Assembly: GCA_026419405.1 (NCBI GenBank)
Contig: JANZZL010000113.1
Coordinates: 1-64,000 of the forward strand
DNA: 64,000 nt
Reading direction: 5' to 3'
Source of the DNA: Paracoccaceae bacterium
GTDB taxonomy: Bacteria > Pseudomonadota > Alphaproteobacteria > Rhodobacterales > Rhodobacteraceae
Position 1 is the stretch's first letter; every line of letters begins with the position of its first letter. The position numbers and the translations under genes were made by a program. The notes under the pieces were generated by a model. That model was not told the DNA's origin. It saw only the letters and a list, made by a program, of their open reading frames with translations, and ran no database searches. Shown piece after piece: positions 1 to 64,000 of the stretch.

Positions 1-19
1 AGATGTGTATAAGAGACAG
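1..19 (+). other. Tn5/Nextera mosaic-end adapter remnant
   Basis: These 19 bases read AGATGTGTATAAGAGACAG, exactly the hyperactive Tn5 mosaic end used in tagmentation libraries. The mosaic end is an engineered hybrid of the outside and inside ends of IS50 and does not occur as such in nature. Lying exactly at the left edge, it is best explained as an untrimmed adapter at a contig end. Genomic sequence starts at about base 20. Confidence 0.95.
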
Positions 20-147
20 CGCGACCGGCTGCCGCGGCGCCCGGCGTTCCGGGCGATTCCGGCGGTGCCGGGCGCCGCGGCCCCTTCGTCCGTCGCGGCG
101 GCCGGGCGCGGGCCCACAGCCGCGGCGCGGGTCGCCCTCCCGCGCCG

Positions 148-177
148 CTTGAAAAGCCCGCGCCCGCTGCCCAAGTG
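148..177 (+). promoter_or_regulatory. Candidate RpoH (heat-shock) promoter of clpB
   Basis: CTTGAA (148-153) is followed by a CCCAAGTG block from 170. The layout CTTG-N18-CCCAAGT resembles the RpoH consensus of CTTG plus a CCCATNT or CYTATNT -10 box, and the spacing is the same as in the stronger candidate before dnaK in this window. clpB is a classical RpoH target. The -10 match is imperfect, so the call rests on spacing and gene identity. Confidence 0.5.
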
Positions 178-252
178 CTCAGCCGAGACCCGGGCGGCGC
201 CGTGCCTGACGACAGGGCGGCCGGGAACCGGGGGCTGCGAAAGGAGATACCG

Positions 253-2868
<2,616 letters not shown>

Positions 2869-3031
2869 CGCAGGCCCTGCCGGGCCCCGGGGCGCCCGTC
2901 CCGCCGCGCGCGGGGCGGGCGCCTGCCGTTCCGGGGCCCGGCGGGCGGGTGGCGCCCGGCCGCGTTCGCCGCTAGCTTCGCCCCGCGCCGGACCGGCGGG
3001 GCCGGCCGGCAGGGCGACGGAGGGGCAGCGC

Positions 3032-3862
3032 ATGAAGACGATTTCCGAGAACCGGGCCTTTGGCGGGGTGCAGGGCGTCTACACCCACGACTCCGCCGCC
3101 ACCGGCACGCCGATGACCTTCGGCCTCTACCTGCCGCCGCAGGCCGAGGCGGGGCCGGTGCCGCTCGTCTGGTTCCTCTCGGGCCTGACCTGCACGCACG
3201 AGAACGCCATGGTGAAGTCCGGGGCGCAGGCCCATGCCGCGCGGCACGGGCTGGCGGTGGTGTTCCCCGACACCTCGCCGCGCGGCGCGGGCGTGGCCGA
3301 CGACCCGGCCTACGATCTCGGGCAGGGCGCGGGCTTCTACGTCGATGCGACCGAGGCGCCCTGGGCGCCGCATTTCGCGATGTGGCGCTATGTCTCCGAG
3401 GACCTTCCGCGGCTGCTGTTCAACGCCTTTCCGCTCGACGAGGAGCGGCAGGCCGTCACCGGCCATTCGATGGGCGGCCACGGCGCGCTGACCCTTGCCA
3501 TGCGGTTTCCCGGGCGGTTCCGCTCGGCCTCGGCCTTCGCGCCGATCGCCCATCCCACGGCATCGGACTGGGGGCGCAGGCAGTTCGCGGCCTATCTCGG
3601 CGCCGACGAATCGGCCTGGGCGCCGCATGACTCGACGCTGCTGATGCGCGAGGCCGGGTTCCGGGGCGAGGTGCTGATCGACCAGGGCGCGAAGGACCAG
3701 TTCCTCGACCTGCTGAAGCCCGAGGCGCTGGCCGGGGCCATGGCCGCCCGGCGCCAGCCCGGCGCCTTCCGGATGCAGGCGGGCTACGACCACAGCTACT
3801 TCTTCGTAGCGACCTTCATCGGCGACCACATCGCCTTCCACGCCGGCCATCTCGGCGCGTGA
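3032..3862 (+). CDS. fghA: S-formylglutathione hydrolase
   Basis: Hydrolyses S-formylglutathione to formate and glutathione, the second step of glutathione-dependent formaldehyde detoxification. The 276-residue protein is an esterase-D-type alpha/beta hydrolase. The nucleophile elbow is GHSMGG with Ser146, and the catalytic His is in the C-terminal YDHSYFF segment. The oxyanion-side motif [12 protein letters not shown] typical of the family is present near the N-terminus. The start ATG follows GGAGGGGCAGC. The partner dehydrogenase (adhI/flhA) is not in the window. The stop codon overlaps the start of the next gene, suggesting co-translation. Confidence 0.95.
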
Positions 3863-4311
3863 TGGCGCTCTACGTCGATGCCGATGCCTGCCCGGTGAAG
3901 ACCGAGGCCGAGCGCGTGGCGACGCGCCACGGCGTGCGGCTCTACCTCGTGTCGAACGGCGGCATCAGGCCCTCGGCCAACCCGCTGGTCGAGACCGTCT
4001 ACGTCCCCGAGGGCCCCGACGCCGCCGACATCTGGATCGCCGGCCGGGCGGGGCCGGGCGACGTGGTCGTGACCGCCGACGTGCCGCTCGCCGCGCGCTG
4101 CGTCGCGGCCGGGGCGGCGGTGCTGAGGCCCGACGGCTCGGCGCTCACCACCGCCAACGTCGGCAACGCGCTTGCCCTGCGCGACCTGATGGCCGACCTG
4201 CGCGCGGCCGACCCGTTCCGGCCGGGCGGGGGGCGCGCCTTCTCGAAGGCCGACCGCTCCCGCTTCCTCGCGGCGCTCGACCGCGCGCTTGCGGCCGCCG
4301 CGCGGGGCTAG
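3862..4311 (+). CDS. YaiI/YqxD family protein (DUF188)
   Basis: A 149-residue cytosolic protein of the widespread YaiI/UPF0178 family, which has a PIN-like fold; its substrate is not established. It opens with the conserved [10 protein letters not shown] motif. Further conserved acidic positions ([12 protein letters not shown]) and the terminal [14 protein letters not shown] are present. The ATG shares a base with the fghA stop codon (TGATG). A GTG one codon upstream is also possible. Co-location with fghA looks like an operon of convenience rather than a pathway. Confidence 0.88.
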
Positions 4312-4343
4312 ACGCCGCGCCGGCAGGGGCGTAGGCAGCGGCC

Positions 4344-5303
4344 ATGACCGCGATCGCCGACAACCGCACGGGCCTCACCGGCGCCTTCTGGGCCGTGGGG
4401 GCGATGCTCGTCTTCTCGGTCAACGACATGCTCATCAAGTCGCTGTCGGGCGACTACCCGCTGCATCAGGTGATGACGGTCCGCGCGGTGGTGGCGATCG
4501 CCTTCCTGCTGGCCGTGGTCGTCCCGCTCTCGGGCGGCTACGCGCAGCTCCGCACCCGCCGGGCCGGGATGCATGCGCTGCGCGGCGGCTTCGTCTTCCT
4601 GGCGAACCTCTGCTTCTTCCTCGGCCTTGCCGCACTGCCGCTGGCCGAGGCGGTGGCGCTGTCGTTCCTGAGCCCGTTCCTCATCACCTTCCTCTCGGCG
4701 CTGCTGCTGGGCGAGCGCGTGGGCCCGCGCCGCTGGGCGGCGATCGCGGCGGGGCTCGCGGGCGTCTTGGTGGTGCTCCGCCCGGGCACCGAGGCGTTCC
4801 AGCCGGCAGCGCTCCTGCCGCTGGCGGGGGCGTTCTTCTACGCGCTTCTCCAGATCGTGACGCGGCATGTCGGCGGCACCGAGACGGCCGGCGCGCTCGC
4901 GCTCTCGATCCAGGTGGGCTTCCTGATCGCCAGCGGCGCGATCGGCCTTGCCGTGGGCGACGGGCGCTTCGCCGGCGGGCTGCACCCGTCGCTGGAATTC
5001 CTGCTCAGGGCCTGGGCGGTGCCCCCGGCGGGCGACCTCGCGGCGATGGCTGCGGTCGGCGTGCTGAGCGCGCTCGGCGGCTGGGCGATCAGCCAGGCCT
5101 ACCGCGTCTCCGAGGCAGCCTATGTCGCGCCCTTCGACTATGCCGCGCTGCCGCTCGCGGTGTTCTGGGGCTTCGCCGTGTTCGGCGACTGGCCCGACGC
5201 GGTGGCCTGGGCGGGCATCCTTCTGATCCTCGGCTCGGGGCTGATCCTGATCTGGCGCGAGGCGGCGGCGCGGCGAACCCCTCCCTCGGCGCTGCGCCGC
5301 TGA
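4344..5303 (+). CDS. DMT-superfamily (EamA) membrane transporter
   Basis: A 319-residue inner-membrane protein with about ten hydrophobic segments and the two repeated EamA modules of the drug/metabolite transporter superfamily, probably a metabolite exporter. Module one has the conserved pattern 'LRGGFVFLANLCFFLGLAALPLAEA' split across helices 3 and 4, and module two ends in a YVAPFDYAALP segment before the last helices. Substrate cannot be read from sequence. It follows the YaiI-type gene by 32 bp on the same strand. Confidence 0.85.
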   Translation: MTAIADNRTGLTGAFWAVGAMLVFSVNDMLIKSLSGDYPLHQVMTVRAVVAIAFLLAVVVPLSGGYAQLRTRRAGMHALRGGFVFLANLCFFLGLAALPLAEAVALSFLSPFLITFLSALLLGERVGPRRWAAIAAGLAGVLVVLRPGTEAFQPAALLPLAGAFFYALLQIVTRHVGGTETAGALALSIQVGFLIASGAIGLAVGDGRFAGGLHPSLEFLLRAWAVPPAGDLAAMAAVGVLSALGGWAISQAYRVSEAAYVAPFDYAALPLAVFWGFAVFGDWPDAVAWAGILLILGSGLILIWREAAARRTPPSALRR

Positions 5304-5358
5304 GCCCTTCGCTTCCGCCAAGGGCCCGGCTAGAACCGGACGCAGCAGGAGGGCCGCC

Positions 5359-6273
5359 ATGACACCCGTCTTCATCCCCTTCGCCGAGGGCGAACGCACG
5401 CTCGACTGGATCGAGCTGACCGAGGCCATCGCCGCGGGCCACGCCCGCCCGCTGGCCGGCATGGCCGACGTGTTCCTCTACCGCGGGCGCGACACGGTTC
5501 TGTCGCGCGCGGCCTTCGTCGATGGCCTGGGCGCGCTGGTCAAGACGGCGACGGTCTTTCCCGGCAACGCCCGTGCGGGGCTGCCCACGATCAACGGCGC
5601 GGTCTGCCTCTTCTCGGACGCGACCGGGGAACTCGAGGCGCTGATCGACTTCCACCTCGTCACCAAGTGGAAGACCGCGGGCGACAGCCTGCTCGCCGCC
5701 CGGCGCCTGGCCCGGCCCGGCAGCCGCCGCATCCTGATCCTGGGCGCGGGCACCGTGGCGGCCTCGCTGATCGAGGCCTACGGCGCGGCCTTCCCCGGCG
5801 CGCGCTTCACCGTCTGGAACCGGACGCGGGCGCGGGCCGAGCAGCTCGCCGCCCGCCACCCCGGCGTGGCGGTGGCGGACGACCTCCCCGCCGCGGTCGG
5901 CGAGGCCGACATCATCGCCTCGGCCACCATGGCGACCGAGCCCGTGATCCGCGGCGCGTGGCTGAGGCCCGGCCAGCACCTCGACCTGATCGGCGCCTAC
6001 CGGCCCGACATGCGCGAGGCCGACGACGAGGCGCTGCGGCGGGCACGCCTGTTCGTCGATGCGCGGGCCTCGGTGCTCGACCACATCGGGGAGCTGAAGG
6101 ACCCCATCGCCCGCGGGGTGATCCGCCGCGAAGACGTGGTGGCCGACTTCTCAGACCTCGCCTCGGGAGCCTTCGCGCGGCGGTCGGAGGAAGAGATCAC
6201 GCTCTTCAAGAACGGCGGCGGCGCGCATCTCGACCTGATGACGGCGCGCTACATCCTCGCGAAATGGCGCTGA
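5359..6273 (+). CDS. Ornithine cyclodeaminase / mu-crystallin family protein
   Basis: A 304-residue NAD(P)-binding enzyme of the ornithine-cyclodeaminase/mu-crystallin family, whose members include ornithine cyclodeaminase and ketimine or pyrroline-2-carboxylate reductases. The Rossmann motif GAGTVAASLIEAYG is near residue 125, followed by a VWNRTRARAEQLA stretch, as in the family. The N-terminal substrate domain keeps the TKWKTAGDSLLAARRL segment containing the conserved Lys. The start follows AGGAGGG. Exact substrate is undetermined. The neighbouring hydrolase overlaps its 3' end by 10 bp. Confidence 0.85.
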   Translation: MTPVFIPFAEGERTLDWIELTEAIAAGHARPLAGMADVFLYRGRDTVLSRAAFVDGLGALVKTATVFPGNARAGLPTINGAVCLFSDATGELEALIDFHLVTKWKTAGDSLLAARRLARPGSRRILILGAGTVAASLIEAYGAAFPGARFTVWNRTRARAEQLAARHPGVAVADDLPAAVGEADIIASATMATEPVIRGAWLRPGQHLDLIGAYRPDMREADDEALRRARLFVDARASVLDHIGELKDPIARGVIRREDVVADFSDLASGAFARRSEEEITLFKNGGGAHLDLMTARYILAKWR

Positions 6274-7172
6274 GCCCGCTCGCCGCGCTGGCGGCGGCGG
6301 CGGGGCTCGTCGCCCTGCCCTTCGCGGCCGAGACGCTGCGCAGGCCCGCCCACCGCCGCCGCGGCGCGGCGCCGGGGCGGTTCGCCGACCTGCCCTCGGG
6401 CTGGACGCACTATCGCTGGTGGGGGGCGGCGGAAGGCCCCGTGGCCGTGCTGATCCACGGGCTCACCACCCCCTCGTTCGTCTGGGAGGGTCTTGCCCCG
6501 CTGCTCGCCGCGAAGGGCTGGCGCTGCCTTGCCTACGACCTCCACGGGCGCGGCTTCTCGGCGGCGGTGCCGGGACGGCAGGACGCGGACTTCTTCCTGC
6601 GCCAGCTCCGCGGGCTGCTCGACCACCAGGGCCTCGGCGGGCCGGTGACGCTCGTCGGCTATTCCATGGGCGGGGCGATCGCCACCGCCTTCGCCGCGCG
6701 CCACCCCGACCGTGTGGCGCGGCTGGTGCTGGTCGCGCCCGCCGGGCTCGGCCACCGACTGAGCCGGCTCGAACGCCTGGTGGAGCGCACCCCGCTGCTG
6801 GGCGACTGGCTGATGCTGGTGTTCGGCGGCATCAACCTGCGGGCGAACCTGCGCCGGCTGCTCGGCGCGCGGTCCAGCGTGCCCGACATCGCGGCCCGGC
6901 AGATCGCCGAGACGCGCGCGCGGGGCTTCCTGCCCGCTGTCCTGTCCTCGCAGCGGCACATGCTGGCGGCCGACCAGTCCGGGCCGCACCGCCGGATCGC
7001 CGCGGCCGGCCTGCCGGTGGCCGCCGTCTGGGGCGATGCCGACGCGGTGATCCCGCTCGAGGCGAAGGAGAGGCTCGCCGCGCTCAACCCCGCGGCGCGG
7101 CAGGTGGTGGTGGCGGGCGCCACCCACGGGCTGCCGCACACCCACCCCGAGGCGGTCGCGGCCCTGTTCTAG
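6264..7172 (+). CDS. Alpha/beta hydrolase
   Basis: A 302-residue alpha/beta-hydrolase with an N-terminal hydrophobic stretch (about 4-24) that could be a signal anchor. It carries the oxyanion-hole motif LIHGLTTPSFVW, the nucleophile elbow GYSMGG, the acid in WGDADAVIP and the catalytic His in GATHGLPHT, so the triad is complete. The substrate is unknown. The ATG overlaps the end of the upstream gene by 10 bp, and it converges on an MFS gene with a 14-bp gap. Confidence 0.85.
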   Translation: MALSPLAALAAAAGLVALPFAAETLRRPAHRRRGAAPGRFADLPSGWTHYRWWGAAEGPVAVLIHGLTTPSFVWEGLAPLLAAKGWRCLAYDLHGRGFSAAVPGRQDADFFLRQLRGLLDHQGLGGPVTLVGYSMGGAIATAFAARHPDRVARLVLVAPAGLGHRLSRLERLVERTPLLGDWLMLVFGGINLRANLRRLLGARSSVPDIAARQIAETRARGFLPAVLSSQRHMLAADQSGPHRRIAAAGLPVAAVWGDADAVIPLEAKERLAALNPAARQVVVAGATHGLPHTHPEAVAALF

Positions 7173-7186
7173 CGCCCGGTCGGCCC

Positions 7187-8434
7187 TCAGGCGGGAACGG
7201 CGCCAGCCTCCAGCGGCCGTTCGCGCACCGGCAGGTGCACCAGCGCCGAGAAGGCGCCGACGCCCACCCCGATCCACCAGACCAGCGTGTAGTCGCCGTA
7301 GATGTCGTAGAGCCTGCCGCCGAGCCAGACGCCGAGGAAGCCGCCGATCTGGTGGCTGAGGAACACGATCCCGTAGAGCGTTCCCATGTAGCGCAGGCCG
7401 TAGATATGCGCCACGAGCCCCGAGGTGAGCGGCACCGTGGCAAGCCAGAGCGCGCCCATGATCACCGAGAACAGGATCACCGTGGCCGGCGTGACCGGCG
7501 TCATGATGAACCAGGCGGCGACGAGGGTGCGGCCGGTGTAGATCGCGGCCAGCAGGTATTTCCGCGTGAAGCGCTTGCCGAGCCACCCGGCCGTCAGCGT
7601 GCCGGCGATGTTGGCCAGCCCGATCAGCGAGATCGCCACCGCGCCCAGCGCCGAGGTGGTGGTGATGCCCATGGCATGCAGCGCGCCGCCGGGGTCGATC
7701 GGGCCGCAGAGCTCGGTCACGAAGGCGGGGAAATGCGCGGTGATGAAGGCAAGCTGGTAGCCGCAGGAGAAGAAGCCGAGGAAGATCAGCGTGAACGAGG
7801 GGTCGCGGAAGGCGCGGGTGAGCGCCTCGCCCAGGCTCTCCTCCAGCTCGGCGCGGCGCGCCGGCGCAGGCGCCCGCATCAGCGGCAGCGCCGTCAGCGA
7901 GGCGAGGATGATGCCGGCGAAGACGACGAACACCGCCTGCCAGCTCATCAGGCCGAGCAGCCATTCGGCCACCGGCGCGCCGACGACCTGGCCCGCCGAG
8001 CCGGCCGCGGTGGCGATGCCGAGCGCCATCGAGCGGTTCTCGTCGCTGGCCGCGCGCCCGACGACGGCGAGCACCACGCCGAAGCCCATGCCCGCGATGC
8101 CGAAGCCGATCAGCACGTTCAGCGCCTGATGCGCGAGCGGGCTGACCGATACCGCCGAGAGCACGAGGCCGAGCGCGTAGAAGAGCCCCCCCGCGATGAT
8201 CGCGCGGCGGTCGCCGAAGCGTTCGGCCAGCGCGCCGAACAGCGGCTGCCCGATGCCCCAGGCGAGGTTCTGGACCGCGATGGCCAGCGAGAACTCCGCC
8301 CGTGGCCAGCCGAAATCCTCGGCGATCGGGATCTGGAACACCCCGAAGCTCGCCCGCACGGCGAAGGACAACAGGATGACGATGCACCCGCCGATCAGGA
8401 CGGGGGTGACGAGGGGGGACTTGACCTTGGGCAT
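7187..8434 (-). CDS. Major facilitator superfamily transporter
   Basis: A 415-residue inner-membrane carrier with about twelve hydrophobic segments. The N-half reads as an oxalate/formate- or YbfB-like MFS permease (FAVRASFGVFQIPIAEDFGW near the N-terminus, FGALAERFGDRRAII in loop 2-3). The substrate cannot be assigned. The start ATG is preceded on the coding strand by GGAG. It is divergent from zapE across about 170 bp. Confidence 0.85.
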   Translation of the reverse strand: MPKVKSPLVTPVLIGGCIVILLSFAVRASFGVFQIPIAEDFGWPRAEFSLAIAVQNLAWGIGQPLFGALAERFGDRRAIIAGGLFYALGLVLSAVSVSPLAHQALNVLIGFGIAGMGFGVVLAVVGRAASDENRSMALGIATAAGSAGQVVGAPVAEWLLGLMSWQAVFVVFAGIILASLTALPLMRAPAPARRAELEESLGEALTRAFRDPSFTLIFLGFFSCGYQLAFITAHFPAFVTELCGPIDPGGALHAMGITTTSALGAVAISLIGLANIAGTLTAGWLGKRFTRKYLLAAIYTGRTLVAAWFIMTPVTPATVILFSVIMGALWLATVPLTSGLVAHIYGLRYMGTLYGIVFLSHQIGGFLGVWLGGRLYDIYGDYTLVWWIGVGVGAFSALVHLPVRERPLEAGAVPA

Positions 8435-8604
8435 GTCGGCTCCGGCGGCAACGGCCCGGCATCGCGCCTCAGCGCCCCGCCGTCAACCAAAACTTCGTGA
8501 TCGCGGCCATCAGTGGCCGCCGGCCCCCCGGCCGGCGCCGCGCCCGCGCTGCCGCCCGCCCGCGCCGGCTTGCCCGGCCCGCCCGGCCCGGCTACTCCCC
8601 CCGC

Positions 8605-9672
8605 ATGAGCGTGACCGACCTCTATCGCGCCCGGCTCGCGGCGGGGCAGCTGCGCCCCGATCCGGCGCAGGAGGCGGTGCTGCCCGAACTGGAGCGGATC
8701 GCCGACTGGCTGGCCGCGCAGCGCGAGCCGAGGGGGCTGGGGCGGCTGTTCCGCAAGGCCCCCGAGACGACGAAGGGCCTCTACCTCTGGGGCGGGGTCG
8801 GGCGCGGCAAGTCGATGCTGATGGACCTGCTGGTGGAGGCGGCGCCGACGCCGGCGCGGCGCCGCGTCCACTTCCACGCCTTCATGCAGGAGATCCACGC
8901 CGCGATGCATGCCGCCCGCCAGCGCGGGGTCGAGGATGCCATCGCCCCCGTCGCCGCCGCCGTGGCCGACGCGGTGCGGCTGCTTGCCTTCGACGAGATG
9001 CAGATCACCGACATCACCGACGCGATGATCGTGGGGCGGCTGTTCGAGAAGCTGTTCGCCGCGGGCGTGGTGATCGTCGCCACCTCGAACCGGCCGCCCG
9101 ACGACCTCTACCGCGACGGGCTCAACCGCCAGCTCTTCCTGCCCTTCATCGCCCTTCTCAAGGAGCGCATGGAGGTGCGCCACCTCGCCAGCGAGACCGA
9201 CTACCGGCAGGACCGCCTCGTCGGCGAGCAGGTCTACTTCGCCCCGGCCGACGCGGCCGCGCGCGCCGCGATCGAGGCGATCTGGCGCGACCTCGCCCCC
9301 GGCGGCGGGGCGCCGCTGACGCTGCGGGTGCAGGGCCGCGAGGTGACGATCCCCGCCTTCGCGGGCGGGGTGGCCAGGGCGGGGTTCTGGGACCTCTGCG
9401 GCCGCCCGCTGGGGCCGGCCGACTACCTCGCGCTCGCCGCGGCGGTGCGTGTGCTGATCCTCGAGGACATCCCGCGCCTGTCGTCCGAGAACTACAACCA
9501 GGCCAGGCGCTTCGTCACGCTGGTCGATGCGCTCTACGAGGCGCGGGTGCGCCTGATCGCCTCGGCGGCCGACGCGCCCGAGCAGCTCTACATCGAGGGC
9601 GAGGGCAGCTTCGAGTTCGCCCGCACCGCCTCGCGCCTGCGCGAGATGCAGTCGGCCGGCTGGGGCGCGTAG
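8605..9672 (+). CDS. zapE: Cell division protein ZapE / AFG1-like ATPase
   Basis: A 355-residue P-loop ATPase of the AFG1/ZapE family, associated with FtsZ-ring constriction in E. coli and with mitochondrial protein quality control in eukaryotes. Walker A is GGVGRGKSMLMD (about residues 61-72) and Walker B is LLAFDEMQITD, followed by the sensor region IVATSNRPPDDLY. The family's RFVTLVDALYEARVRL segment is near the C-terminus. The ATG at 8605 is taken because MSVTDLYRARLAAG matches the family N-terminus; the upstream extension is low-complexity. Confidence 0.93.
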   Translation: MSVTDLYRARLAAGQLRPDPAQEAVLPELERIADWLAAQREPRGLGRLFRKAPETTKGLYLWGGVGRGKSMLMDLLVEAAPTPARRRVHFHAFMQEIHAAMHAARQRGVEDAIAPVAAAVADAVRLLAFDEMQITDITDAMIVGRLFEKLFAAGVVIVATSNRPPDDLYRDGLNRQLFLPFIALLKERMEVRHLASETDYRQDRLVGEQVYFAPADAAARAAIEAIWRDLAPGGGAPLTLRVQGREVTIPAFAGGVARAGFWDLCGRPLGPADYLALAAAVRVLILEDIPRLSSENYNQARRFVTLVDALYEARVRLIASAADAPEQLYIEGEGSFEFARTASRLREMQSAGWGA

Positions 9673-9720
9673 CGGTGCAGCCGGCTCCGGGCTATACTGG
9701 CGCCGACACGGGAGGATGCC

Positions 9721-10041
9721 ATGCCGACCATCGCGCGGGGAGCACCCCTTCAGACCGTCATCACCACCTTCGAGGTGACGCCCGGCACCTGCCAGGACCT
9801 GCTCGACGAGCTCGTCGATGCCTATGCGGGCTTCATCTCGAAGCAGCCGGGCTTCATCGGCGCGGGGCTGCACGTCAACGACGCCCAGACCCGGATCGCC
9901 AACTACTCGCAATGGGCGCGGCGCGAGGACTTCCTCGCCATGCTGCGATCCGACGAGATGCGCCGGCGCAACCGGCGCATCAACGAGCTCTGCAAGAGCT
10001 TCGAGCCGGTGATGTACGAGGTGGTGGAAAGCTTCGGCTGA
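9721..10041 (+). CDS. Antibiotic biosynthesis monooxygenase (ABM)-like protein
   Basis: A 106-residue single-domain protein resembling the dimeric ferredoxin-like ABM fold: a beta strand TVITTFEVTPGTCQDLLDEL, a KQPGFIGAGLHVN turn and the YSQWARREDFLAML segment are the family landmarks. Such proteins act as small oxygenases, heme-degrading enzymes or hydroxylases, so no reaction is claimed. GGGAGGA precedes the start. It converges on the SET gene 17 bp away. Confidence 0.75.
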   Translation: MPTIARGAPLQTVITTFEVTPGTCQDLLDELVDAYAGFISKQPGFIGAGLHVNDAQTRIANYSQWARREDFLAMLRSDEMRRRNRRINELCKSFEPVMYEVVESFG

Positions 10042-10058
10042 ACCGCCCCGGCCCGGCC

Positions 10059-10463
10059 TCAGGCGGCCGCCTCGGCGAGGCGGCCGACGGCATGCTTCCG
10101 GCAGCGGATCACCGCGTAGTCGCAGGTGATCTCCTCGCCCGCCGCGATGTCGCGGGCGGCGATCACGCGCGCCTCGGGGCCGTTCGGCAGCACCACCGCG
10201 GTGTTCGGCCGGTCGGAGTGGTTGGTGAACCGGTCGTTGTCGCCCGAAAGCACGAGCACGCCCGTTTCGGGGAAGTACTCGCAGTAGGTCTCGAGGTAGT
10301 CGGCGACATGCGCGGGGTAGCGCGCCAGGTCGGCCTCGGGGATGATGCGGTCAAGCACCGGGTCGAAGGCCCAGATCGCGGTGCCCCGGGGGATGTCCTC
10401 CTCGGCGAAGAGGCCGAGGCCGTGGATCTCGCTCTGCCGGACCGTTGTTCTGACGAGGAGCAC
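10059..10463 (-). CDS. SET domain-containing protein
   Basis: A 134-residue stand-alone SET domain, a fold that transfers a methyl group from S-adenosylmethionine to lysine. The motifs are in order: the HGLGLFAEEDIPRGT strand near the N-terminus, FTNHSDRPNTAV (the pseudoknot NHS motif) and AGEEITCDY near the end. No post-SET cysteine cluster is seen. The GTG start at 10463 is chosen because GGGAGG lies just upstream on the coding strand; a longer frame to 10556 has no RBS. The target is unknown. Confidence 0.82.
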   Translation of the reverse strand: MLLVRTTVRQSEIHGLGLFAEEDIPRGTAIWAFDPVLDRIIPEADLARYPAHVADYLETYCEYFPETGVLVLSGDNDRFTNHSDRPNTAVVLPNGPEARVIAARDIAAGEEITCDYAVIRCRKHAVGRLAEAAA

Positions 10464-10637
10464 CCGAGCCTCCCGCTGGCCTGCCGCACCCCGGCGGAGA
10501 TTGGCAGAGCGCGGAGCGAAATCAATGGGGGGCGCGGCGCCGCGGCAAGATTTCACCGGCCGCTCAGTTTTCCTTCCCCGGCGGGGGTTTGGCTGCCGGG
10601 CCCGGCGTGCTAGGCTGGGCGGCGGGAGGCCATGGGC

Positions 10638-10946
10638 ATGGTGCGTCCGCTGTTGCTTGCGCTGGCTGCCGCGCTGTCCTGGGGCGGCGGGGCGGCGGCC
10701 GAGTGCCGCATCGCCACGCCCGGCACACGCTGCCTGACGGTCGCCCCGCGGGCGGCGGCGCTCCGGGCGGGCGATCCGCTTCCCGAAGGGGCGCGGCTGG
10801 TGTTCAACCCGCGCTACTGGGGCCTGCCCCCGGTGGAGGACGGCCAGCGGTTCTACGTGGTCGGCCGCGAGGTCTACCGGGTGGATGCCGCCACGCTGAC
10901 GGTGATCGAGCGGGTGTTCGGCGCCAATCCGGCGATCTTCCGCTGA
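10638..10946 (+). CDS. Small secreted protein, hypothetical
   Basis: About 102 residues with a clear Sec signal peptide (VRPLLLALAAALSWGGGAAA, cleavage probably before ECRIA). The mature part has two cysteines close together (ECRIATPGTRC) that could form a disulfide, and an RFYVVGREVYRVDAATLTVI strand pair similar to short periplasmic proteins of Rhodobacteraceae. No known domain is recognised. GGGAGG at 10623-10628 is spaced better for the ATG at 10638 than for the one at 10632. Confidence 0.65.
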   Translation: MVRPLLLALAAALSWGGGAAAECRIATPGTRCLTVAPRAAALRAGDPLPEGARLVFNPRYWGLPPVEDGQRFYVVGREVYRVDAATLTVIERVFGANPAIFR

Positions 10947-10970
10947 CGCCCGGCGCGGCTCGTCCGGCGG

Positions 10971-11399
10971 TCAGGCAAGCCCGCCCGCGGTGCAGGCGCG
11001 GAACGCCCGGACGGGTCCGGCGGCGCCCGCGAGGTCGATGACGACCGACCGGCCCCCCGCGCGGGCGGTTGCGGTCGCGTTGAACTCCAGCCCGTCGAGC
11101 ACGTTGCCGAAGCCGGTGTCGGTCACCGTCAGGGTGCGCCCGCCGTCCGAGAGCCGGTGCCGGCCGGTGCCGATCGCAAGCGGGCGCGCGCCGTCGTAGC
11201 GGATGCCGAAGCCGGGGCTCTCCGGCCAGGGCGAGGGCAGCGTGATCGCAATGGCATAGGGCTCGGCAAGGCGCGGGTCGTAGGTGACGGCGACCTGCGC
11301 ACCCCCTTCCGCATGGCGGAGCGTGCAGACCGGGGCGGCCGAGAACTCCCAGGCGTGGAGCGGCGTGGCGAGGAGGGAAAGGGCGAGGGCGCGGCGCAT
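10971..11399 (-). CDS. Secreted hypothetical protein
   Basis: A 142-residue protein with an N-terminal signal peptide (MRRALALSLLATPLHA, probable cleavage before WEFSA). The mature domain is mostly beta-rich, with one Cys near each end (APVCTL and FRACTAG) that may pair. I do not recognise the family. It converges on the small secreted protein gene with a 24-bp gap. Confidence 0.65.
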   Translation of the reverse strand: MRRALALSLLATPLHAWEFSAAPVCTLRHAEGGAQVAVTYDPRLAEPYAIAITLPSPWPESPGFGIRYDGARPLAIGTGRHRLSDGGRTLTVTDTGFGNVLDGLEFNATATARAGGRSVVIDLAGAAGPVRAFRACTAGGLA

Positions 11400-11523
11400 G
11401 CCGGGAAGGATGGGCCGGCCGGGCGGTGCGGCAAGGGCGGCCCCAGGGCGGCCCGGGGCGGCCCGCGGGTCGGGCCCGTTGGCGACGCCAGGGTCGGCCC
11501 CAGGTCGGACGCAGGGGCGCGCC

Positions 11524-12336
11524 TCAGGCCGGGCCCCGCGGCGGCTCCTGCGGCGGCGGCGCCCCGCCCGGCCCGTGGAAGGCATGGCGGTAGGCGAGCG
11601 CGACGCCGCCCGCGCCGCCGAGGATGTTGCCGAGCGTGACCCAGAGCAGGTTCGCGGCGGCCTCGCCCACGCTCACCCCGGCCCCGGCGAACATCCCCTG
11701 CGGCAGCAGGTACATGTTGGCCACCGAATGCTCGAGCCCGAGCAGCACGAAGGCCGAGATCGGCCAGAGGATGGCGAGGATCCTGCCCGCCGCGGTGCGG
11801 GCGCCGAAGGTGAGCCAGACCGCGAGGCAGACGAGCGCGTTGCAGAGCGCGCCGCGCACGAAGGCCTCGAAGGCGGGCACGGCCGCCTTGGCCTCGGCGA
11901 TGCGCACCGCCGTCTGGCCCATCGGCCCGTCGAGCAGGCCCGAGAGGGCGAAGGCGGCCGCCAGGCCGAGGCTGCCGATCAGGTTGCCGGCATAGACGAC
12001 GGCCCAGTTGCGCAGCAGCGCCGCCACCGTGATCCGGCGATCCACCGCGGCCATGACCATGAGCGCGTTGCCGGTGAAGAGCTCGGCCCCGCCCACGATC
12101 ACCAGGATCAGCCCGAGCGAGAACACCACGCCCCCGAGCAGGCGCGCCGGTCCGAAGCCGGGGTCGGCGCCCGTCATCACCATGGTGAAGGCGGCCGCGC
12201 CGAAGCCGATGAAGGCGCCGGCGAGAAGCGCGAGCGTCAGCATCTGCGGAAGCGGGAGCGCCGCCTTCGCCACCCCCGCGGTCTCGATCAGGCGGAAGAT
12301 CTCGGCCGGCCGGTAGGCGTCGGGCGACTGGTCCAT
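11524..12336 (-). CDS. Formate/nitrite transporter (FNT) family channel
   Basis: A 270-residue inner-membrane protein of the FocA/NirC/HCO3 family, pentameric channels for small monovalent anions. About six hydrophobic helices are visible. Conserved family features include GAFIGFGAA in the first helix, ELFTGNALMV in the loop that forms the pore constriction, NWAVVYAGNLIG, and GLEHSVANMYLLPQG, which holds the pore histidine. Formate, nitrite and hydrosulfide cannot be told apart from sequence. The ATG at 12336 starts MDQSPDAYRPAEIF, a typical family N-terminus. Confidence 0.9.
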   Translation of the reverse strand: MDQSPDAYRPAEIFRLIETAGVAKAALPLPQMLTLALLAGAFIGFGAAAFTMVMTGADPGFGPARLLGGVVFSLGLILVIVGGAELFTGNALMVMAAVDRRITVAALLRNWAVVYAGNLIGSLGLAAAFALSGLLDGPMGQTAVRIAEAKAAVPAFEAFVRGALCNALVCLAVWLTFGARTAAGRILAILWPISAFVLLGLEHSVANMYLLPQGMFAGAGVSVGEAAANLLWVTLGNILGGAGGVALAYRHAFHGPGGAPPPQEPPRGPA

Positions 12337-12459
12337 GGCGGCAAGCGTAGCGCCGGGACAAGGAGCTGGAAAGGGTGTCCCGCCACCGCCCGACCTGCCC
12401 CCCCCGCGGCCCCCCTCGGCGCCGCCCTGCCCCGGATAAAGCGGCCAGTTCCGCCGCGA

Positions 12460-12518
12460 GTCCGCCGCGAGCGCGCGCGTGGCACCCCACCCCGCCGCGT
12501 CCGCCGCGAGCGCGCGCG
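12460..12518. repeat. 39-bp tandem repeat, two units
   Basis: The 20-mer GTCCGCCGCGAGCGCGCGCG occurs identically at 12460-12479 and 12499-12518. Each copy is followed by a GGCACCC-like tail, so the period is 39 bp. It lies in the 245-bp gap between radC and the FNT gene, both on the minus strand. No coding role is seen. Confidence 0.8.
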
Positions 12519-12581
12519 GCACCCGGCCGCGCCGCCCGCGCCGGCGGGCGGCCCTGCCGGCGGGCAGCCGGGGCCGGATCG

Positions 12582-13340
12582 CTAGAGGTAGCCCGCGGCG
12601 CGGAAGCTCAGCTCGCGCGACCGGCCGATGATCAGGTGATCGTGGAGCACGATGCCCAGCGCCTCGGCCGCGTCGCGGATGCGGTAGGTCATCGCCACGT
12701 CGCTGTCCGACGGGCTCGGATCGCCCGAGGGGTGGTTGTGCACGAGGATCAGCGCCGAGGCGTTGAGCTCGAGCGCGCGCTTGACCACCTCGCGCGGGTA
12801 GACCGGCACGTGATCGACCGTGCCCGAGGCCTGCGGTTCGTCGGCGATGAGCACGTTCTTGCGGTCGAGGTAGAGGACGCGGAACTGCTCGGTCTCGCGG
12901 TGCGACATGGCGGTGTGGCAGTAGCTGACAAGCGCGTCCCACGACGACAGGACCGGCCGGCCGAGGACCCGCGCCCGCGCCAGCCGGTGCGCCGCCGCCT
13001 CGACCACCTTGAGCGCGCAGACCACCGCCTCGCCTACGCCCTCGACGGCCGCGAGCCTTGCGGGCGGCGCCGAGAGCACCCCGTTGAAGTCGCCGAATAC
13101 CTCGAGCAGCCGCCGCGCGAGCGGCTTCATGTCCTGCCGCGGCACGGCGCCGAACAGCACGAGCTCCAAGAGCTCGTAGTCGGGAACCGCATCCGGGCCG
13201 CCGGTCATGAACCGCTCCCTCAGGCGGCGGCGGTGATCGCGGATGTAGGAGGGCAGACGCCCCGCGATGGCCGCCGGCTCCGCCTCGTCGGCGAGGAACA
13301 GCGGCAGCGGCGATTCGGAGAAGGCGGTCGCGTCGGCCAT
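12582..13340 (-). CDS. radC: RadC family protein (JAB/MPN domain)
   Basis: A 252-residue protein with an N-terminal helix-hairpin-helix region (around AAVEGVGEAV) and a C-terminal JAB1/MPN metalloprotease-like domain. The zinc-binding JAMM motif HNHPSGDPSPSD is intact at 201-212, with a conserved upstream Glu in the ETEQFRVLYLD strand. Despite the name, a DNA-repair role is not established in this family. Confidence 0.93.
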   Translation of the reverse strand: MADATAFSESPLPLFLADEAEPAAIAGRLPSYIRDHRRRLRERFMTGGPDAVPDYELLELVLFGAVPRQDMKPLARRLLEVFGDFNGVLSAPPARLAAVEGVGEAVVCALKVVEAAAHRLARARVLGRPVLSSWDALVSYCHTAMSHRETEQFRVLYLDRKNVLIADEPQASGTVDHVPVYPREVVKRALELNASALILVHNHPSGDPSPSDSDVAMTYRIRDAAEALGIVLHDHLIIGRSRELSFRAAGYL

Positions 13341-13443
13341 GGGCGCGACGTTCGGGCGCGCCCGGTGAAGAAAGGGTTAACGCAGGCGCCCCGCCCAGCG
13401 CGCGGGCGCCCCTGCCCGCCCCTCGCCGCCCGCGGTCCGGGCC

Positions 13444-14427
13444 TCAGGCGCGGAGGTTCCTCGCCGAGGCCTTGATCGCCTCGTACTGGCCGCTCGGCCG
13501 GAAGCGCCAGAGATACTCCGGCAGGACCGCGTCCATCGCCGTCGGCGCGATGCCGAGGTCGGCAAGGCCCTTCGCCCCGGGGGAGACGACGTTGTCCTCG
13601 CGCAGGCTGACGAGCTGGTCGCGGGTGAGGATGCGGTTGCGGAACAGACCGAGCGTGACGCCCTGGAGCGCGTCGAGCACCGTCGCGATGATCCGGCCCA
13701 CCCAGAACGGCAGGCCGAGCACGATCCGCCGCCGGTTGATGACGGCGAGCATCCGCTGCATCAGCTCGCGGAAGGTGGCGACATCGGGGCCGCCCAGCTC
13801 GTAGACCCCCGGTTCCGCCCGGCCGAGCACGCCGGCCACGGCGGCCTGGGCCACGTCATCGACATAGACCGGCTGGAACCGGGTGCCGGCGCCGACGATC
13901 GGCAGCACCGGGCCGAGCCGCGCCATGGCCGCGAAGCGGTTGAAGAACTGGTCCTCGGGCCCGAAGACGACCGAGGGGCGCAGGATCACCGCGCCCGGGA
14001 AATGCGCGCGCACCGCCGCCTCGCCCCGGCCCTTCGAGCGCGCATAGAGGCTGCGGCCCTCGGGGTCCGCGCCGATCGCCGAGATGTGGACGAGATGGCT
14101 CACGCCCTCCTCGGCGGCGATCCGGGCGATCCGCGCGGCGCCCTGGTGCTGGACCGCCTCGAAGTTGTTCGCGCCCCCGCGGTCGAAGGTGCCGACGCAG
14201 TTGACCACCGCGTCCGCCGTCCGCATCGCCGCGCGCACCGAGGCGTCGTCGCGGATGTTGCAGAACACCGGCTCGACCTGGCCGACCACGCCGTAGGGCC
14301 TGACGAACAGCGCCTCGTTCGGGCGGCGCACGGCGACGCGGACGCGCCAGCCCTCCCTGGCCATCCGCCGGGCGATGTAGCGGCCGACGAAGCCGGAGCC
14401 GCCGTAGATGGTGACGAGCTTCGACAT
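13444..14427 (-). CDS. Complex I NDUFA9-subunit-like NAD(P)-binding protein
   Basis: A 327-residue short-chain-dehydrogenase-like protein with the Rossmann motif [15 protein letters not shown] at the N-terminus. It matches the atypical SDR subfamily of mitochondrial NDUFA9 and its alphaproteobacterial relatives ([48 protein letters not shown]). The active-site Tyr/Lys pair is YARSK. In complex I the orthologue binds NADPH as an accessory subunit; whether this protein joins complex I here is inferred. The start ATG follows AGGAG on the coding strand. Longer upstream frames are unsupported. Confidence 0.85.
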
Positions 14428-14519
14428 GGGGGCTCTCCTCGCGGTGCGGGCCTTGCGCTGGCGCCTCAATAGCGGCGTGCGCCGGGCCGGGCAAGGCGCA
14501 TCGGCCGCCCGTGCCGCGG

Positions 14520-14567
14520 CCCGGAGATGCGCCCGGTGACGCGCCCGGAGATGCGCCCGGTGACGGG
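14520..14567. repeat. 24-bp tandem repeat, two units plus a partial third
   Basis: CCCGGAGATGCGCCCGGTGACGCG (14520-14543) is repeated at 14544-14567 with one difference. A truncated third copy (CCGGTGACGGGG) follows to about 14580. It sits between the NDUFA9-like gene and tRNA-Leu, immediately upstream of the candidate tRNA promoter. Confidence 0.8.
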
Positions 14568-14584
14568 GCCGGTGACGGGGCCCG

Positions 14585-14613
14585 TTGACAGCGCCCCGGG
14601 GGCGGAGTAAGCC
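14585..14613 (+). promoter_or_regulatory. Candidate sigma-70 promoter of tRNA-Leu
   Basis: A perfect -35 hexamer TTGACA lies at 14585-14590. With a 17-bp spacer the -10 is TAAGCC (14608-14613), a weak match as is common in GC-rich alphaproteobacteria. The distance to the tRNA 5' end is 17 bp. Support rests mainly on the consensus -35 and position. Confidence 0.45.
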
Positions 14614-14630
14614 CCGCCTTCGCACCCTGT

Positions 14631-14715
14631 GCCCAGGTGGCGGAATTGGTAGACGCGCACGGTTCAGGTCCGTGTGCCGCAAGGCGTGGAGGTTCGAGTC
14701 CTCTCCTGGGCACCA
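14631..14715 (+). tRNA. tRNA-Leu (anticodon CAG)
   Basis: The acceptor stem GCCCAGG (14631-14637) pairs with CCTGGGC (14705-14711), followed by discriminator A and an encoded CCA. The anticodon arm is CACGG-TTCAGGT-CCGTG with CAG at positions 34-36, which reads CUG leucine codons. The T-arm GGTTCGAGTCC is canonical. A long variable arm (TGCCGCAAGGCGT) marks a class II tRNA, as expected for leucine. Confidence 0.97.
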
Positions 14716-14740
14716 CCCCCTCCACCGCGAGGAGGGAAGG

Positions 14741-15355
14741 ATGACCGTCCACCTGCACCGCAACGACCTTCCCGAGGGGCTGGACCTCGGCCCCGTCGTC
14801 GCCGTCGATACCGAGACGATGGGCCTCGTGCCCGGCCGCGACCGGCTGTGCCTGGTGCAGCTTTCGGCCGGCGACGGCACCGCGCATCTGGTCCAGGTCG
14901 CGCCGGGCCAGCGCGAGGCCCCGCGGCTCTGCCGGCTCTTGGCCGACCCCGGCACGCTCAAGATCTTCCACTTCGCCCGCTTCGACATCGCCGCGCTCCA
15001 GGCCGCCTTCGGCGTGGTCACGCGGCCGGTCTGGTGCACCAAGATCGCCTCGCGGCTGACGCGGACCTACACCGACAAGCACGGGCTGAAGTACCTGGCG
15101 CAGGAACTGCTGGGCATCGACCTGTCGAAGCAGCAGCAGTCCTCCGACTGGGGCGCCGAGGAGCTCTCCGAGGCGCAGCTCGCCTATGCGGCCTCCGACG
15201 TGCTCCACCTGCACCGGATCAAGGCCGAGCTGGAGCGGCGGCTGGCGCGCGAGGGGCGCGCGGCGATCGCCCAGGCCTGCTTCGACTTCCTGCCCGCGCG
15301 CGCCGCGCTCGACCTCGCCGGCTGGCCCGAGACCGACATCTTCGCCCATTCATGA
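14741..15355 (+). CDS. rnd: Ribonuclease D, short form
   Basis: A 204-residue 3'-5' exonuclease that trims tRNA and other small RNA precursors; it starts 25 bp after a tRNA gene. The DEDD-type motifs are present: [10 protein letters not shown] (Exo I), [11 protein letters not shown] (Exo II) and [13 protein letters not shown] (Exo III with Tyr). The protein ends after the catalytic domain and has no HRDC domains, unlike the E. coli enzyme of about 375 residues. Short forms like this are common in alphaproteobacteria. GGAGGGAAGG precedes the start, and its stop overlaps the kdsD start (ATGA). Confidence 0.9.
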
Positions 15356-16317
15356 GCCGCGACGCCTTCCTCGCCACCGCCCGCCGCGTGATCGCCCGCG
15401 AGGCCGAGGCGCTCGCGGCGCTCGGCCCGGCGCTGGGTGAGAGCTTCGCCGACGCGGTGGAGCTGATCCTCGCGGCCGAGGGGCGCGTCATCGTCTCGGG
15501 CATGGGCAAGTCGGGCCACATCGGCCGCAAGATCGCCGCCTCGCTCGCCTCGACGGGCACGCCGGCGCATTTCGTCCCCCCCGCCGAGGCCAGCCACGGC
15601 GACCTCGGGATGCTGGCGCAGGGCGACGTGGTGCTGATGCTCTCGAACTCGGGCGAGACGCCGGAACTCGCCGACATGATCGCGCATACCCGGCGCTTCG
15701 GGATCCCGCTGATCGGGGTCGCCGGGCGGGCGGACTCGACGCTGATCCGGCGCGCCGACGTGGGCATCGTGCTGCCGGACGTCCCCGAGGCCTGCGAGAC
15801 CGGATTCGTGCCGACGACCTCCACCACGATGACGCTGGCGCTCGGCGATGCGCTCGCCGTGGCGCTGATGGAGCACCGCCGCTTCACGCCGGAGCGGTTC
15901 CGCGCCTTCCACCCCGGCGGCCGGCTCGGGGCACGGCTGCAGACCGTGGCCGACCTGATGCATTCGGGCGACGCGATGCCGCTGGTGCCGGCCGGCACGC
16001 CGATGAGCGAGGCGCTCCTCGCCATCACGCGCAAGGGCTTCGGGGTGGTCGGCGTGACGGCGCCTGACGGCAGCCTGGCGGGAATCGTGACCGACGGCGA
16101 CCTCCGGCGGCACATGGAGGGGCTGCTCGGCCGCACCGTCGACGAGGTGATGACGCCGACCCCCCGCACCATCGGCCCGGGGGCGCTGGCCGAGGAGGCG
16201 CTGGCCGAGATGAACGCGCGCAAGATCACCTGCCTGTTCGTGGTGGACCCCGCCGGAAGCCGCAACGCGGTGGGCATCCTGCACATCCACGACTGCCTGC
16301 GCGCCGGCATCGCATGA
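15352..16317 (+). CDS. kdsD: Arabinose-5-phosphate isomerase (KpsF/GutQ family)
   Basis: Interconverts ribulose 5-phosphate and arabinose 5-phosphate, the first committed step to Kdo for LPS and capsule. The 321-residue protein has an N-terminal SIS domain (GMGKSGHIGRKIAASLASTGTPA; SNSGETPEL phosphate-binding loop) and two C-terminal CBS domains (about 205-321). Start and stop overlap both neighbours by 4 bp (rnd upstream, lptC downstream), so translation is coupled. Its location before lptCAB is the standard proteobacterial order. Confidence 0.93.
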   Translation: MSRDAFLATARRVIAREAEALAALGPALGESFADAVELILAAEGRVIVSGMGKSGHIGRKIAASLASTGTPAHFVPPAEASHGDLGMLAQGDVVLMLSNSGETPELADMIAHTRRFGIPLIGVAGRADSTLIRRADVGIVLPDVPEACETGFVPTTSTTMTLALGDALAVALMEHRRFTPERFRAFHPGGRLGARLQTVADLMHSGDAMPLVPAGTPMSEALLAITRKGFGVVGVTAPDGSLAGIVTDGDLRRHMEGLLGRTVDEVMTPTPRTIGPGALAEEALAEMNARKITCLFVVDPAGSRNAVGILHIHDCLRAGIA

Positions 16318-16928
16318 GACCGGTGCAGGGCGGTGCCTATTCCCGCTTCGTCGCCTGGGCGAAGATCCTGCTGCCGCTCGCGGCGCTCGCCCTCATGGCG
16401 ACGCTGTTCCTGATCGCCCGGCAGATCGACCCCGAGGCGGCGATCCCCTTCGCCGAGGTCGATGTGGAGCGCTTCGCCCGCGAGGCGCGGATCGGCGGGC
16501 CGGAGGTCTCGGGGGTCACGTCCGACGGCACCGTCGTGTCGATCTCGGCCGCCGCCGCCCGCCCCGACCCCGAGGTGCCGGGGCGGATGACCGCCGAGCG
16601 GCTGGCGGCGCGCTTCCAGATCCCCGACGGCAGCCGGATCGAGGCCCGCGCCGCGACCGGAACGGTGGACAGCGGCGCGCAGCGCCTGACGCTGGAGGAC
16701 GGGGTGGAGATCAGCACCTCGACCGGCTACCGGATCGCCGCCCGGGCGCTCACGGCGGGCCTCGGCGAGACCGCTCTCGCCTCGGAGGGGGCGGTCACGG
16801 CCGAGGGGCCGCCCGGCCGGATCGAGGCCGGCGCCATGGCCGTGACGCGCCGGAAGGATGCCGCCGGCGCGACCTACCTTCTGGTTTTCAAGGATGGCGT
16901 GAAGCTGGTATACCAGCCCCCGGAGTAG
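16314..16928 (+). CDS. lptC: LPS export ABC transporter periplasmic protein LptC
   Basis: A 204-residue bitopic inner-membrane protein with one N-terminal transmembrane segment (about 15-35, ILLPLAALALMATLFLIA) followed by a periplasmic beta-jellyroll domain. It passes lipopolysaccharide from LptB2FG to LptA. Sequence conservation is low in this family, so the call also depends on position between kdsD and lptA and on the LptC-type strand pattern ending in VFKDGVKLVYQPPE. Confidence 0.88.
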   Translation: MRPVQGGAYSRFVAWAKILLPLAALALMATLFLIARQIDPEAAIPFAEVDVERFAREARIGGPEVSGVTSDGTVVSISAAAARPDPEVPGRMTAERLAARFQIPDGSRIEARAATGTVDSGAQRLTLEDGVEISTSTGYRIAARALTAGLGETALASEGAVTAEGPPGRIEAGAMAVTRRKDAAGATYLLVFKDGVKLVYQPPE

Positions 16929-16937
16929 AGGCAGGGC

Positions 16938-17441
16938 ATGGGTCCGACACGCTTCCTGATGGCGGCCGTGGCCGCGGCGGCCGTGGCCGGCATGGCTGCC
17001 GCCCAGGGCACCTCGGTGCCCTTCGGCGTGTTCCGCCAGGACACCTCGCTGCCGGTCGAGGTCAACGCCGACCAGCTTGCCGTGGACCAGGCCGACGGGG
17101 CGGCGGTGTTCAGCGGCAACGTCACGGTGGCGCAGGGCGAGATGCGGCTGTCGGCCGGCGAGGTGCGGGTGCACTACGCCCGGGGCGAGGACGGGGCGAA
17201 CCGCATCGACCGCCTGGAGGCGACCGGCGGGGTCACGGTGGTGAGCGGCCGCGATGCCGCCGAGGCGCGCGAGGCGCTCTATACCCTTGCCTCGGGCGTG
17301 ATCGTGCTGACCGGCGACGTGCTGCTGACCCAGGGCGCCAACACGCTGAGCGCGCAGAAGATGACCGTGAACCTCACCGAGGGGACGGGCCTGCTCGAGG
17401 GGGGCGTGCGCACCATCTTCCAGCCCGGTGCGGGCCCGTGA
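16938..17441 (+). CDS. lptA: LPS transport periplasmic protein LptA
   Basis: A 167-residue periplasmic OstA-like protein forming the LPS bridge across the periplasm. It has a signal peptide (MGPTRFLMAAVAAAAVAGMAAAQG) and the repeating beta-strand pattern of the family: VEVNADQLAVDQADGAAVFSG, then VTVAQGEMRLSAGEV and later VLLTQGANTLSAQKM. It starts 9 bp after lptC, and its stop overlaps lptB by 4 bp. Confidence 0.92.
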   Translation: MGPTRFLMAAVAAAAVAGMAAAQGTSVPFGVFRQDTSLPVEVNADQLAVDQADGAAVFSGNVTVAQGEMRLSAGEVRVHYARGEDGANRIDRLEATGGVTVVSGRDAAEAREALYTLASGVIVLTGDVLLTQGANTLSAQKMTVNLTEGTGLLEGGVRTIFQPGAGP

Positions 17442-18199
17442 CCGCCGCGCCCGGCCTGACGGTCGCCCCCGGCGACGCCGGCCTCCGGGTCGTCTCGCTC
17501 CGCAAGAGCTACAGGCGCCGCCCGGTGATCCGCGACGTGTCGCTGACCCTCGGCCGGGGCGAGGTCGTGGCGCTGCTCGGGCCGAACGGCTCGGGCAAGA
17601 CCACTTGCTTCTACTGCATCGCCGGGCTGATCACCCCCGAGGGCGGGCAGGTGATCATCGACGGGCAGGAGGTCACGCTGCTGCCGATGTACCGCCGTGC
17701 CAGGCGCGGCATCGGCTACCTGCCGCAGGAGGTCTCGATCTTCCGCGGCCTGAGCGTCGAGGACAACATCCTCGCCATCCTCGAGATCGTCGAGCGCGAC
17801 CCGCACAAGCGGCGCGAGCGGCTCGAGGAGCTGCTCAGCGAGTTCTCCATCGAGCATCTGCGCCGCGCGCCCTCGGTCTCGCTCTCGGGCGGGGAACGGC
17901 GCCGGGTCGAGATCGCCCGCTGCCTCGCGGCCGATCCCAAGTATCTTCTCCTCGACGAGCCCTTCGCCGGGGTGGATCCGATCGCCGTGGCCGAGATCCG
18001 CGGGCTGGTGCACGACCTCAAGACCCGCGGCATCGGCGTGCTCATCACCGACCACAACGTGCGCGAGACGCTCGAGATCGTCGATCGCGCCTACATCCTG
18101 CATGACGGCATCGTGCTGATGAGCGGCACGCCCGACGAGGTGGTGCGCGACGAGAACGTGCGGCGCGTCTACCTCGGCCGCAGCTTCCGCATCGGTTGA
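17438..18199 (+). CDS. lptB: LPS export ABC transporter ATP-binding protein LptB
   Basis: A 253-residue cytosolic ATPase powering LPS extraction with LptF/LptG, which are not in this window. Walker A is GPNGSGKTT, the Q-loop region is YLPQEVSIFRGLSVEDN, the signature is LSGGERRRVEIARC and Walker B is YLLLDEPFAGVDP, with the switch His in DHNVRETL. The GTG start gives the overlap GTGA with lptA. The N-terminal stretch before VVSLRKSYRRR is slightly longer than in E. coli. Confidence 0.95.
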   Translation: MTAAPGLTVAPGDAGLRVVSLRKSYRRRPVIRDVSLTLGRGEVVALLGPNGSGKTTCFYCIAGLITPEGGQVIIDGQEVTLLPMYRRARRGIGYLPQEVSIFRGLSVEDNILAILEIVERDPHKRRERLEELLSEFSIEHLRRAPSVSLSGGERRRVEIARCLAADPKYLLLDEPFAGVDPIAVAEIRGLVHDLKTRGIGVLITDHNVRETLEIVDRAYILHDGIVLMSGTPDEVVRDENVRRVYLGRSFRIG

Positions 18200-18429
18200 G
18201 CGGCGGCCATCCGATGCAGTTGACAGCCCGGCGCGACTCGTCGCCAAATGGCCGCGATGAGCGCTTTCCGTCCCCAGGATCGGTGCAGCGGCCTCCGGCG
18301 GCGGGCATCCGGACCGGCGGTGCCGGCCGAAGGGCCCCGGGCGGCTGGCATTCCGACAGGCACAGGTGTCACCCCGCGCCCCGGCGGCTGCCGGGACGCG
18401 CTTGCGCGGGCCGAACGGCAGGAGGAGCG

Positions 18430-19005
18430 ATGCGCTACCAGATCAGCGGCAAACAGATCGACATCGGCGAGGCCCTCCAGGCGCATGTCCGCACCGAGCT
18501 CGACGCGGCCATTGGCAAGTATGCCGGGCGGCCGACCGATGCGCAGGTCGTGTTCTCGCGCAGCGCCCACGAGCACGTGTGCGAGGCGGTCGTGCATCTC
18601 TCCACCGGCCTGACCGTCTCGGCCAGGGGCGCGGCGACCGAGATCTACGCCGCCTTCGACCAGTGCCGCGAGCGCATGGAAAAGCAGCTGCGCCGCTACA
18701 AGCGCCGGCTCAAGGACCACCACAAGGCCCGTTCACAGCCCGTTGAATTCGCCGGCGCCGCCTCGTATATCCTCGCCGCGTCGGAAGACGACGAGTCGGA
18801 AGAGCCCGGATCGCTCCAGCCCATGATCATCGCCGAGATGGAGACGCGCATCCCCGCGCTGTCGGTCGGCGAGGCCGTCATGCAGATGGAGCTCTCGGGA
18901 TCCCCGCTGCTGGTCTTCCGCAACGAGAAGCACAGCGGGGTGAATGTCGTGTATCGCCGCGACGACGGCAACATCGGCTGGATCGACCCGTCAGGATCGA
19001 AGTGA
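18430..19005 (+). CDS. hpf: Ribosome hibernation promoting factor, long form
   Basis: A 191-residue ribosome-associated protein. Residues about 1-100 are the S30AE domain (MRYQISGKQIDIGEALQAHV) that blocks the decoding centre. Residues about 130-191 are the C-terminal dimerisation domain (MQMELSGSPLLVFRNEKHSG; VVYRRDDGNIGWIDP) that marks long HPF and drives 100S ribosome dimers. GGAGGAG precedes the start. In many proteobacteria rpoN sits between lptB and hpf, but here the gap holds no gene. Confidence 0.94.
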   Translation: MRYQISGKQIDIGEALQAHVRTELDAAIGKYAGRPTDAQVVFSRSAHEHVCEAVVHLSTGLTVSARGAATEIYAAFDQCRERMEKQLRRYKRRLKDHHKARSQPVEFAGAASYILAASEDDESEEPGSLQPMIIAEMETRIPALSVGEAVMQMELSGSPLLVFRNEKHSGVNVVYRRDDGNIGWIDPSGSK

Positions 19006-19057
19006 CCCGGCGGGTGCCCCGGCTTGCCGGGCACGCCCCGCAGCGGACCAGAGGCTC

Positions 19058-19522
19058 ATGCAGCTATCGGACATTCTGAAGCCCGGCGCGGTGAAGGTGC
19101 TCAACGCCGTCACCAGCAAGAAACGCCTGTTCCAGGATCTCGGCGAACTCGCCGCGTCGGCCTACGGGCTCAACCCCAACGTGGTGGCCGACGCGCTGCA
19201 GGAACGCGAGAGCCTCGGGCCCACGGGCGTCGGCCACGGCGTGGCGCTGCCGCACGCCCGCATCGCCGGGGTCGCGGCGGTGTCGGGGGCGTTCCTGCGG
19301 CTGGAACGGCCGCTCGACTTCAACTCGGTCGACCGCCAGCCGGTGGACCTCGTCTTCGCGCTGTTCGCGCCGCTCGAGAGCGGGGTCGACCACCTCAAGG
19401 CGCTGGCGCTCGTCTCGCGCACGCTGCGCGATCCGGGCGTCTGCACGAAGCTGCGCGCCAATACCGACCCGGCGATCCTGCACGCGATCCTGACCTCGGC
19501 CCCCGGCATCAAGGCCGCCTGA
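19058..19522 (+). CDS. ptsN: Nitrogen-regulatory EIIA-Ntr protein PtsN
   Basis: A 154-residue EIIA domain of the nitrogen-related phosphotransferase system, which signals nitrogen and potassium status by protein contacts. The phosphorylated His is His66 in VALPHARI, within the conserved stretch GPTGVGHGVALPHARIAG. The family C-terminus SRTLRDPGVCTKLRANTDP is present. It follows hpf as in most proteobacteria. Confidence 0.93.
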   Translation: MQLSDILKPGAVKVLNAVTSKKRLFQDLGELAASAYGLNPNVVADALQERESLGPTGVGHGVALPHARIAGVAAVSGAFLRLERPLDFNSVDRQPVDLVFALFAPLESGVDHLKALALVSRTLRDPGVCTKLRANTDPAILHAILTSAPGIKAA

Positions 19523-19529
19523 GCCCGGA

Positions 19530-20960
19530 TCAGCCGCGCCAGTCGCCGTAGCCGAAGGCCTCGTAGTCGCCGCCATAGACCTCGCGCGCGGCGGCCTCCA
19601 CCTCGGCGTCGTGGATCGCGGCGAGCGGCACCGGCCCGGGGTCGGGCGGCGCGGGCGGCAGCGGCGGCGAGGCGCGCCCGACCTGCCGGGCGGCCTCCGC
19701 CAGCCCCTGCTCCAGCGCCTCGGCGCGCAGCACCAGGTCGGGCACCTGCCGGGCGGCGAAGCCCCGGAGCACCGCCTCCTGGCTCGCCCAGGCGGGATCG
19801 ACGCGGATCGAGGTCAGCCCCGCGAGGTTCCGCCGCAGGAACCGCAGGAAGGCGAGGAACAGCATGCGGTGGGTCTCGGGCGCGTAGTCGCGGCCGGGCC
19901 CGTCCTCGGGGAACTCCAGCCAGTAGTACTTGCGCAGGAGCATCCGAATCTTGCCGTAGCACTCCGGCCCCGGCACCAGGAGGTGCGTGCAGAACACCGT
20001 GTGCGCCCGGGCGAGCGGATGGCGCACCACGGTGAAGCTGCGGTGGCCGGGATGCGCCGCGCGCCACTCCCTGAGGCTGCGCCCGCGGAAGTCGCGCAAG
20101 AGGTCGGGCGGACTGGCGCCGTCGATTGCGGCGAGCCAGGCCTTGACCTGCCCGACCGGCCCGCCCTTCACCGGCAGGTAGAGGAGCGGCGTGCGCGGCG
20201 CGGCAAGGTAGGTGCCGACGGCGGCATTGCGCTCGGGCTCCGCGTCGCGCGGCCGGTCGATCCGCCAGAGGTCGAGCGCCGCGACCGCCGGGGCGATCGC
20301 CTCGGGGTTCGTCACCTTGGCGGCGATGTCCGGCGGGTTCAGCCGCTTCAGCCGCGACGAGGGCGCCGCCAGCCGGCCCTCGACCCCGAGCCAGGCGGCG
20401 AGGCCATTGAGCACCTCGACGTCGGTGAGGTCCTCGTAGCCGATCTCGAAGGCCGCCTGACCGCGGATGCGCAGCCCGTGGCGGACGCGCGCATAGAAGG
20501 CATCGACATCGGCGAGGAACTCCTCGAACTGCTTCGGCCGGAAGGTGATCTTCGCCGGGCGGCGGTCCCGCTCGTCGGTGGCGATCCAGCGGTCGGTCTC
20601 GAGCGCGATGCGGAACGAGACGAAGCTGTCCACCGGGTTGCGGCTCAGCACGATCTTGGCGCAGGCCGGGTCGTCGAGCACGGCGGTGAGGATCCGCGGG
20701 TCGTGGTCGTGGAAGTAGCGGAAGCCCGGCAGCCCGTCGGTCCGCTCTCGCAGCCGCTCGAGCAGCCGGACCGGATCGGCCTCGCGCATCGGAAGGGTGA
20801 TGTCGAACAGTTCCCAGCACTTCTCGCGCCCGATGAAGAGCGGGTTGAACACCTCGCCGTAGGTCGTGACGCCGGGCAGTTCCGCAAGGCTCGCCTCGAG
20901 GAAGTTCGACCCCGTGCGCATCGCGCCGAGGATCACGAACGAGGTGAAGCCCCTGCCCAT
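19530..20960 (-). CDS. Two-domain sulfotransferase (Stf0/NodH-like plus Sulfotransfer_2-like)
   Basis: A 476-residue protein that looks like two sulfotransferase domains in tandem. The N-terminal half has the PAPS 5'-phosphosulfate motif RTGSNFL (15-21) and the 3'-phosphate motif SRNPVDSF (106-113), as in Stf0/NodH carbohydrate sulfotransferases. The C-terminal half has a degenerate 5' motif YLPVKGGPVGQVKAW (261-275), a second 3' motif VVRHPLARAHTVF (311-323) and the YGGDYEAFGYGDW terminus typical of Sulfotransfer_2 enzymes. The acceptor is unknown; the glycosyltransferases 8 bp upstream suggest a surface glycan. Activity of the second domain is doubtful because its Lys/Thr P-loop positions are altered. 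Confidence 0.8.
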   Translation of the reverse strand: MGRGFTSFVILGAMRTGSNFLEASLAELPGVTTYGEVFNPLFIGREKCWELFDITLPMREADPVRLLERLRERTDGLPGFRYFHDHDPRILTAVLDDPACAKIVLSRNPVDSFVSFRIALETDRWIATDERDRRPAKITFRPKQFEEFLADVDAFYARVRHGLRIRGQAAFEIGYEDLTDVEVLNGLAAWLGVEGRLAAPSSRLKRLNPPDIAAKVTNPEAIAPAVAALDLWRIDRPRDAEPERNAAVGTYLAAPRTPLLYLPVKGGPVGQVKAWLAAIDGASPPDLLRDFRGRSLREWRAAHPGHRSFTVVRHPLARAHTVFCTHLLVPGPECYGKIRMLLRKYYWLEFPEDGPGRDYAPETHRMLFLAFLRFLRRNLAGLTSIRVDPAWASQEAVLRGFAARQVPDLVLRAEALEQGLAEAARQVGRASPPLPPAPPDPGPVPLAAIHDAEVEAAAREVYGGDYEAFGYGDWRG

Positions 20961-20968
20961 CCGCCGCC

Positions 20969-22672
20969 TCAGCCCCGCGCCCGGCGGCGCTCGGCCTCGC
21001 GGCCCTGGCGCGGCGGAACCAGGTCGGCGGTGAAGTCGCCGGCGAGATGGGGGTTCATGCCCTCGTTGCGCAGCCGCTGGAGGAAGGCGGCGAAGCCGGT
21101 CAGGTCGCGCATCCGCGGCAGCTCGGCCAGCCGGCGCCCGTCCTGCGGGGCGACCTCGGCCAGGATCGCCTGCAGGGGCTCGACCGGCGCGGCCACGAAG
21201 TCGGCGAGCGGCCAGATCCGCACGCCCGCCCGCACCCAGTGCTCGCGCAGCCGCCGCACCAGCCGCGCCTCGACCGCCTGCAGCCGGGCGGCCTCGGCCC
21301 GGACCTCGGCGAAGTCCCGCCCGGAGTGGTGGAGCGGAACCGCCCAGGCGCCAGTGATCACCGAGAGGCTGGCGTTGCGGTCGCCCAGCATGAAGTCGGC
21401 CACCTCCTGCCGGTCGGCGGGGCCGAACTGGAAGCACTGGCGCTCGCCGCGGGTGTTCCAGATCAGGCTGACGAGGAAGCCCTCCGGGTCGTAGTCGCGC
21501 AGCGCCGCGCTGTCGGACAGGCAGCCGTTGTAGATCCGCTCGCCCCCGGCGAACTCGACCCGCGCCGGCGCGAAGAGATGGCCATGCACCCGCCCGCCGG
21601 CCGCCTTCTCGAGCCAGGTCTCGAACCCCTCGAACAGCTCGGCAAAGCCCTGGAAGACCGAGTAGGGCGCGCAGGTGCGCCCGTTCTCCCAGCCCTGCCG
21701 CGGAAACCGGCTCTGCATCCTGAGGCCCGGCCGGCCGCGGGTGCGCCGTTCGGTGGCCTGGGCGAAGAGCCGGTCGATTCGCCCCGGGTTCGGCTCGGCG
21801 TTCTTCGTCACCTGCGGGTCGTTCGACAGGAAGGCCTCGTAGAGCCGCTCGGCCTTCGGCCAGATCTTGCGCGCCACGAAGCAGTCCGACCGGCGCAGCA
21901 GCTGCAGATGGTCGTCGTAGAAGATGTGCGGCTTGCCCTGGAAGTCGAACCGCGCGAGCGTCAGCGACCGGCTCTCGATCCGGGAGGAATGGCGGCGGGC
22001 CAGGGTCTGGAAGTAGCTCTCGTCGGGGATCCAGACGCGCCGGAAGTAACGGTCGAACTCGCGCCGCCGCGGGTCGGCGAGGATCGCCGAGAGCGTCGCC
22101 CGCGTCAGGCACCACCATTGCGAGCCCAGATGCGGGTTCAGCCCCTCGGGAATGCGGCGGCGGAAGCCGATCCGCCGCTGCAGGCGCACATAGGCGTCGA
22201 ACAGCCGCCGGTGGCTGCGCCACGAGAAGGGGAAGCGCAGGGTGAAGCGCTCGGTGTCGAGCCCGCCGGTGGCCCAGGCGACATCCGCGGTGGTGACGCT
22301 CTCGATGAAGTCGGTGTCGGGGTGGCGCGCGAGGTAGTCGCGCAGCTCCGGCACCGGCCTGAGCGGCAGGCACGAGCCCGAGGCCAGGAAGATGTGGTTC
22401 ACCTCGGGAAACTCGGCCAGCATCGTCTCGGCGGCGGCCTGGGTGGCGGCGACGATCGAGAAGGTGCCCCAGTCGCAGCGGTGCCGGCGGGCGAAGCGCA
22501 GGTTGTCGAGCCCGGCCACCGCGGCGCGGAAGGCGGCCACGTCCTCGGGCCCGACGCGCGCGTCGATGTGGACGACGACCGGACAGCCGCTCTCGCACCA
22601 GTGCCGGGCGACCTGGGCGCCGCGGCCGAGCGAGGCATGCACCAGCATCAGGAAGCCGACGGTTCCGGTCAC
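20969..22672 (-). CDS. Core-2/I-branching-type N-acetylglucosaminyltransferase family protein
   Basis: A 567-residue protein. Residues about 1-300 match the GT14 Core-2/I-branching fold: GFLMLVHASLG, VVVHIDARVG, HIFLASGSCLPLRP, SQWWCLTRATLSAI and WIPDESYFQTL with the catalytic acid region. The C-terminal 250 residues form the extra domain found in related alphaproteobacterial proteins, with no recognised function. Bacterial members are annotated as beta-1,6-GlcNAc transferases, but the donor is unproven here. It starts with GTG and overlaps the upstream GT2 gene by 4 bp, so the two are co-translated. Confidence 0.82.
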   Translation of the reverse strand: MTGTVGFLMLVHASLGRGAQVARHWCESGCPVVVHIDARVGPEDVAAFRAAVAGLDNLRFARRHRCDWGTFSIVAATQAAAETMLAEFPEVNHIFLASGSCLPLRPVPELRDYLARHPDTDFIESVTTADVAWATGGLDTERFTLRFPFSWRSHRRLFDAYVRLQRRIGFRRRIPEGLNPHLGSQWWCLTRATLSAILADPRRREFDRYFRRVWIPDESYFQTLARRHSSRIESRSLTLARFDFQGKPHIFYDDHLQLLRRSDCFVARKIWPKAERLYEAFLSNDPQVTKNAEPNPGRIDRLFAQATERRTRGRPGLRMQSRFPRQGWENGRTCAPYSVFQGFAELFEGFETWLEKAAGGRVHGHLFAPARVEFAGGERIYNGCLSDSAALRDYDPEGFLVSLIWNTRGERQCFQFGPADRQEVADFMLGDRNASLSVITGAWAVPLHHSGRDFAEVRAEAARLQAVEARLVRRLREHWVRAGVRIWPLADFVAAPVEPLQAILAEVAPQDGRRLAELPRMRDLTGFAAFLQRLRNEGMNPHLAGDFTADLVPPRQGREAERRRARG

Positions 22673-23679
22673 GCCCAGTTGCCCTTGGACATCAGCCCGA
22701 GGATCTCGAGCTGCCGCCAGTTGATGTAGCGCTCGCTCCACTTGCACCAGAGGTCGGGCGTCTGGCGCATCGCGGCCAGGTAGGCGCGGTATTCGTGGCT
22801 GGCCGCGTAGTGCTGGCGGCGCTCCAGCTCCTCCTCGGCCTTGGGCCCGAAGGTGTCGATCAGCTTGGCATGCAGCAGGCAGCCCGAGGCCTTCTCGCCG
22901 CCCCATTCGTCGTAGACGAGGTTGAGGCCGCGCGGCAGCAGGCTGTGGGTCGAGCTGACGTAGGCGTAGCCCCTCTGCCAGCGCACCAGCGGGATCTTGT
23001 TGAGCGCCGGCGCCCGGGCGGGATCGTCGGCGAAGAAGGCGCGCGCCCGCGGCCCGCCCTGGATCCAGAGCTCGCCGAGGCGGGGGTTGCGCCGGATCGT
23101 GTAGTTGCCGCTGTCGAACCAGGCGGCGATCTCGAACGGGTCCTGCCCCTCGCGATAGGGCACGGCGTCGATCGGGCCCTTGGGATACATGTCCACCAGC
23201 ATCGCCGGGAACGACCGGATCGAGGAGGCGTCGAGCCAGTCGGTCAGCGCCGGGAGCGGACGGGTGTCGCAGAAGGGGTAGATCAGGAATTCGTCGGCAT
23301 CGACCGTCAGGCACCAGTGCCCCGAGCCGTGCCGCGAGAGAAGCCAGTTCATCCAGTCGGTGCCGAAACGCGCCCGGCGGTAGCTCGCCCCGGTGCCCCA
23401 GAGCGAGACGTCCTCCTGCGCCGCCAGATACTCGGCCGTTCCGTCGGTGGAGCCGTTGTCCACGATCAGGAAGTGCCGGATCCCGAGGTTGCGGTAGTAG
23501 CTCAGGAAGTAGGGCAGCCGCACCTTCTCGTTGCGCACGGTGGCAAACAGCAGGATGTCGCCGGGGCGGATGCGGTCGGTGCGGTCGGCGCGGGGCGAAA
23601 GCTCGCGGCGCTTGCGGAACGCGCGGATGCGCCAGCGCTTCCGCTGGAGCCGCAGCCGGTATGACCTCAGCAAGCCCAC
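22669..23679 (-). CDS. Glycosyltransferase family 2 protein
   Basis: A 336-residue GT-A fold enzyme of the 'Glyco_tranf_2_4'-type subgroup. It shows the nucleotide-binding strand DILLFATVRNEKVRLPYFLSY, DNGSTDGTAEYL, and the metal site CLTVDADEFLIYP, the DxD equivalent. The N-terminal 35 residues are basic. Start is GTG with AGGA upstream. It is the first gene of a minus-strand three-gene unit ending with the sulfotransferase, so it probably acts on the same glycan. Confidence 0.85.
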   Translation of the reverse strand: MGLLRSYRLRLQRKRWRIRAFRKRRELSPRADRTDRIRPGDILLFATVRNEKVRLPYFLSYYRNLGIRHFLIVDNGSTDGTAEYLAAQEDVSLWGTGASYRRARFGTDWMNWLLSRHGSGHWCLTVDADEFLIYPFCDTRPLPALTDWLDASSIRSFPAMLVDMYPKGPIDAVPYREGQDPFEIAAWFDSGNYTIRRNPRLGELWIQGGPRARAFFADDPARAPALNKIPLVRWQRGYAYVSSTHSLLPRGLNLVYDEWGGEKASGCLLHAKLIDTFGPKAEEELERRQHYAASHEYRAYLAAMRQTPDLWCKWSERYINWRQLEILGLMSKGNWA

Positions 23680-23728
23680 ACGTGATCCTGCATCCTACGG
23701 ACAGAGCCGGTGCCCGTGGCCGGCGCTA

Positions 23729-24940
23729 TCACGGCAGGGTTAACGCCGCCCTGAAATGCGCCTCCCACGCGGGCGGCACCAGGGCGGGGCGCAATGCTCC
23801 CGTCCGGCCTGCCCGTGCCCGTTCCTCCGCCAGCCCCTCGATCGCCCTTGCCCAAGAATAGCGGTCGCCCACAGGCAGGTAAACGCCGAACTCCCCGAGC
23901 GTCTCGCGCCAGACGGGCAGCGGGGCGGCCAGCACCGGCACGCCCCGGGCCGCGGCCTCGAGCGGCGGCAGGCCGAAGCCCTCGGCGAGGCTCGGATGCA
24001 GGAGCCCCGCCGCGCCGGCGACCAGCGCGGCGACGGCGGCATCGGAGAGGCCCGCCCGCTCGAGGATGACCGTGCCGCGCAGCGGGTGGCTGTCGAGCCG
24101 GCGGAACAGCGCCTCGCTGCACCATCCCCGGCTTCCCAGGATCAGCAGGCGCGGCAGGCGATCGGCCGGCAGGCGTTCGGCCAGCGCCTCCCAGACGTCG
24201 AGCAGGAAGGCATGGTTCTTGCGCGGCTCGATCGTGCCCAGGGTGACGAAGTAGGGCCCCGGGGGAAGCGGCGTCGCCGGGTCCGGCGCGGCGAGGGTCA
24301 CCCCGATGTGCGCCACCTCGCCCGGCGGCACCCGGCCGAGACGCCGGAAATGCGCCTCGGCGGTGCGCCGCGCCTCCTCCGAGACGTAGATCACGCGGTC
24401 CGCGCCGGCCGACACGGCAGCGAGCTTGCCGGCGAAGGCCGCGCTCGCCTCGGGGCGCGAGAATTCCGGGTGGTCCACCGGGATCGTGTCGTGGATCAGC
24501 ACGGTGCGGAGGGTGCCGGGCACCGCGCCGAGCTCGGCCAGCAGCGCCGCCGAGAGGTTGGCATGCCCCACGTTGTAGTAGGCCACCCCGAGCGGCAGGT
24601 GCGCGCCGAGCCTGCCGGGACGGGCCGCCGCCTCGGCCTCGCGCCTGAGGCTCGCCTCGGCCAGCCGGCGCGGCCAGGGCAGGCGCGGGGCGAGCAGCGC
24701 GGCGAGGTCGGGCGGCCCCCAGGGCAGGCTGCCGGCCAGGCGCTCGCGGAAGGCCCGGCCGGCGGGGCGGTCGAGCACGAGGAACCGCCGCCGCGTCGCC
24801 ACCAGGAAGCGCACCGGTTCGGGGTCGGCGAGGAACCGGTCGAGATAGGCGAGCTCCACCCGGTCGATGCCCGTGAGCGGGCCGCGCCCGACCCGGCTGA
24901 CGAGCCGCGTCAGGTCCAGCAGGCGGTGGCGGGCCGCCAA
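23729..24940 (-). CDS. Glycosyltransferase family 1 protein
   Basis: A 403-residue GT-B fold transferase. The C-terminal donor domain has YFVTLGTIEPRKNHAFLLDVW and the conserved HPSLAEGFGLPPLEAAARGVPVL motif containing the nucleotide-binding EX7E glutamates. The N-terminal half starts LLDLTRLVSRVGRGPLTGIDRVE, a pattern common to rhodobacterial mannosyl/glycosyl transferases. The start codon appears to be TTG, 4 bp after galU, so the exact N-terminus is uncertain. Confidence 0.85.
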   Translation of the reverse strand: MAARHRLLDLTRLVSRVGRGPLTGIDRVELAYLDRFLADPEPVRFLVATRRRFLVLDRPAGRAFRERLAGSLPWGPPDLAALLAPRLPWPRRLAEASLRREAEAAARPGRLGAHLPLGVAYYNVGHANLSAALLAELGAVPGTLRTVLIHDTIPVDHPEFSRPEASAAFAGKLAAVSAGADRVIYVSEEARRTAEAHFRRLGRVPPGEVAHIGVTLAAPDPATPLPPGPYFVTLGTIEPRKNHAFLLDVWEALAERLPADRLPRLLILGSRGWCSEALFRRLDSHPLRGTVILERAGLSDAAVAALVAGAAGLLHPSLAEGFGLPPLEAAARGVPVLAAPLPVWRETLGEFGVYLPVGDRYSWARAIEGLAEERARAGRTGALRPALVPPAWEAHFRAALTLP

Positions 24941-24944
24941 GGGC

Positions 24945-25838
24945 CTACTGGGCGGCGCGGCGCATCGCGACCATCTCGACGAGATAGTCCCAGAACTCCG
25001 GCCCCAGATCCGCGCGCGCGAGGCCGAAGGCCACCGTCGCCTGCAGGAAGCCGGCCTTCGAGCCGCAGTCGTAGCGGCGGCCGCGGAAACGGAAGCCGTA
25101 GACGTTCCCGGTCTCCTCGATCTCGCGCGCGATCGCGTCCGTCAGCTGGATCTCGCCGCCGGCCCCGCCCTTGATCCTGTTGAGATGCCCCATGATCGCC
25201 GGCGTCAGGATGTAGCGGCCGATCACCGCGAGGTTCGACGGCGCCGTGCCGGGCGCGGGCTTCTCGACCATGCCGCGCACGGCCACCAGCGGGTCGCGGT
25301 CCTCGGCGATGTCGAGGATCCCGTAGGCCGAGGTCCGGGCCGGGGGCACCTCCATGGCGGCGACGATGTTGCCGCCGGTCTCCTCGAAGGCCTCGACCAT
25401 CTGCTTCAGGCAGGGCGTCTCGGCGTCGATCACGTCGTCGGGCAGGATCACCGCGAAGGGCTCGTCACCCACGAGCCGCCGCGCGCACCAGACCGCATGG
25501 CCGAGGCCCATCGGCCGGTGCTGGCGGATGTAGGCGATCGCGCCCGATTCCATGTTGGTGGCCTTCAGCGTCTCGAGCAGCTCGGTCTTGCCGGCCCGGC
25601 GCAGCGCCGCCTCGAGTTCGGGCGCGTGGTCGAAGTAGTCCTCGAGCGCCGACTTGCCGCGCGAGGTGACGAAGATGAACTCCCGCACCCCGGCGGCGCG
25701 GGCCTCGTCGATCGCGTACTGGATCAGCGGCCGGTCGACCAGAGTCATGATCTCCTTCGGGATCGACTTGGTCGCCGGCAGGAACCGGGTGCCGAGTCCG
25801 GCAACGGGGAAGATCGCCTTGCTGAGCCTGCGCTTCAT
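24945..25838 (-). CDS. galU: UTP-glucose-1-phosphate uridylyltransferase
   Basis: Makes UDP-glucose from UTP and glucose 1-phosphate, feeding the neighbouring glycosyltransferases and UDP-glucuronate synthesis. The 297-residue protein has the nucleotidyltransferase signature FPVAGLGTRFLPATKSIPKE, the VDRPLIQYAIDEA strand, FAVILPDDVID and GSKAGFLQA. The upstream region (25839-25993) is AT-richer than its surroundings and probably holds the promoter for this minus-strand unit. Confidence 0.96.
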   Translation of the reverse strand: MKRRLSKAIFPVAGLGTRFLPATKSIPKEIMTLVDRPLIQYAIDEARAAGVREFIFVTSRGKSALEDYFDHAPELEAALRRAGKTELLETLKATNMESGAIAYIRQHRPMGLGHAVWCARRLVGDEPFAVILPDDVIDAETPCLKQMVEAFEETGGNIVAAMEVPPARTSAYGILDIAEDRDPLVAVRGMVEKPAPGTAPSNLAVIGRYILTPAIMGHLNRIKGGAGGEIQLTDAIAREIEETGNVYGFRFRGRRYDCGSKAGFLQATVAFGLARADLGPEFWDYLVEMVAMRRAAQ

Positions 25839-25993
25839 CTCTCAACTCGCCTAAACTGTCTTTTCGGGCAATGTGCCGCCTGCCGGGTGGGTTTCTAGCA
25901 CAGCCCCGTTCCGCCGCCCATCCTGCCACCGGAGTGTGGCCGGAATCCTGCCAATCCTCGGCGTTTCGATGAAATCGTCGCCGCAGCTGCCAC

Positions 25994-27238
25994 TCAGCCG
26001 GGCGCGATCGGCTGAAAGTCGCGCACCGCGGCCAGGCGGGCGACTTCCTCGGCGAGGCGTCGGCGGAACCCGGTCGGGCGGATCCGGGGGCCCTCGCGCA
26101 GCGACCGGCCGAACAGCCCGCCCGACTGTTCCCACCAGCCGCCCTCGGTGAAGCGCAGCCGGTGCGGCCGGGCGGTCGGCCCGAAGAGGAAGAGCGTCAC
26201 CGGCTCGCCGCGGGCGGTCCGGGCGGCGGCCTCGGCCCTGAGGTGGCGCGCCTGCCAGGGCCGGCCGGCGAGCACGCGCATCGGCGCGGGGCGCGCCGGA
26301 TAGGGCCGGAACGGCGCCGCGGGTGACGGCAGCGGCGGCAGCGGGCCGGGCGGGCGCCGCGCGCCTTCGGCCAGGCCCGCCTCGAAGGTGGCCATCAGCC
26401 GGGCGATGTCGCCGGGCTCGATGCCGCCCGCGACCATGTGGCGCACGAGCCGCCCACGCTCCTCGGCGCGCTGCCGCGCGACGGCGGGGCCGGCGGCCGC
26501 GGGCGGCGCGTGGCGGGCGAGGAAGGCGGCGAGGCTTGCGCCGATGTCGTGCAGCGACAGCGGCGCCCGGTCGGCCCGGCGCCGCGGGCTCGCCGCGAAA
26601 CCGTGGTGGACCTCGGCCCCCGGCACGAGCGCGACGGCCTGCCCCGCCCGTGCCAGCCGCAGCGAGAGGTCGGCATCGTCGAGATAGAAGCGGAAGGCCG
26701 GGTCGAAGCCGCCGAGCTCGGCCAGCACGCGCCGGCGCACGGCCATGTTCGTGCCCTGGAGCTTCACGGCCCGCTCGCCGGACGGCGGGAAGACGCGCGG
26801 CTCGGGCCCCCAGTCGGGGATCGGCCGCTCGGCGGCATCGGGCGCGACCTCGCGGCCGCGCCACTGGAACGAGAACCCGTTGCGGCCCCGCACGAAGCCG
26901 CCCGCCGCCGCCACCTCGGGGTCGGCGAGCGGCGCGACGAGGCGCGCAAGCCAGCTCGGCTCGGGCACCGCATCGTCGTCGAGGAAGGCCACCACCTCGC
27001 CCGCCGCCAGCGCGATGCCGGCGTTGCGGGCCGCGGCGATCCCCTCGCCGTCCTGCCGGGCGCAGATGAGCGGGGCGTCGAGCCCCGCCGCCGCCAGCGC
27101 GGCAAGCCCCGCCGCGTCGGCCACCACCACCACCTCGAAGCGGGGATGGTCGAGCCAGGCGAGCGACCGGATGCAGCGGCAGAGCAGCCCCGGCCGGTCG
27201 CGGCTGACCACGACCACGCTCGCCGAGGGCAGGCTCAC
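25994..27238 (-). CDS. Glycosyltransferase family 2 protein
   Basis: A 414-residue GT2 enzyme with a complete GT-A domain (about 1-280): ASVVVVSRDRPGLLCRCIRSL, ARNAGIALAAGEVVAFLDDDAVPEPSWL with the DxD metal site, and AAAGGFVRGRNGF. The C-terminal part is less conserved and resembles a nucleotide- or lipid-contacting tail. The GTG start overlaps the kdsB stop by 4 bp (GTGA), suggesting coupling and a role on a Kdo-containing glycan. Acceptor unknown. Confidence 0.83.
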   Translation of the reverse strand: MSLPSASVVVVSRDRPGLLCRCIRSLAWLDHPRFEVVVVADAAGLAALAAAGLDAPLICARQDGEGIAAARNAGIALAAGEVVAFLDDDAVPEPSWLARLVAPLADPEVAAAGGFVRGRNGFSFQWRGREVAPDAAERPIPDWGPEPRVFPPSGERAVKLQGTNMAVRRRVLAELGGFDPAFRFYLDDADLSLRLARAGQAVALVPGAEVHHGFAASPRRRADRAPLSLHDIGASLAAFLARHAPPAAAGPAVARQRAEERGRLVRHMVAGGIEPGDIARLMATFEAGLAEGARRPPGPLPPLPSPAAPFRPYPARPAPMRVLAGRPWQARHLRAEAAARTARGEPVTLFLFGPTARPHRLRFTEGGWWEQSGGLFGRSLREGPRIRPTGFRRRLAEEVARLAAVRDFQPIAPG

Positions 27239-28035
27239 GGCAGGCCCATCTCGGCCATCATCGCCTCGAGCCGCGGCACGTCCTCGGGGTTGTTCAGCTC
27301 CCAGAACTTCCGGCCCCGCGCCTCGACCTCGACGCAGAGCACGCTGCGCCCGCGCTCGAGGAAGCGGAGCTGCTCCAGCCCCTCGAGCCGCTCGAGCACC
27401 CCTTCCTCCCAGCCGGTGTAGGCGGCGAGCGCCTCGGGCCGGTAGGCGTAGACCCCGACATGGTGGAACACCGGCGTCGCCTCGCCCGCGGCATAGTCGC
27501 GGCCGGTGTAGGGGATCACCTCCTTGGAAAAGTAGAGCGCCCGCCCGCCCGCGCCGAACACCGCCGTCGTGCCGCCGACACGGCCTGCCGCGCGGTCGGC
27601 GCGGAACCCCGCGAGTGCCGCGGCGTCGGCGCGCAGGACCGGGGTCGCCACCTCGGCCGCGGGGTCGGCGCGGAGCGCGGCGATTAGCGCCTCGACGAAC
27701 CAGGGCGGGGTGAGCGGCGCATCCCCCTGGAGGTTCACCACGATCTCGTAGCCGCCGCCCAGCGCGGCGAGCGCCTCGGCGCAGCGCTCGGTGCCGTTGC
27801 GGCAGCGCTCCGAGGTCATCACCACCTCGGCGCCGAAGCCCGCGGCGGCGTCGCGGATGCGCGCATCGTCGGTGGCCACGACCACGCGGGCTGCGCCCGG
27901 CACCGCGCGGGCCGCCTCCCAGGTGCGGCGGATCAGCGGCTTCGCCTCGCCACCCGCGCCGCGCAGCGGCACCAGCGGCTTGCCGGGGTAGCGCGTCGAG
28001 GCGTAGCGCGCGGGAATGACGACGAGCACCGCCAA
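27235..28035 (-). CDS. kdsB: 3-deoxy-manno-octulosonate cytidylyltransferase
   Basis: Activates Kdo to CMP-Kdo for lipid A core or capsule linker. The 266-residue protein has VIPARYASTRYPGKPLVPL at the N-terminus, TDDARI, MTSERCRNGTERCAEA, and VNLQGDAPL, the family's nucleotide and metal motifs. The start codon is not ATG: TTG at 28035 or GTG at 28029 both fit. It follows cysQ by 15 bp on the same strand. Confidence 0.94.
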   Translation of the reverse strand: MAVLVVIPARYASTRYPGKPLVPLRGAGGEAKPLIRRTWEAARAVPGAARVVVATDDARIRDAAAGFGAEVVMTSERCRNGTERCAEALAALGGGYEIVVNLQGDAPLTPPWFVEALIAALRADPAAEVATPVLRADAAALAGFRADRAAGRVGGTTAVFGAGGRALYFSKEVIPYTGRDYAAGEATPVFHHVGVYAYRPEALAAYTGWEEGVLERLEGLEQLRFLERGRSVLCVEVEARGRKFWELNNPEDVPRLEAMMAEMGLP

Positions 28036-28050
28036 GGGAAGGCCCCGCCG

Positions 28051-28845
28051 CTAGCCGCCGACCAGCTCCACGCCGGGGGCGTAGGCGATGAAGAACGGGT
28101 TCTCGTGCCCCGGCTTGCCATAGGACAGCGGCCTCAGGTCGTCGAAGCGCACGCAGCGCCCGCCGGCGGCGCGCAGCACCGCGTCGCCTGCGGCCGTGTC
28201 CCATTCCATCGTGCGGCCGAGGCGCGGGTAGAGATCGGCCTCGCCCGAGGCGACGAGGCAGAACTTGAGCGAGGAGCCCGCGCTGCGGAACTCGGCCACC
28301 GGGTAGCGGGCGATGTAGGCATCGGTCGCCGCGTCGCGGTGCGACTTCGAGGCGACGACGCGCAGCGCGCCGGGGTCGGGCCGCGCGACCGAGATCGGCC
28401 GGACCTCGCCCGGCGCGGCGCCGAAGGGGCCGGTCTCCTCCACGGCGCGGCCCGCGGCATCGGTGTAGAAGAGCCGCCCCTTGGCCGGTGCGTAGACCAC
28501 GCCGGCGACCGGCACGCCCCGCTCCACATAGGCGATGTTGACGGTGAAGTCGCCGCGGCGCTGCACGAACTCCCTCGTGCCGTCGAGCGGATCGACGATC
28601 AGGAAGCTCTCGGCCGCGCCGCCGTGGGTCGCCGCCTGCTCCTCGGTGACGAGCGGCACGCCGGGAAAGGCGGCGGCGAGCCCGGCCGCGATCAGCGCGT
28701 CGGCGGCCTCGTCGGCCTCGGTCACGGGGCTTGCGTCGGACTTCGCGCGCACGTCGAAGTCGGGCCGGCCGTAGACCTCCATGATTGCCGCGCCCGCCTC
28801 AAGCGCGAGGCGGCGCATCGTGCCGCTGAGTATGCCGAGATCCAT
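28051..28845 (-). CDS. cysQ: 3'(2'),5'-bisphosphate nucleotidase CysQ
   Basis: A 264-residue magnesium-dependent phosphatase that hydrolyses PAP, the by-product of PAPS-dependent sulfotransferases, to AMP. Inositol-monophosphatase-fold motifs are intact: VTEADEAADALI, VTEEQAATHGG, DPLDGTREFVQRRGDF and EWDTAAGDAVLRAAGG. The ATG at 28845 is preceded by GGAAGG on the coding strand. Location in the same region as a sulfotransferase suggests PAP removal, although CysQ also serves general sulfate assimilation. Confidence 0.92.
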   Translation of the reverse strand: MDLGILSGTMRRLALEAGAAIMEVYGRPDFDVRAKSDASPVTEADEAADALIAAGLAAAFPGVPLVTEEQAATHGGAAESFLIVDPLDGTREFVQRRGDFTVNIAYVERGVPVAGVVYAPAKGRLFYTDAAGRAVEETGPFGAAPGEVRPISVARPDPGALRVVASKSHRDAATDAYIARYPVAEFRSAGSSLKFCLVASGEADLYPRLGRTMEWDTAAGDAVLRAAGGRCVRFDDLRPLSYGKPGHENPFFIAYAPGVELVGG

Positions 28846-28871
28846 CCGCCCGCCTTCCGGGCGACGCTTTG

Positions 28872-28900
28872 TTGTCATGCCCGTGCCGCCTCCTTATGAT
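28872..28900 (+). promoter_or_regulatory. Sigma-70 promoter of the ABC-2 permease gene
   Basis: TTGTCA (28872-28877) and TATGAT (28895-28900), separated by exactly 17 bp, match the housekeeping consensus at five of six positions each. They lie in the divergent cysQ/permease gap. The predicted start point near 28907 would leave a leader of about 58 nt before the ATG at 28965. This is one of the clearest promoters in the window. Confidence 0.7.
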
Positions 28901-28964
28901 CTGGGTGCAAGGGATCGGCAAGGTTTCCCTGCCAGAGAGGCGGGCAGGCGCACAGGACACCGCG

Positions 28965-29783
28965 ATGATCTTCGAACCGCGCGTCTACCGCAGCACCGGC
29001 AGCTCGGCGCTTGCGCAGCTCGAGCTGATCTACCACTGCACGGTGCAGAACATCCGCGCCTCGCACCGCACCGGCGGCCTCGGCATCGTGGTCAACATCA
29101 TCCAGGTCGTCGTGCTGGTGGCGCTGTTCGCCGCGGTGATGCTCACGCTCGGGATGCGCGGCTCGGCGATCCGGGGCGACTTCCTGCTCTACATCATGTC
29201 GGGCGTGTTCCTGTTCAAGGTGCACGTCAAGGCGATCGGCTCGGTGTTCGGCGCCGACGGGCCGACCTCGCCGATGATGCTGCACGCGCCGATGAACACC
29301 ATCGTCTCGATCGTCTCCTCCGCGCTCGGCGCGCTCTACATCCAGACGGTCTCGCTTCTGGTGATCCTCTTCGTCTACCACGCGGCCGTCACCCCGATCA
29401 CCATCGAGGAGCCGGCGGGCGCGCTTGCCGCCTACCTGCTCGCCTGGCTCTCGGGCTGCGCCGGCGGCATGGTGTTCCGCGCTGCGAAGCCCTGGGCGCC
29501 GAAGCCCGTCACGCTGGTCAAGACCGTCTACCAGCGCGCGAACATGTTCGCCTCGGGCAAGATGTTCCTGGCCAACTCGATCCCCGTCTTCATCCTGCCC
29601 TGGTTCATCTGGAACCCGCTGTTCCACGCCATCGACCAGGCGCGCGGCTTCGTGTTCCTGAACTACAACCCGCATCACACGACGATGCTCTATCCGCTGT
29701 GGTTCTCGCTCGCGCTGATCACGGTGGGGCTGATGGGCGAGTTCTTCACGCGCAAGCATGCCTCGGCCTCCTGGGCGGCATGA
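28965..29783 (+). CDS. ABC-2 type polysaccharide export permease
   Basis: A 272-residue inner-membrane protein with six hydrophobic segments, of the KpsM/ABC-2 family that exports capsule or O-antigen. Conserved family features include the amphipathic start, FLLYIMSGVFLFKVHVKAIGS, the MLHAPMNTIVSIVSSALGALYIQT helix and a C-terminal cytoplasmic tail. The cognate ATPase (kpsT-like) is not found within the window, and the next genes are alkB and dnaK. The ATG at 28965 follows an AGGA-type site; a frame 32 codons longer overlaps the promoter and is rejected. Confidence 0.82.
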   Translation: MIFEPRVYRSTGSSALAQLELIYHCTVQNIRASHRTGGLGIVVNIIQVVVLVALFAAVMLTLGMRGSAIRGDFLLYIMSGVFLFKVHVKAIGSVFGADGPTSPMMLHAPMNTIVSIVSSALGALYIQTVSLLVILFVYHAAVTPITIEEPAGALAAYLLAWLSGCAGGMVFRAAKPWAPKPVTLVKTVYQRANMFASGKMFLANSIPVFILPWFIWNPLFHAIDQARGFVFLNYNPHHTTMLYPLWFSLALITVGLMGEFFTRKHASASWAA

Positions 29784-29807
29784 GGCGGGCCGGACCCGGG
29801 GCCTGGA

Positions 29808-30446
29808 TCAGTCCACCACCCTGAGCGTCAGGTTGATCCGCCCGCCCTCGGGCAGCCGCGGGCCGGACCGGAAACGGCTCCGGTCCACCCCGTGGAAGGC
29901 CAGCCGCGCCGGCCCGCCCAGCACCGCCACATCGCCCGAGCGCAGCCAGAGGCTGCGCGTCGGCCCGCCGCGCACCGTTCCGCCGACGCGGAACAGCCCG
30001 TCGTCGCCGAGCGAGACCGAGACGACCGGCCAGGAGAAGTCGGCCTCGTCGCGGTCCTGGTGCAGGCCCATGCGCGCCCCCTCGCCGTAGAAGTTGACAA
30101 GGCAGCAGTCGGGTGTGCGGGAAAGGCCCGTCACCTCATGCCAGATCGCAAGCACGGCGGACGGGATCGGCGGCCATTCCGCGCCCGAGGGATGCCGCCG
30201 CTCGTAGCGGTAGCCGCGCCGGTCCGAGACCCAGCCGTAGCGCCCCGCCGCGGTCATCCGCACGCTCATCGGCTGGCCCCGCGGCGTGACCGGCCGGAAG
30301 AACGGCGCGGCTCGCGCCAGCGCGCGCAGTTCGGCCACCAGCGCGGCCTGCGCGGGCGTGTCGAGCCAGCCCTGCCAGACCGTCACGCCGCCCAGGTCAA
30401 GGGGCGGGTTCCGCCCCCTCTCGCCCATCGTTCCAGGCCCCTTCAC
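29808..30446 (-). CDS. alkB: Alpha-ketoglutarate-dependent dioxygenase AlkB
   Basis: A 212-residue Fe(II)/2-oxoglutarate dioxygenase that reverses N-alkyl damage on nucleic acids. The iron ligands are in HQDRDEADF (His and Asp) and a second His in LAFHGVDRSRF. The 2-oxoglutarate-binding arginines are in the terminal RINLTLRVVD. The substrate-lid region RYGWVSDRRGYRYERRHPSG is typical. An ATG six codons downstream (30428) is a possible alternative start. It is divergent from dnaK, so its leader abuts the heat-shock promoter. Confidence 0.93.
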   Translation of the reverse strand: MKGPGTMGERGRNPPLDLGGVTVWQGWLDTPAQAALVAELRALARAAPFFRPVTPRGQPMSVRMTAAGRYGWVSDRRGYRYERRHPSGAEWPPIPSAVLAIWHEVTGLSRTPDCCLVNFYGEGARMGLHQDRDEADFSWPVVSVSLGDDGLFRVGGTVRGGPTRSLWLRSGDVAVLGGPARLAFHGVDRSRFRSGPRLPEGGRINLTLRVVD

Positions 30447-30450
30447 GCGC

Positions 30451-30482
30451 CTTGCAGCCCCCCGGACCCCTCCTTATATACG
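30451..30482 (+). promoter_or_regulatory. RpoH promoter of dnaK
   Basis: CTTG (30451-30454), an 18-bp spacer, then CTTATATACG (30473-30482) matches the alphaproteobacterial RpoH consensus CTTG-N17/18-CYTATNTNNG closely. It lies about 112 bp upstream of the dnaK start. The TTATATA block is striking in DNA this GC-rich. The clpB and hspQ candidates in this window share the layout. Confidence 0.78.
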
Positions 30483-30594
30483 CCCAGTCAAGCCGGCCGG
30501 GCCGCCATTCCGGCCAAATCCGTGGGATTGGGGAGGGGTGCCGAGCAAACCGGGCCCAGCCCCGCAACATCGCCGAAGGAAGAGGTAGCAGCAC

Positions 30595-32508
<1,914 letters not shown>

Positions 32509-32582
32509 GCGTGGCTTGCGAGCCGAGGGGGCCGGTCTGCCGCGCGCGGGCCGGCCGCTTCCGTGCCGAGAGGGCGTGGTGA

Positions 32583-33734
32583 ATGGCGAAGCGTGATTTC
32601 TACGAGGTTCTGGGGGTGAGCCGCGGCGCTTCGGCCGAGGACATCAAGAGGGCCTACCGGCAGAAGGCCAAGGAGCTCCACCCCGACCGCAACAAGGACA
32701 ATCCCGAGGCCGAGGCGCGCTTCAAGGAGGTGAACGAGGCCTACGACGCGCTGAAGGATCCCGAGAAGAAGGCCGCCTACGACCGCTTCGGCCATGCCGC
32801 CTTCGAGGCCGGCATGGGCGGCGGCGGGGGGCGTGCGGGTGCGCGCGGCTATGCCGGCGGGGACTTCGCCAGCGCCTTCTCCGACGTGTTCGACGATCTC
32901 TTCGGCGACTTCATGCGCGGTGGCGGAGGCGGCGGGCGGCAGCGCGCCGCGCGCGGCTCCGACCTGCGCTACAACCTGCGCGTCTCGCTCGAGGACGCCT
33001 TCCGCGGCGTGCAGAAGACGATCACGGTGCCGACCTCGGTCACCTGCTCGGCCTGTTCGGGGACCGGCGCCGAGGGCGGGGCCGAACCCGTCACCTGCCC
33101 CACCTGCAGCGGCATGGGCAAGGTCCGGGCGCAGCAGGGCTTCTTCACGGTGGAGCGCACCTGCCCGACCTGCGGCGGGCTGGGCCAGATGATCAAGAAC
33201 CCCTGCCGGGTCTGCCACGGTGCGGGCCGGGTCGAGAAGGAGCGGGCGCTGTCGGTCAACATTCCCCCCGGGGTCGAGACCGGCACGCGGATCCGGCTTG
33301 CCGGCGAGGGCGAGGCCGGCCTGCGCGGCGGCCCCTCGGGCGATCTCTACATCTTCATCGAGGTGGCCGATCACCCGATCTTCCAGCGCGACGGCGCGAA
33401 CCTCTACTGCCGCGTGCCGATCAGCTTTGCCACCGCGGCGCTGGGCGGCGAGGTCGAGGTTCCCACCATCGACGGCGGCCGCAGCCGGGTGAAGGTGCCG
33501 CCCGGGGCGCAGTCGGGCAAGCAGATGCGGCTGCGCGGCAAGGGGATGCCGGCGCTCCGGGGCGGCCTGCCGGGTGACATGTTCATCGAGCTCGCCGTCG
33601 AGACGCCGGTGAACCTGACCGCGCGGCAGAAGGAGCTATTGCGCGAGTTCGAGCGGCTGTCCGAGGACAACAACCCCGAAAGCTCGTCGTTCTTCCGCAA
33701 GGTCAAGGGCTTCTGGGACGGGATGAAGGGCTGA
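32583..33734 (+). CDS. dnaJ: Chaperone DnaJ (Hsp40)
   Basis: A 383-residue class A Hsp40 co-chaperone that stimulates DnaK ATP hydrolysis. The J domain (about 1-70) has HPD in the [10 protein letters not shown] loop. A Gly-rich linker (about 75-125) follows, then four CXXCXGXG zinc motifs ([32 protein letters not shown]) and the C-terminal substrate domains. All parts are intact. Confidence 0.98.
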
Positions 33735-33780
33735 GCGCGGGCCGCGGCGGCTGCTCCGGCAGAGCCGCGCCAGGCGCGAA

Positions 33781-33804
33781 GGCCCGATCCGCAGCGATCG
33801 GGCC
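33781..33804 (+). terminator. Hairpin downstream of dnaKJ
   Basis: GGCCCGATC (33781-33789) and GATCGGGCC (33796-33804) form a perfect 9-bp stem with a 6-nt loop, 46 bp after the dnaJ stop. It is not followed by a clear T tract, so it may be a transcript-end stabiliser or a weak terminator. Confidence 0.5.
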
Positions 33805-33950
33805 GGGCGGTTGTGGCCTGCCGGTCGCGCGGCGGGGGGTGCCTCGGCCATCTGCAGCGGCGGAATGTCCCCCGCGGGGCCGGGCATTTCCCCCTTGCAC
33901 TTCCGCCGCCGATGCGGTCCCTCGGGGCCGCAGCCTGAGGGAGCGCCGCG

Positions 33951-34757
33951 ATGACCGACAACCCGATCCTCGTTGCCGCGGTGCTCGGCGTGCTCGAGGG
34001 CCTGACCGAGTTCATCCCGGTCTCGTCCACCGGCCACCTGCTGCTGGCCGGGCACTTCCTCGGCTTCCGGAGCGCGGGCCGGACCTTCGAGGTGGTGATC
34101 CAGCTCGGCGCGGTGCTCGCCATCCTGTCGGTCTATGCGGCGAGGCTCTGGGCGGTGGCGCGGGCCGCGCCGGAGGATCCGGCGGCGCGGCGCTTCATCC
34201 TCTCGGTGCTGGTCGCCTTCCTGCCGGCGGCCCTCGTCGGGGTGCTGGCCCATGACCTGATCAAGACAGTCCTGTTCGAGACGCCGACGCTGATCGCGGT
34301 GATGCTGATCCTGGGCGGGGTCGTCCTGCTCCTCGTGGATCGGCTCGTGCCCGAGACGCGGCACGAGGACGCGATGCGCTTCCCGCTGCCGCTCGCCCTG
34401 CGCATCGGGCTGTTCCAGACCCTGTCGCTGATCCCGGGCGTGTCGCGCTCGGGGGCGACGATCGTCGGCGCGCTGCTCATGGGCGCCTCGAAGCGGGCGG
34501 CGGCGGAGTTCAGCTTCTTCCTGTCGATGCCGACGATGGCCGGCGCCTTCGCCTACGACCTGTGGAAGAACTACAAGCTGCTCGACAACGGCGCGCTGGC
34601 CGAGATCGCGGTCGGCTTCGCGCTGGCCTTCGTGACCGCCGTGCTCGTCGTCCGCTGGCTGCTCGGCTACGTCTCGCGCCACGGCTACGCGCTGTTCGGC
34701 TGGTGGCGAATCGCGGTCGGCAGCGCGGCGCTGGCGGCACTCTGGGCAGGTTTCTGA
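33951..34757 (+). CDS. uppP: Undecaprenyl-diphosphate phosphatase UppP (BacA)
   Basis: A 268-residue polytopic membrane enzyme that dephosphorylates undecaprenyl diphosphate to recycle the carrier lipid used by peptidoglycan and surface-polysaccharide synthesis. The signature motifs are [17 protein letters not shown] near the N-terminus and [10 protein letters not shown], containing the catalytic Glu and Arg/Ser residues. About eight hydrophobic segments fit the BacA topology. GAGGGA precedes the start. Confidence 0.95.
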
Positions 34758-34763
34758 GTGGTC

Positions 34764-34788
34764 AGGTCAGCCACTATGACCTTTTTTT
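34764..34788 (+). terminator. Intrinsic terminator after uppP
   Basis: AGGTCA (34764-34769), a 7-nt loop, and TGACCT (34777-34782) form a stem followed directly by a run of seven T (34782-34788). This is the only strong Rho-independent terminator with a U tract seen in the window. An overlapping stem AGTGG (34757-34761) with CCACT (34771-34775) could compete with it. Confidence 0.65.
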
Positions 34789-34822
34789 CGCCTTCCGAGG
34801 CGCGCGAAGGCGTATCCGGCGG

Positions 34823-34851
34823 CAGAAATTCGATATTGGGTCATATATACT
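34823..34851 (+). promoter_or_regulatory. Candidate promoter of the gltD-gltB unit
   Basis: The AT-rich stretch from about 34825 to 34862 stands out in this genome. A -10-like TATACT lies at 34846-34851, matching five of six consensus positions. No good TTGACA-like -35 is found at 16-18 bp, so an activator may be needed. gltD begins at 34918, leaving a leader of about 60 nt. Confidence 0.4.
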
Positions 34852-34917
34852 GACTTTATTTCCCTCTGCCCTTGCGGTAACGAGATCTCTCCGGCGGGTG
34901 GCGGAGGAAGGGCGGCT

Positions 34918-36351
34918 GTGGCGCAGGAACGGATGCTGAAGTTCGTCACCGTGGCGAAGGAGATGCCGCAGAAGCGGCCTGCCGACCTGCGTCGGCAGGA
35001 CTTCCACGAGATCTACGCGGAATACGCCGACCAGAAGGCGCGGGAGCAGGCCGCGCGGTGCAGCCAGTGCGGCGTGCCCTACTGCCAGACGCACTGCCCG
35101 CTGCACAACAACATCCCCGACTGGCTGCGCCTGACCGCCGAGGGCCGCCTGCAGGAGGCCTACGAGGTCAGCCAGGCGACCAACACCTTCCCCGAGATCT
35201 GCGGGCGCATCTGCCCGCAGGACCGGCTCTGCGAGGGCAACTGCGTCATCGAGCAGTCGGGCCACGGCACCGTCACCATCGGCTCGGTCGAGAAGTACAT
35301 CACCGACACCGCCTGGCAGGAAGGCTGGGTCCGGCCGATCGCCCCGGCGGCCGAGCGGCCCGAGAGCGTCGGCATCATCGGCGCGGGGCCCGGCGGCCTG
35401 GCGGCGGCCGACATGCTGCGCCGCGCCGGCGTGCAGGTCACGGTCTACGACCGCTACGACCGCGCGGGCGGCCTGCTGACCTACGGCATCCCCGGCTTCA
35501 AGCTGGAAAAGCCCGTGGTCATGCGCCGGATCGCGCAGCTCGAGGCGGGCGGCGTGCAGTTCCGCCTCAACTGCGACGTGGGCACCGACATCAGCTTCGA
35601 CGCGATCCGCGGCCAGCACGATGCGGTGCTGATCGCCACCGGCGTCTACCGCTCGCGCGACCTCAGGGCGCCGGGCTCGGGCGCGCGCGGCATCGTGCGC
35701 GCGATCGACTACCTGACCGCCTCGAACCGCAAGGGCTTCGGCGACGAGGTGCCGGAGTTCGAGTCGGGCGAGCTCGACGCGCGCGGCAAGCGCGTCGTGG
35801 TGATCGGCGGCGGCGACACGGCGATGGACTGCGTGCGCACCGCCGTGCGGCAGGGCGCGCGGTCGGTCAAGTGCCTCTACCGCCGCGACCGGGCGAACAT
35901 GCCGGGCAGCCAGCGCGAGGTGCAGAACGCCGAGGAGGAGGGCGTGGACTTCGTCTGGCTCTCGGCGCCGAAGGGCTTCACCGGCGATGCCGTGGAGGGC
36001 GTGATCGTCGAGCGGATGCGCCTCGGCGCGCCCGACGCCACCGGCCGCCAGGTGCCCGAGGTGATCGAGGGGTCGGACTACACCGAGGGCGCCGACCTCG
36101 TGATCAAGGCGCTCGGCTTCGAGCCCGAGGACCTGCCCGCGCTCTGGGGCGTGCCCGAGCTGGAGGTGACCCGCTGGGGCACGATCAAGGCCGACTTCCG
36201 CACCCATGCGACCTCGATCCCCGGCGTCTTCGCGGCGGGCGACATCGTGCGCGGCGCGAGCCTCGTCGTCTGGGCGATCCGCGACGGGCGCGAGGCGGCG
36301 GAGGCGATCCTGGACTATCTGGCGCAGCCGGCCCGGGTGGCCGCCGAGTAG
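34918..36351 (+). CDS. gltD: Glutamate synthase (NADPH) small subunit
   Basis: A 477-residue FAD- and iron-sulfur-containing subunit that passes electrons from NADPH to the large subunit GltB. N-terminal 4Fe-4S cysteine motifs are CSQCGVPYCQTHCPLHNN and CPQDRLCEGNC. The FAD-binding GAGPGGLAAADMLRRAG and NADPH-binding GGGDTAMDCVRTA follow, with the terminal GVFAAGDIVRG. The GTG start is preceded by GAGGAAGG. A downstream ATG (34933) would remove only five residues. Confidence 0.96.
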   Translation: MAQERMLKFVTVAKEMPQKRPADLRRQDFHEIYAEYADQKAREQAARCSQCGVPYCQTHCPLHNNIPDWLRLTAEGRLQEAYEVSQATNTFPEICGRICPQDRLCEGNCVIEQSGHGTVTIGSVEKYITDTAWQEGWVRPIAPAAERPESVGIIGAGPGGLAAADMLRRAGVQVTVYDRYDRAGGLLTYGIPGFKLEKPVVMRRIAQLEAGGVQFRLNCDVGTDISFDAIRGQHDAVLIATGVYRSRDLRAPGSGARGIVRAIDYLTASNRKGFGDEVPEFESGELDARGKRVVVIGGGDTAMDCVRTAVRQGARSVKCLYRRDRANMPGSQREVQNAEEEGVDFVWLSAPKGFTGDAVEGVIVERMRLGAPDATGRQVPEVIEGSDYTEGADLVIKALGFEPEDLPALWGVPELEVTRWGTIKADFRTHATSIPGVFAAGDIVRGASLVVWAIRDGREAAEAILDYLAQPARVAAE

Positions 36352-36362
36352 GGAGAGGGCCG

Positions 36363-37163
36363 ATGCACAGCGCGTGCACAGGGCGTACACAGGGCGTGCA
36401 CCGCCGGCGCGGCCGCGCCCGGCGGCAATGGTCAGCGATCCTGACCATTCTGCCGGCCCTGGCGATGCCGGCCGCGGCCGGCACCTTCACCCCGCCGCCG
36501 GGCTGCGAGGCGTTCCTGACGGTGCAGACGCGCAGTTGCAAGGTCTCGAACCACTACACCTGCGCGGCCGACGCGCCGGGCGACCAGTGGCGGGTGGACT
36601 TCGGGCTGAACGGCCCGTTCTTCCGCAGCCGCATCGACCGCGAGGCGCAGTGGGTGGAAAGCCACGAGAGCGACGGCACGGTGGACCTGCTCGAGCCGGA
36701 CCCGCCCGACCCGGCGAGCTTCAGCGAGCTTCTGGCGACGGGGCGCGACACCTTCGAGTTCTCGACGCTGAAGAGCAACGGCATCCGCGAGAACGTGAAG
36801 GGCTACGACCAGCTCACCGGGCAGAGCGTGACGATCGACGGGGTGACGCTGATGCGCACCAGGTACGAGGTGCGCGCCACCACCGACGACGGCCGGATGA
36901 TCTGGCACGCACGGGGCAACGAGTATCTGCACCCCGAATGGCGGATGTTCCTGTCCGGCGCGGGTCAGATGGACCTGGGCGAGGGCTTCCTGCCGCAGGA
37001 CTTCACGCCGGTGGAGTTCATCTTCCCCGGCGAGCCCGACTTCCTGACCACGGTGCCGCGCTACGACTGCGAGGCGGTGACGGCCTCGGCGCCGCCGGCG
37101 GCACCGTCCACGGCCGAGGCGACGCCGGTGCCGGCATCGCTCGGGCCGGAGGCGGCGCCGTGA
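36363..37163 (+). CDS. Secreted hypothetical protein within the glt unit
   Basis: A 266-residue protein with a signal peptide (AILTILPALAMPAAAG, cleavage before TFTPP). The mature region has four to five cysteines (PPGCEAF, RSCKVS, YTCAAD, YDCEAV) and a beta-rich body, suggesting a periplasmic disulfide-bonded protein; no family is recognised. GGGAGAGG precedes the ATG. A GTG at 36396 would give a more typical n-region (HRRRGRARRQW). Its stop overlaps the next gene by 4 bp, and gltD ends 11 bp upstream. Confidence 0.7.
   Translation: MHSACTGRTQGVHRRRGRARRQWSAILTILPALAMPAAAGTFTPPPGCEAFLTVQTRSCKVSNHYTCAADAPGDQWRVDFGLNGPFFRSRIDREAQWVESHESDGTVDLLEPDPPDPASFSELLATGRDTFEFSTLKSNGIRENVKGYDQLTGQSVTIDGVTLMRTRYEVRATTDDGRMIWHARGNEYLHPEWRMFLSGAGQMDLGEGFLPQDFTPVEFIFPGEPDFLTTVPRYDCEAVTASAPPAAPSTAEATPVPASLGPEAAP
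36365..36397. repeat. 11-bp tandem repeat, three units, at the start of a gene
   Basis: Three units GCACAGCGCGT, GCACAGGGCGT and ACACAGGGCGT follow each other at 36365-36375, 36376-36386 and 36387-36397. A period of 11 is not a multiple of three, so copy-number change would shift the reading frame of the secreted-protein gene if it starts at 36363. It would not affect a start at 36396. Confidence 0.7.
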
Positions 37164-37579
37164 TCGAGGGGCATTGCCTCTGCGGCGCGGTGAGGGTCCG
37201 GGCGGAGACGGTGCCGGGCTGGGTCGGCGCCTGGCATTGCCGGATGTGCCAGCGCTGGTCGGGCGGGGTCTTCGCCTGCTTTCCGGCCTGCGGCGTGACG
37301 GTCGAGGGGCCGGTCACCCGCCATGCCTCCTCGGGCTTTGCCGAGCGCGCCTTCCGCGCGGTCTGCGGCAGCCATCTCTGGATGCGCGACACCGATGCCC
37401 CCGAGGGCAGCTGCGAGCTGATGCCCGGCCTTTCCGACAAGGCGGCGGATTGGCCCCTCAGGAGCGAGGTCTACGCCGACTGCGCGATGGCCTCGATGCG
37501 GCTCTCGGGGGCCGAACGCCGCGCCACGAAGGCCGAATACGAACGGAAGAATCCCCATGTCGAGGGAGTTGGGCCATGA
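37160..37579 (+). CDS. GFA (glutathione-dependent formaldehyde-activating enzyme-like) family protein
   Basis: A 139-residue zinc-binding protein of the GFA/Mss4-like fold. N-terminal GHCLCGAVRV supplies two Cys, and WHCRMCQRW two more of the expected catalytic site. The second structural pair seems incomplete: the family FCxxCG appears as FRAVCGS, with only one Cys. It starts with GTG, overlapping the upstream stop (GTGA), and its own stop overlaps the gltB ATG (ATGA). The substrate is unknown; many GFA proteins do not act on formaldehyde. Confidence 0.82.
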   Translation: MIEGHCLCGAVRVRAETVPGWVGAWHCRMCQRWSGGVFACFPACGVTVEGPVTRHASSGFAERAFRAVCGSHLWMRDTDAPEGSCELMPGLSDKAADWPLRSEVYADCAMASMRLSGAERRATKAEYERKNPHVEGVGP

Positions 37580-40500
37580 CCACCTACGATGAAGCCTGGG
37601 TCGCCGCCGAGGAGGCGAAGCGCGCCTTCATGGCCGAGCATTCCCTCTGGCGGCCCGAGCACGAGCATTCCTCCTGCGGGGTGGGCCTGGTCGTGGCGAT
37701 CAACGGCAAGCCGAGCCGCCGCGTGGTGCAGAACGGCATCGACGCGCTCAAGGCCGTCTGGCACCGCGGCGCGGTGGACGCCGACGGCAAGACCGGCGAC
37801 GGCGCGGGCATCCACGTGCAGATCCCGGTCCCGTTCTTCTACGACCAGATCCGCCGCACCGGGCACGAGCCCGACACCGCCAAGCTGATCGCCGTGGGCC
37901 AGGTGTTCCTGCCGCGCACCGACTTCGGCGCGCAGGAGCGCTGCCGCACCATCGTCGAGACCGAGGTGCTGCGGATGGGGCACTACATCTACGGCTGGCG
38001 GCACGTGCCGGTGAACACCGCCGTGCTGGGCGAGAAGGCCAACGCCACCCGGCCCGAGATTGAGCAGATCCTGATCCGCTGCGAGAAGGAGATCGACGAC
38101 GAGCAGTTCGAGCGCGAGCTCTACGTCATCCGCCGCCGGATCGAGAAGGCGGTGACCGAGGCGGGCATCCAGGGCTGCTACCTGTGTTCGCTCTCCTGCC
38201 GGTCGGTGATCTACAAGGGGATGATGCTGGCCGAGCAGGTGGCCGAGTTCTACCCCGACCTGAAGGATGCCCGCTTCGAGAGCGCCTTCGCGATCTACCA
38301 CCAGCGTTATTCCACCAACACCTTCCCGCAGTGGTGGCTGGCGCAGCCCTTCCGGATGCTCGCCCACAACGGCGAGATCAACACGCTGAAGGGCAACGTC
38401 AACTGGATGAAGAGCCACGAGATCCGCATGGCCTCGAACACCTTCGGGGAGCTTGCGGGCGACATCAAGCCGATCATCCCGCAGGGCACGAGCGACTCGG
38501 GGGCGCTGGATGCGGTGTTCGAGGTGCTGGTGCGCGCGGGCCGCTCGGCGCCGATGGCGAAGACCATGCTGGTGCCCGAGGCCTGGTCGAAGCAGGCGGT
38601 GGAGCTGCCCAAGCCCTGGCTCGACATGTATGCCTACTGCAACGCGGTGATGGAGCCCTGGGACGGGCCCGCCGCGCTCGCCATGACCGACGGGCGCTGG
38701 GTCTGCGCCGGGCTCGACCGCAACGGGCTCAGGCCGATGCGCTACGTCGTCACCGGCGACGGGCTGCTGATCGCGGGGTCCGAGGCCGGGATGGTGCCGG
38801 TGGACGAGGGCACGGTGCGCGAGAAGGGCGCGCTCGGGCCGGGCCAGATGATCGGCGTGGACATGAAGGCGGGCCGGCTGTTCCACGACACCGAGATCAA
38901 GGACATGCTGGCCGCCAGCCAGCCCTTCGGCGAATGGGTCGAGAAGATCGTCGATCTCAACGCGATCATGCGCGACGTGCCGGAGAAGGCGCTGTTCGAG
39001 GGCGCCGAGCTGCGCCGGCGGCAGATCGCGGCGGGCTACACGCTGGAGGAGCTGGAGCAGATCCTGGCGCCGATGGCCGAGGACGGGAAGGAGGCGGTCG
39101 CCAGCATGGGCGACGACACGCCGCCGGCGGTGCTCTCGGACCGCTACCGGCCGCTCAGCCACTTCTTCCGGCAGAACTTCAGCCAGGTGACGAACCCGCC
39201 GATCGACAGCCTGCGCGAGCACCGGGTGATGAGCCTCAAGACCCGGTTCGGCAACCTCAAGAACGTGCTCGACGAAAGCTCCAGCCAGACCGAGATCCTG
39301 GTGCTGGAGAGCCCGTTCATCGCCAATGCCGAATACGAGGAGCTGCTCAGGCAGTTCGGCTCGGCGGTGACGGTGATCGACTGCACCTTCGCGCCCGACG
39401 AGGCCGACGGGCTGCGCGGGGCGCTGGAGCGGATCCGCGCCGAGGCCGAGGACGCGGTGCGCTCGGGCGCGGCGCATCTGGCGCTGACCGACGAGCATCA
39501 GGGCCCGGCGCGGGTGCCGGTGCCGATGATCCTGGCGACGAGCGCGGTGCATTCCTGGCTGACGCGCAAGGGGCTGCGGACCTTCACCTCGCTCAACGTC
39601 CGCTCGGCCGAGTGCATCGACGCGCACTACTTCGCGGTGCTGATCGGCTGCGGTGCGACCACGGTGAATGCCTACCTCGCCCAGGACAGCGTGGCCGACC
39701 GCATCCGGCGCGGCCTGATCGAGGGGAGCCTCGAGGACGCGATGCGCCGCTACCGCGCGGCGATCGACGCGGGCCTTCTCAAGATCATGTCGAAGATGGG
39801 CATCTCGGTGCTCTCCTCCTACCGCGGCGGGCTCAACTTCGAGGCGGTGGGCCTGAGCCGGGCGCTGGTGGCGGAATACTTCCCCGGCATGCACTCGCGG
39901 ATCTCGGGGATCGGGATCCCGGGGCTCCAGCACAAGCTGGTGGAGCTGCACCGGCGCGCCTGGACCGGCACCGCGGACGTGCTGCCGATCGGCGGCTTCT
40001 ACAAGGCGCGGCGCTCGGGCGAGAAGCACGCCTGGGAAGCGACCACCATGCACATGCTGCAGACCGCCTGCGACCGGGCGTCCTACGAGATGTGGAAGCA
40101 GTATTCGGCCGCGATGCGGGCGAACCCGCCGATCCACATCCGCGACCTGCTGGACATCAAGCCGCTGGGCAAGCCGGTGCCGATCGAGGAGGTGGAGAGC
40201 ATCACCTCGATCAGGAAGCGCTTCGTGACGCCGGGGATGAGCCTCGGCGCGCTCTCGCCCGAGGCGCACAAGACGCTCAACATCGCGATGAACCGGATCG
40301 GCGCGAAGTCGGATTCGGGCGAGGGCGGCGAGGATCCGGCGCATTTCCACCCCGAGCCGAACGGCGACAACCCCTCGGCCAAGATCAAGCAGGTGGCCTC
40401 GGGGCGCTTCGGCGTGACGGCGGAATACCTCAACGCCTGCGAGGAGCTGGAGATCAAGATCGCGCAGGGCGCCAAGCCCGGCGAGGGCGGCCAGCTGCCG

Positions 40501-42111
40501 GGGATGAAGGTCACCAAGCTGATCGCGCGGCTCAGGCACTCCACCCCCGGCGTGAGCCTGATCAGCCCGCCGCCGCACCACGACATCTACTCGATCGAGG
40601 ACCTGGCGCAGCTGATCTACGACCTCAAGCAGATCAACCCGCGCGCCAAGGTCACGGTCAAGCTGGTGGCGGCCTCGGGCGTGGGCACCATCGCCGCCGG
40701 CGTGGCCAAGGCCAAGGCCGACGTGATCCTGATCTCGGGGCACAACGGCGGCACGGGCGCGAGCCCGGCGACCTCGATCAAGTATGCCGGCCTGCCCTGG
40801 GAGATGGGCCTGACCGAGGCGCATCAGGTGCTCAGCATGAACAACCTGCGCGAGCGCATCACGCTGCGGACCGACGGCGGCCTGCGCACCGGGCGCGACA
40901 TCGTGATGGCGGCGATGATGGGGGCCGAGGAATACGGCATCGGCACCGCCGCGCTGATCGCCATGGGCTGCATCATGGTGCGGCAGTGCCAGTCGAACAC
41001 CTGCCCGGTGGGCGTCTGCACCCAGGACGAGCGGCTGCGCGCCAAGTTCACCGGCACGGCCGACAAGGTTGTGAACCTGATCACCTTCTACGCCCAGGAG
41101 GTGCGCGAGATCCTCGCCTCGATCGGCGCGCGGACGATGGACGAGATCATCGGCCGGGCCGACCTGCTGACCCAGGTCAGCCGGGGGTCGGCGCATCTCG
41201 ACGACCTCGACCTCAACCCGCTGCTGATCACCGTGGACGGGGCGCACCGGATCACCTACGACCGGTCGAAGCCGCGCAACGCGGTGCCCGACACGCTCGA
41301 CGCCGAGATCCTGCGCGATGCCGCGCGGTTCTTCGAGGACGGCGAGAAGATGCAGCTTTCCTACGCGGTCAGGAACACCCACCGCACCATCGGCACGCGG
41401 GTGTCCTCGCACATCGTGCAGAAGTTCGGGATGCGCAACAGCCTCCAGCCCGACCATCTGACGGTGAAGCTCACCGGCTCCTGCGGGCAGTCGCTCGGCG
41501 CGTTCGCCGCACCGGGGCTGAAGCTCGAGGTCGCGGGCGATGCCAACGACTACGTGGGCAAGGGCCTCTCGGGCGGCACGATCGTGGTGCGCCCGCCGAT
41601 GAACTCGCCGCTCGAGGCCTCCGAGAACGTGATCATCGGCAACACGGTGCTCTACGGCGCGACGGCGGGGTATCTCTTCGCCGCGGGCCGGGCGGGCGAG
41701 CGCTTCGCGGTGAGGAACTCGGGCGCGCGGGTGGTGGTCGAGGGCTGCGGCTCGAACGGCTGCGAGTACATGACCGGCGGGGTCGCGGTGATCCTCGGCC
41801 GGATCGGCGCCAACTTCGGCGCCGGCATGACCGGCGGCATGGCCTATGTCTACGACCCCGAGGGCACGGCGCAGGTGCTGATGAACATGGAGACGCTGGT
41901 GACCTGCCCGGTCACGGTGCCGCACTGGGAGGCCGAGCTGAAGGGCCTGATCGAGCGGCACCTCGCCGAGACCGGCAGCCGCCGGGCGGCGACGATCCTC
42001 CAGCACTGGGAGAGCGAGCGGCACAACTTCGTGCAGGTCTGCCCGAAGGAGATGCTGCCGCATCTGGCGCATCCCTTGACGCTGGAGGCGGCGGCGGTTC
42101 CGGCAGAGTAG
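37576..42111 (+). CDS. gltB: Glutamate synthase (NADPH) large subunit
   Basis: A 1,511-residue enzyme that makes two glutamates from glutamine and 2-oxoglutarate. The glutaminase nucleophile is Cys34 in HSSCGVG; the 33 preceding residues are a propeptide. The middle domains include SYRGGLNFEAVGLSRALV. The FMN-binding synthase domain has ISGHNGGTGASPATSIKYAGLPWE, and a 3Fe-4S motif CIMVRQCQSNTCPVGVC follows. The C-terminal beta-helix domain holds NGCEYMTGGVAVILGRIG. Length and domain order are complete. Confidence 0.98.
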   Translation: MTTYDEAWVAAEEAKRAFMAEHSLWRPEHEHSSCGVGLVVAINGKPSRRVVQNGIDALKAVWHRGAVDADGKTGDGAGIHVQIPVPFFYDQIRRTGHEPDTAKLIAVGQVFLPRTDFGAQERCRTIVETEVLRMGHYIYGWRHVPVNTAVLGEKANATRPEIEQILIRCEKEIDDEQFERELYVIRRRIEKAVTEAGIQGCYLCSLSCRSVIYKGMMLAEQVAEFYPDLKDARFESAFAIYHQRYSTNTFPQWWLAQPFRMLAHNGEINTLKGNVNWMKSHEIRMASNTFGELAGDIKPIIPQGTSDSGALDAVFEVLVRAGRSAPMAKTMLVPEAWSKQAVELPKPWLDMYAYCNAVMEPWDGPAALAMTDGRWVCAGLDRNGLRPMRYVVTGDGLLIAGSEAGMVPVDEGTVREKGALGPGQMIGVDMKAGRLFHDTEIKDMLAASQPFGEWVEKIVDLNAIMRDVPEKALFEGAELRRRQIAAGYTLEELEQILAPMAEDGKEAVASMGDDTPPAVLSDRYRPLSHFFRQNFSQVTNPPIDSLREHRVMSLKTRFGNLKNVLDESSSQTEILVLESPFIANAEYEELLRQFGSAVTVIDCTFAPDEADGLRGALERIRAEAEDAVRSGAAHLALTDEHQGPARVPVPMILATSAVHSWLTRKGLRTFTSLNVRSAECIDAHYFAVLIGCGATTVNAYLAQDSVADRIRRGLIEGSLEDAMRRYRAAIDAGLLKIMSKMGISVLSSYRGGLNFEAVGLSRALVAEYFPGMHSRISGIGIPGLQHKLVELHRRAWTGTADVLPIGGFYKARRSGEKHAWEATTMHMLQTACDRASYEMWKQYSAAMRANPPIHIRDLLDIKPLGKPVPIEEVESITSIRKRFVTPGMSLGALSPEAHKTLNIAMNRIGAKSDSGEGGEDPAHFHPEPNGDNPSAKIKQVASGRFGVTAEYLNACEELEIKIAQGAKPGEGGQLPGMKVTKLIARLRHSTPGVSLISPPPHHDIYSIEDLAQLIYDLKQINPRAKVTVKLVAASGVGTIAAGVAKAKADVILISGHNGGTGASPATSIKYAGLPWEMGLTEAHQVLSMNNLRERITLRTDGGLRTGRDIVMAAMMGAEEYGIGTAALIAMGCIMVRQCQSNTCPVGVCTQDERLRAKFTGTADKVVNLITFYAQEVREILASIGARTMDEIIGRADLLTQVSRGSAHLDDLDLNPLLITVDGAHRITYDRSKPRNAVPDTLDAEILRDAARFFEDGEKMQLSYAVRNTHRTIGTRVSSHIVQKFGMRNSLQPDHLTVKLTGSCGQSLGAFAAPGLKLEVAGDANDYVGKGLSGGTIVVRPPMNSPLEASENVIIGNTVLYGATAGYLFAAGRAGERFAVRNSGARVVVEGCGSNGCEYMTGGVAVILGRIGANFGAGMTGGMAYVYDPEGTAQVLMNMETLVTCPVTVPHWEAELKGLIERHLAETGSRRAATILQHWESERHNFVQVCPKEMLPHLAHPLTLEAAAVPAE

Positions 42112-42437
42112 CCGGGCTGCGCCACGAGGGGTGCCGGCTGCCGGGCCAACGCCCGGCGGCTGCCCTCCGGCTGCTGCCGGCCGGGCGGAGCCGAGCCCGC
42201 CGGTCGGCGTCGTCCGCCCGAATGCGGGCGAGGCTGCCCTCTGCCCCCCGCCCCCTGCCGCAGGGGACGGAGAACCCGGAACCGGCTGCGACCTGCGCCC
42301 CGGCCGCTGCGGCGCGTGCGGCCTGCCACCGGCAGGTCGGCCCTGTGCGCCGTGCCGGGCCGGACGCCCTGCCCGCAACTTGACCTTTCCGTCCGCCCGG
42401 CCTCTGGTGCCCCGGCACGCGCCGCCCCGGAGACTCC
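42112..42437. other. 326-bp intergenic gap between gltB and an MFS gene
   Basis: No credible gene. The first part holds a strong hairpin (listed separately). The rest is GC-rich, hairpin-prone sequence (CCGGCCGGGC-type palindromes) with stops in all plausible frames. A TTGACC at 42380-42385 could be a -35 of the MFS gene, but no good -10 follows at the usual distance. Confidence 0.6.
42135..42162 (+). terminator. Hairpin downstream of gltB
   Basis: A stem of about 12 bp with CAAC as loop: core GCCGGGC (42140-42146) pairs with GCCCGGC (42151-42157), extended by wobble and GC pairs on both sides. It lies about 25 bp after the gltB stop. There is no T tract, so termination is inferred only from stem strength and position. 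Confidence 0.5.
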
Positions 42438-43610
42438 ATGCACGCCGGCCTTGCCACGCTGATCGCGGGCTATCTGCTCAGCCAGTTCTACCGCTCGTTC
42501 CTTGCGGTGCTCGCGCCGGGGCTCGCGGCCGACATCGGCGCGGGCGCCGACGACCTCGCCCGCGCCTCGGGCCTGTGGTTCCTGGTCTTCGCGGCGATGC
42601 AGATCCCGGTGGGCGCGGCGCTCGACCGGATCGGGCCGCGGCGGACCGCCGGCTGGCTGCTGGCGTTGGGCGGCGGCGGGGGTGCGGCGCTCTTCGCCGC
42701 GGCGCAGTCGCCCGCCCACATCCTTGCCGCCATGGCGCTGATCGGAATCGGCTGCTCGCCGGTCTACATGGCCGCGCTCTACATCTTCGCGCGCGAGTTC
42801 CGCCCGGCGGTCTTCGCCACGCTGGCGGCGGGGCTCGTCGGCGTGGGTTCGCTCGGCAACCTCGCGGGCTCGGCCCCGCTCGCCTGGGCGGCCGAGGCCT
42901 TCGGCTGGCGCGGCACGGTCGGCGCGCTGGCCGCCGTGACGCTCGGCGTGGCGCTCGCCATCCTCGCCCTGGTGCGCGACCCCCCGCCGGCCGAGAAGGC
43001 CGGGCAGGGCTCGCTTCTCGACCTGCTCCGGATGCCCGGGCTCTGGCCGGTGCTGATCCTGATGGGGGTGCACTACGCCCCGCCGATCGGCATCCGCGGG
43101 CTCTGGGTGGGGCCCTACTTCGCCGAGGTCCACGGCGCGGGGCCGGGCCTGGTGGGCACCGCGGCGCTGGTGATGGGGCTTGCCATGGTCGCGGGCAACT
43201 TCGCCTACGGGCCGCTCGACCGCCTCTTCGGCACCCGCAAGTGGGTGATCCTGCCGGGGAACCTCCTGGCGGCGGCCTGCCTGATCGCGCTCTGGGCCTT
43301 CCCGGCGGCGGGGCCCGTGGCGGCGATGGCGCTGCTCGCCGGGCTCGGCTTTTTCGGGGCGGCCTTCGGCGTGGTGATGGCGCATGGCCGCGCCTTCGTG
43401 CCCGCCCATCTGGCGGGCCGGGGGGTGACGCTCCTCAACCTCTTCGGCATCGGTGGCGCGGGCGTGATGCAGTTCGCCTCGGCCCGCATCCACGCCGCCG
43501 CGGCGGGCGGCCCGCCGGCCGAGGCCTACGGCGCGATCTTCCTGTTCTTCGGGGTGACGCTGCTGGCCGGCTGCCTCGTCTACCTCCTCGCGCGCGACCG
43601 GATCGACTGA
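42438..43610 (+). CDS. Major facilitator superfamily transporter
   Basis: A 390-residue inner-membrane carrier with about twelve hydrophobic segments. The MFS landmark IPVGAALDRIGPRRTAGW lies in loop 2-3, and a related GPLDRLFGTRKWVIL segment is in the second half. Gly/Ala-rich helices fit the family. No substrate is assigned. GGAG precedes the start. Confidence 0.85.
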   Translation: MHAGLATLIAGYLLSQFYRSFLAVLAPGLAADIGAGADDLARASGLWFLVFAAMQIPVGAALDRIGPRRTAGWLLALGGGGGAALFAAAQSPAHILAAMALIGIGCSPVYMAALYIFAREFRPAVFATLAAGLVGVGSLGNLAGSAPLAWAAEAFGWRGTVGALAAVTLGVALAILALVRDPPPAEKAGQGSLLDLLRMPGLWPVLILMGVHYAPPIGIRGLWVGPYFAEVHGAGPGLVGTAALVMGLAMVAGNFAYGPLDRLFGTRKWVILPGNLLAAACLIALWAFPAAGPVAAMALLAGLGFFGAAFGVVMAHGRAFVPAHLAGRGVTLLNLFGIGGAGVMQFASARIHAAAAGGPPAEAYGAIFLFFGVTLLAGCLVYLLARDRID

Positions 43611-43632
43611 CGCCCGCCCTTCCCTCGCCCCG

Positions 43633-43649
43633 CCCCTTGCGATAAGGGG
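43633..43649 (+). terminator. Small hairpin between the MFS gene and asd
   Basis: CCCCTT (43633-43638) and AAGGGG (43644-43649) form a 6-bp stem with a GCGAT loop in the 68-bp gap. It could end the MFS transcript or sit in the asd leader. Short, so low confidence. Confidence 0.3.
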
Positions 43650-43678
43650 GGCCGTCCTTCGAGCCGATGGAGACGGAT

Positions 43679-44710
43679 ATGGGCTACCGAGTCGCCGTTG
43701 CGGGCGCCACGGGCAACGTGGGCCGCGAGATGCTGAACATCCTCGCCGAGCGGGAATTCCCGGTGGACGAGATCGTCGCGCTGGCCAGCCGCAAGTCGCT
43801 CGGCACGGAGGTGAGCTTCGGCGACCGGACGCTGCGCACCAGGGATCTCGACGCCTTCGACTTCGAGGGCTGGGACATCGCGCTCTTCGCCGTGGGCTCG
43901 GAGGCGACGAAGCAGTATGCGCCGAAGGCCGCGCGGGCGGGCTGCGTGGTGATCGACAACTCCTCGCTCTACCGCTACGAGCCCGACATCCCGCTGATCG
44001 TGCCGGAGGTGAACCCCGACGCGATCGAGGGCTACCGCAACCGCATGATCATCGCCAACCCCAACTGCTCGACGGCGCAGATGGTGGTCGCGCTGAAGCC
44101 GCTGCACGACCGTGCGCGCATCCGGCGGGTGGTGGTGGCCACCTACCAGTCGGTCTCGGGCGCGGGCAAGGACGCGATGGACGAGCTCTGGGACCAGACC
44201 AAGGGCAAGTACGTTCCCGGCCAGGAGGTGGCGCCGCGCAAGTTCACCAAGCAGATCGCCTTCAACGTGATCCCGCACATCGACAGCTTCATGGAGGACG
44301 GCTCCACCCGCGAGGAGTGGAAGATGGTCGTCGAGACCAAGAAGATCCTGGACCCCTCGATCCGGGTCACGGCAACCTGCGTGCGCGTGCCGGTCTTCGT
44401 CGGCCATTCCGAGGCGGTGAACGTGGAGTTCGAGGAGTTCCTCGACGAGGACGAGGCGCGCGACATCCTGCGCGAGGCGCCCGGCGTGCTGGTCATCGAC
44501 AAGCGCGAGCCGGGCGGCTACGTGACGCCGGTGGAATGCGTGGGCGAATACGCCACCTTCGTCAGCCGGATCCGGCAGGACCCGACGGTGGAAAACGGGC
44601 TGAACCTGTGGGTGGTCTCGGACAACCTGCGCAAGGGCGCCGCGCTCAACGCCGTGCAGATCGCCGAGCTGCTGGCCGAGCGCTGCCTGAGCCCCGCGAC
44701 CGTCGCCTGA
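43679..44710 (+). CDS. asd: Aspartate-semialdehyde dehydrogenase
   Basis: A 343-residue enzyme that reduces aspartyl phosphate to aspartate semialdehyde for lysine, threonine, methionine and diaminopimelate synthesis. The NADP-binding AVAGATGNVGREML and the nucleophile Cys130 in NPNCSTAQMV are present, with ATYQSVSGAGKDAMDEL following. The ATG at 43679 is preferred because GGAG (43669-43672) is correctly spaced; an ATG four codons earlier lacks such a site. Confidence 0.96.
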   Translation: MGYRVAVAGATGNVGREMLNILAEREFPVDEIVALASRKSLGTEVSFGDRTLRTRDLDAFDFEGWDIALFAVGSEATKQYAPKAARAGCVVIDNSSLYRYEPDIPLIVPEVNPDAIEGYRNRMIIANPNCSTAQMVVALKPLHDRARIRRVVVATYQSVSGAGKDAMDELWDQTKGKYVPGQEVAPRKFTKQIAFNVIPHIDSFMEDGSTREEWKMVVETKKILDPSIRVTATCVRVPVFVGHSEAVNVEFEEFLDEDEARDILREAPGVLVIDKREPGGYVTPVECVGEYATFVSRIRQDPTVENGLNLWVVSDNLRKGAALNAVQIAELLAERCLSPATVA

Positions 44711-44725
44711 TGAGGGCGGGGCCGC

Positions 44726-45181
44726 TCAGGCCACCCGCCTGACCGGGAAGGGGACGGCGGGCGCCGCGGCGGCGGGCCGCGCCCCGGCGCGCGGCACCTC
44801 GCGCCCGTCGGCCGGAAAGGGCGCGCGGTAGAGCAGCGTGAGGTCCTCGACCGTCACGCCGAGGCGGGCGAGCGGAAGGAGCCGCCGTTCCAGCGGCCAG
44901 GTGTGGATCCACACCCGCCCCTCGACCGCGCGCAGCACGAAGCCCTGCGCCCGGAGCCGGCGCTGGAGGTCGGGCCAGTCGGCGGCTTCGGCGAAGTCGC
45001 GCCGCAGCGCGCGGCGCAGGGTGGAGACGGCATCGCCGGCGCCGCTGGCGGCGGCCACCCGTTCGGCCAGAGCGGCACGGATGAAGTCGCCCGCCGTCAT
45101 CTCCTCGGCGCGGGCGGCGCGGGCCGCCGCGGCAAGGAGCGGCGCGGGAATGCGGATGGTGACGGTGCGGTCGCCGGACAT
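44726..45181 (-). CDS. Ribbon-helix-helix-like hypothetical protein
   Basis: A 151-residue protein. The first 45 residues (RTVTIRIPAPLLAAAARAARAE, then MTAGDFIRAALAERV) look like a ribbon-helix-helix DNA-binding strand-helix-helix. Residues about 65-110 form an unrecognised mixed region (LQRRLRAQGFVLRAVEGRVWIHTW), perhaps a short alpha/beta module similar to those in relaxase-associated proteins. The tail is Ala/Pro-rich. It converges on asd with a 15-bp gap. The 290-bp stretch upstream holds no gene. Confidence 0.65.
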   Translation of the reverse strand: MSGDRTVTIRIPAPLLAAAARAARAEEMTAGDFIRAALAERVAAASGAGDAVSTLRRALRRDFAEAADWPDLQRRLRAQGFVLRAVEGRVWIHTWPLERRLLPLARLGVTVEDLTLLYRAPFPADGREVPRAGARPAAAAPAVPFPVRRVA

Positions 45182-45471
45182 GGCCGGAAGTCTCGCCGGG
45201 GCGCGTTAAGCCCCGGTGAAGCGCCGGCGGGGACGGCCGGCGGAAGGGCACCGGACGGGCCGGAAACCCGCCATCGCGCTCAACTCCCGATGCGCCTTCG
45301 GGCAATTCCGGTGCCGGGGCCGCGGCCCGCCCTGCCCTGTCCGTCACGCTCGGGGCCTGCCCGCGCGGTGGCCCGCAGGCGCGGCCGCCGGGCGGGGATG
45401 CCGTGGAAGGCGCGGGAAGCGTCACGGCCCCGCCCCCCCGCCGATGCGGCCTGCGCCGCGCCGAAGCGCGC

Positions 45472-45780
45472 TCAGAACCGCTCGGCGCGCAGCACCTGGC
45501 AGTCGGTGACGCAGACGACGCCCATGTGCCGCTCCACCACCCGGAAGGCGGCGTCGAGCAGCCCCTCGACCCGCTCGGGGCGGACGATGCAGATCACCGC
45601 CACCATGCCGGAGCGGCCGACCTGCCCCTCGCGGCTCCACAGGCCCGACCGGCCCGAGCCGCCGAGCACCGGCAGGATGGTGAAGCCGGTCACGCCCGCG
45701 TCGATCAGCGCGGCGGTCAGCCTTCCCTCCATCGGGGCCTCGATGATGATCTCGACGCGCTTGGCCTGGTGCATCTGCAT
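45472..45780 (-). CDS. SbtB-like PII-family regulatory protein
   Basis: A 102-residue protein with the PII fold (AKRVEIIIEAPMEGRLTAAL first strand-helix; VVAVICIVRPERVEGLLDAAF second). Its T-loop region GGSGRSGLWSREGQVGRSG is short and lacks the Tyr that is uridylylated in GlnB. In cyanobacteria SbtB binds cAMP/AMP and gates the SbtA transporter; here the SbtA-like gene is 3 bp upstream. The cyanobacterial C-terminal CGPxGC redox motif is missing; the protein ends CVTDCQVLRAERF. A Met two residues in (45774) is an alternative start. Confidence 0.85.
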   Translation of the reverse strand: MQMHQAKRVEIIIEAPMEGRLTAALIDAGVTGFTILPVLGGSGRSGLWSREGQVGRSGMVAVICIVRPERVEGLLDAAFRVVERHMGVVCVTDCQVLRAERF

Positions 45781-45783
45781 GGC

Positions 45784-46761
45784 TCAGCCTCCGGTCGCGG
45801 CCTGGGCGAGCGCGAGATAGATCGGGATGCCCAGCGTCAGGTTGAAGGGGAAGGTCACGCCGAGCGACAGCGTGAGGTAGATGGAGGGGTTCGCGTCGGG
45901 GAGCGCGACGCGCATCGCCGCCGGCACCGCGATGTAGGAGGACGAGGCGGCGAGCGTCATCAGCAGCATCACGCCGCCGGGCGAGAGGCCGAGGGCGAGG
46001 GCTGCGGCGAGCCCCGCCGACGCGCCCGCAAGCGGCATGACGAGGCCGAAGCCGAAGGCGCCGGCCGAGAGCACGCCGCGCGCGCCCCTGAGCCCGCGGC
46101 CGGCGACCAGCCCCATGTCGAGCAGGAACAGGCAGAGCACCCCCTGGAAGGGCGCGTCGATGAAGCTGGCGATGCGCCGGAACCCCTCCTCGCCGGTCAG
46201 CAGGCCGATGCCGAAGGCGCCGACGAGCAGCACGATGGAGCCGTTGAGCAGGACCTCGCGCATCAGCTCGCCGTCCTCCTCGCGCCGGCCGCCGGCGCGG
46301 GCCACCAGCCAGAGCGCCGAGAGGATCGCGGGTGCCTCCATCGCCGCGGCGACGGCGACCATGTAGCCCTCGGAGCCGATCCCGCGCGCGGCGAGGACGG
46401 AGGAGGCGGCCACGAAGGTGACGATGGAGATCGACCCGTAGTGCGCGGCCACGGCGGCGGCATCGGTCGCCGAGAGGCGCGTCATCAGCCTCAGCAGCGC
46501 GAAGGCGACGAAGGGCAGCAGGAACGACAGCGCCACCCCGGCGACGAGCGAGGTGAGCAGCGTCGCATCCGCCCCGTGCCGGGCGACGCTGGCGCCGCCC
46601 TTGAAGCCGATGGCGAAGAGCAGGTAGATCGACAGCCCCTTGGCCACCGCCTCGGGCACCGAGAGGTCGGACCGCGCCAGCGCCGCGAAGAGGCCGAGCG
46701 CGAAGGACAGGATGATCGGCGAGATCAGGTTGTCGGCCGCAAGCGCGAGAATGCCGTCCAT
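45784..46761 (-). CDS. SbtA-like sodium-dependent bicarbonate transporter
   Basis: A 325-residue membrane protein with about ten hydrophobic segments, of the SbtA (DUF897) family. Helices 1-5 and 6-10 show the two inverted halves: NLISPIILSFALGLFAAL then LSIYLLFAIGFKGG, and later AHYGSISIVTFVAASSVL and YIAVPAAMRVALPDANPSIYLTLSLGVTFPFN split across the last helices. SbtA takes up bicarbonate with sodium in cyanobacteria; heterotroph members are less studied. It lies 72 bp after a carbonic anhydrase gene on the same strand. The ATG (MDGILALAADN) is chosen over a longer low-complexity frame. Confidence 0.88.
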   Translation of the reverse strand: MDGILALAADNLISPIILSFALGLFAALARSDLSVPEAVAKGLSIYLLFAIGFKGGASVARHGADATLLTSLVAGVALSFLLPFVAFALLRLMTRLSATDAAAVAAHYGSISIVTFVAASSVLAARGIGSEGYMVAVAAAMEAPAILSALWLVARAGGRREEDGELMREVLLNGSIVLLVGAFGIGLLTGEEGFRRIASFIDAPFQGVLCLFLLDMGLVAGRGLRGARGVLSAGAFGFGLVMPLAGASAGLAAALALGLSPGGVMLLMTLAASSSYIAVPAAMRVALPDANPSIYLTLSLGVTFPFNLTLGIPIYLALAQAATGG

Positions 46762-46833
46762 CCGCCCCCCCGTCTTCCCCGTGGCGCCCGTGCTAGGGCG
46801 CGGCGGGCGGGAAGGCAAGCCCGCAGGCGCGCC

Positions 46834-47484
46834 TCAGATCGCCTCGAAGCCGCGGTCCTCGCCCATGAACTGCTCGAGCCGCCCCTCGCCGATGTCGTGC
46901 CACAGGCCGTGGATCTTGAGATCCTCCTTCTCGACCGATTCGGCGACGAAGGGGAAACTCAGCAGGTTGCGCATGGAAACGATGACCGCCTCCTTCTCGA
47001 GCGCGGTCTGCCGCCGGGCGGCGTCGGCGATCGAGGCCACGCGGTCGAATCCGGGGCGCAGGATCTCGAGCCAGCGGCCGACGAAGCTCTCGCCGCGCTC
47101 GAGTTCGGGCGCCAGGCCGAGGCACATCTCCTGGCAGCCGCGCACCCCGCCGCAGTCGGAATGGCCGAGCACGATGAGATGCGCCACGCGCAGCACGGTG
47201 ACGGCGTATTCCACCGCCGCCGAGGTGCCGTGCGGGTCGCCGTCGGGGTCGTAGGGCGGCACGAGGTTGGCGATGTTGCGGTGGATGAAGATCTCGCCCG
47301 TGTCGGCCTCGAACATCGAGGAGATGTGCACCCGGCTGTCGCAGCAGGCGACCACCATCACCCGCGGGCGCTGCCCGTCGCGGGCAAGCCGGCGATACCA
47401 GCCCTTGTTGTCGGCATAGGCCGTGGCCTTCCAGCCGCGGTAGCGCTGGACGAGATAGCCCGGCAAGGGCCTGATGCGGTGCAT
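46834..47484 (-). CDS. Beta-carbonic anhydrase
   Basis: A 216-residue zinc enzyme interconverting CO2 and bicarbonate. The active-site motifs are ACCDSRVHISSMF (zinc Cys and the Asp-Arg dyad) and GHSDCGGVRG (zinc His and Cys). FIHRNIANLVPPYD is also typical. It is the first gene of a likely operon with SbtA- and SbtB-like genes, so it may balance imported bicarbonate. No signal peptide is seen, so a cytosolic location is likely. Confidence 0.95.
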   Translation of the reverse strand: MHRIRPLPGYLVQRYRGWKATAYADNKGWYRRLARDGQRPRVMVVACCDSRVHISSMFEADTGEIFIHRNIANLVPPYDPDGDPHGTSAAVEYAVTVLRVAHLIVLGHSDCGGVRGCQEMCLGLAPELERGESFVGRWLEILRPGFDRVASIADAARRQTALEKEAVIVSMRNLLSFPFVAESVEKEDLKIHGLWHDIGEGRLEQFMGEDRGFEAI

Positions 47485-47551
47485 GGACCACCCTCGAGCA
47501 AGGTCGCACGGCCCCTCTTAGGCCGCATTTTCCGGGAATTCGAGACACGAT

Positions 47552-47589
47552 CCCGCCCTGATCTCAACCTTTTCTTGAGTCAGGACGGG
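47552..47589. promoter_or_regulatory. Imperfect 15-bp inverted repeat in a divergent promoter region
   Basis: The arm CCCGCCCTGATCTCAA (47552-47567) pairs with TTGAGTCAGGACGGG (47575-47589) apart from one mismatch and one bulge, around the loop CCTTTTC. It lies between the carbonic anhydrase start (47484) and the downstream gene's start (47634). It could be an operator or a leader hairpin for either gene. Confidence 0.55.
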
Positions 47590-47633
47590 CAATGACGCGC
47601 GTGGGTTCGGGTGTGCGACGCGAGGGGATCTGC

Positions 47634-48014
47634 ATGACGCGAATGACACGGCTGAGACCGGAGGAGTCGATCCGGCTGGAGCGCGAGCAGCTGGCGGCGC
47701 TCTATGCCTCGGTGGGCAAGGCGCAGGCCGAGGAGATCATCTGCCGCGCGATGGAGGAGCTGGCCACCCGGCTTGCCCTGATGGAGCGCGCCCATGCCGC
47801 GGGCGAGCTGGCGGCGCTGGCCAAGGGCGCGCGCGGGCTGGCGGCGATCGCGGGACAGGTGGGCATGACCACGCTGGCGCGCGTGACCGGCGACGTGGCG
47901 GCCTGCGCCGAGCGGCGCGATGCGGCCGCGCTGGGCGCCACGCTGGCGCGGCTGATCCGCATCAGCGACCGCTCGCTGACCGCGATCTGGGACACCGCCG
48001 GGACCTCGGGCTGA
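47634..48014 (+). CDS. Small helical (HPt-like) hypothetical protein
   Basis: A 126-residue protein predicted all-helical. Residues about 55-110 recall a histidine-phosphotransfer bundle (LAKGARGLAAIAGQVGMTTLARV), but no phosphorylatable His occupies the expected place, so a phosphorelay role is doubtful. The ATG at 47634 has GAGG 8 bp upstream. An ATG at 47592 lies just past the inverted repeat and has a weaker site. It converges on the transglycosylase gene (12 bp gap). Confidence 0.65.
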   Translation: MTRMTRLRPEESIRLEREQLAALYASVGKAQAEEIICRAMEELATRLALMERAHAAGELAALAKGARGLAAIAGQVGMTTLARVTGDVAACAERRDAAALGATLARLIRISDRSLTAIWDTAGTSG

Positions 48015-48026
48015 GCCTGCGCCGAC

Positions 48027-48605
48027 TCAGCCGGGGCAGCCCTGCAGCTGGGCGGCGTACATCTCCGCACGGCTGGCCACCTGGTCGGCCACGCGCAGAA
48101 GCCACGCCTTCTCGTTGTAGCTGCCGCGGGCAAAGCCGCTGTGGCCTTCGTGATAGGCGAGATACTGGTTGCGCGCGTCGTGGTGCGGGATGCCGTTCTT
48201 CGCGACCGTCTGGTTGATGTACCAGCCCATGAAGTCGGTCGCGTCCTCGATCCGGTCGCGGCGGGCGCGGCGGTTGCCGGTGGCCCTCTGGTAGTCCTCC
48301 CAGGTGCCGTCGAGCGCCTGGGAGTAGCCGTAGGCCGAGCTCTGCCGGCCCATCGGGATCACGCCCAGCGCGTAGCGGAACGGGGTGCGCGCATCGCCGA
48401 CGAAGCGCGACTCGTGGTAGATCATCGCCGCCTGCACCGGAACCGGCACGTTCCAGCGGCGCTCGGCGCGCTTCATCGCGCGGAAGTATTCGGGGCGCTC
48501 GCGCGCCAGCATGCACACGTTGTCGAGATTGCGCGGCGCCGAATAGTTGCCGCCGCCGCAGGACGCGACGAACAGCACCAGGGCCACGCGGAGGAACCTG
48601 CTCAT
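48027..48605 (-). CDS. Lytic transglycosylase lipoprotein (SLT domain)
   Basis: A 192-residue outer-membrane-type lipoprotein. The lipobox VASC at residues 13-16 follows a hydrophobic h-region. The SLT-like domain shows AAMIYHESRFVGDA with the catalytic Glu, AYGYSQALDGTWEDYQRATG and QYLAYHEGHSGFARGSYN, as in the type of peptidoglycan transglycosylase that cleaves the MurNAc-GlcNAc bond. It likely remodels the wall at the outer membrane. Confidence 0.85.
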   Translation of the reverse strand: MSRFLRVALVLFVASCGGGNYSAPRNLDNVCMLARERPEYFRAMKRAERRWNVPVPVQAAMIYHESRFVGDARTPFRYALGVIPMGRQSSAYGYSQALDGTWEDYQRATGNRRARRDRIEDATDFMGWYINQTVAKNGIPHHDARNQYLAYHEGHSGFARGSYNEKAWLLRVADQVASRAEMYAAQLQGCPG

Positions 48606-48680
48606 CTGCCTCTCGCCCGGTTGTTTTTTTGGTGCAGGATAGGGGATTTCGCGCGCCGGGGGAACGGGGAAGCTGCGGCC

Positions 48681-49565
48681 TCAGATCACAAGCGCGAGCG
48701 TGAGCGGGAGCGCGATCACCGACAGCAGCGTCGAGACGACGACCAGCCCGGCCACCGCATCGGCGTCCTCGGGGGCATACTTCTGCGCGATCAGGTAGGA
48801 GGTGACGGCGACCGGCGTGGCAAGCTGGAGGACGAGCACGGCGAAGGGCACCGGGGGCAGGCCGAACCAGCGCCCGACCGTCCAGCCGATCGCGGTGCAG
48901 AGCACCACCTTCAGCGCCGAGAGCCCCAGCGCCCGGCCGAGCCCCGCGGGATGCAGCCGCGCCACCGCGACCCCGAGCGTGATGAGCATGAGCGGGATCG
49001 CCATCTGCCCGGCAAGGCTCAGGGCGTTGGTGACGACCTCGGGCGTCTGCCAGCCCTGCCAGAGGAAGAGTGCGCCGAGGAGGGTGGCGCCGACGAGCGG
49101 CTCCCTCAGCACGCGGAGCGGGTTGCCGCCGCCGGCGACGACCCAGATGCCGAAGGTGAACGACCAGACCGCCATGATCGCGAACACGACCACCGCGAGA
49201 CCCAGCCCCTGCTCGCCGAAGGCGAAGAGCGCCAGCGGCAGGCCGAGGTTGCCGGTGTTGCCGAAGATCAGCGGCGAGAGGTAGGTGCCGCGGTCGAGCC
49301 GCAGCGCCGCGACGATGCCGGCGAAGGCGAGCGTGACGATGCCGTAGGCCACCACCGAGGCGAGCGAGATCGCCGCGAGCGCGGCGGCCTCGACCTCGGT
49401 CTCGATCAGCGCCACGAAGATCAGGCAGGGGACCGAGAGGGTCATCGCCAGCCGGGTGACGAACTCCACCCGGTACTCGAAGCCGAGCCTGACCCAGGCA
49501 TAGCCGACGGCGGCCAGCAGGAACACCGGGGCGACGATTTCGAGAACTGTGAGGGCGATGGTCAC
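48681..49565 (-). CDS. AEC family transporter
   Basis: A 294-residue inner-membrane protein with about ten hydrophobic segments of the auxin-efflux-carrier (AEC) superfamily. Bacterial members transport malonate, malate or similar acids, but no substrate is assigned. Characteristic segments are IAPVFLLAAVGYAWVRLGFEY at the start and FGNTGNLGLPLALFAFGE in the central crossing. The GTG start follows GGAAA. Confidence 0.82.
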   Translation of the reverse strand: MTIALTVLEIVAPVFLLAAVGYAWVRLGFEYRVEFVTRLAMTLSVPCLIFVALIETEVEAAALAAISLASVVAYGIVTLAFAGIVAALRLDRGTYLSPLIFGNTGNLGLPLALFAFGEQGLGLAVVVFAIMAVWSFTFGIWVVAGGGNPLRVLREPLVGATLLGALFLWQGWQTPEVVTNALSLAGQMAIPLMLITLGVAVARLHPAGLGRALGLSALKVVLCTAIGWTVGRWFGLPPVPFAVLVLQLATPVAVTSYLIAQKYAPEDADAVAGLVVVSTLLSVIALPLTLALVI

Positions 49566-49595
49566 AGACTGTTTCCAGGATCCCGCAAGGAGTGG

Positions 49596-49626
49596 TTTGC
49601 AAATCGGGCGCCGCGGGTCTACTTAG
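49596..49626 (+). promoter_or_regulatory. Candidate RpoH promoter of hspQ
   Basis: TTTG (49596-49599), an 18-bp spacer, then TCTACTTAG (49618-49626) follows the CTTG-N18-CYTATNT layout with three mismatches. The gene product, HspQ, is a heat-shock protein in E. coli. Low confidence, but it shares spacing with the dnaK and clpB candidates. Confidence 0.35.
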
Positions 49627-49648
49627 CGGATGTGGGGGTTACAATGGC

Positions 49649-49975
49649 ATGCTGACGAAGCGGGCCAAATACGATCTGGGACAGGTGGTCCGGCACCGGA
49701 AGCATCCCTTCCGGGGCGTGGTGTTCGACGTGGACCCGGAATTCGCCAACTCCGACGACTGGTATCTGGCCATCCCCGAGGACAGCCGCCCGTCGAAGCA
49801 CCAGCCCTTCTATCACCTGCTTGCCGAGAACGAGACCGACTACTACGTCGCCTATGTCTCGGAGCAGAACCTGGTGCCCGACGAGACCGGCGAGCCGGTG
49901 GATCACCCCGATGTCCGCGATCTGTTCGGCGATTTCCAGAACGGGCGGTATCCGCTCCACGTCCACCTGAACTGA
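49649..49975 (+). CDS. hspQ: Heat shock protein HspQ
   Basis: A 108-residue protein of the HspQ/YccV-like hemimethylated-DNA-binding-domain family. E. coli HspQ is a heat-induced substrate and specificity modulator of Lon protease. Conserved segments are YDLGQVVRHRKHPFRGVVFDVDPEF, the KHQPFYHLLAEN core and YVSEQNLVPD. The ATG at 49649 is taken as the start because MLTKRAKYDLGQVV fits the family. Confidence 0.92.
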   Translation: MLTKRAKYDLGQVVRHRKHPFRGVVFDVDPEFANSDDWYLAIPEDSRPSKHQPFYHLLAENETDYYVAYVSEQNLVPDETGEPVDHPDVRDLFGDFQNGRYPLHVHLN

Positions 49976-49991
49976 GCCGAGCGGACCGGGC

Positions 49992-51572
49992 TCAGTAGCC
50001 TAGGGCGCAGCCGTCCTTGCGCGGGTCGGATGCGCCGATCAGCACGCCGCGCGTCTCGTCGATCTCGATCGCCTGGGCGCCGCCGATCGGCGCCTCCGGC
50101 ACCTCCAGCCGGTGGCCGCGCGCCTCGAGCGCCGCCGCCACCGCCGGGGCGATGCCGCGTTCGATGCGCAGCACCGGCCCGTCGGCGAAGGCGCGCGGGC
50201 TCTCGAAGGACTGCTGCGGGTCCATCCCGAAATCGACGATGTCGCTCACGAGCCGGGCGTGGCCGGTGGCCTGGTAGGCCCCGCCCATGACGCCGAAGGG
50301 CATGGCGACACGGCCCCCGCGCGTCAGCATCGCCGGGATGATCGTGTGCAGCGGCCGCTTGCCGCCCCCGGCCTCGTTCGGGTGGCCCTCGGCCAGCGTG
50401 AAGCCCGCGCCGCGGTTGTGCAGCAGGATGCCGAAGCGTTCGCTGGCGATGCCGGAGCCGAACGGATGGTAGATCGAGCAGATCAGCGACACCGCCATCC
50501 GGTCGCGGTCGACGACGGTGAGATAGACCGTGTCGCGGTGCACCGCCTCGGCCGCCGAGCCCGGATCGGCGAGCGCCCGGTCCGGGTCGATGCGCGCGGC
50601 GAGCCGGCGCGCCGTCTCGGGCGCGAGCATGTGGTCAAGCCGGGTCACGTGGTCGGGGTCGGCGAGGAAGCGGTTGCGCGCATCGTAGGCGAGCCGGGTC
50701 GCCTCGGCCTCGAGGTGGATGCGGTCGGCCCCGCGCGGGTCGAGCCCGGCGATGTCGAACTGCGACAGGATGTTGGCGATCAGGATCGCGGTCGCCCCCT
50801 GCCCGTTCGGCGGATGCTCGAGCAGCCCCGTGCCCCGGTAGCTGCCCGCCACCGGTGCGCCCCAGGTCGCCTCGACGGCGGCGAAGTCGGCCTCGGTATG
50901 GACGCCGCCGGCCGCGGCGAGCGCGGCCAGCATGTCGGCCACCACCTCGCCCTCGTAGAAGGCGCGCCGGCCGTCGCGGGCGATCCGCCGCAGCACCTCG
51001 GCCTGGCCGGGGGCGCGGAAGGTGTCGCCCGGGGAGGGGATCCGGCCGCCGGGGAGGAAGTGGCGCCGGGCCGCCGGGCCGAGCGCCCCAGACTCGCGCG
51101 CCCAGTCGAAGGCGACGCGCGGCGCGACCGGCACGCCCTCCTCGGCATAACGGATCGCCGGCGCGAGGGTCCGGTCGAGGCCCCAGCGGCCGAACCGCTC
51201 GGCAAGCCGGCAGAAGGCATCGACCGCGCCGGGCATCGTGACCGATTCGGGCCCCTGTTCCGGCATCGCCGTGAGGCCGCGGGCGCGCAGCTCCGCCGCG
51301 TCGAGCCCGGCGGGCGCCCGGCCCGAGCCGTTGAGCGCCACCACCTCGTCGCTGCCGGGCGGCCTGACCAGCACGAAGCAGTCGCCGCCGAGGCCGGTCA
51401 TCTGCGGCTCGCAGATCCCGAGCAGGACCGCCGCGGCGATGGCTGCGTCCACCGCGTTGCCGCCTTCCTCCAGCACCCGCACCGCCGTGGCGGCCGCCAG
51501 CGGGTGCGAGGTCGCGCAGAGGCCGTTGGCGGCGAAGACGGGCGATCGCCCGGGCTGGTGAAAATCTCGCAC
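49992..51572 (-). CDS. Gamma-glutamyltransferase family protein
   Basis: A 526-residue N-terminal-nucleophile hydrolase related to GGT and YwrD. Self-cleavage would expose Thr in the DTVYLTVVDRDRMAVSL segment; the usual TTH is DTV here, as in some YwrD-type members. GLGGDCFVLVRPPG, LEHPPNGQGATAILI and IPAMLTRGGRVAMPFGVMGG are also present. No signal peptide is seen, unlike periplasmic GGTs. The GTG start follows GGGGAAGGGGAG. A role in glutathione or related amide metabolism is likely but unproven. Confidence 0.85.
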   Translation of the reverse strand: MRDFHQPGRSPVFAANGLCATSHPLAAATAVRVLEEGGNAVDAAIAAAVLLGICEPQMTGLGGDCFVLVRPPGSDEVVALNGSGRAPAGLDAAELRARGLTAMPEQGPESVTMPGAVDAFCRLAERFGRWGLDRTLAPAIRYAEEGVPVAPRVAFDWARESGALGPAARRHFLPGGRIPSPGDTFRAPGQAEVLRRIARDGRRAFYEGEVVADMLAALAAAGGVHTEADFAAVEATWGAPVAGSYRGTGLLEHPPNGQGATAILIANILSQFDIAGLDPRGADRIHLEAEATRLAYDARNRFLADPDHVTRLDHMLAPETARRLAARIDPDRALADPGSAAEAVHRDTVYLTVVDRDRMAVSLICSIYHPFGSGIASERFGILLHNRGAGFTLAEGHPNEAGGGKRPLHTIIPAMLTRGGRVAMPFGVMGGAYQATGHARLVSDIVDFGMDPQQSFESPRAFADGPVLRIERGIAPAVAAALEARGHRLEVPEAPIGGAQAIEIDETRGVLIGASDPRKDGCALGY

Positions 51573-51625
51573 GTCGCGCTCCCCTTCCCCGGGGCCGAGG
51601 CTAGGCCGGGGCGCGGCGGATGCCA

Positions 51626-51723
51626 ATGGCCGGGGCATCCGTTCGGGGAGCCGGGGAAAGGCCTCGGCGCCGCGCACCGGGCGGGGGGGGGCCGTGAAAC
51701 ACGGCGCCGGGGGCCGCCATGCG
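51626..51723. repeat. Copy 1 of an imperfect ~98-bp direct repeat
   Basis: Begins ATGGCCGGGGCATCC and contains GGAAAGGCCTCGGCGCCGCG, then a G-rich spacer and the short palindrome CCGTGAAACACGG (51692-51704), ending around CCGCCATGCGG. Copy 2 (51799-51897) has the same order of blocks in the same orientation. Confidence 0.7.
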
Positions 51724-51798
51724 GCACGAGGGCAGGACCTTCGCGCCAAGGCCCGGCGGGGGCGCGCCGGATGCCGAGCCGGCGCAGGCCGGACGCCC

Positions 51799-51897
51799 AT
51801 GGCCTGGGACGCCGCCGTTCGCGAAACTGGGGGGAAAGGCCTCGGCGCCGCGCACTGGGTGGGGGCTGTGAAACACGGCGCCGAGGGAAGCTATGCG
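51799..51897. repeat. Copy 2 of an imperfect ~98-bp direct repeat
   Basis: Begins ATGGCCTGGGACGCC and contains GGAAAGGCCTCGGCGCCGCG, then GTGAAACACGGCGCC and AGCTATGCGC. It starts 173 bp after copy 1. The encoded reading frames differ between copies, so the similarity is at DNA level and not from conserved protein. Confidence 0.7.
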
Positions 51898-52310
51898 CTA
51901 CGGGGAACTGTGTCGCATCGATTCCGGGCCGGTCTGGGGTGGAATCGGGGCATCTTCGGGGCATTTGCGCCCTGCACGCTGTCTGCGTGACCGCTCCGCC
52001 CCTCGCCCCGGCCGATGACCCGGCAAGTTGCGCGGCCAAAGCCCGGCGGAGGGCACGCCGCCGCCGTTCCGCCCCGAGACAATGTGCCCCTGGCCGTTTG
52101 CCTCGCGCCTGCCTGCGCCAGCCGGCCCGCCCGTCGCAACCTCCCTTCCCCGACCTGCCCGGAGCCCTCCCTTCCCGCGGCTGCGCGCGCCGTGCCCGTG
52201 TGCCTCGGGGCCGCCAGTTCCGCGCGCGCGGCGGTTGCGGATGGGCATGGTGTCGAGGGCGCCGTGCACGCCTGTTCCGCGCGCGCCGCGGTGTCGTGCT
52301 CCGTCCGCAC

Positions 52311-52342
52311 CCGCCAGTGCCCGATCCCGCCAGTGCCCGATT
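52311..52342. repeat. 16-bp tandem duplication
   Basis: CCGCCAGTGCCCGATC (52311-52326) is followed directly by CCGCCAGTGCCCGATT (52327-52342), one mismatch. It lies in the gene-free region upstream of the partner-switch genes' 3' end. Confidence 0.8.
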
Positions 52343-52472
52343 CCGCCGGTTCCGCGCCCGCCGCAGGTTCCGCGTGACCGCGCCCTGCGCCCGGCCCGCC
52401 CGCAGGCCGCCGCCAGACCCTCGCGTCTGACCCCGTTCTCCCGCGTCGGCCGGTCCTTCGCCCGCGGCGCGC

Positions 52473-53027
52473 TCACGCGGGCGCGAGGCGGATGCGGAAC
52501 GAGAGCAGGTTCGTCTGCCCCTCGCGCCGGTAGCGGAGATTCTCGGCCAGCGTGCGGATCAGGAACCAGCCGAAGCCGCCCTCGGGCAGCGCGCCGGCGC
52601 CCGGCAGGGGGAGGGGGAGCGCGCCCCGGGGCAGGAGGCCGCCCGGCATCGGGCACCCGTCATCGCGCAGTTCGCAGTCCAGCCAGACGGGCAGGCCGCA
52701 ATGCAGCGTGAGCCCGATCTCGGCGCCGGGGCGGCCCGCCAGGGCGTGTTCGACGATGTTGTTGAGCGCCTCGGCAAGGGCGAGCTCCACCCGGCCGAGC
52801 GCCTCCGGTCCGACGCCGTGGCGGGCGAGACAGTCCGTCGCGGCGACGAGTGCGGCGCGCACCGAAGCCGGGTCGGCCCGGACGGAAAGCGTGAGCGACC
52901 GCCCGGAGGCGGCGCGACAGGGGCCCTGCGGGGCGGCAGCCGCCCCGGCTGCGGTGACCTGAGTCGATGCGGCGGAGGCCGGTTCGCCCCCGGGAACCGG
53001 GGCTTCCCGCGGGGGACCGGCCGCCAT
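52473..53027 (-). CDS. RsbW-like anti-sigma / ATP-binding kinase protein
   Basis: A 184-residue protein with a GHKL ATPase domain (about 45-184) of the partner-switch kinase type. The N-box is ELALAEALNNIVEHAL, the G-box is DDGCPMPGG and the GFGWFLIRTLAENLRY segment follows. Such kinases phosphorylate a STAS antagonist and bind a sigma factor or another target. The STAS gene is 4 bp upstream. No sigma factor gene or PP2C phosphatase is nearby. The N-terminal 40 residues are low-complexity. Confidence 0.82.
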   Translation of the reverse strand: MAAGPPREAPVPGGEPASAASTQVTAAGAAAAPQGPCRAASGRSLTLSVRADPASVRAALVAATDCLARHGVGPEALGRVELALAEALNNIVEHALAGRPGAEIGLTLHCGLPVWLDCELRDDGCPMPGGLLPRGALPLPLPGAGALPEGGFGWFLIRTLAENLRYRREGQTNLLSFRIRLAPA

Positions 53028-53031
53028 CGCC

Positions 53032-53385
53032 TCAGATCGCGTCGGCGGGCCGCACGGCCGCGCCGCCGGCTGCCACCGCGCCCTGGTGGATGGTGAAGAC
53101 CGTATCCATCCGCGTGAGGCGCAACACCCGCTCCACATTCGGGGTCAGGCCGGCGAGTTCCAGGGGCCGGTCCGGCCCGAGGAGCTTCATCGCCCCGACC
53201 AGCGCGCCGAGCCCGCTCGAGTCGAGGAAGGTGACCGAGGAAAGATCGAGAACGACCGGACCCTGCCAATCGCCGGCCGCCTGCCGGACCGCGTCCTTGA
53301 ACCGGATGGCGACGCTGGCATCGATGCGGGCCGCGCGCACGGTGATGATGCGGGCCGCCCCGCGATCTTCCGGGATGAGTTCCAT
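53032..53385 (-). CDS. STAS-domain anti-sigma factor antagonist
   Basis: A 117-residue STAS protein similar to SpoIIAA/RsbV. The phosphorylated Ser is in the conserved LDLSSVTFLDSSGLGALVGA motif. Its partner kinase follows 4 bp downstream. The start has AGGGGAG upstream on the coding strand. The pair probably forms a partner switch, with the output unknown. Confidence 0.88.
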   Translation of the reverse strand: MELIPEDRGAARIITVRAARIDASVAIRFKDAVRQAAGDWQGPVVLDLSSVTFLDSSGLGALVGAMKLLGPDRPLELAGLTPNVERVLRLTRMDTVFTIHQGAVAAGGAAVRPADAI

Positions 53386-53478
53386 CGCCGCTCCCCTGCT
53401 TCCCGATGCCGGCGAGGCTAGACGCCATTCCTTACCATTCGGTATGCAGGACCCGGCCGGCGGCAGGGGGAGGACGCC

Positions 53479-54657
53479 ATGCACGAGGTGGTGATCGGGG
53501 GCGCGGCCCGGACCGCGATGGGCGGCTTCCAGGGCGCCTTCGCGGGGCTCGATGCCCCGACCCTCGGCGGCGCCGCGATCCGCGCCGCGCTGGCCGATGC
53601 CGGAGCCGCGCCGGAGACGGTCGAGGAGGTGCTGATGGGCTGCGTCCTCCCGGCCGGTCAGGGCCAGGCGCCGGCCCGGCAGGCGGGCTTCCGCGCGGGC
53701 CTCTCCGAGGCGGTCCCGGCCACCACGCTCAACAAGATGTGCGGCTCGGGGATGAAGGCCGCGATGCTGGCGCGGGACCGCATCGCGCTGGGCGAGGCCG
53801 GGGTGATCGTCGCCGGCGGCATGGAGAGCATGACGAATGCGCCCTACCTGCTGCCCGCGATGCGCTCGGGCGCCCGGCTCGGTCACGGCCAGGCGGTGGA
53901 CCACATGTTCCTCGACGGGCTCGAGGACGCCTACGAGAAGGGTCGCCTGATGGGCACCTTCGCCGAGGACTGCGCCGAGGCCTTCCAGTTCAGCCGGGAG
54001 GACCAGGACGCCTACGCGCTCGCCTCGCTCACCCGCGCGCTGGCGGCCCAGGCGTCAGGCGCCTTCGCGGCCGAGATCACCCCGCTCACCGTGGCGGGGC
54101 GCCAGGGAGAGTCGGTGATCGCGGAGGACGAGCAGCCGAAGTCCGCCCGGCCCGAGAAGATCCCCCTGCTGAAGCCCGCCTTCCGCAAGGACGGAACCGT
54201 GACGGCCGCCAATTCCTCCTCGATCTCCGACGGCGCGGCGGCGCTGCTGCTCGCCTCGGCCGCGGCGGCCGACCGGCTGGGGCTCAGGGCGCGCGCGCGC
54301 ATCGCCGGGCACGCAAGCCACGCCCAGGCGCCGGCGCAGTTCCCGACCGCGCCGGTGCCGGCGGCGCGCAAGCTGCTCGACCGGCTCGGCTGGCGCGTGA
54401 CGGACGTGGACCTCTGGGAGGTCAACGAGGCCTTCGCCGTGGTGCCGATGGCCTTCATGCGCGAGCTGGGCGTGCCCCACGACCTCGTCAATGTCAACGG
54501 CGGCGCCTGCGCGCTCGGCCACCCGATCGGCGCCTCGGGCGCGCGCATCATGGTGACGCTGCTCAACGCGATGGAGGCGCGCGGGGCGCGCCGCGGAATC
54601 GCCGCGATCTGCATCGGCGGCGGCGAGGGCACCGCCATCGCTCTGGAACGCCCCTAG
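53479..54657 (+). CDS. Acetyl-CoA acetyltransferase (thiolase)
   Basis: A 392-residue thiolase that condenses two acetyl-CoA or cleaves 3-ketoacyl-CoA. The nucleophile is Cys88 in NKMCGSGMKA, and the second catalytic pair is GHPIGASG and Cys378 in AAICIGGGEG. The degradative and biosynthetic forms cannot be separated from sequence; polyhydroxybutyrate supply is possible. GGGGGAGGA precedes the start. Confidence 0.93.
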   Translation: MHEVVIGGAARTAMGGFQGAFAGLDAPTLGGAAIRAALADAGAAPETVEEVLMGCVLPAGQGQAPARQAGFRAGLSEAVPATTLNKMCGSGMKAAMLARDRIALGEAGVIVAGGMESMTNAPYLLPAMRSGARLGHGQAVDHMFLDGLEDAYEKGRLMGTFAEDCAEAFQFSREDQDAYALASLTRALAAQASGAFAAEITPLTVAGRQGESVIAEDEQPKSARPEKIPLLKPAFRKDGTVTAANSSSISDGAAALLLASAAAADRLGLRARARIAGHASHAQAPAQFPTAPVPAARKLLDRLGWRVTDVDLWEVNEAFAVVPMAFMRELGVPHDLVNVNGGACALGHPIGASGARIMVTLLNAMEARGARRGIAAICIGGGEGTAIALERP

Positions 54658-54659
54658 CC

Positions 54660-54715
54660 TCTTCCCCTTTTCCAAGTATCCTCGGGGGGTCCGGGGGGCA
54701 GACAGCCCCCCGGCG
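54660..54715. repeat. Intergenic repeat element, copy A (with 9-bp hairpin)
   Basis: In reverse complement it reads CCCGAGGATACTTGGAAAAGG, the core of an intergenic element I recall from Rhodobacteraceae. Next to it is the perfect 9-bp stem CCGGGGGGC (54691-54699) / GCCCCCCGG (54705-54713) with loop AGACA. It lies between thiolase and the fRMsr gene. It may act as a terminator or mRNA end. Confidence 0.55.
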
Positions 54716-54734
54716 CCAGCCGCAGGATCCACGG

Positions 54735-55187
54735 ATGCCCGACTACCGCGCCCTTGCCGCCGCGATCGACAGCCTCACCGAGGGCGAGACCGACGCCATC
54801 GCGCTCATGGCAACTGTCGCCTGCGAGGTGCACCATTCGGACGACCGCTTCGACTGGACAGGCTTCTACCGCGTCGTCGCCCCCGGGCTCCTAAAGATCG
54901 GCCCCTATCAGGGCGGCCACGGCTGCCTCGTGATCCCCTTCTCGCGGGGCGTCTGCGGCGCGGCGGCGCGCACCGGCGAGGTGCAGCTCGTGCCCGACGT
55001 GGACGCCTTCCCCGGCCACATCGCCTGCTCGTCCTCGACGCGCTCCGAGATCGTGCTGCCGGTGCGGAATGGCGCAGGCGAGCTCATCGGGGTGTTCGAC
55101 ATCGACAGCGACCTGCCGGCGGCCTTCACCGAGGAGGACGCGGCGGGGCTTGCGACCATCCTCGAGCGGGTGTTCGGGCGGCTCTGA
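54735..55187 (+). CDS. Free methionine-R-sulfoxide reductase (fRMsr)
   Basis: A 150-residue GAF-domain enzyme that reduces free L-methionine-R-sulfoxide. All three catalytic-type cysteines are present at 64, 74 and 98 (GHGCLVIPF, RGVCGAA, GHIACSSSTRSEI), with the same spacing as the E. coli enzyme. Its substrate pocket GAF features DWTGFYRV and GVFDIDSDL are intact. Confidence 0.93.
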   Translation: MPDYRALAAAIDSLTEGETDAIALMATVACEVHHSDDRFDWTGFYRVVAPGLLKIGPYQGGHGCLVIPFSRGVCGAAARTGEVQLVPDVDAFPGHIACSSSTRSEIVLPVRNGAGELIGVFDIDSDLPAAFTEEDAAGLATILERVFGRL

Positions 55188-55239
55188 CCGCTCCGGCCGC
55201 GCCTTGCGGCGCGACGCCTTTCCTCTCGCCTGCGGGCCC

Positions 55240-55292
55240 TCCGGGCCCTTGGCTCGGGCGGTGAGTATTTGGGACAGGGTGAAGGATCAGAC
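55240..55292. repeat. Intergenic repeat element, copy B (opposite orientation to A)
   Basis: Reads GTGAGTATTTGGGACAGGGTGAAGG on the plus strand, matching the reverse complement of copy A. A GGGCCC-TCC-GGGCCC hairpin lies next to it (about 55235-55249). It sits in the convergent gap between fRMsr and the NlpC gene, and overlaps the NlpC stop region. Confidence 0.5.
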
Positions 55293-56111
55293 GCGGCGGC
55301 GCGAAGTGACCGGTCCGCCGCCCTGGGCGGCGATGCGGGCGGTGGCGGCCTCGACCGGCTCGTAGGCCACCGCCATGTGGTGCGCGTTGGCGTGGATCAG
55401 CGTCTCGCCGTCGACCGCCAGCGCCACATGGCCCTTCCAGAACAGCAGGTCGCCGCGGCGGAGCGGTTCGCCCGCGGGCAGCGGCCTGCCGAGGTCGGCT
55501 TCCTGGAGGTCGCTGTCGCCCGGGCAGGGGATGCCGCAGGCAAGGTGCGCCGCCTGCACGAGCCCCGAGCAGTCGATGCCGCGGATGGAGTTCCCGCCCC
55601 AGAGATAGGGCGCGCCGAAGAAGAGCTGGGCGACGGTGGCGGGGTCGGAGAACGGCCGGTTCACGGGGCGGATGTGGACGCGGGGCACGAAGAGTCCGCC
55701 ATCGGTCTCGTGGAAGGCGCCATGGCCCGAGACGATGCGCAGCCGGGCGCCGAAGGAAAGGCCCATGGCCTCGGGACGGCGGATGTCGGGCGCGGTGTAG
55801 AGATGGGAGGCGGGCACGCAGACGAAATGCGTGGCCTCCGCGGGCGCGGCGAGCGCCGCGGCGGGCAGGTAGCCCACGTAGCCGTCGCGCGCGGCTTCGA
55901 CGAAGGCCCAGCCGTCGCGCTGCTCGTAGACCGTCACCATCTCGCCGTGGAGCAGCTGGCGTTCGCGCCGCCCGCCGGGGGCGTCACGCAGGTCGACGAG
56001 GTCGGCGCCGATGCGGCGCGCCTCGCCCTCGGTGTAGCGTTCGGCCGCGACCAGGCCCTTCAGGCGCGCCGCCGCGACGCGGCCATTGGCGGGGGTGAGC
56101 CGGCGGTCCAT
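55287..56111 (-). CDS. NlpC/P60 family peptidoglycan hydrolase
   Basis: A 274-residue protein with SH3-type N-terminal modules (around DGYVGYLPAAALAAP) and a C-terminal NlpC/P60 cysteine-peptidase domain. The catalytic Cys is in GIDCSGLVQAAHLACG and the His in GHVALAVDGETLIHANAHH. Such enzymes cut gamma-D-Glu-diaminopimelate or related peptide bonds. No signal peptide is visible. It lies 5 bp downstream of the aminopeptidase gene on the same strand. Confidence 0.88.
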   Translation of the reverse strand: MDRRLTPANGRVAAARLKGLVAAERYTEGEARRIGADLVDLRDAPGGRRERQLLHGEMVTVYEQRDGWAFVEAARDGYVGYLPAAALAAPAEATHFVCVPASHLYTAPDIRRPEAMGLSFGARLRIVSGHGAFHETDGGLFVPRVHIRPVNRPFSDPATVAQLFFGAPYLWGGNSIRGIDCSGLVQAAHLACGIPCPGDSDLQEADLGRPLPAGEPLRRGDLLFWKGHVALAVDGETLIHANAHHMAVAYEPVEAATARIAAQGGGPVTSRRRV

Positions 56112-56116
56112 GCCGG

Positions 56117-57511
56117 TCAGATCCCGAGGAAGCCCGGCAGGCCGGCAAGGAGCGCCCGCGCCCCCTGCCCCACCCCGCCCTTCGGCCGGCCCGGCGCCGC
56201 CTTCGGCTGCCAGGCGTAGATGTCGAGATGCGCATAGGGCACGCCCGGTTCGACGAAGCGGCGCAGGAAGAGCGCGGCGGTGATGGCGCCCGCCATGCCG
56301 CCCGAGGGGGCGTTGTCGAGGTCGGCGATGCCTGGCTCGATCAGCTCCTCGTAGGGATCCCAGAACGGCATCCGCCAGAGCGGATCGCGCGCCCGTTCCG
56401 CGCCCACCTCGATCGCCGAGGCGAGGCGCTGGTCGTCGGTGAAGAAGGGCGGCAGGTCGGGGCCGAGCGCGGTGCGCGCGGCGCCGGTCAGCGTGGCGAC
56501 CGAGACGAGGCAGTCGGGCCGGTCGCCCTCGCAGGCATGGGCCAGCGCGTCGGCGAGGATCAGCCGGCCCTCGGCATCGGTGTTGTTGACCTCGACCGTC
56601 AGGCCCTTGCGCGAGGTCAGGATGTCCTGCGGGCGGAAGGCGTTGCCCGCAACCGCGTTCTCCACCGCCGGGATGAGGACGCGCAGGCGCAGCGGCAGGC
56701 CGAGCCCCATGATCATGCGGGCGAGGCCGAGCACGGTCGCCGCCCCGCCCATGTCCTTCTTCATCAGGCCCATCGCGGCGGCGGGCTTGAGGTCGAGCCC
56801 GCCGGTGTCGAAGGCGACGCCCTTGCCGACGAGCGTGAGGCGCGGGCCGGCATCGCCCCAGGCGAGATCGATCAGCCGCGGCGCGCGGCCGGAGGCGCGC
56901 CCCACGGCATGGATCATCGGGAAGCCCTGCGCGAGGAGATCGTCGCCGCGGATCGCCCGGACGGTCGCGCCGAAGGCGGCGGCGAGGTCGACGGCGGCGG
57001 CCTCGATCTCGGCGGGCCCCATGTCGGCGGCGGGGGTGTTGATCAGGTCGCGCGTCAGCCGTTCGCCGGCGGCGATGGTCTCGAGCCGCCGGGCATCGAC
57101 GCCGCGGGGCGGGACGAGGCGGGCCTTCGGCGCGCCCTGGGCGCGGTAGCGGTCGAAGCGGTAGCCGGCAAGCAGCCAGCCGAGGGCGGCTTCCTCGGCC
57201 TCGGCCGGTTCGAGCGCACCCGCGATCCGCCAGGGGCCCTCCGGCAGGGTTTCGGCGGCCTTCGCCAGGTGGAACCGCCCCCGCGCGCGCGCTGCCGCAT
57301 CGCCCCAGCCGAAGGCGGCGCCGGCGGGGCTGCCGTCGGGGCCGGGAATGAGGACGAGGCTGCCGAGCCTGCCCGAGAAGCCTTGCGCCCTGAGCCAGGC
57401 GCGGTGCGCGTCGGGTTGCGCGGCAACCCAGGCCTCGGCCTCCTCGGCGGGGACGACATGGAGCGGCAGGGCATCGGCGCCGGCGGGGGCGAAGGTCATC
57501 GGATCGGTCAT
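56117..57511 (-). CDS. Leucyl aminopeptidase family protein (M17)
   Basis: A 464-residue zinc aminopeptidase. The C-terminal M17 domain has VGKGVAFDTGGLDLKPAAAMGLMKKDMGG with the metal ligands and NNTDAEGRLILADAL with the catalytic Glu and Arg. The N-terminal domain is less conserved. The preferred start is 57511 (MTDPMTF); an upstream Met (57583) and a Met at 57499 are alternatives. The pairing with NlpC suggests turnover of cell-wall or short peptides. Confidence 0.88.
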   Translation of the reverse strand: MTDPMTFAPAGADALPLHVVPAEEAEAWVAAQPDAHRAWLRAQGFSGRLGSLVLIPGPDGSPAGAAFGWGDAAARARGRFHLAKAAETLPEGPWRIAGALEPAEAEEAALGWLLAGYRFDRYRAQGAPKARLVPPRGVDARRLETIAAGERLTRDLINTPAADMGPAEIEAAAVDLAAAFGATVRAIRGDDLLAQGFPMIHAVGRASGRAPRLIDLAWGDAGPRLTLVGKGVAFDTGGLDLKPAAAMGLMKKDMGGAATVLGLARMIMGLGLPLRLRVLIPAVENAVAGNAFRPQDILTSRKGLTVEVNNTDAEGRLILADALAHACEGDRPDCLVSVATLTGAARTALGPDLPPFFTDDQRLASAIEVGAERARDPLWRMPFWDPYEELIEPGIADLDNAPSGGMAGAITAALFLRRFVEPGVPYAHLDIYAWQPKAAPGRPKGGVGQGARALLAGLPGFLGI

Positions 57512-57743
57512 GGGCGGGTATCCGGGTGGGGTGGGTTCCCATTGAGGGTCATGCCGCGCGGGCGACAGGTTCCGGCGGCGCATGGCCGACGGATCGCGCC
57601 CGCCCCTGGCGGGTGCGGGAACCGCGCCCGCCGGGGGGGCGGACGGGCGCGGTCCGTCGCTGACGCGACGGGACCGGGAAAGAAGCCCGCGGAGCCAGGC
57701 ACGCCATTGCCGGTCGCTCGTCGGCCCCCTGCCCGGCTTCCGC

Positions 57744-59666
57744 TCATGCCCGGCGGCTGGCGAGGGCAGCGACGCCGAGCACCTCGAGCACCTTCGCCTC
57801 GATCTGCGGCGCGTTCAGGCCGGCGACGTCATACATCTCCGCCGGGTCGGCCTGGTCGATGAAGCTGTCGGGCAGGGTCATCGCGCGGAAGCGCAGGCCG
57901 CGGTCGAACACGCCCTCCTCGGCGAGAAGCTGGGCGACATGGCTGCCGAAGCCGCCAACGGCGCCCTCCTCGATGGTGATCAGCGCCTCGTGCCCGGCGG
58001 CGAGCCGCAGGATGAGGTCGCGGTCGAGCGGCCTGGCGAAGCGGGCATCGGCGACGGTGGGGCGGATGCCCTTCGCCGCAAGGCTCTCGGCGGCCTTCAT
58101 CGCCTCGCCCAACCGGGTGCCGAGGGAGAGGATGGCCACGCGGGAGCCTTCGGCGATGAGCCTTCCGCGGCCGATCTCGAGCGGCACGCCGCGATCGGGC
58201 AGGGTCACGCCCACCCCCTCGCCGCGGGGATAGCGGAAGGCGATGGGCCCCTCGTCATGCGCCGCTGCGGTGGCGACCATGTGGACAAGCTCGGCCTCGT
58301 CCGCCGCGGCCATGACCACGAAACCGGGCAGGTTCGACAGGAAGGCGATGTCGAAGGCCCCGGCGTGGGTCGGCCCGTCGGCACCGACGAGCCCGGCGCG
58401 GTCGATGGCGAAGCGCACCGGCAGGCGCTGGATCGCCACGTCGTGCCCCCCCTGGTCGTAGCCGCGCTGCAGGAAGGTGGAATAGATCGCGCAGAAGGGC
58501 CGCATGCCCCCCGCCGCGAGGCCGGCGCAGAAGGTCACCGCGTGCTGCTCGGCGATGCCCACGTCGAAGCAGCGCGCGGGGAAGCGCTGGGCGAAGAGGT
58601 TCAGGCCCGTGCCGTCGGGCATCGCGGCGGTGACCGCGACGATGCGGGGGTCGGCCTCGGCCTCGCGCACCAGCGCCTCGGCGAACACCCTGGTGTAGGC
58701 GGGCGCGTTCGACGGCGCCTTGCGCTGCCGGCCGGTCGTCACGTCGAAGGGCGCGGTGGCGTGGCCGCCGTCGCGCGCCTCTTCGGCGGGCGCATAGCCC
58801 TTGCCCTTCCTCGTCAGGACATGGATCAGCATCGGCCCCGTCGCCCGCGCCCGCACGGTGCGGAGCACCGCGAGGAGCTGGTCCATGTCGTGCCCGTCGA
58901 TCGGGCCGACGTAGGAGAAGCCCAGTTCCTCGAAGAGCGTGCCGCCCACGGTCAGGTGCTTGAGCATGTCCTTGGCGCGCTTCGCCCCTTCGCGGAGGGG
59001 CTCGGGCAGCAGGCTGACCGCGCCCTTGGCGGCGGCCTTGAGCTCCTGGAACGGATCGCCGGCGTAGAGCCGCGAGAGATAGGCCGACATCGCGCCCACC
59101 GGGGGCGCGATCGACATCTCGTTGTCGTTGAGGATGACGAAGAGCCGCTTGCCGAGATGTCCGGCGTTGTTCAGCGCCTCGTAGGCCATGCCGGCCGAGA
59201 TCGCGCCATCGCCGATCACCGCGATCGCGTCGCCGATCCCGTGTTCGGGCGCGCCGCCGAGATCGCGCGCCACCGCGAAGCCGAGCGCGGCCGAGATCGA
59301 GGTTGAGGAATGGGCCGCGCCGAAGGGGTCGTAGGGGCTTTCGGACCGCTTGGTGAAGCCCGAGAGCCCGCCCTTCTGCCGGAGCGTGCGGATCCGGTCG
59401 CGCCGGCCGGTCAGGATCTTGTGCGGATAGCACTGGTGGCCCACGTCCCAGATGATGCGGTCGCGTGGGGCGTCCCACACGGCGTGAAGCGCGACGGTGA
59501 GCTCCACCACCCCGAGACCGGCGCCGAGGTGCCCGCCGGTCTCGCTCACCGCCGAGATCGTCTCGGCGCGGAGTTCGTGCGCGAGCTGGGCGAGCTCCCG
59601 GTCGGTGAGACCCTTGAGGTCGGCGGGCAGCTTCACGCGGTCGAGCAGCGGTGTGGCGGGTCTCAT
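57744..59666 (-). CDS. dxs: 1-deoxy-D-xylulose-5-phosphate synthase
   Basis: A 640-residue thiamine-diphosphate enzyme condensing pyruvate and glyceraldehyde 3-phosphate, the entry step of the MEP isoprenoid pathway. The ThDP site is [18 protein letters not shown] followed by [36 protein letters not shown] and the C-terminal [19 protein letters not shown] are typical. ispA ends 18 bp upstream, forming an isoprenoid unit. Confidence 0.97.
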
Positions 59667-59684
59667 CGCGCCCTCCCCGGGGCT

Positions 59685-60551
59685 TCAGCTCTCGCGGGCG
59701 ATAACGAAGCGCGCGGCCTCCCGCAAGGTCTCGGCCGCGGCGCCGTAGGGACGCAGCGCCTGCTCGGCCTCGGCCACCAGGTCGCGCGCGCGCGCCTTCG
59801 CGCCCTCGAGCCCGAGCAGCGAGACAAAGGTCGCCTTGCCGGCCGCGGCATCCTTGCGCAGCCGCTTGCCGGTGCGCTCGGGGTCGCCCTCGACGTCGAG
59901 GATGTCGTCGGCGATCTGGAAGGCAAGGCCGAGCGCCCGGGCGAAGTGCCGCATCGCGGTGGGGTCGGCGCGGCCGAGCACCGCGCCCGCCTCGCAGGAC
60001 CAGCCGATCAGCGCGCCGGTCTTGTTGGCCTGGAGCGCGGTGATCGCGGCCAGCGTCAGCGGTTCGGGCGCCGTCTCGGCGGCGATGTCCTGCGCCTGGC
60101 CGAGGACCATTCCGGCCGCCCCCGCGGCCCGGGCGAGCGAGGCGGCAAGCGCCACCCTGAGGTCGGGGGGGCAGTCCTCCTCCTCGGCGAGGATCTGGAA
60201 GGCCAGCGCCTGGAGCGCATCGCCGGCCAGCACGGCGGTCGCCTCGTCCCAGGCCCGGTGCACCGTGGGCTGGCCGCGACGCAGGTCGTCGTCGTCCATG
60301 CAGGGCAGGTCGTCGTGGACGAGCGAATAGGCGTGCACCGCCTCCACCGCCGCGGCGGCGAACACGGCGTCGTCGGCATCCACCCCGTGCAGGCGCGCGC
60401 TCTCGATCACCAGGAAGCCGCGCAGGCCCTTGCCGCCGCGCAGCGCGTGGCGCATGGCCTCGGCGACGGATGACTGCGGCACCTTCGCCAGCGCCGCGTG
60501 GAGCCGCGCCTGCGCCCGGGCCGCAGCGCCGCGCAGGGCGTCGGCGAACAT
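59685..60551 (-). CDS. ispA: Polyprenyl (farnesyl/geranylgeranyl) diphosphate synthase
   Basis: A 288-residue short-chain prenyltransferase. The first aspartate-rich motif is DDLPCMDDDDLRRG and the second is DDILD, with GKGLRGFLVI before. The chain length (C15 versus C20) is not settled; the residues before the first motif (AYSLVHDDLP) fit a farnesyl-type enzyme. It starts directly after the xseB stop and precedes dxs. Confidence 0.93.
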   Translation of the reverse strand: MFADALRGAAARAQARLHAALAKVPQSSVAEAMRHALRGGKGLRGFLVIESARLHGVDADDAVFAAAAVEAVHAYSLVHDDLPCMDDDDLRRGQPTVHRAWDEATAVLAGDALQALAFQILAEEEDCPPDLRVALAASLARAAGAAGMVLGQAQDIAAETAPEPLTLAAITALQANKTGALIGWSCEAGAVLGRADPTAMRHFARALGLAFQIADDILDVEGDPERTGKRLRKDAAAGKATFVSLLGLEGAKARARDLVAEAEQALRPYGAAAETLREAARFVIARES

Positions 60552-60794
60552 TCAGAGCCCTTCGGCGGGCGTCGTGCCGGTGGGCTGGCCGCCGGGCCCG
60601 AGCGTGATCTGCGCCACCCTCTCCTCGGCGGCCTTGAGCTTCGCCTCGCAATGCGCCCGGAGCGCGGCACCGCGCTCGTAGAGGCGGATCGAGTCCTCCA
60701 GCGGCACCTCGCCGCGTTCGAGCTGGCTGACGACCGCCTCCAGTTCGGCCATCGCCTCCTCGAAGCTCATCGCGGCCACGTCCTTTCCGGTCAT
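60552..60794 (-). CDS. xseB: Exodeoxyribonuclease VII small subunit
   Basis: An 80-residue small subunit of exonuclease VII, which degrades single-stranded DNA with XseA. The conserved FEEAMAELEAVVSQLERGEVPLEDSI and LYERGAALRAHCEAKL segments are present. Its ATG overlaps the end of the HDAC-family gene, and ispA begins immediately after its stop, as in many proteobacteria. Confidence 0.94.
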   Translation of the reverse strand: MTGKDVAAMSFEEAMAELEAVVSQLERGEVPLEDSIRLYERGAALRAHCEAKLKAAEERVAQITLGPGGQPTGTTPAEGL

Positions 60795-61726
60795 CCGCCC
60801 CGCTCCATCAGCACGCCCACATGCGCCGCGACGCTCGCGGCGAGTGCCGGGAGATCATATCCGCCCTCCAGTGTCGAGACCACCCTGCCCCCGGCATGGG
60901 CCTCGGCCAGGTCGCAGAGCCGCCCGGTGATCCAGGCAAAGTCGTCCTCGACCAGCGCCATCTGCGCCAGCGGGTCGGCGCGGTGCGCGTCGAACCCCGC
61001 CGAGACGAGGATCAGCTCGGGCGCGAAGTCGTCGAGCGCGGGCAGCACCATCGCCTCGACCGCGGCACGGAAACGCGCGCCGTCGGTTCCGGGCGGCAGC
61101 GGCACGTTCAGCACGTTGCCGTGCGCCCCGGTCTCGTGCCGGTCGCCGGTGCCGGGGTAGAGCGGCATCTGGTGGGTCGAGACGAAGAGCGCGCGCCTCT
61201 CGTGCCAGAGCAGGTCCTGCGTGCCGTTGCCGTGGTGCACGTCGAAATCCACCACCGCGACGCGCGCCAGCCCGTGGTGGTCGAGCGCCCGCTTCGCGGC
61301 GATCGCCACGTTGCCGAACAGGCAGAAGCCCATCGCGGTTGCGGTCTCGGCGTGGTGGCCGGGAGGGCGGGTGGCGCAGAAGGCGTTCGCCGCCTCGCCC
61401 GCGAGCACCATGTCCACCGCCCTGGTCACCGCCCCGACGCCGCGCAGCGCCGCGCGCAGCGAACCGGGCGAGAGATGCGTGTCGGCGTCGAGCGACACCC
61501 AGCCCTCGGCCGGCACGGCGGCGCGCAGGCGCTCGAGGTAGGCCTGCGGATGGCAGCGCAGGACCTCGGCCTCGGGCGCGAGCGGTGCCTCGATGCGCAT
61601 CAGGGCGTCGAAGGCGGGCGCCTCGAGGGCGCCGAGGATCGCCTCGAGCCGCCCGACCCGCTCAGGATGGCCGGGGGGCGTGACATGGCCGAGACAGTCG
61701 GGGTGGGTGAGCAGCGCCGTGGTCAT
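60791..61726 (-). CDS. Histone-deacetylase-family amidohydrolase
   Basis: A 311-residue arginase/deacetylase-fold zinc enzyme of the bacterial HDAC/acetoin-utilisation-like family. Motifs are ATRPPGHHAETATAMGFC with the His-His dyad and VVDFDVHHGNGTQD with the zinc ligands. The final Tyr region LEGGYDLPALAASV is also present. The substrate, such as acetylpolyamines or acylated proteins, cannot be assigned. It overlaps xseB by 4 bp. Confidence 0.9.
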   Translation of the reverse strand: MTTALLTHPDCLGHVTPPGHPERVGRLEAILGALEAPAFDALMRIEAPLAPEAEVLRCHPQAYLERLRAAVPAEGWVSLDADTHLSPGSLRAALRGVGAVTRAVDMVLAGEAANAFCATRPPGHHAETATAMGFCLFGNVAIAAKRALDHHGLARVAVVDFDVHHGNGTQDLLWHERRALFVSTHQMPLYPGTGDRHETGAHGNVLNVPLPPGTDGARFRAAVEAMVLPALDDFAPELILVSAGFDAHRADPLAQMALVEDDFAWITGRLCDLAEAHAGGRVVSTLEGGYDLPALAASVAAHVGVLMERGG

Positions 61727-61781
61727 CGGCAGCGAGGCTACGGGCTGCCGCCTCCGGGCGCAATCCCGCGGCGCGGCGCGG

Positions 61782-62495
61782 TCAGTCGGGCGCCAGCATG
61801 TAGCCGGCCCCGCGCACGGTCTGGAGGTAGCGGGGCTGCCGGGGGTCGGCCTCGATCTTGCGGCGCAGGCGGGTGATCTGCACGTCCACCGCGCGTTCCT
61901 GCGCGAGCCCGCCGCCGCGGCCGAGGTCCTCGACGAGCTGCAGGCGCGAGAGCGGCTCGCCGGGCCTGGCCGCGAACAGGCGCATCAGCTGCGCCTCGGT
62001 GGCGGTCAGCCGGACCGGCTGCTCGCCCCGCCACAGCTCGCCGCGGTCCACGTCGTAGCGCACCGGGCCGAGGCGCAGGATCTTGGGCCCGGCCCCGGCG
62101 GCGCCCGCATCGGGCACGCGGCGCAGGATCGCGTTGATCCTGAGCAGGAGTTCCCGCGGCTCGAAGGGCTTGACGAGGTAGTCGTCGGCGCCGGCCTCGA
62201 GCCCCGAGATGCGGTCCTCGGTCTCGCCCCTGGCGGTGAGCAGCAGGATCGGCACGCTGAACCGCTCGCGCAGGTCGCGGGTGAGGCTGACCCCGTCCTC
62301 GCCCGGCATCATCACGTCGAGCACGATCAGGTCGAACTGGAGCCCCGCGAGCAGGCGCCGGGCATGGGCGGCGTCGCGCGCCGCGCTGACGAGGAACCCG
62401 TTGCGGACGAGATACTTCTGGAGGAGCCCGCGGATCCGCTCGTCGTCATCGACGATGAGCAGATGCGCCTCCGCCGCGGCCGCGGGCGGGCTCAC
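61782..62495 (-). CDS. petR: PetR-like OmpR-family response regulator
   Basis: A 237-residue two-component regulator. The receiver domain (about 10-125) has DDDERIRG acidic residues, the phospho-acceptor Asp in LIVLDVMMPGEDG and LTARGETEDRISGLEAGADDYLVKPF. A winged-helix domain follows (about 140-237). The gene order with an upstream MarR-type gene resembles petPR of Rhodobacter capsulatus, required there for respiratory and photosynthetic growth. The GTG start overlaps the MarR gene's stop by 4 bp. Identification as petR rests on pairing and family. The usual petABC neighbours are not seen. Confidence 0.8.
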   Translation of the reverse strand: MSPPAAAAEAHLLIVDDDERIRGLLQKYLVRNGFLVSAARDAAHARRLLAGLQFDLIVLDVMMPGEDGVSLTRDLRERFSVPILLLTARGETEDRISGLEAGADDYLVKPFEPRELLLRINAILRRVPDAGAAGAGPKILRLGPVRYDVDRGELWRGEQPVRLTATEAQLMRLFAARPGEPLSRLQLVEDLGRGGGLAQERAVDVQITRLRRKIEADPRQPRYLQTVRGAGYMLAPD

Positions 62496-63001
62496 GAGCC
62501 GCCCTCGGACATGGCATTGAACTGCCGCCGCTGTTCGGCATCCATCATCGCCTCGAGGACCTGGCGGAAGCCGGCCACGGCCGCGGGCCCGGCGGCGCGG
62601 TAGGCCGCGCGCATCCGCGAGCGCTGCGCCTCGGAGAGCTCGCGTTCCAGCGCCTGCCCGGCCTCGGTCAGGTAGAGGTGGCGTTCGCGCTTGTCCCTGG
62701 CGCCGACGCGGCTTTCCACCAGCCCGTCCTCGATCAGCGTCCTGAGCACCCGGTTCAGCGACTGCTTGGTGACGCCGAGGATCGCCAGCAGGTTGTTGAC
62801 CGTGGTGCCCGGCGCGCGGTTGATGAAGTGGATCGCCCGGTGATGGGCGCGGCCGTAGGAATGGCTCTCGAGGATGCGGTCGGGGTCGGCGGTGAAGCCG
62901 CGGTAGGCGAAGAACATCGCCTCGATCCCCTTGCGGAGCTGCTCGTCGGTCAGGAACAGGAGGTTCTCGCCCCCGCTCGGTGCCGTCCCTCGTTCGGCCA
63001 T
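62492..63001 (-). CDS. petP: PetP-like MarR-family transcriptional regulator
   Basis: A 169-residue MarR-type regulator with a winged-helix domain (AILGVTKQSLNRVLRTLIEDGLVESRVG, recognition helix and wing) and flanking dimerisation helices. Its N-terminal 20 residues are unrelated to the core. It is translated together with the response regulator. A candidate promoter and operator lie in the divergent gap to ilvE. Symbol assignment is by analogy to R. capsulatus petP. Confidence 0.8.
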   Translation of the reverse strand: MAERGTAPSGGENLLFLTDEQLRKGIEAMFFAYRGFTADPDRILESHSYGRAHHRAIHFINRAPGTTVNNLLAILGVTKQSLNRVLRTLIEDGLVESRVGARDKRERHLYLTEAGQALERELSEAQRSRMRAAYRAAGPAAVAGFRQVLEAMMDAEQRRQFNAMSEGGS

Positions 63002-63029
63002 GGTTTCCCCGCTGCCCGTTCGCGCGGCG

Positions 63030-63066
63030 ATTTTATGTCAGCCTTGTTGACTTTCCAAGCGTCAAC
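63030..63066 (-). promoter_or_regulatory. petPR promoter with overlapping inverted-repeat operator
   Basis: On the minus strand TTGGAA (63058-63053) and TAAAAT (63035-63030) are separated by 17 bp, a reasonable sigma-70 promoter (four and five of six consensus bases). The inverted repeat GTTGAC (63046-63051) / GTCAAC (63061-63066) surrounds the -35 box, which suits autoregulation by the MarR protein. Confidence 0.5.
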
Positions 63067-63084
63067 TGATAGCCGAGTCGCAAT

Positions 63085-63129
63085 TTCGCGCAACATTGTG
63101 TCCGAAGCGGACCTAATTCGCGCAACATT
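63085..63129 (+). promoter_or_regulatory. Direct-repeat/palindrome control region upstream of ilvE
   Basis: The 13-mer TTCGCGCAACATT occurs at 63085-63097 and 63117-63129, 32 bp apart, about three helical turns. Midway is the palindrome GTCCG-AAG-CGGAC (63100-63112). The arrangement suggests cooperative binding of a regulator to DNA in the divergent petPR/ilvE gap. No protein is assigned. Confidence 0.55.
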
Positions 63130-63168
63130 CGCAAATCCGGGCCATGCCCGGCGAGGGGAGTGACGACG

Positions 63169-64000
63169 ATGGCAGGCGCCTACGACGACCGCGACGGCAA
63201 GATCTGGCTGGACGGCAAGCTGGTGGAGTGGCGCGATGCGAAGGTCCACGTCCTGACCCATGCGCTGCACTACGCCTCGTCGGTGTTCGAAGGCGAACGC
63301 TGCTACGACGGCAGGATCTTTCTCGGGCACGAGCATTCCAAGCGGCTGCTCAGGTCGGGCGAGCTGATCGACATGCCGCTGCCCTACACCGCCGAGGAGA
63401 TCGACGCCGCCAAGGAGGCGGTGCTGAAGGCCAACAACCTCACCAACGCCTATGTCCGGGCCTTCGCCTGGCGCGGCGCGGGCGAGGACATGGGCGTGGC
63501 CTCGCGGCGCAACCCGGTGCGCATGGCCATCGCCGCCTGGGAATGGGGCAACTACTACGGCGACGCCAAGATGAAGGGGGCGAAGCTCGACGTGGCGAAG
63601 TGGCGCCGCCCGGATCCGGCCACCGCGCCCAGCCAGGCCAAGGCGGCGGGGCTCTACATGATCGCCACGATGTCGAAGCACGCCGCCGAGGCGAAGGGCT
63701 GCTCGGATGCGATGATGCTCGACTACCGCGGCTATGTCGCCGAGGCGACCGGCGCGAACATCTTCTTCGTCAAGGACGGCGAGGTGCACACGCCGCTGCC
63801 CGATGCCTTCCTCAACGGCCTGACCCGGCAGACCGTGATCGGCATGCTGAAGGAGCGCCAGATCCGGGTGCACGAGCGCCACATCCTGCCCGAGGAGCTG
63901 GAGGGCTTCCAGCAGTGCTGGCTGACCGGAACGGCGGCCGAGGTGACGCCGGTGGGCCAGATCGGCGACTGGCGATTCGAGGTGGGCGCGCTGACGCGGC
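63169..64000 (+). CDS. ilvE: Branched-chain amino acid aminotransferase (3' truncated by window edge)
   Basis: The first 277 codons of a class IV PLP aminotransferase that makes valine, leucine and isoleucine from their keto acids. The PLP Lys is Lys158 in PSQAKAAGLYM. WLDGKLVEWRDAKVHVLTHALHY, YVRAFAWRGAGEDMGV, VAEATGANIFFVKDG and LTGTAAEVTPVGQIG are family features. About ten residues are missing at the C-terminus. GAGGGGAG at 63153-63160 precedes the ATG. It is divergent from petPR. Confidence 0.93.
   Translation, partial: MAGAYDDRDGKIWLDGKLVEWRDAKVHVLTHALHYASSVFEGERCYDGRIFLGHEHSKRLLRSGELIDMPLPYTAEEIDAAKEAVLKANNLTNAYVRAFAWRGAGEDMGVASRRNPVRMAIAAWEWGNYYGDAKMKGAKLDVAKWRRPDPATAPSQAKAAGLYMIATMSKHAAEAKGCSDAMMLDYRGYVAEATGANIFFVKDGEVHTPLPDAFLNGLTRQTVIGMLKERQIRVHERHILPEELEGFQQCWLTGTAAEVTPVGQIGDWRFEVGALTR

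Follow-up and report, generated by a model that had tools for sequence, protein, structure and literature searches.

The closest described counterparts of the genes considered here are the cyanobacterial bicarbonate transporter SbtA, its PII-like partner SbtB, and CPII of Thiomonas intermedia. The roles of residues in the SbtA bicarbonate/Na+ site are taken from work on the Synechocystis protein, in which replacement of S114, Y140, S324 or S327 by alanine leaves, in each case, 10–40% of the activity (PMC8352866). The C-terminal R-loop motif of SbtB, CGPxGC, is missing from about 50% of 460 cyanobacterial SbtBs and is therefore not strictly defining for the family; forms without the R-loop are reported to respond mainly to the cellular energy state (PMC10991534). 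CPII is called carboxysome-associated in the title of Wheatley 2016 (cited in PMC6458275), and the PDB titles of its structures name ADP, AMP and bicarbonate as ligands.

SbtA-like proteins are already known from heterotrophs as well (PMC10117731; PMC10030771). In 'Candidatus Phycosocius', a bacterium lacking RuBisCO, Sbt is proposed, without test, to take up bicarbonate for anaplerosis (PMC10008586). Such a role has a physiological precedent: R. denitrificans, an aerobic anoxygenic phototroph without a Calvin cycle, derives 10–15% of its protein carbon from CO2 via anaplerosis (PMC2749216).

Here we investigate a carbonic anhydrase (CA)-SbtA-SbtB locus in the window, by which we mean the whole stretch of 64,000 nucleotides that was analysed. 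Its features, in the order of transcription, are:

46834–47484, minus strand: beta-carbonic anhydrase, 216 aa (Pfam Pro_CA, 2.1e-42)
46762–46833, minus strand: spacer from the CA stop to the SbtA start, 72 bp, without a terminator-like site
45784–46761, minus strand: SbtA-family transporter ("class I"), 325 aa (Pfam Sbt_1, 2.4e-112)
45781–45783, minus strand: spacer from the SbtA stop to the SbtB start, 3 bp, as in a tight operon
45472–45780, minus strand: SbtB/CPII-type PII-like protein, 102 aa (Pfam P-II, 9.5e-15)

The original prediction, that the three genes are co-oriented with short gaps, is borne out by these positions. A purine-rich stretch lies upstream of all three start codons. A scan of the operon region found neither promoter nor terminator, and no terminator-like site between the genes, although a sigma-70 consensus scan is a poor test at the 72.5% GC of the window. 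Two other genes adjoin the locus. On the plus strand at 47592–48014, next to the CA gene and divergently transcribed, is a 140-aa protein without a Pfam match that is kept beside CA across the Rhodobacteraceae at 25–54% identity. Downstream of the operon at 44726–45181, on the minus strand, is a 151-aa gene whose N-terminal part weakly matches YlcI/YnfO; only a few relatives have it close to SbtB.

The transporter matches the Sbt_1 profile over its full length (375.7 bits against a cut-off of 27, positions 1–308 of 308). At 325 aa, against 374 aa in Synechocystis SbtA, it lacks about 50 residues, chiefly in the cytoplasmic loop region. The top PDB matches of its predicted model (pLDDT 86.5) are all five SbtA structures, at TM 0.82–0.89, followed by bile-acid symporters; against 7cye and 8zor the TM is 0.87–0.89, and the model has the 10-TM, 5+5 inverted-repeat fold. 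On an alignment of about 27% identity to Synechocystis SbtA, and in the numbering of that protein, two of the four ligands of the docked HCO3- are kept, S114 and S324 (window S112 and S275). The other two, Y140 and S327, are both alanine (A138 and A278), so we file the protein as a transporter of the Sbt_1 family and not as a proven SbtA orthologue. D325 is replaced by tyrosine (Y276), and the S322 position beside the Na+ site is kept. All 46 class I proteins surveyed share the pocket replacements, with one gap at position 140; substrate or affinity may therefore differ from those of Synechocystis SbtA. The family also contains a second Sbt class, with 16 sequences at about 30% identity, in which all the cyanobacterial pocket residues are retained, and some of its genomes carry both classes. 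From the modelled fold, the class I transporter is predicted to carry HCO3- and to import it.

The PII-like protein also has a well-predicted model (pLDDT 90.6), with the PII-type ferredoxin-like fold and SbtB structures among its matches, and its gene lies beside sbtA. It is nearer to CPII than to SbtB. A profile built from 39 PII-like relatives finds Thiomonas CPII first (5d4n, 8.4e-16), ahead of Cyanobium SbtB (1.3e-9) and Synechocystis SbtB (1.1e-6), and fold ranking of the model likewise places 5d4n first, at TM 0.85 and 33% identity, with the SbtBs at 13–19% identity. This kinship, like the two replaced bicarbonate contacts of the transporter, was missed in the original prediction. That the protein lacks CGPxGC was correctly noted there: it ends ...LRAERF, the absence is general among its relatives, and the family alignment stops at the same residue. 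The conclusion drawn from it, that regulation probably differs, is weak, since about half of the 460 cyanobacterial SbtBs (PMC10991534) do without the motif too, and lacking it is not by itself a sign of unusual regulation.

Two further sequence features of the PII-like protein were considered. The T-loop motif R43xxR46, needed for apyrase activity, reads R44-S-G-L47 in the window, and arginine stands at position 47 in 20 of 77 PII-like sequences, in a region where the T-loop alignment is uncertain. Redox control through other cysteines was rejected: C64 is conserved (67/77), but being single and not C-terminal it is no substitute for the R-loop. Within the PII-like family (the window and loci L003–L081) W48 is invariant and C64 near-constant, features not shared by CPII in the alignments examined.

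The third protein is a beta-CA by its Pro_CA fold and its CxDxR and HxxC motifs. The zinc-site motifs are intact (C47-C-D-S-R51 and H108-S-D-C-G), with the residues kept in an alignment of 34 sequences, and plant-type beta-CAs are the closest solved structures (1ekj, 2.8e-33). It is the single beta-CA found in the genome. No alpha-CA was found, which leaves it alone among the alpha and beta classes, the two that the search covered.

The host genome, 95.6% complete with 4–5% missing, has pufL and pufM, pyruvate carboxylase and two further PII genes. RuBisCO has no match in it, and phosphoribulokinase no convincing one, the best hit to the PRK family (21 bits) being too weak to count. Judged by these Calvin-cycle and phototrophy genes, the host looks more like a photoheterotroph of the anoxygenic kind than like an autotroph, and neither enzyme expected of an autotrophic CO2-concentrating mechanism, form I/II RuBisCO or phosphoribulokinase, was convincingly found in the genome as assembled.

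Is the grouping of these three genes a peculiarity of this genome? Among 80 relatives found by peptide patterns taken from the query, a PII gene is directly downstream of SbtA in 76. A beta-CA on the strand of the pair precedes it in 22 relatives and follows it in 8 (and in 1 more farther off); in 2 the beta-CA is divergent. Conservation in a set found in this way is biased, and the survey was therefore repeated on profile hits, with one genome for each of 198 genera of the same family. In the 46 genera with a class I SbtA, a PII gene accompanies it in 45 and a beta-CA lies within the flank examined in 33; in the window and 27 loci of this survey the CA gene immediately precedes SbtA on its strand. 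The CA-SbtA-SbtB arrangement is more than chance. Two beta-CA lineages adjoin the pair, one upstream in Rhodobacteraceae and one downstream in Stappiaceae/Thalassospira. In the CA tree they fall in separate parts, split by a branch with 100/99 support, in a tree whose bootstrap had not settled and which has some long branches; this suggests that CA was recruited beside SbtA-SbtB more than once.

Other Sbt genes of the family have different surroundings. Eight genera form a class I-like sister branch, closest to locus L071, in which SbtA has no SbtB neighbour and pufLM is not enriched (2/8). The second Sbt class (loci L141–L155) is hardly ever next to an SbtB gene; about half of its loci have a LysR-type gene about 1 kb upstream in divergent orientation, and 16 of its 17 host genera have pufLM. 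One genome, G181, has an alpha-carboxysome locus with CsoS2 and CsoSCA (locus L134, G181:C1:66000-84000) that includes its own Sbt and PII-like genes, and carries elsewhere a window-type SbtA-PII pair and a class II Sbt.

If class I SbtA served CO2 fixation by the Calvin cycle, does its distribution follow RuBisCO? Over the 198 genera, form I/II RuBisCO (matches below about 255 bits, form IV and weaker RuBisCO-like, being left out of the tally) accompanies class I SbtA in 5 of 46, against 7.2 expected (p 0.36). Corrected for the tree, the two are equally unassociated (Pagel LR 3.7, p 0.45; independent pairs 3:1). For pufLM the count is 38 of 46 against 19.5 expected, with p 3.6e-10 before phylogenetic correction. 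On a tree of a single gene, gltB, with 121 genomes, which leaves out 9 of the 46 class I genera (gltB unlisted), in which SbtA-negative genomes were thinned by hand and habitat was no covariate, the Pagel dependent model wins (LR 33.7, chi-square p 8.4e-7). None of 100 null simulations under independence reaches this LR, the maximum being 23.4. In 31 independent pairs of SbtA-positive and SbtA-negative genomes, pufLM is present in the positive partner alone in 20 and in the negative alone in 3 (p 0.0005).

The association is not a tie to phototrophy, since 8 of the 46 class I genera are without pufLM. Distances between SbtA sequences correlate only moderately with those of gltB (Mantel 0.32, 2 of 999), which makes it likely that SbtA has been inherited but also transferred or lost. 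Regional co-inheritance is a partial confounder, because class I SbtA lies 34–340 kb from pufM in nine of the ten same-contig cases checked, the tenth being at 1.2 Mb. A common lifestyle in sunlit, alkaline, CO2-poor water could also produce the association.

On balance we lean towards the explanation that the three-gene operon keeps the cytoplasmic bicarbonate pool filled for anaplerotic carboxylases, the host being an anoxygenic photoheterotroph that lacks the Calvin cycle. With no Calvin-cycle enzyme seen and light-harvesting genes present, the module probably feeds ordinary carboxylation and not autotrophic growth. At the level of prediction for transport, its direction and substrate, ligand binding and regulation, the mechanism would run as follows. 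The SbtA-family protein would use an elevator mechanism to import HCO3- together with Na+, as its fold implies. The cytoplasmic beta-CA would equilibrate CO2 and HCO3-, trapping CO2 that diffuses in or is freed by catabolism. The PII-like protein, presumably a trimer, may sense adenine nucleotides and possibly bicarbonate, like CPII, and its T-loop would dock on the cytoplasmic face of SbtA, blocking uptake at low energy or when bicarbonate is plentiful. The bicarbonate could then be used by pyruvate carboxylase and by other biotin-dependent or amidotransferase carboxylases.

Several points count against this explanation. Half of the docking residues are replaced, eight class I genera manage without pufLM, and lifestyle and co-inheritance confound the association. 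For R. denitrificans, malic enzyme was credited with most of the anaplerotic flux, and extra CO2 brought no gain in growth (PMC2749216). A cytoplasmic CA beside an importer also risks futile leakage of HCO3-/CO2. A more specific version can be offered tentatively: a RuBisCO-independent module for the acquisition of inorganic carbon in anoxygenic photoheterotrophs, in which a CPII-type sensor would gate an Sbt with an altered pocket, light energy would drive bicarbonate into anaplerosis, and the operon CA would be the main HCO3-/CO2 equilibrator. All of these details together are less probable than the broader explanation.

The rival that survives best, though we think it rather doubtful, is that the module does general housekeeping for bicarbonate and pH in water that is alkaline and poor in CO2, with the pufLM link due to habitat or regional co-inheritance alone. 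SbtA genes do follow habitats in which HCO3- dominates dissolved inorganic carbon (PMC10880623), Sbt is also carried by SAR11 members, for which growth on inorganic carbon is not known (PMC10030771), and the class I genera lacking pufLM fit it. The rival is harder to reconcile with the independent pairs, of which 20 of the 23 informative ones favour the pufLM association, in a comparison not matched for habitat.

The transporter might instead move a different small anion (formate or some other carboxylate) or act in export, with CA and PII tying it to pH or C1 homeostasis and not to bicarbonate supply; we consider this improbable. The idea draws on the Shewanella homologue SO_3758, which confers formate tolerance and for which the authors favour efflux (PMC12093963), and on the loss of Y140 and S327 from class I in a family whose class II keeps the whole pocket, at times in the same genome. 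However, the pocket assignment depends on the alignment of about 27% identity, and a beta-CA neighbour from two CA lineages fits HCO3-/CO2 as the substrate. The Sbt that adjoins the alpha-carboxysome of G181 shares S114, S324 and Y325 with the window protein, which argues that a class I-type pocket can still serve bicarbonate.

Least probable by far is a CO2-concentrating module of a facultative autotroph, in which SbtA raises HCO3- and CA supplies CO2 to RuBisCO: cyanobacterial SbtA-SbtB have that role (PMC8352866) and a different Sbt-PII pair adjoins the carboxysome of G181, but that genome has the window-type pair besides, and facultative autotrophy was rejected on the gene content of the 95.6%-complete host genome and on the failure of class I SbtA to track RuBisCO across the family. 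Of the original prediction, the conserved module is supported, made up of a transporter of the SbtA family, a PII protein of SbtB/CPII type and a beta-CA; the autotrophic role suggested for it is not. An SbtA-SbtB pair should not be taken as a marker of autotrophy, and an operon of CA, transporter and sensor that is conserved and goes with photosynthesis genes, not RuBisCO, offers a concrete gene set for deletion.

How does the locus compare with the known systems? With Synechocystis SbtA (Slr1512; 7cye, 7egl; TC 2.A.83) the window transporter shares a full-length Sbt_1 domain, the 5+5 fold (TM 0.87), S114, S324 and S322, and a PII-like gene next to it; it differs in length, in sequence, in carrying A, Y and A for Y140, D325 and S327, and in a host without RuBisCO. 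Cyanobacterial SbtB (Synechocystis 5o3p/7egk; Cyanobium 6mm2/6ntb) has the same PII fold and a gene directly behind sbtA, and the Cyanobium protein, like that of the window, has no R-loop and aligns through the last residue. SbtB is nevertheless a weaker match than CPII, has R43xxR46 in place of R44-S-G-L47, and does not share the invariant W48 of the window group. Thiomonas CPII (5d4l–5d4p, 5drk, 5ds7) is the closest to the window PII by both sequence and fold; CPII is described as carboxysome-associated, whereas the window PII has no carboxysome or RuBisCO locus in a genome without RuBisCO, and its ligand binding is predicted.

The alpha-carboxysome-linked pair of G181 resembles the window in having an Sbt_1 gene followed by a P-II-type gene and a class I-like pocket (S114, S324, Y325), but it adjoins CsoS2 and CsoSCA, its PII is 27% identical over 74 residues, and it is a separate paralogue. 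'Candidatus Phycosocius' shares with the window an Sbt in aerobic anoxygenic phototrophic Alphaproteobacteria lacking RuBisCO, and the passage that proposes its role describes neither a CA-SbtA-SbtB operon nor a PII partner and makes no comparison across genomes (PMC10008586). No paper linking SbtA with the photosynthesis gene cluster was found in the literature searched, which is not proof of novelty. CPII and SbtB are themselves already known; what seems new here is their relative in an operon with CA, the altered transporter pocket, and the tree-corrected link to pufLM and not to RuBisCO.
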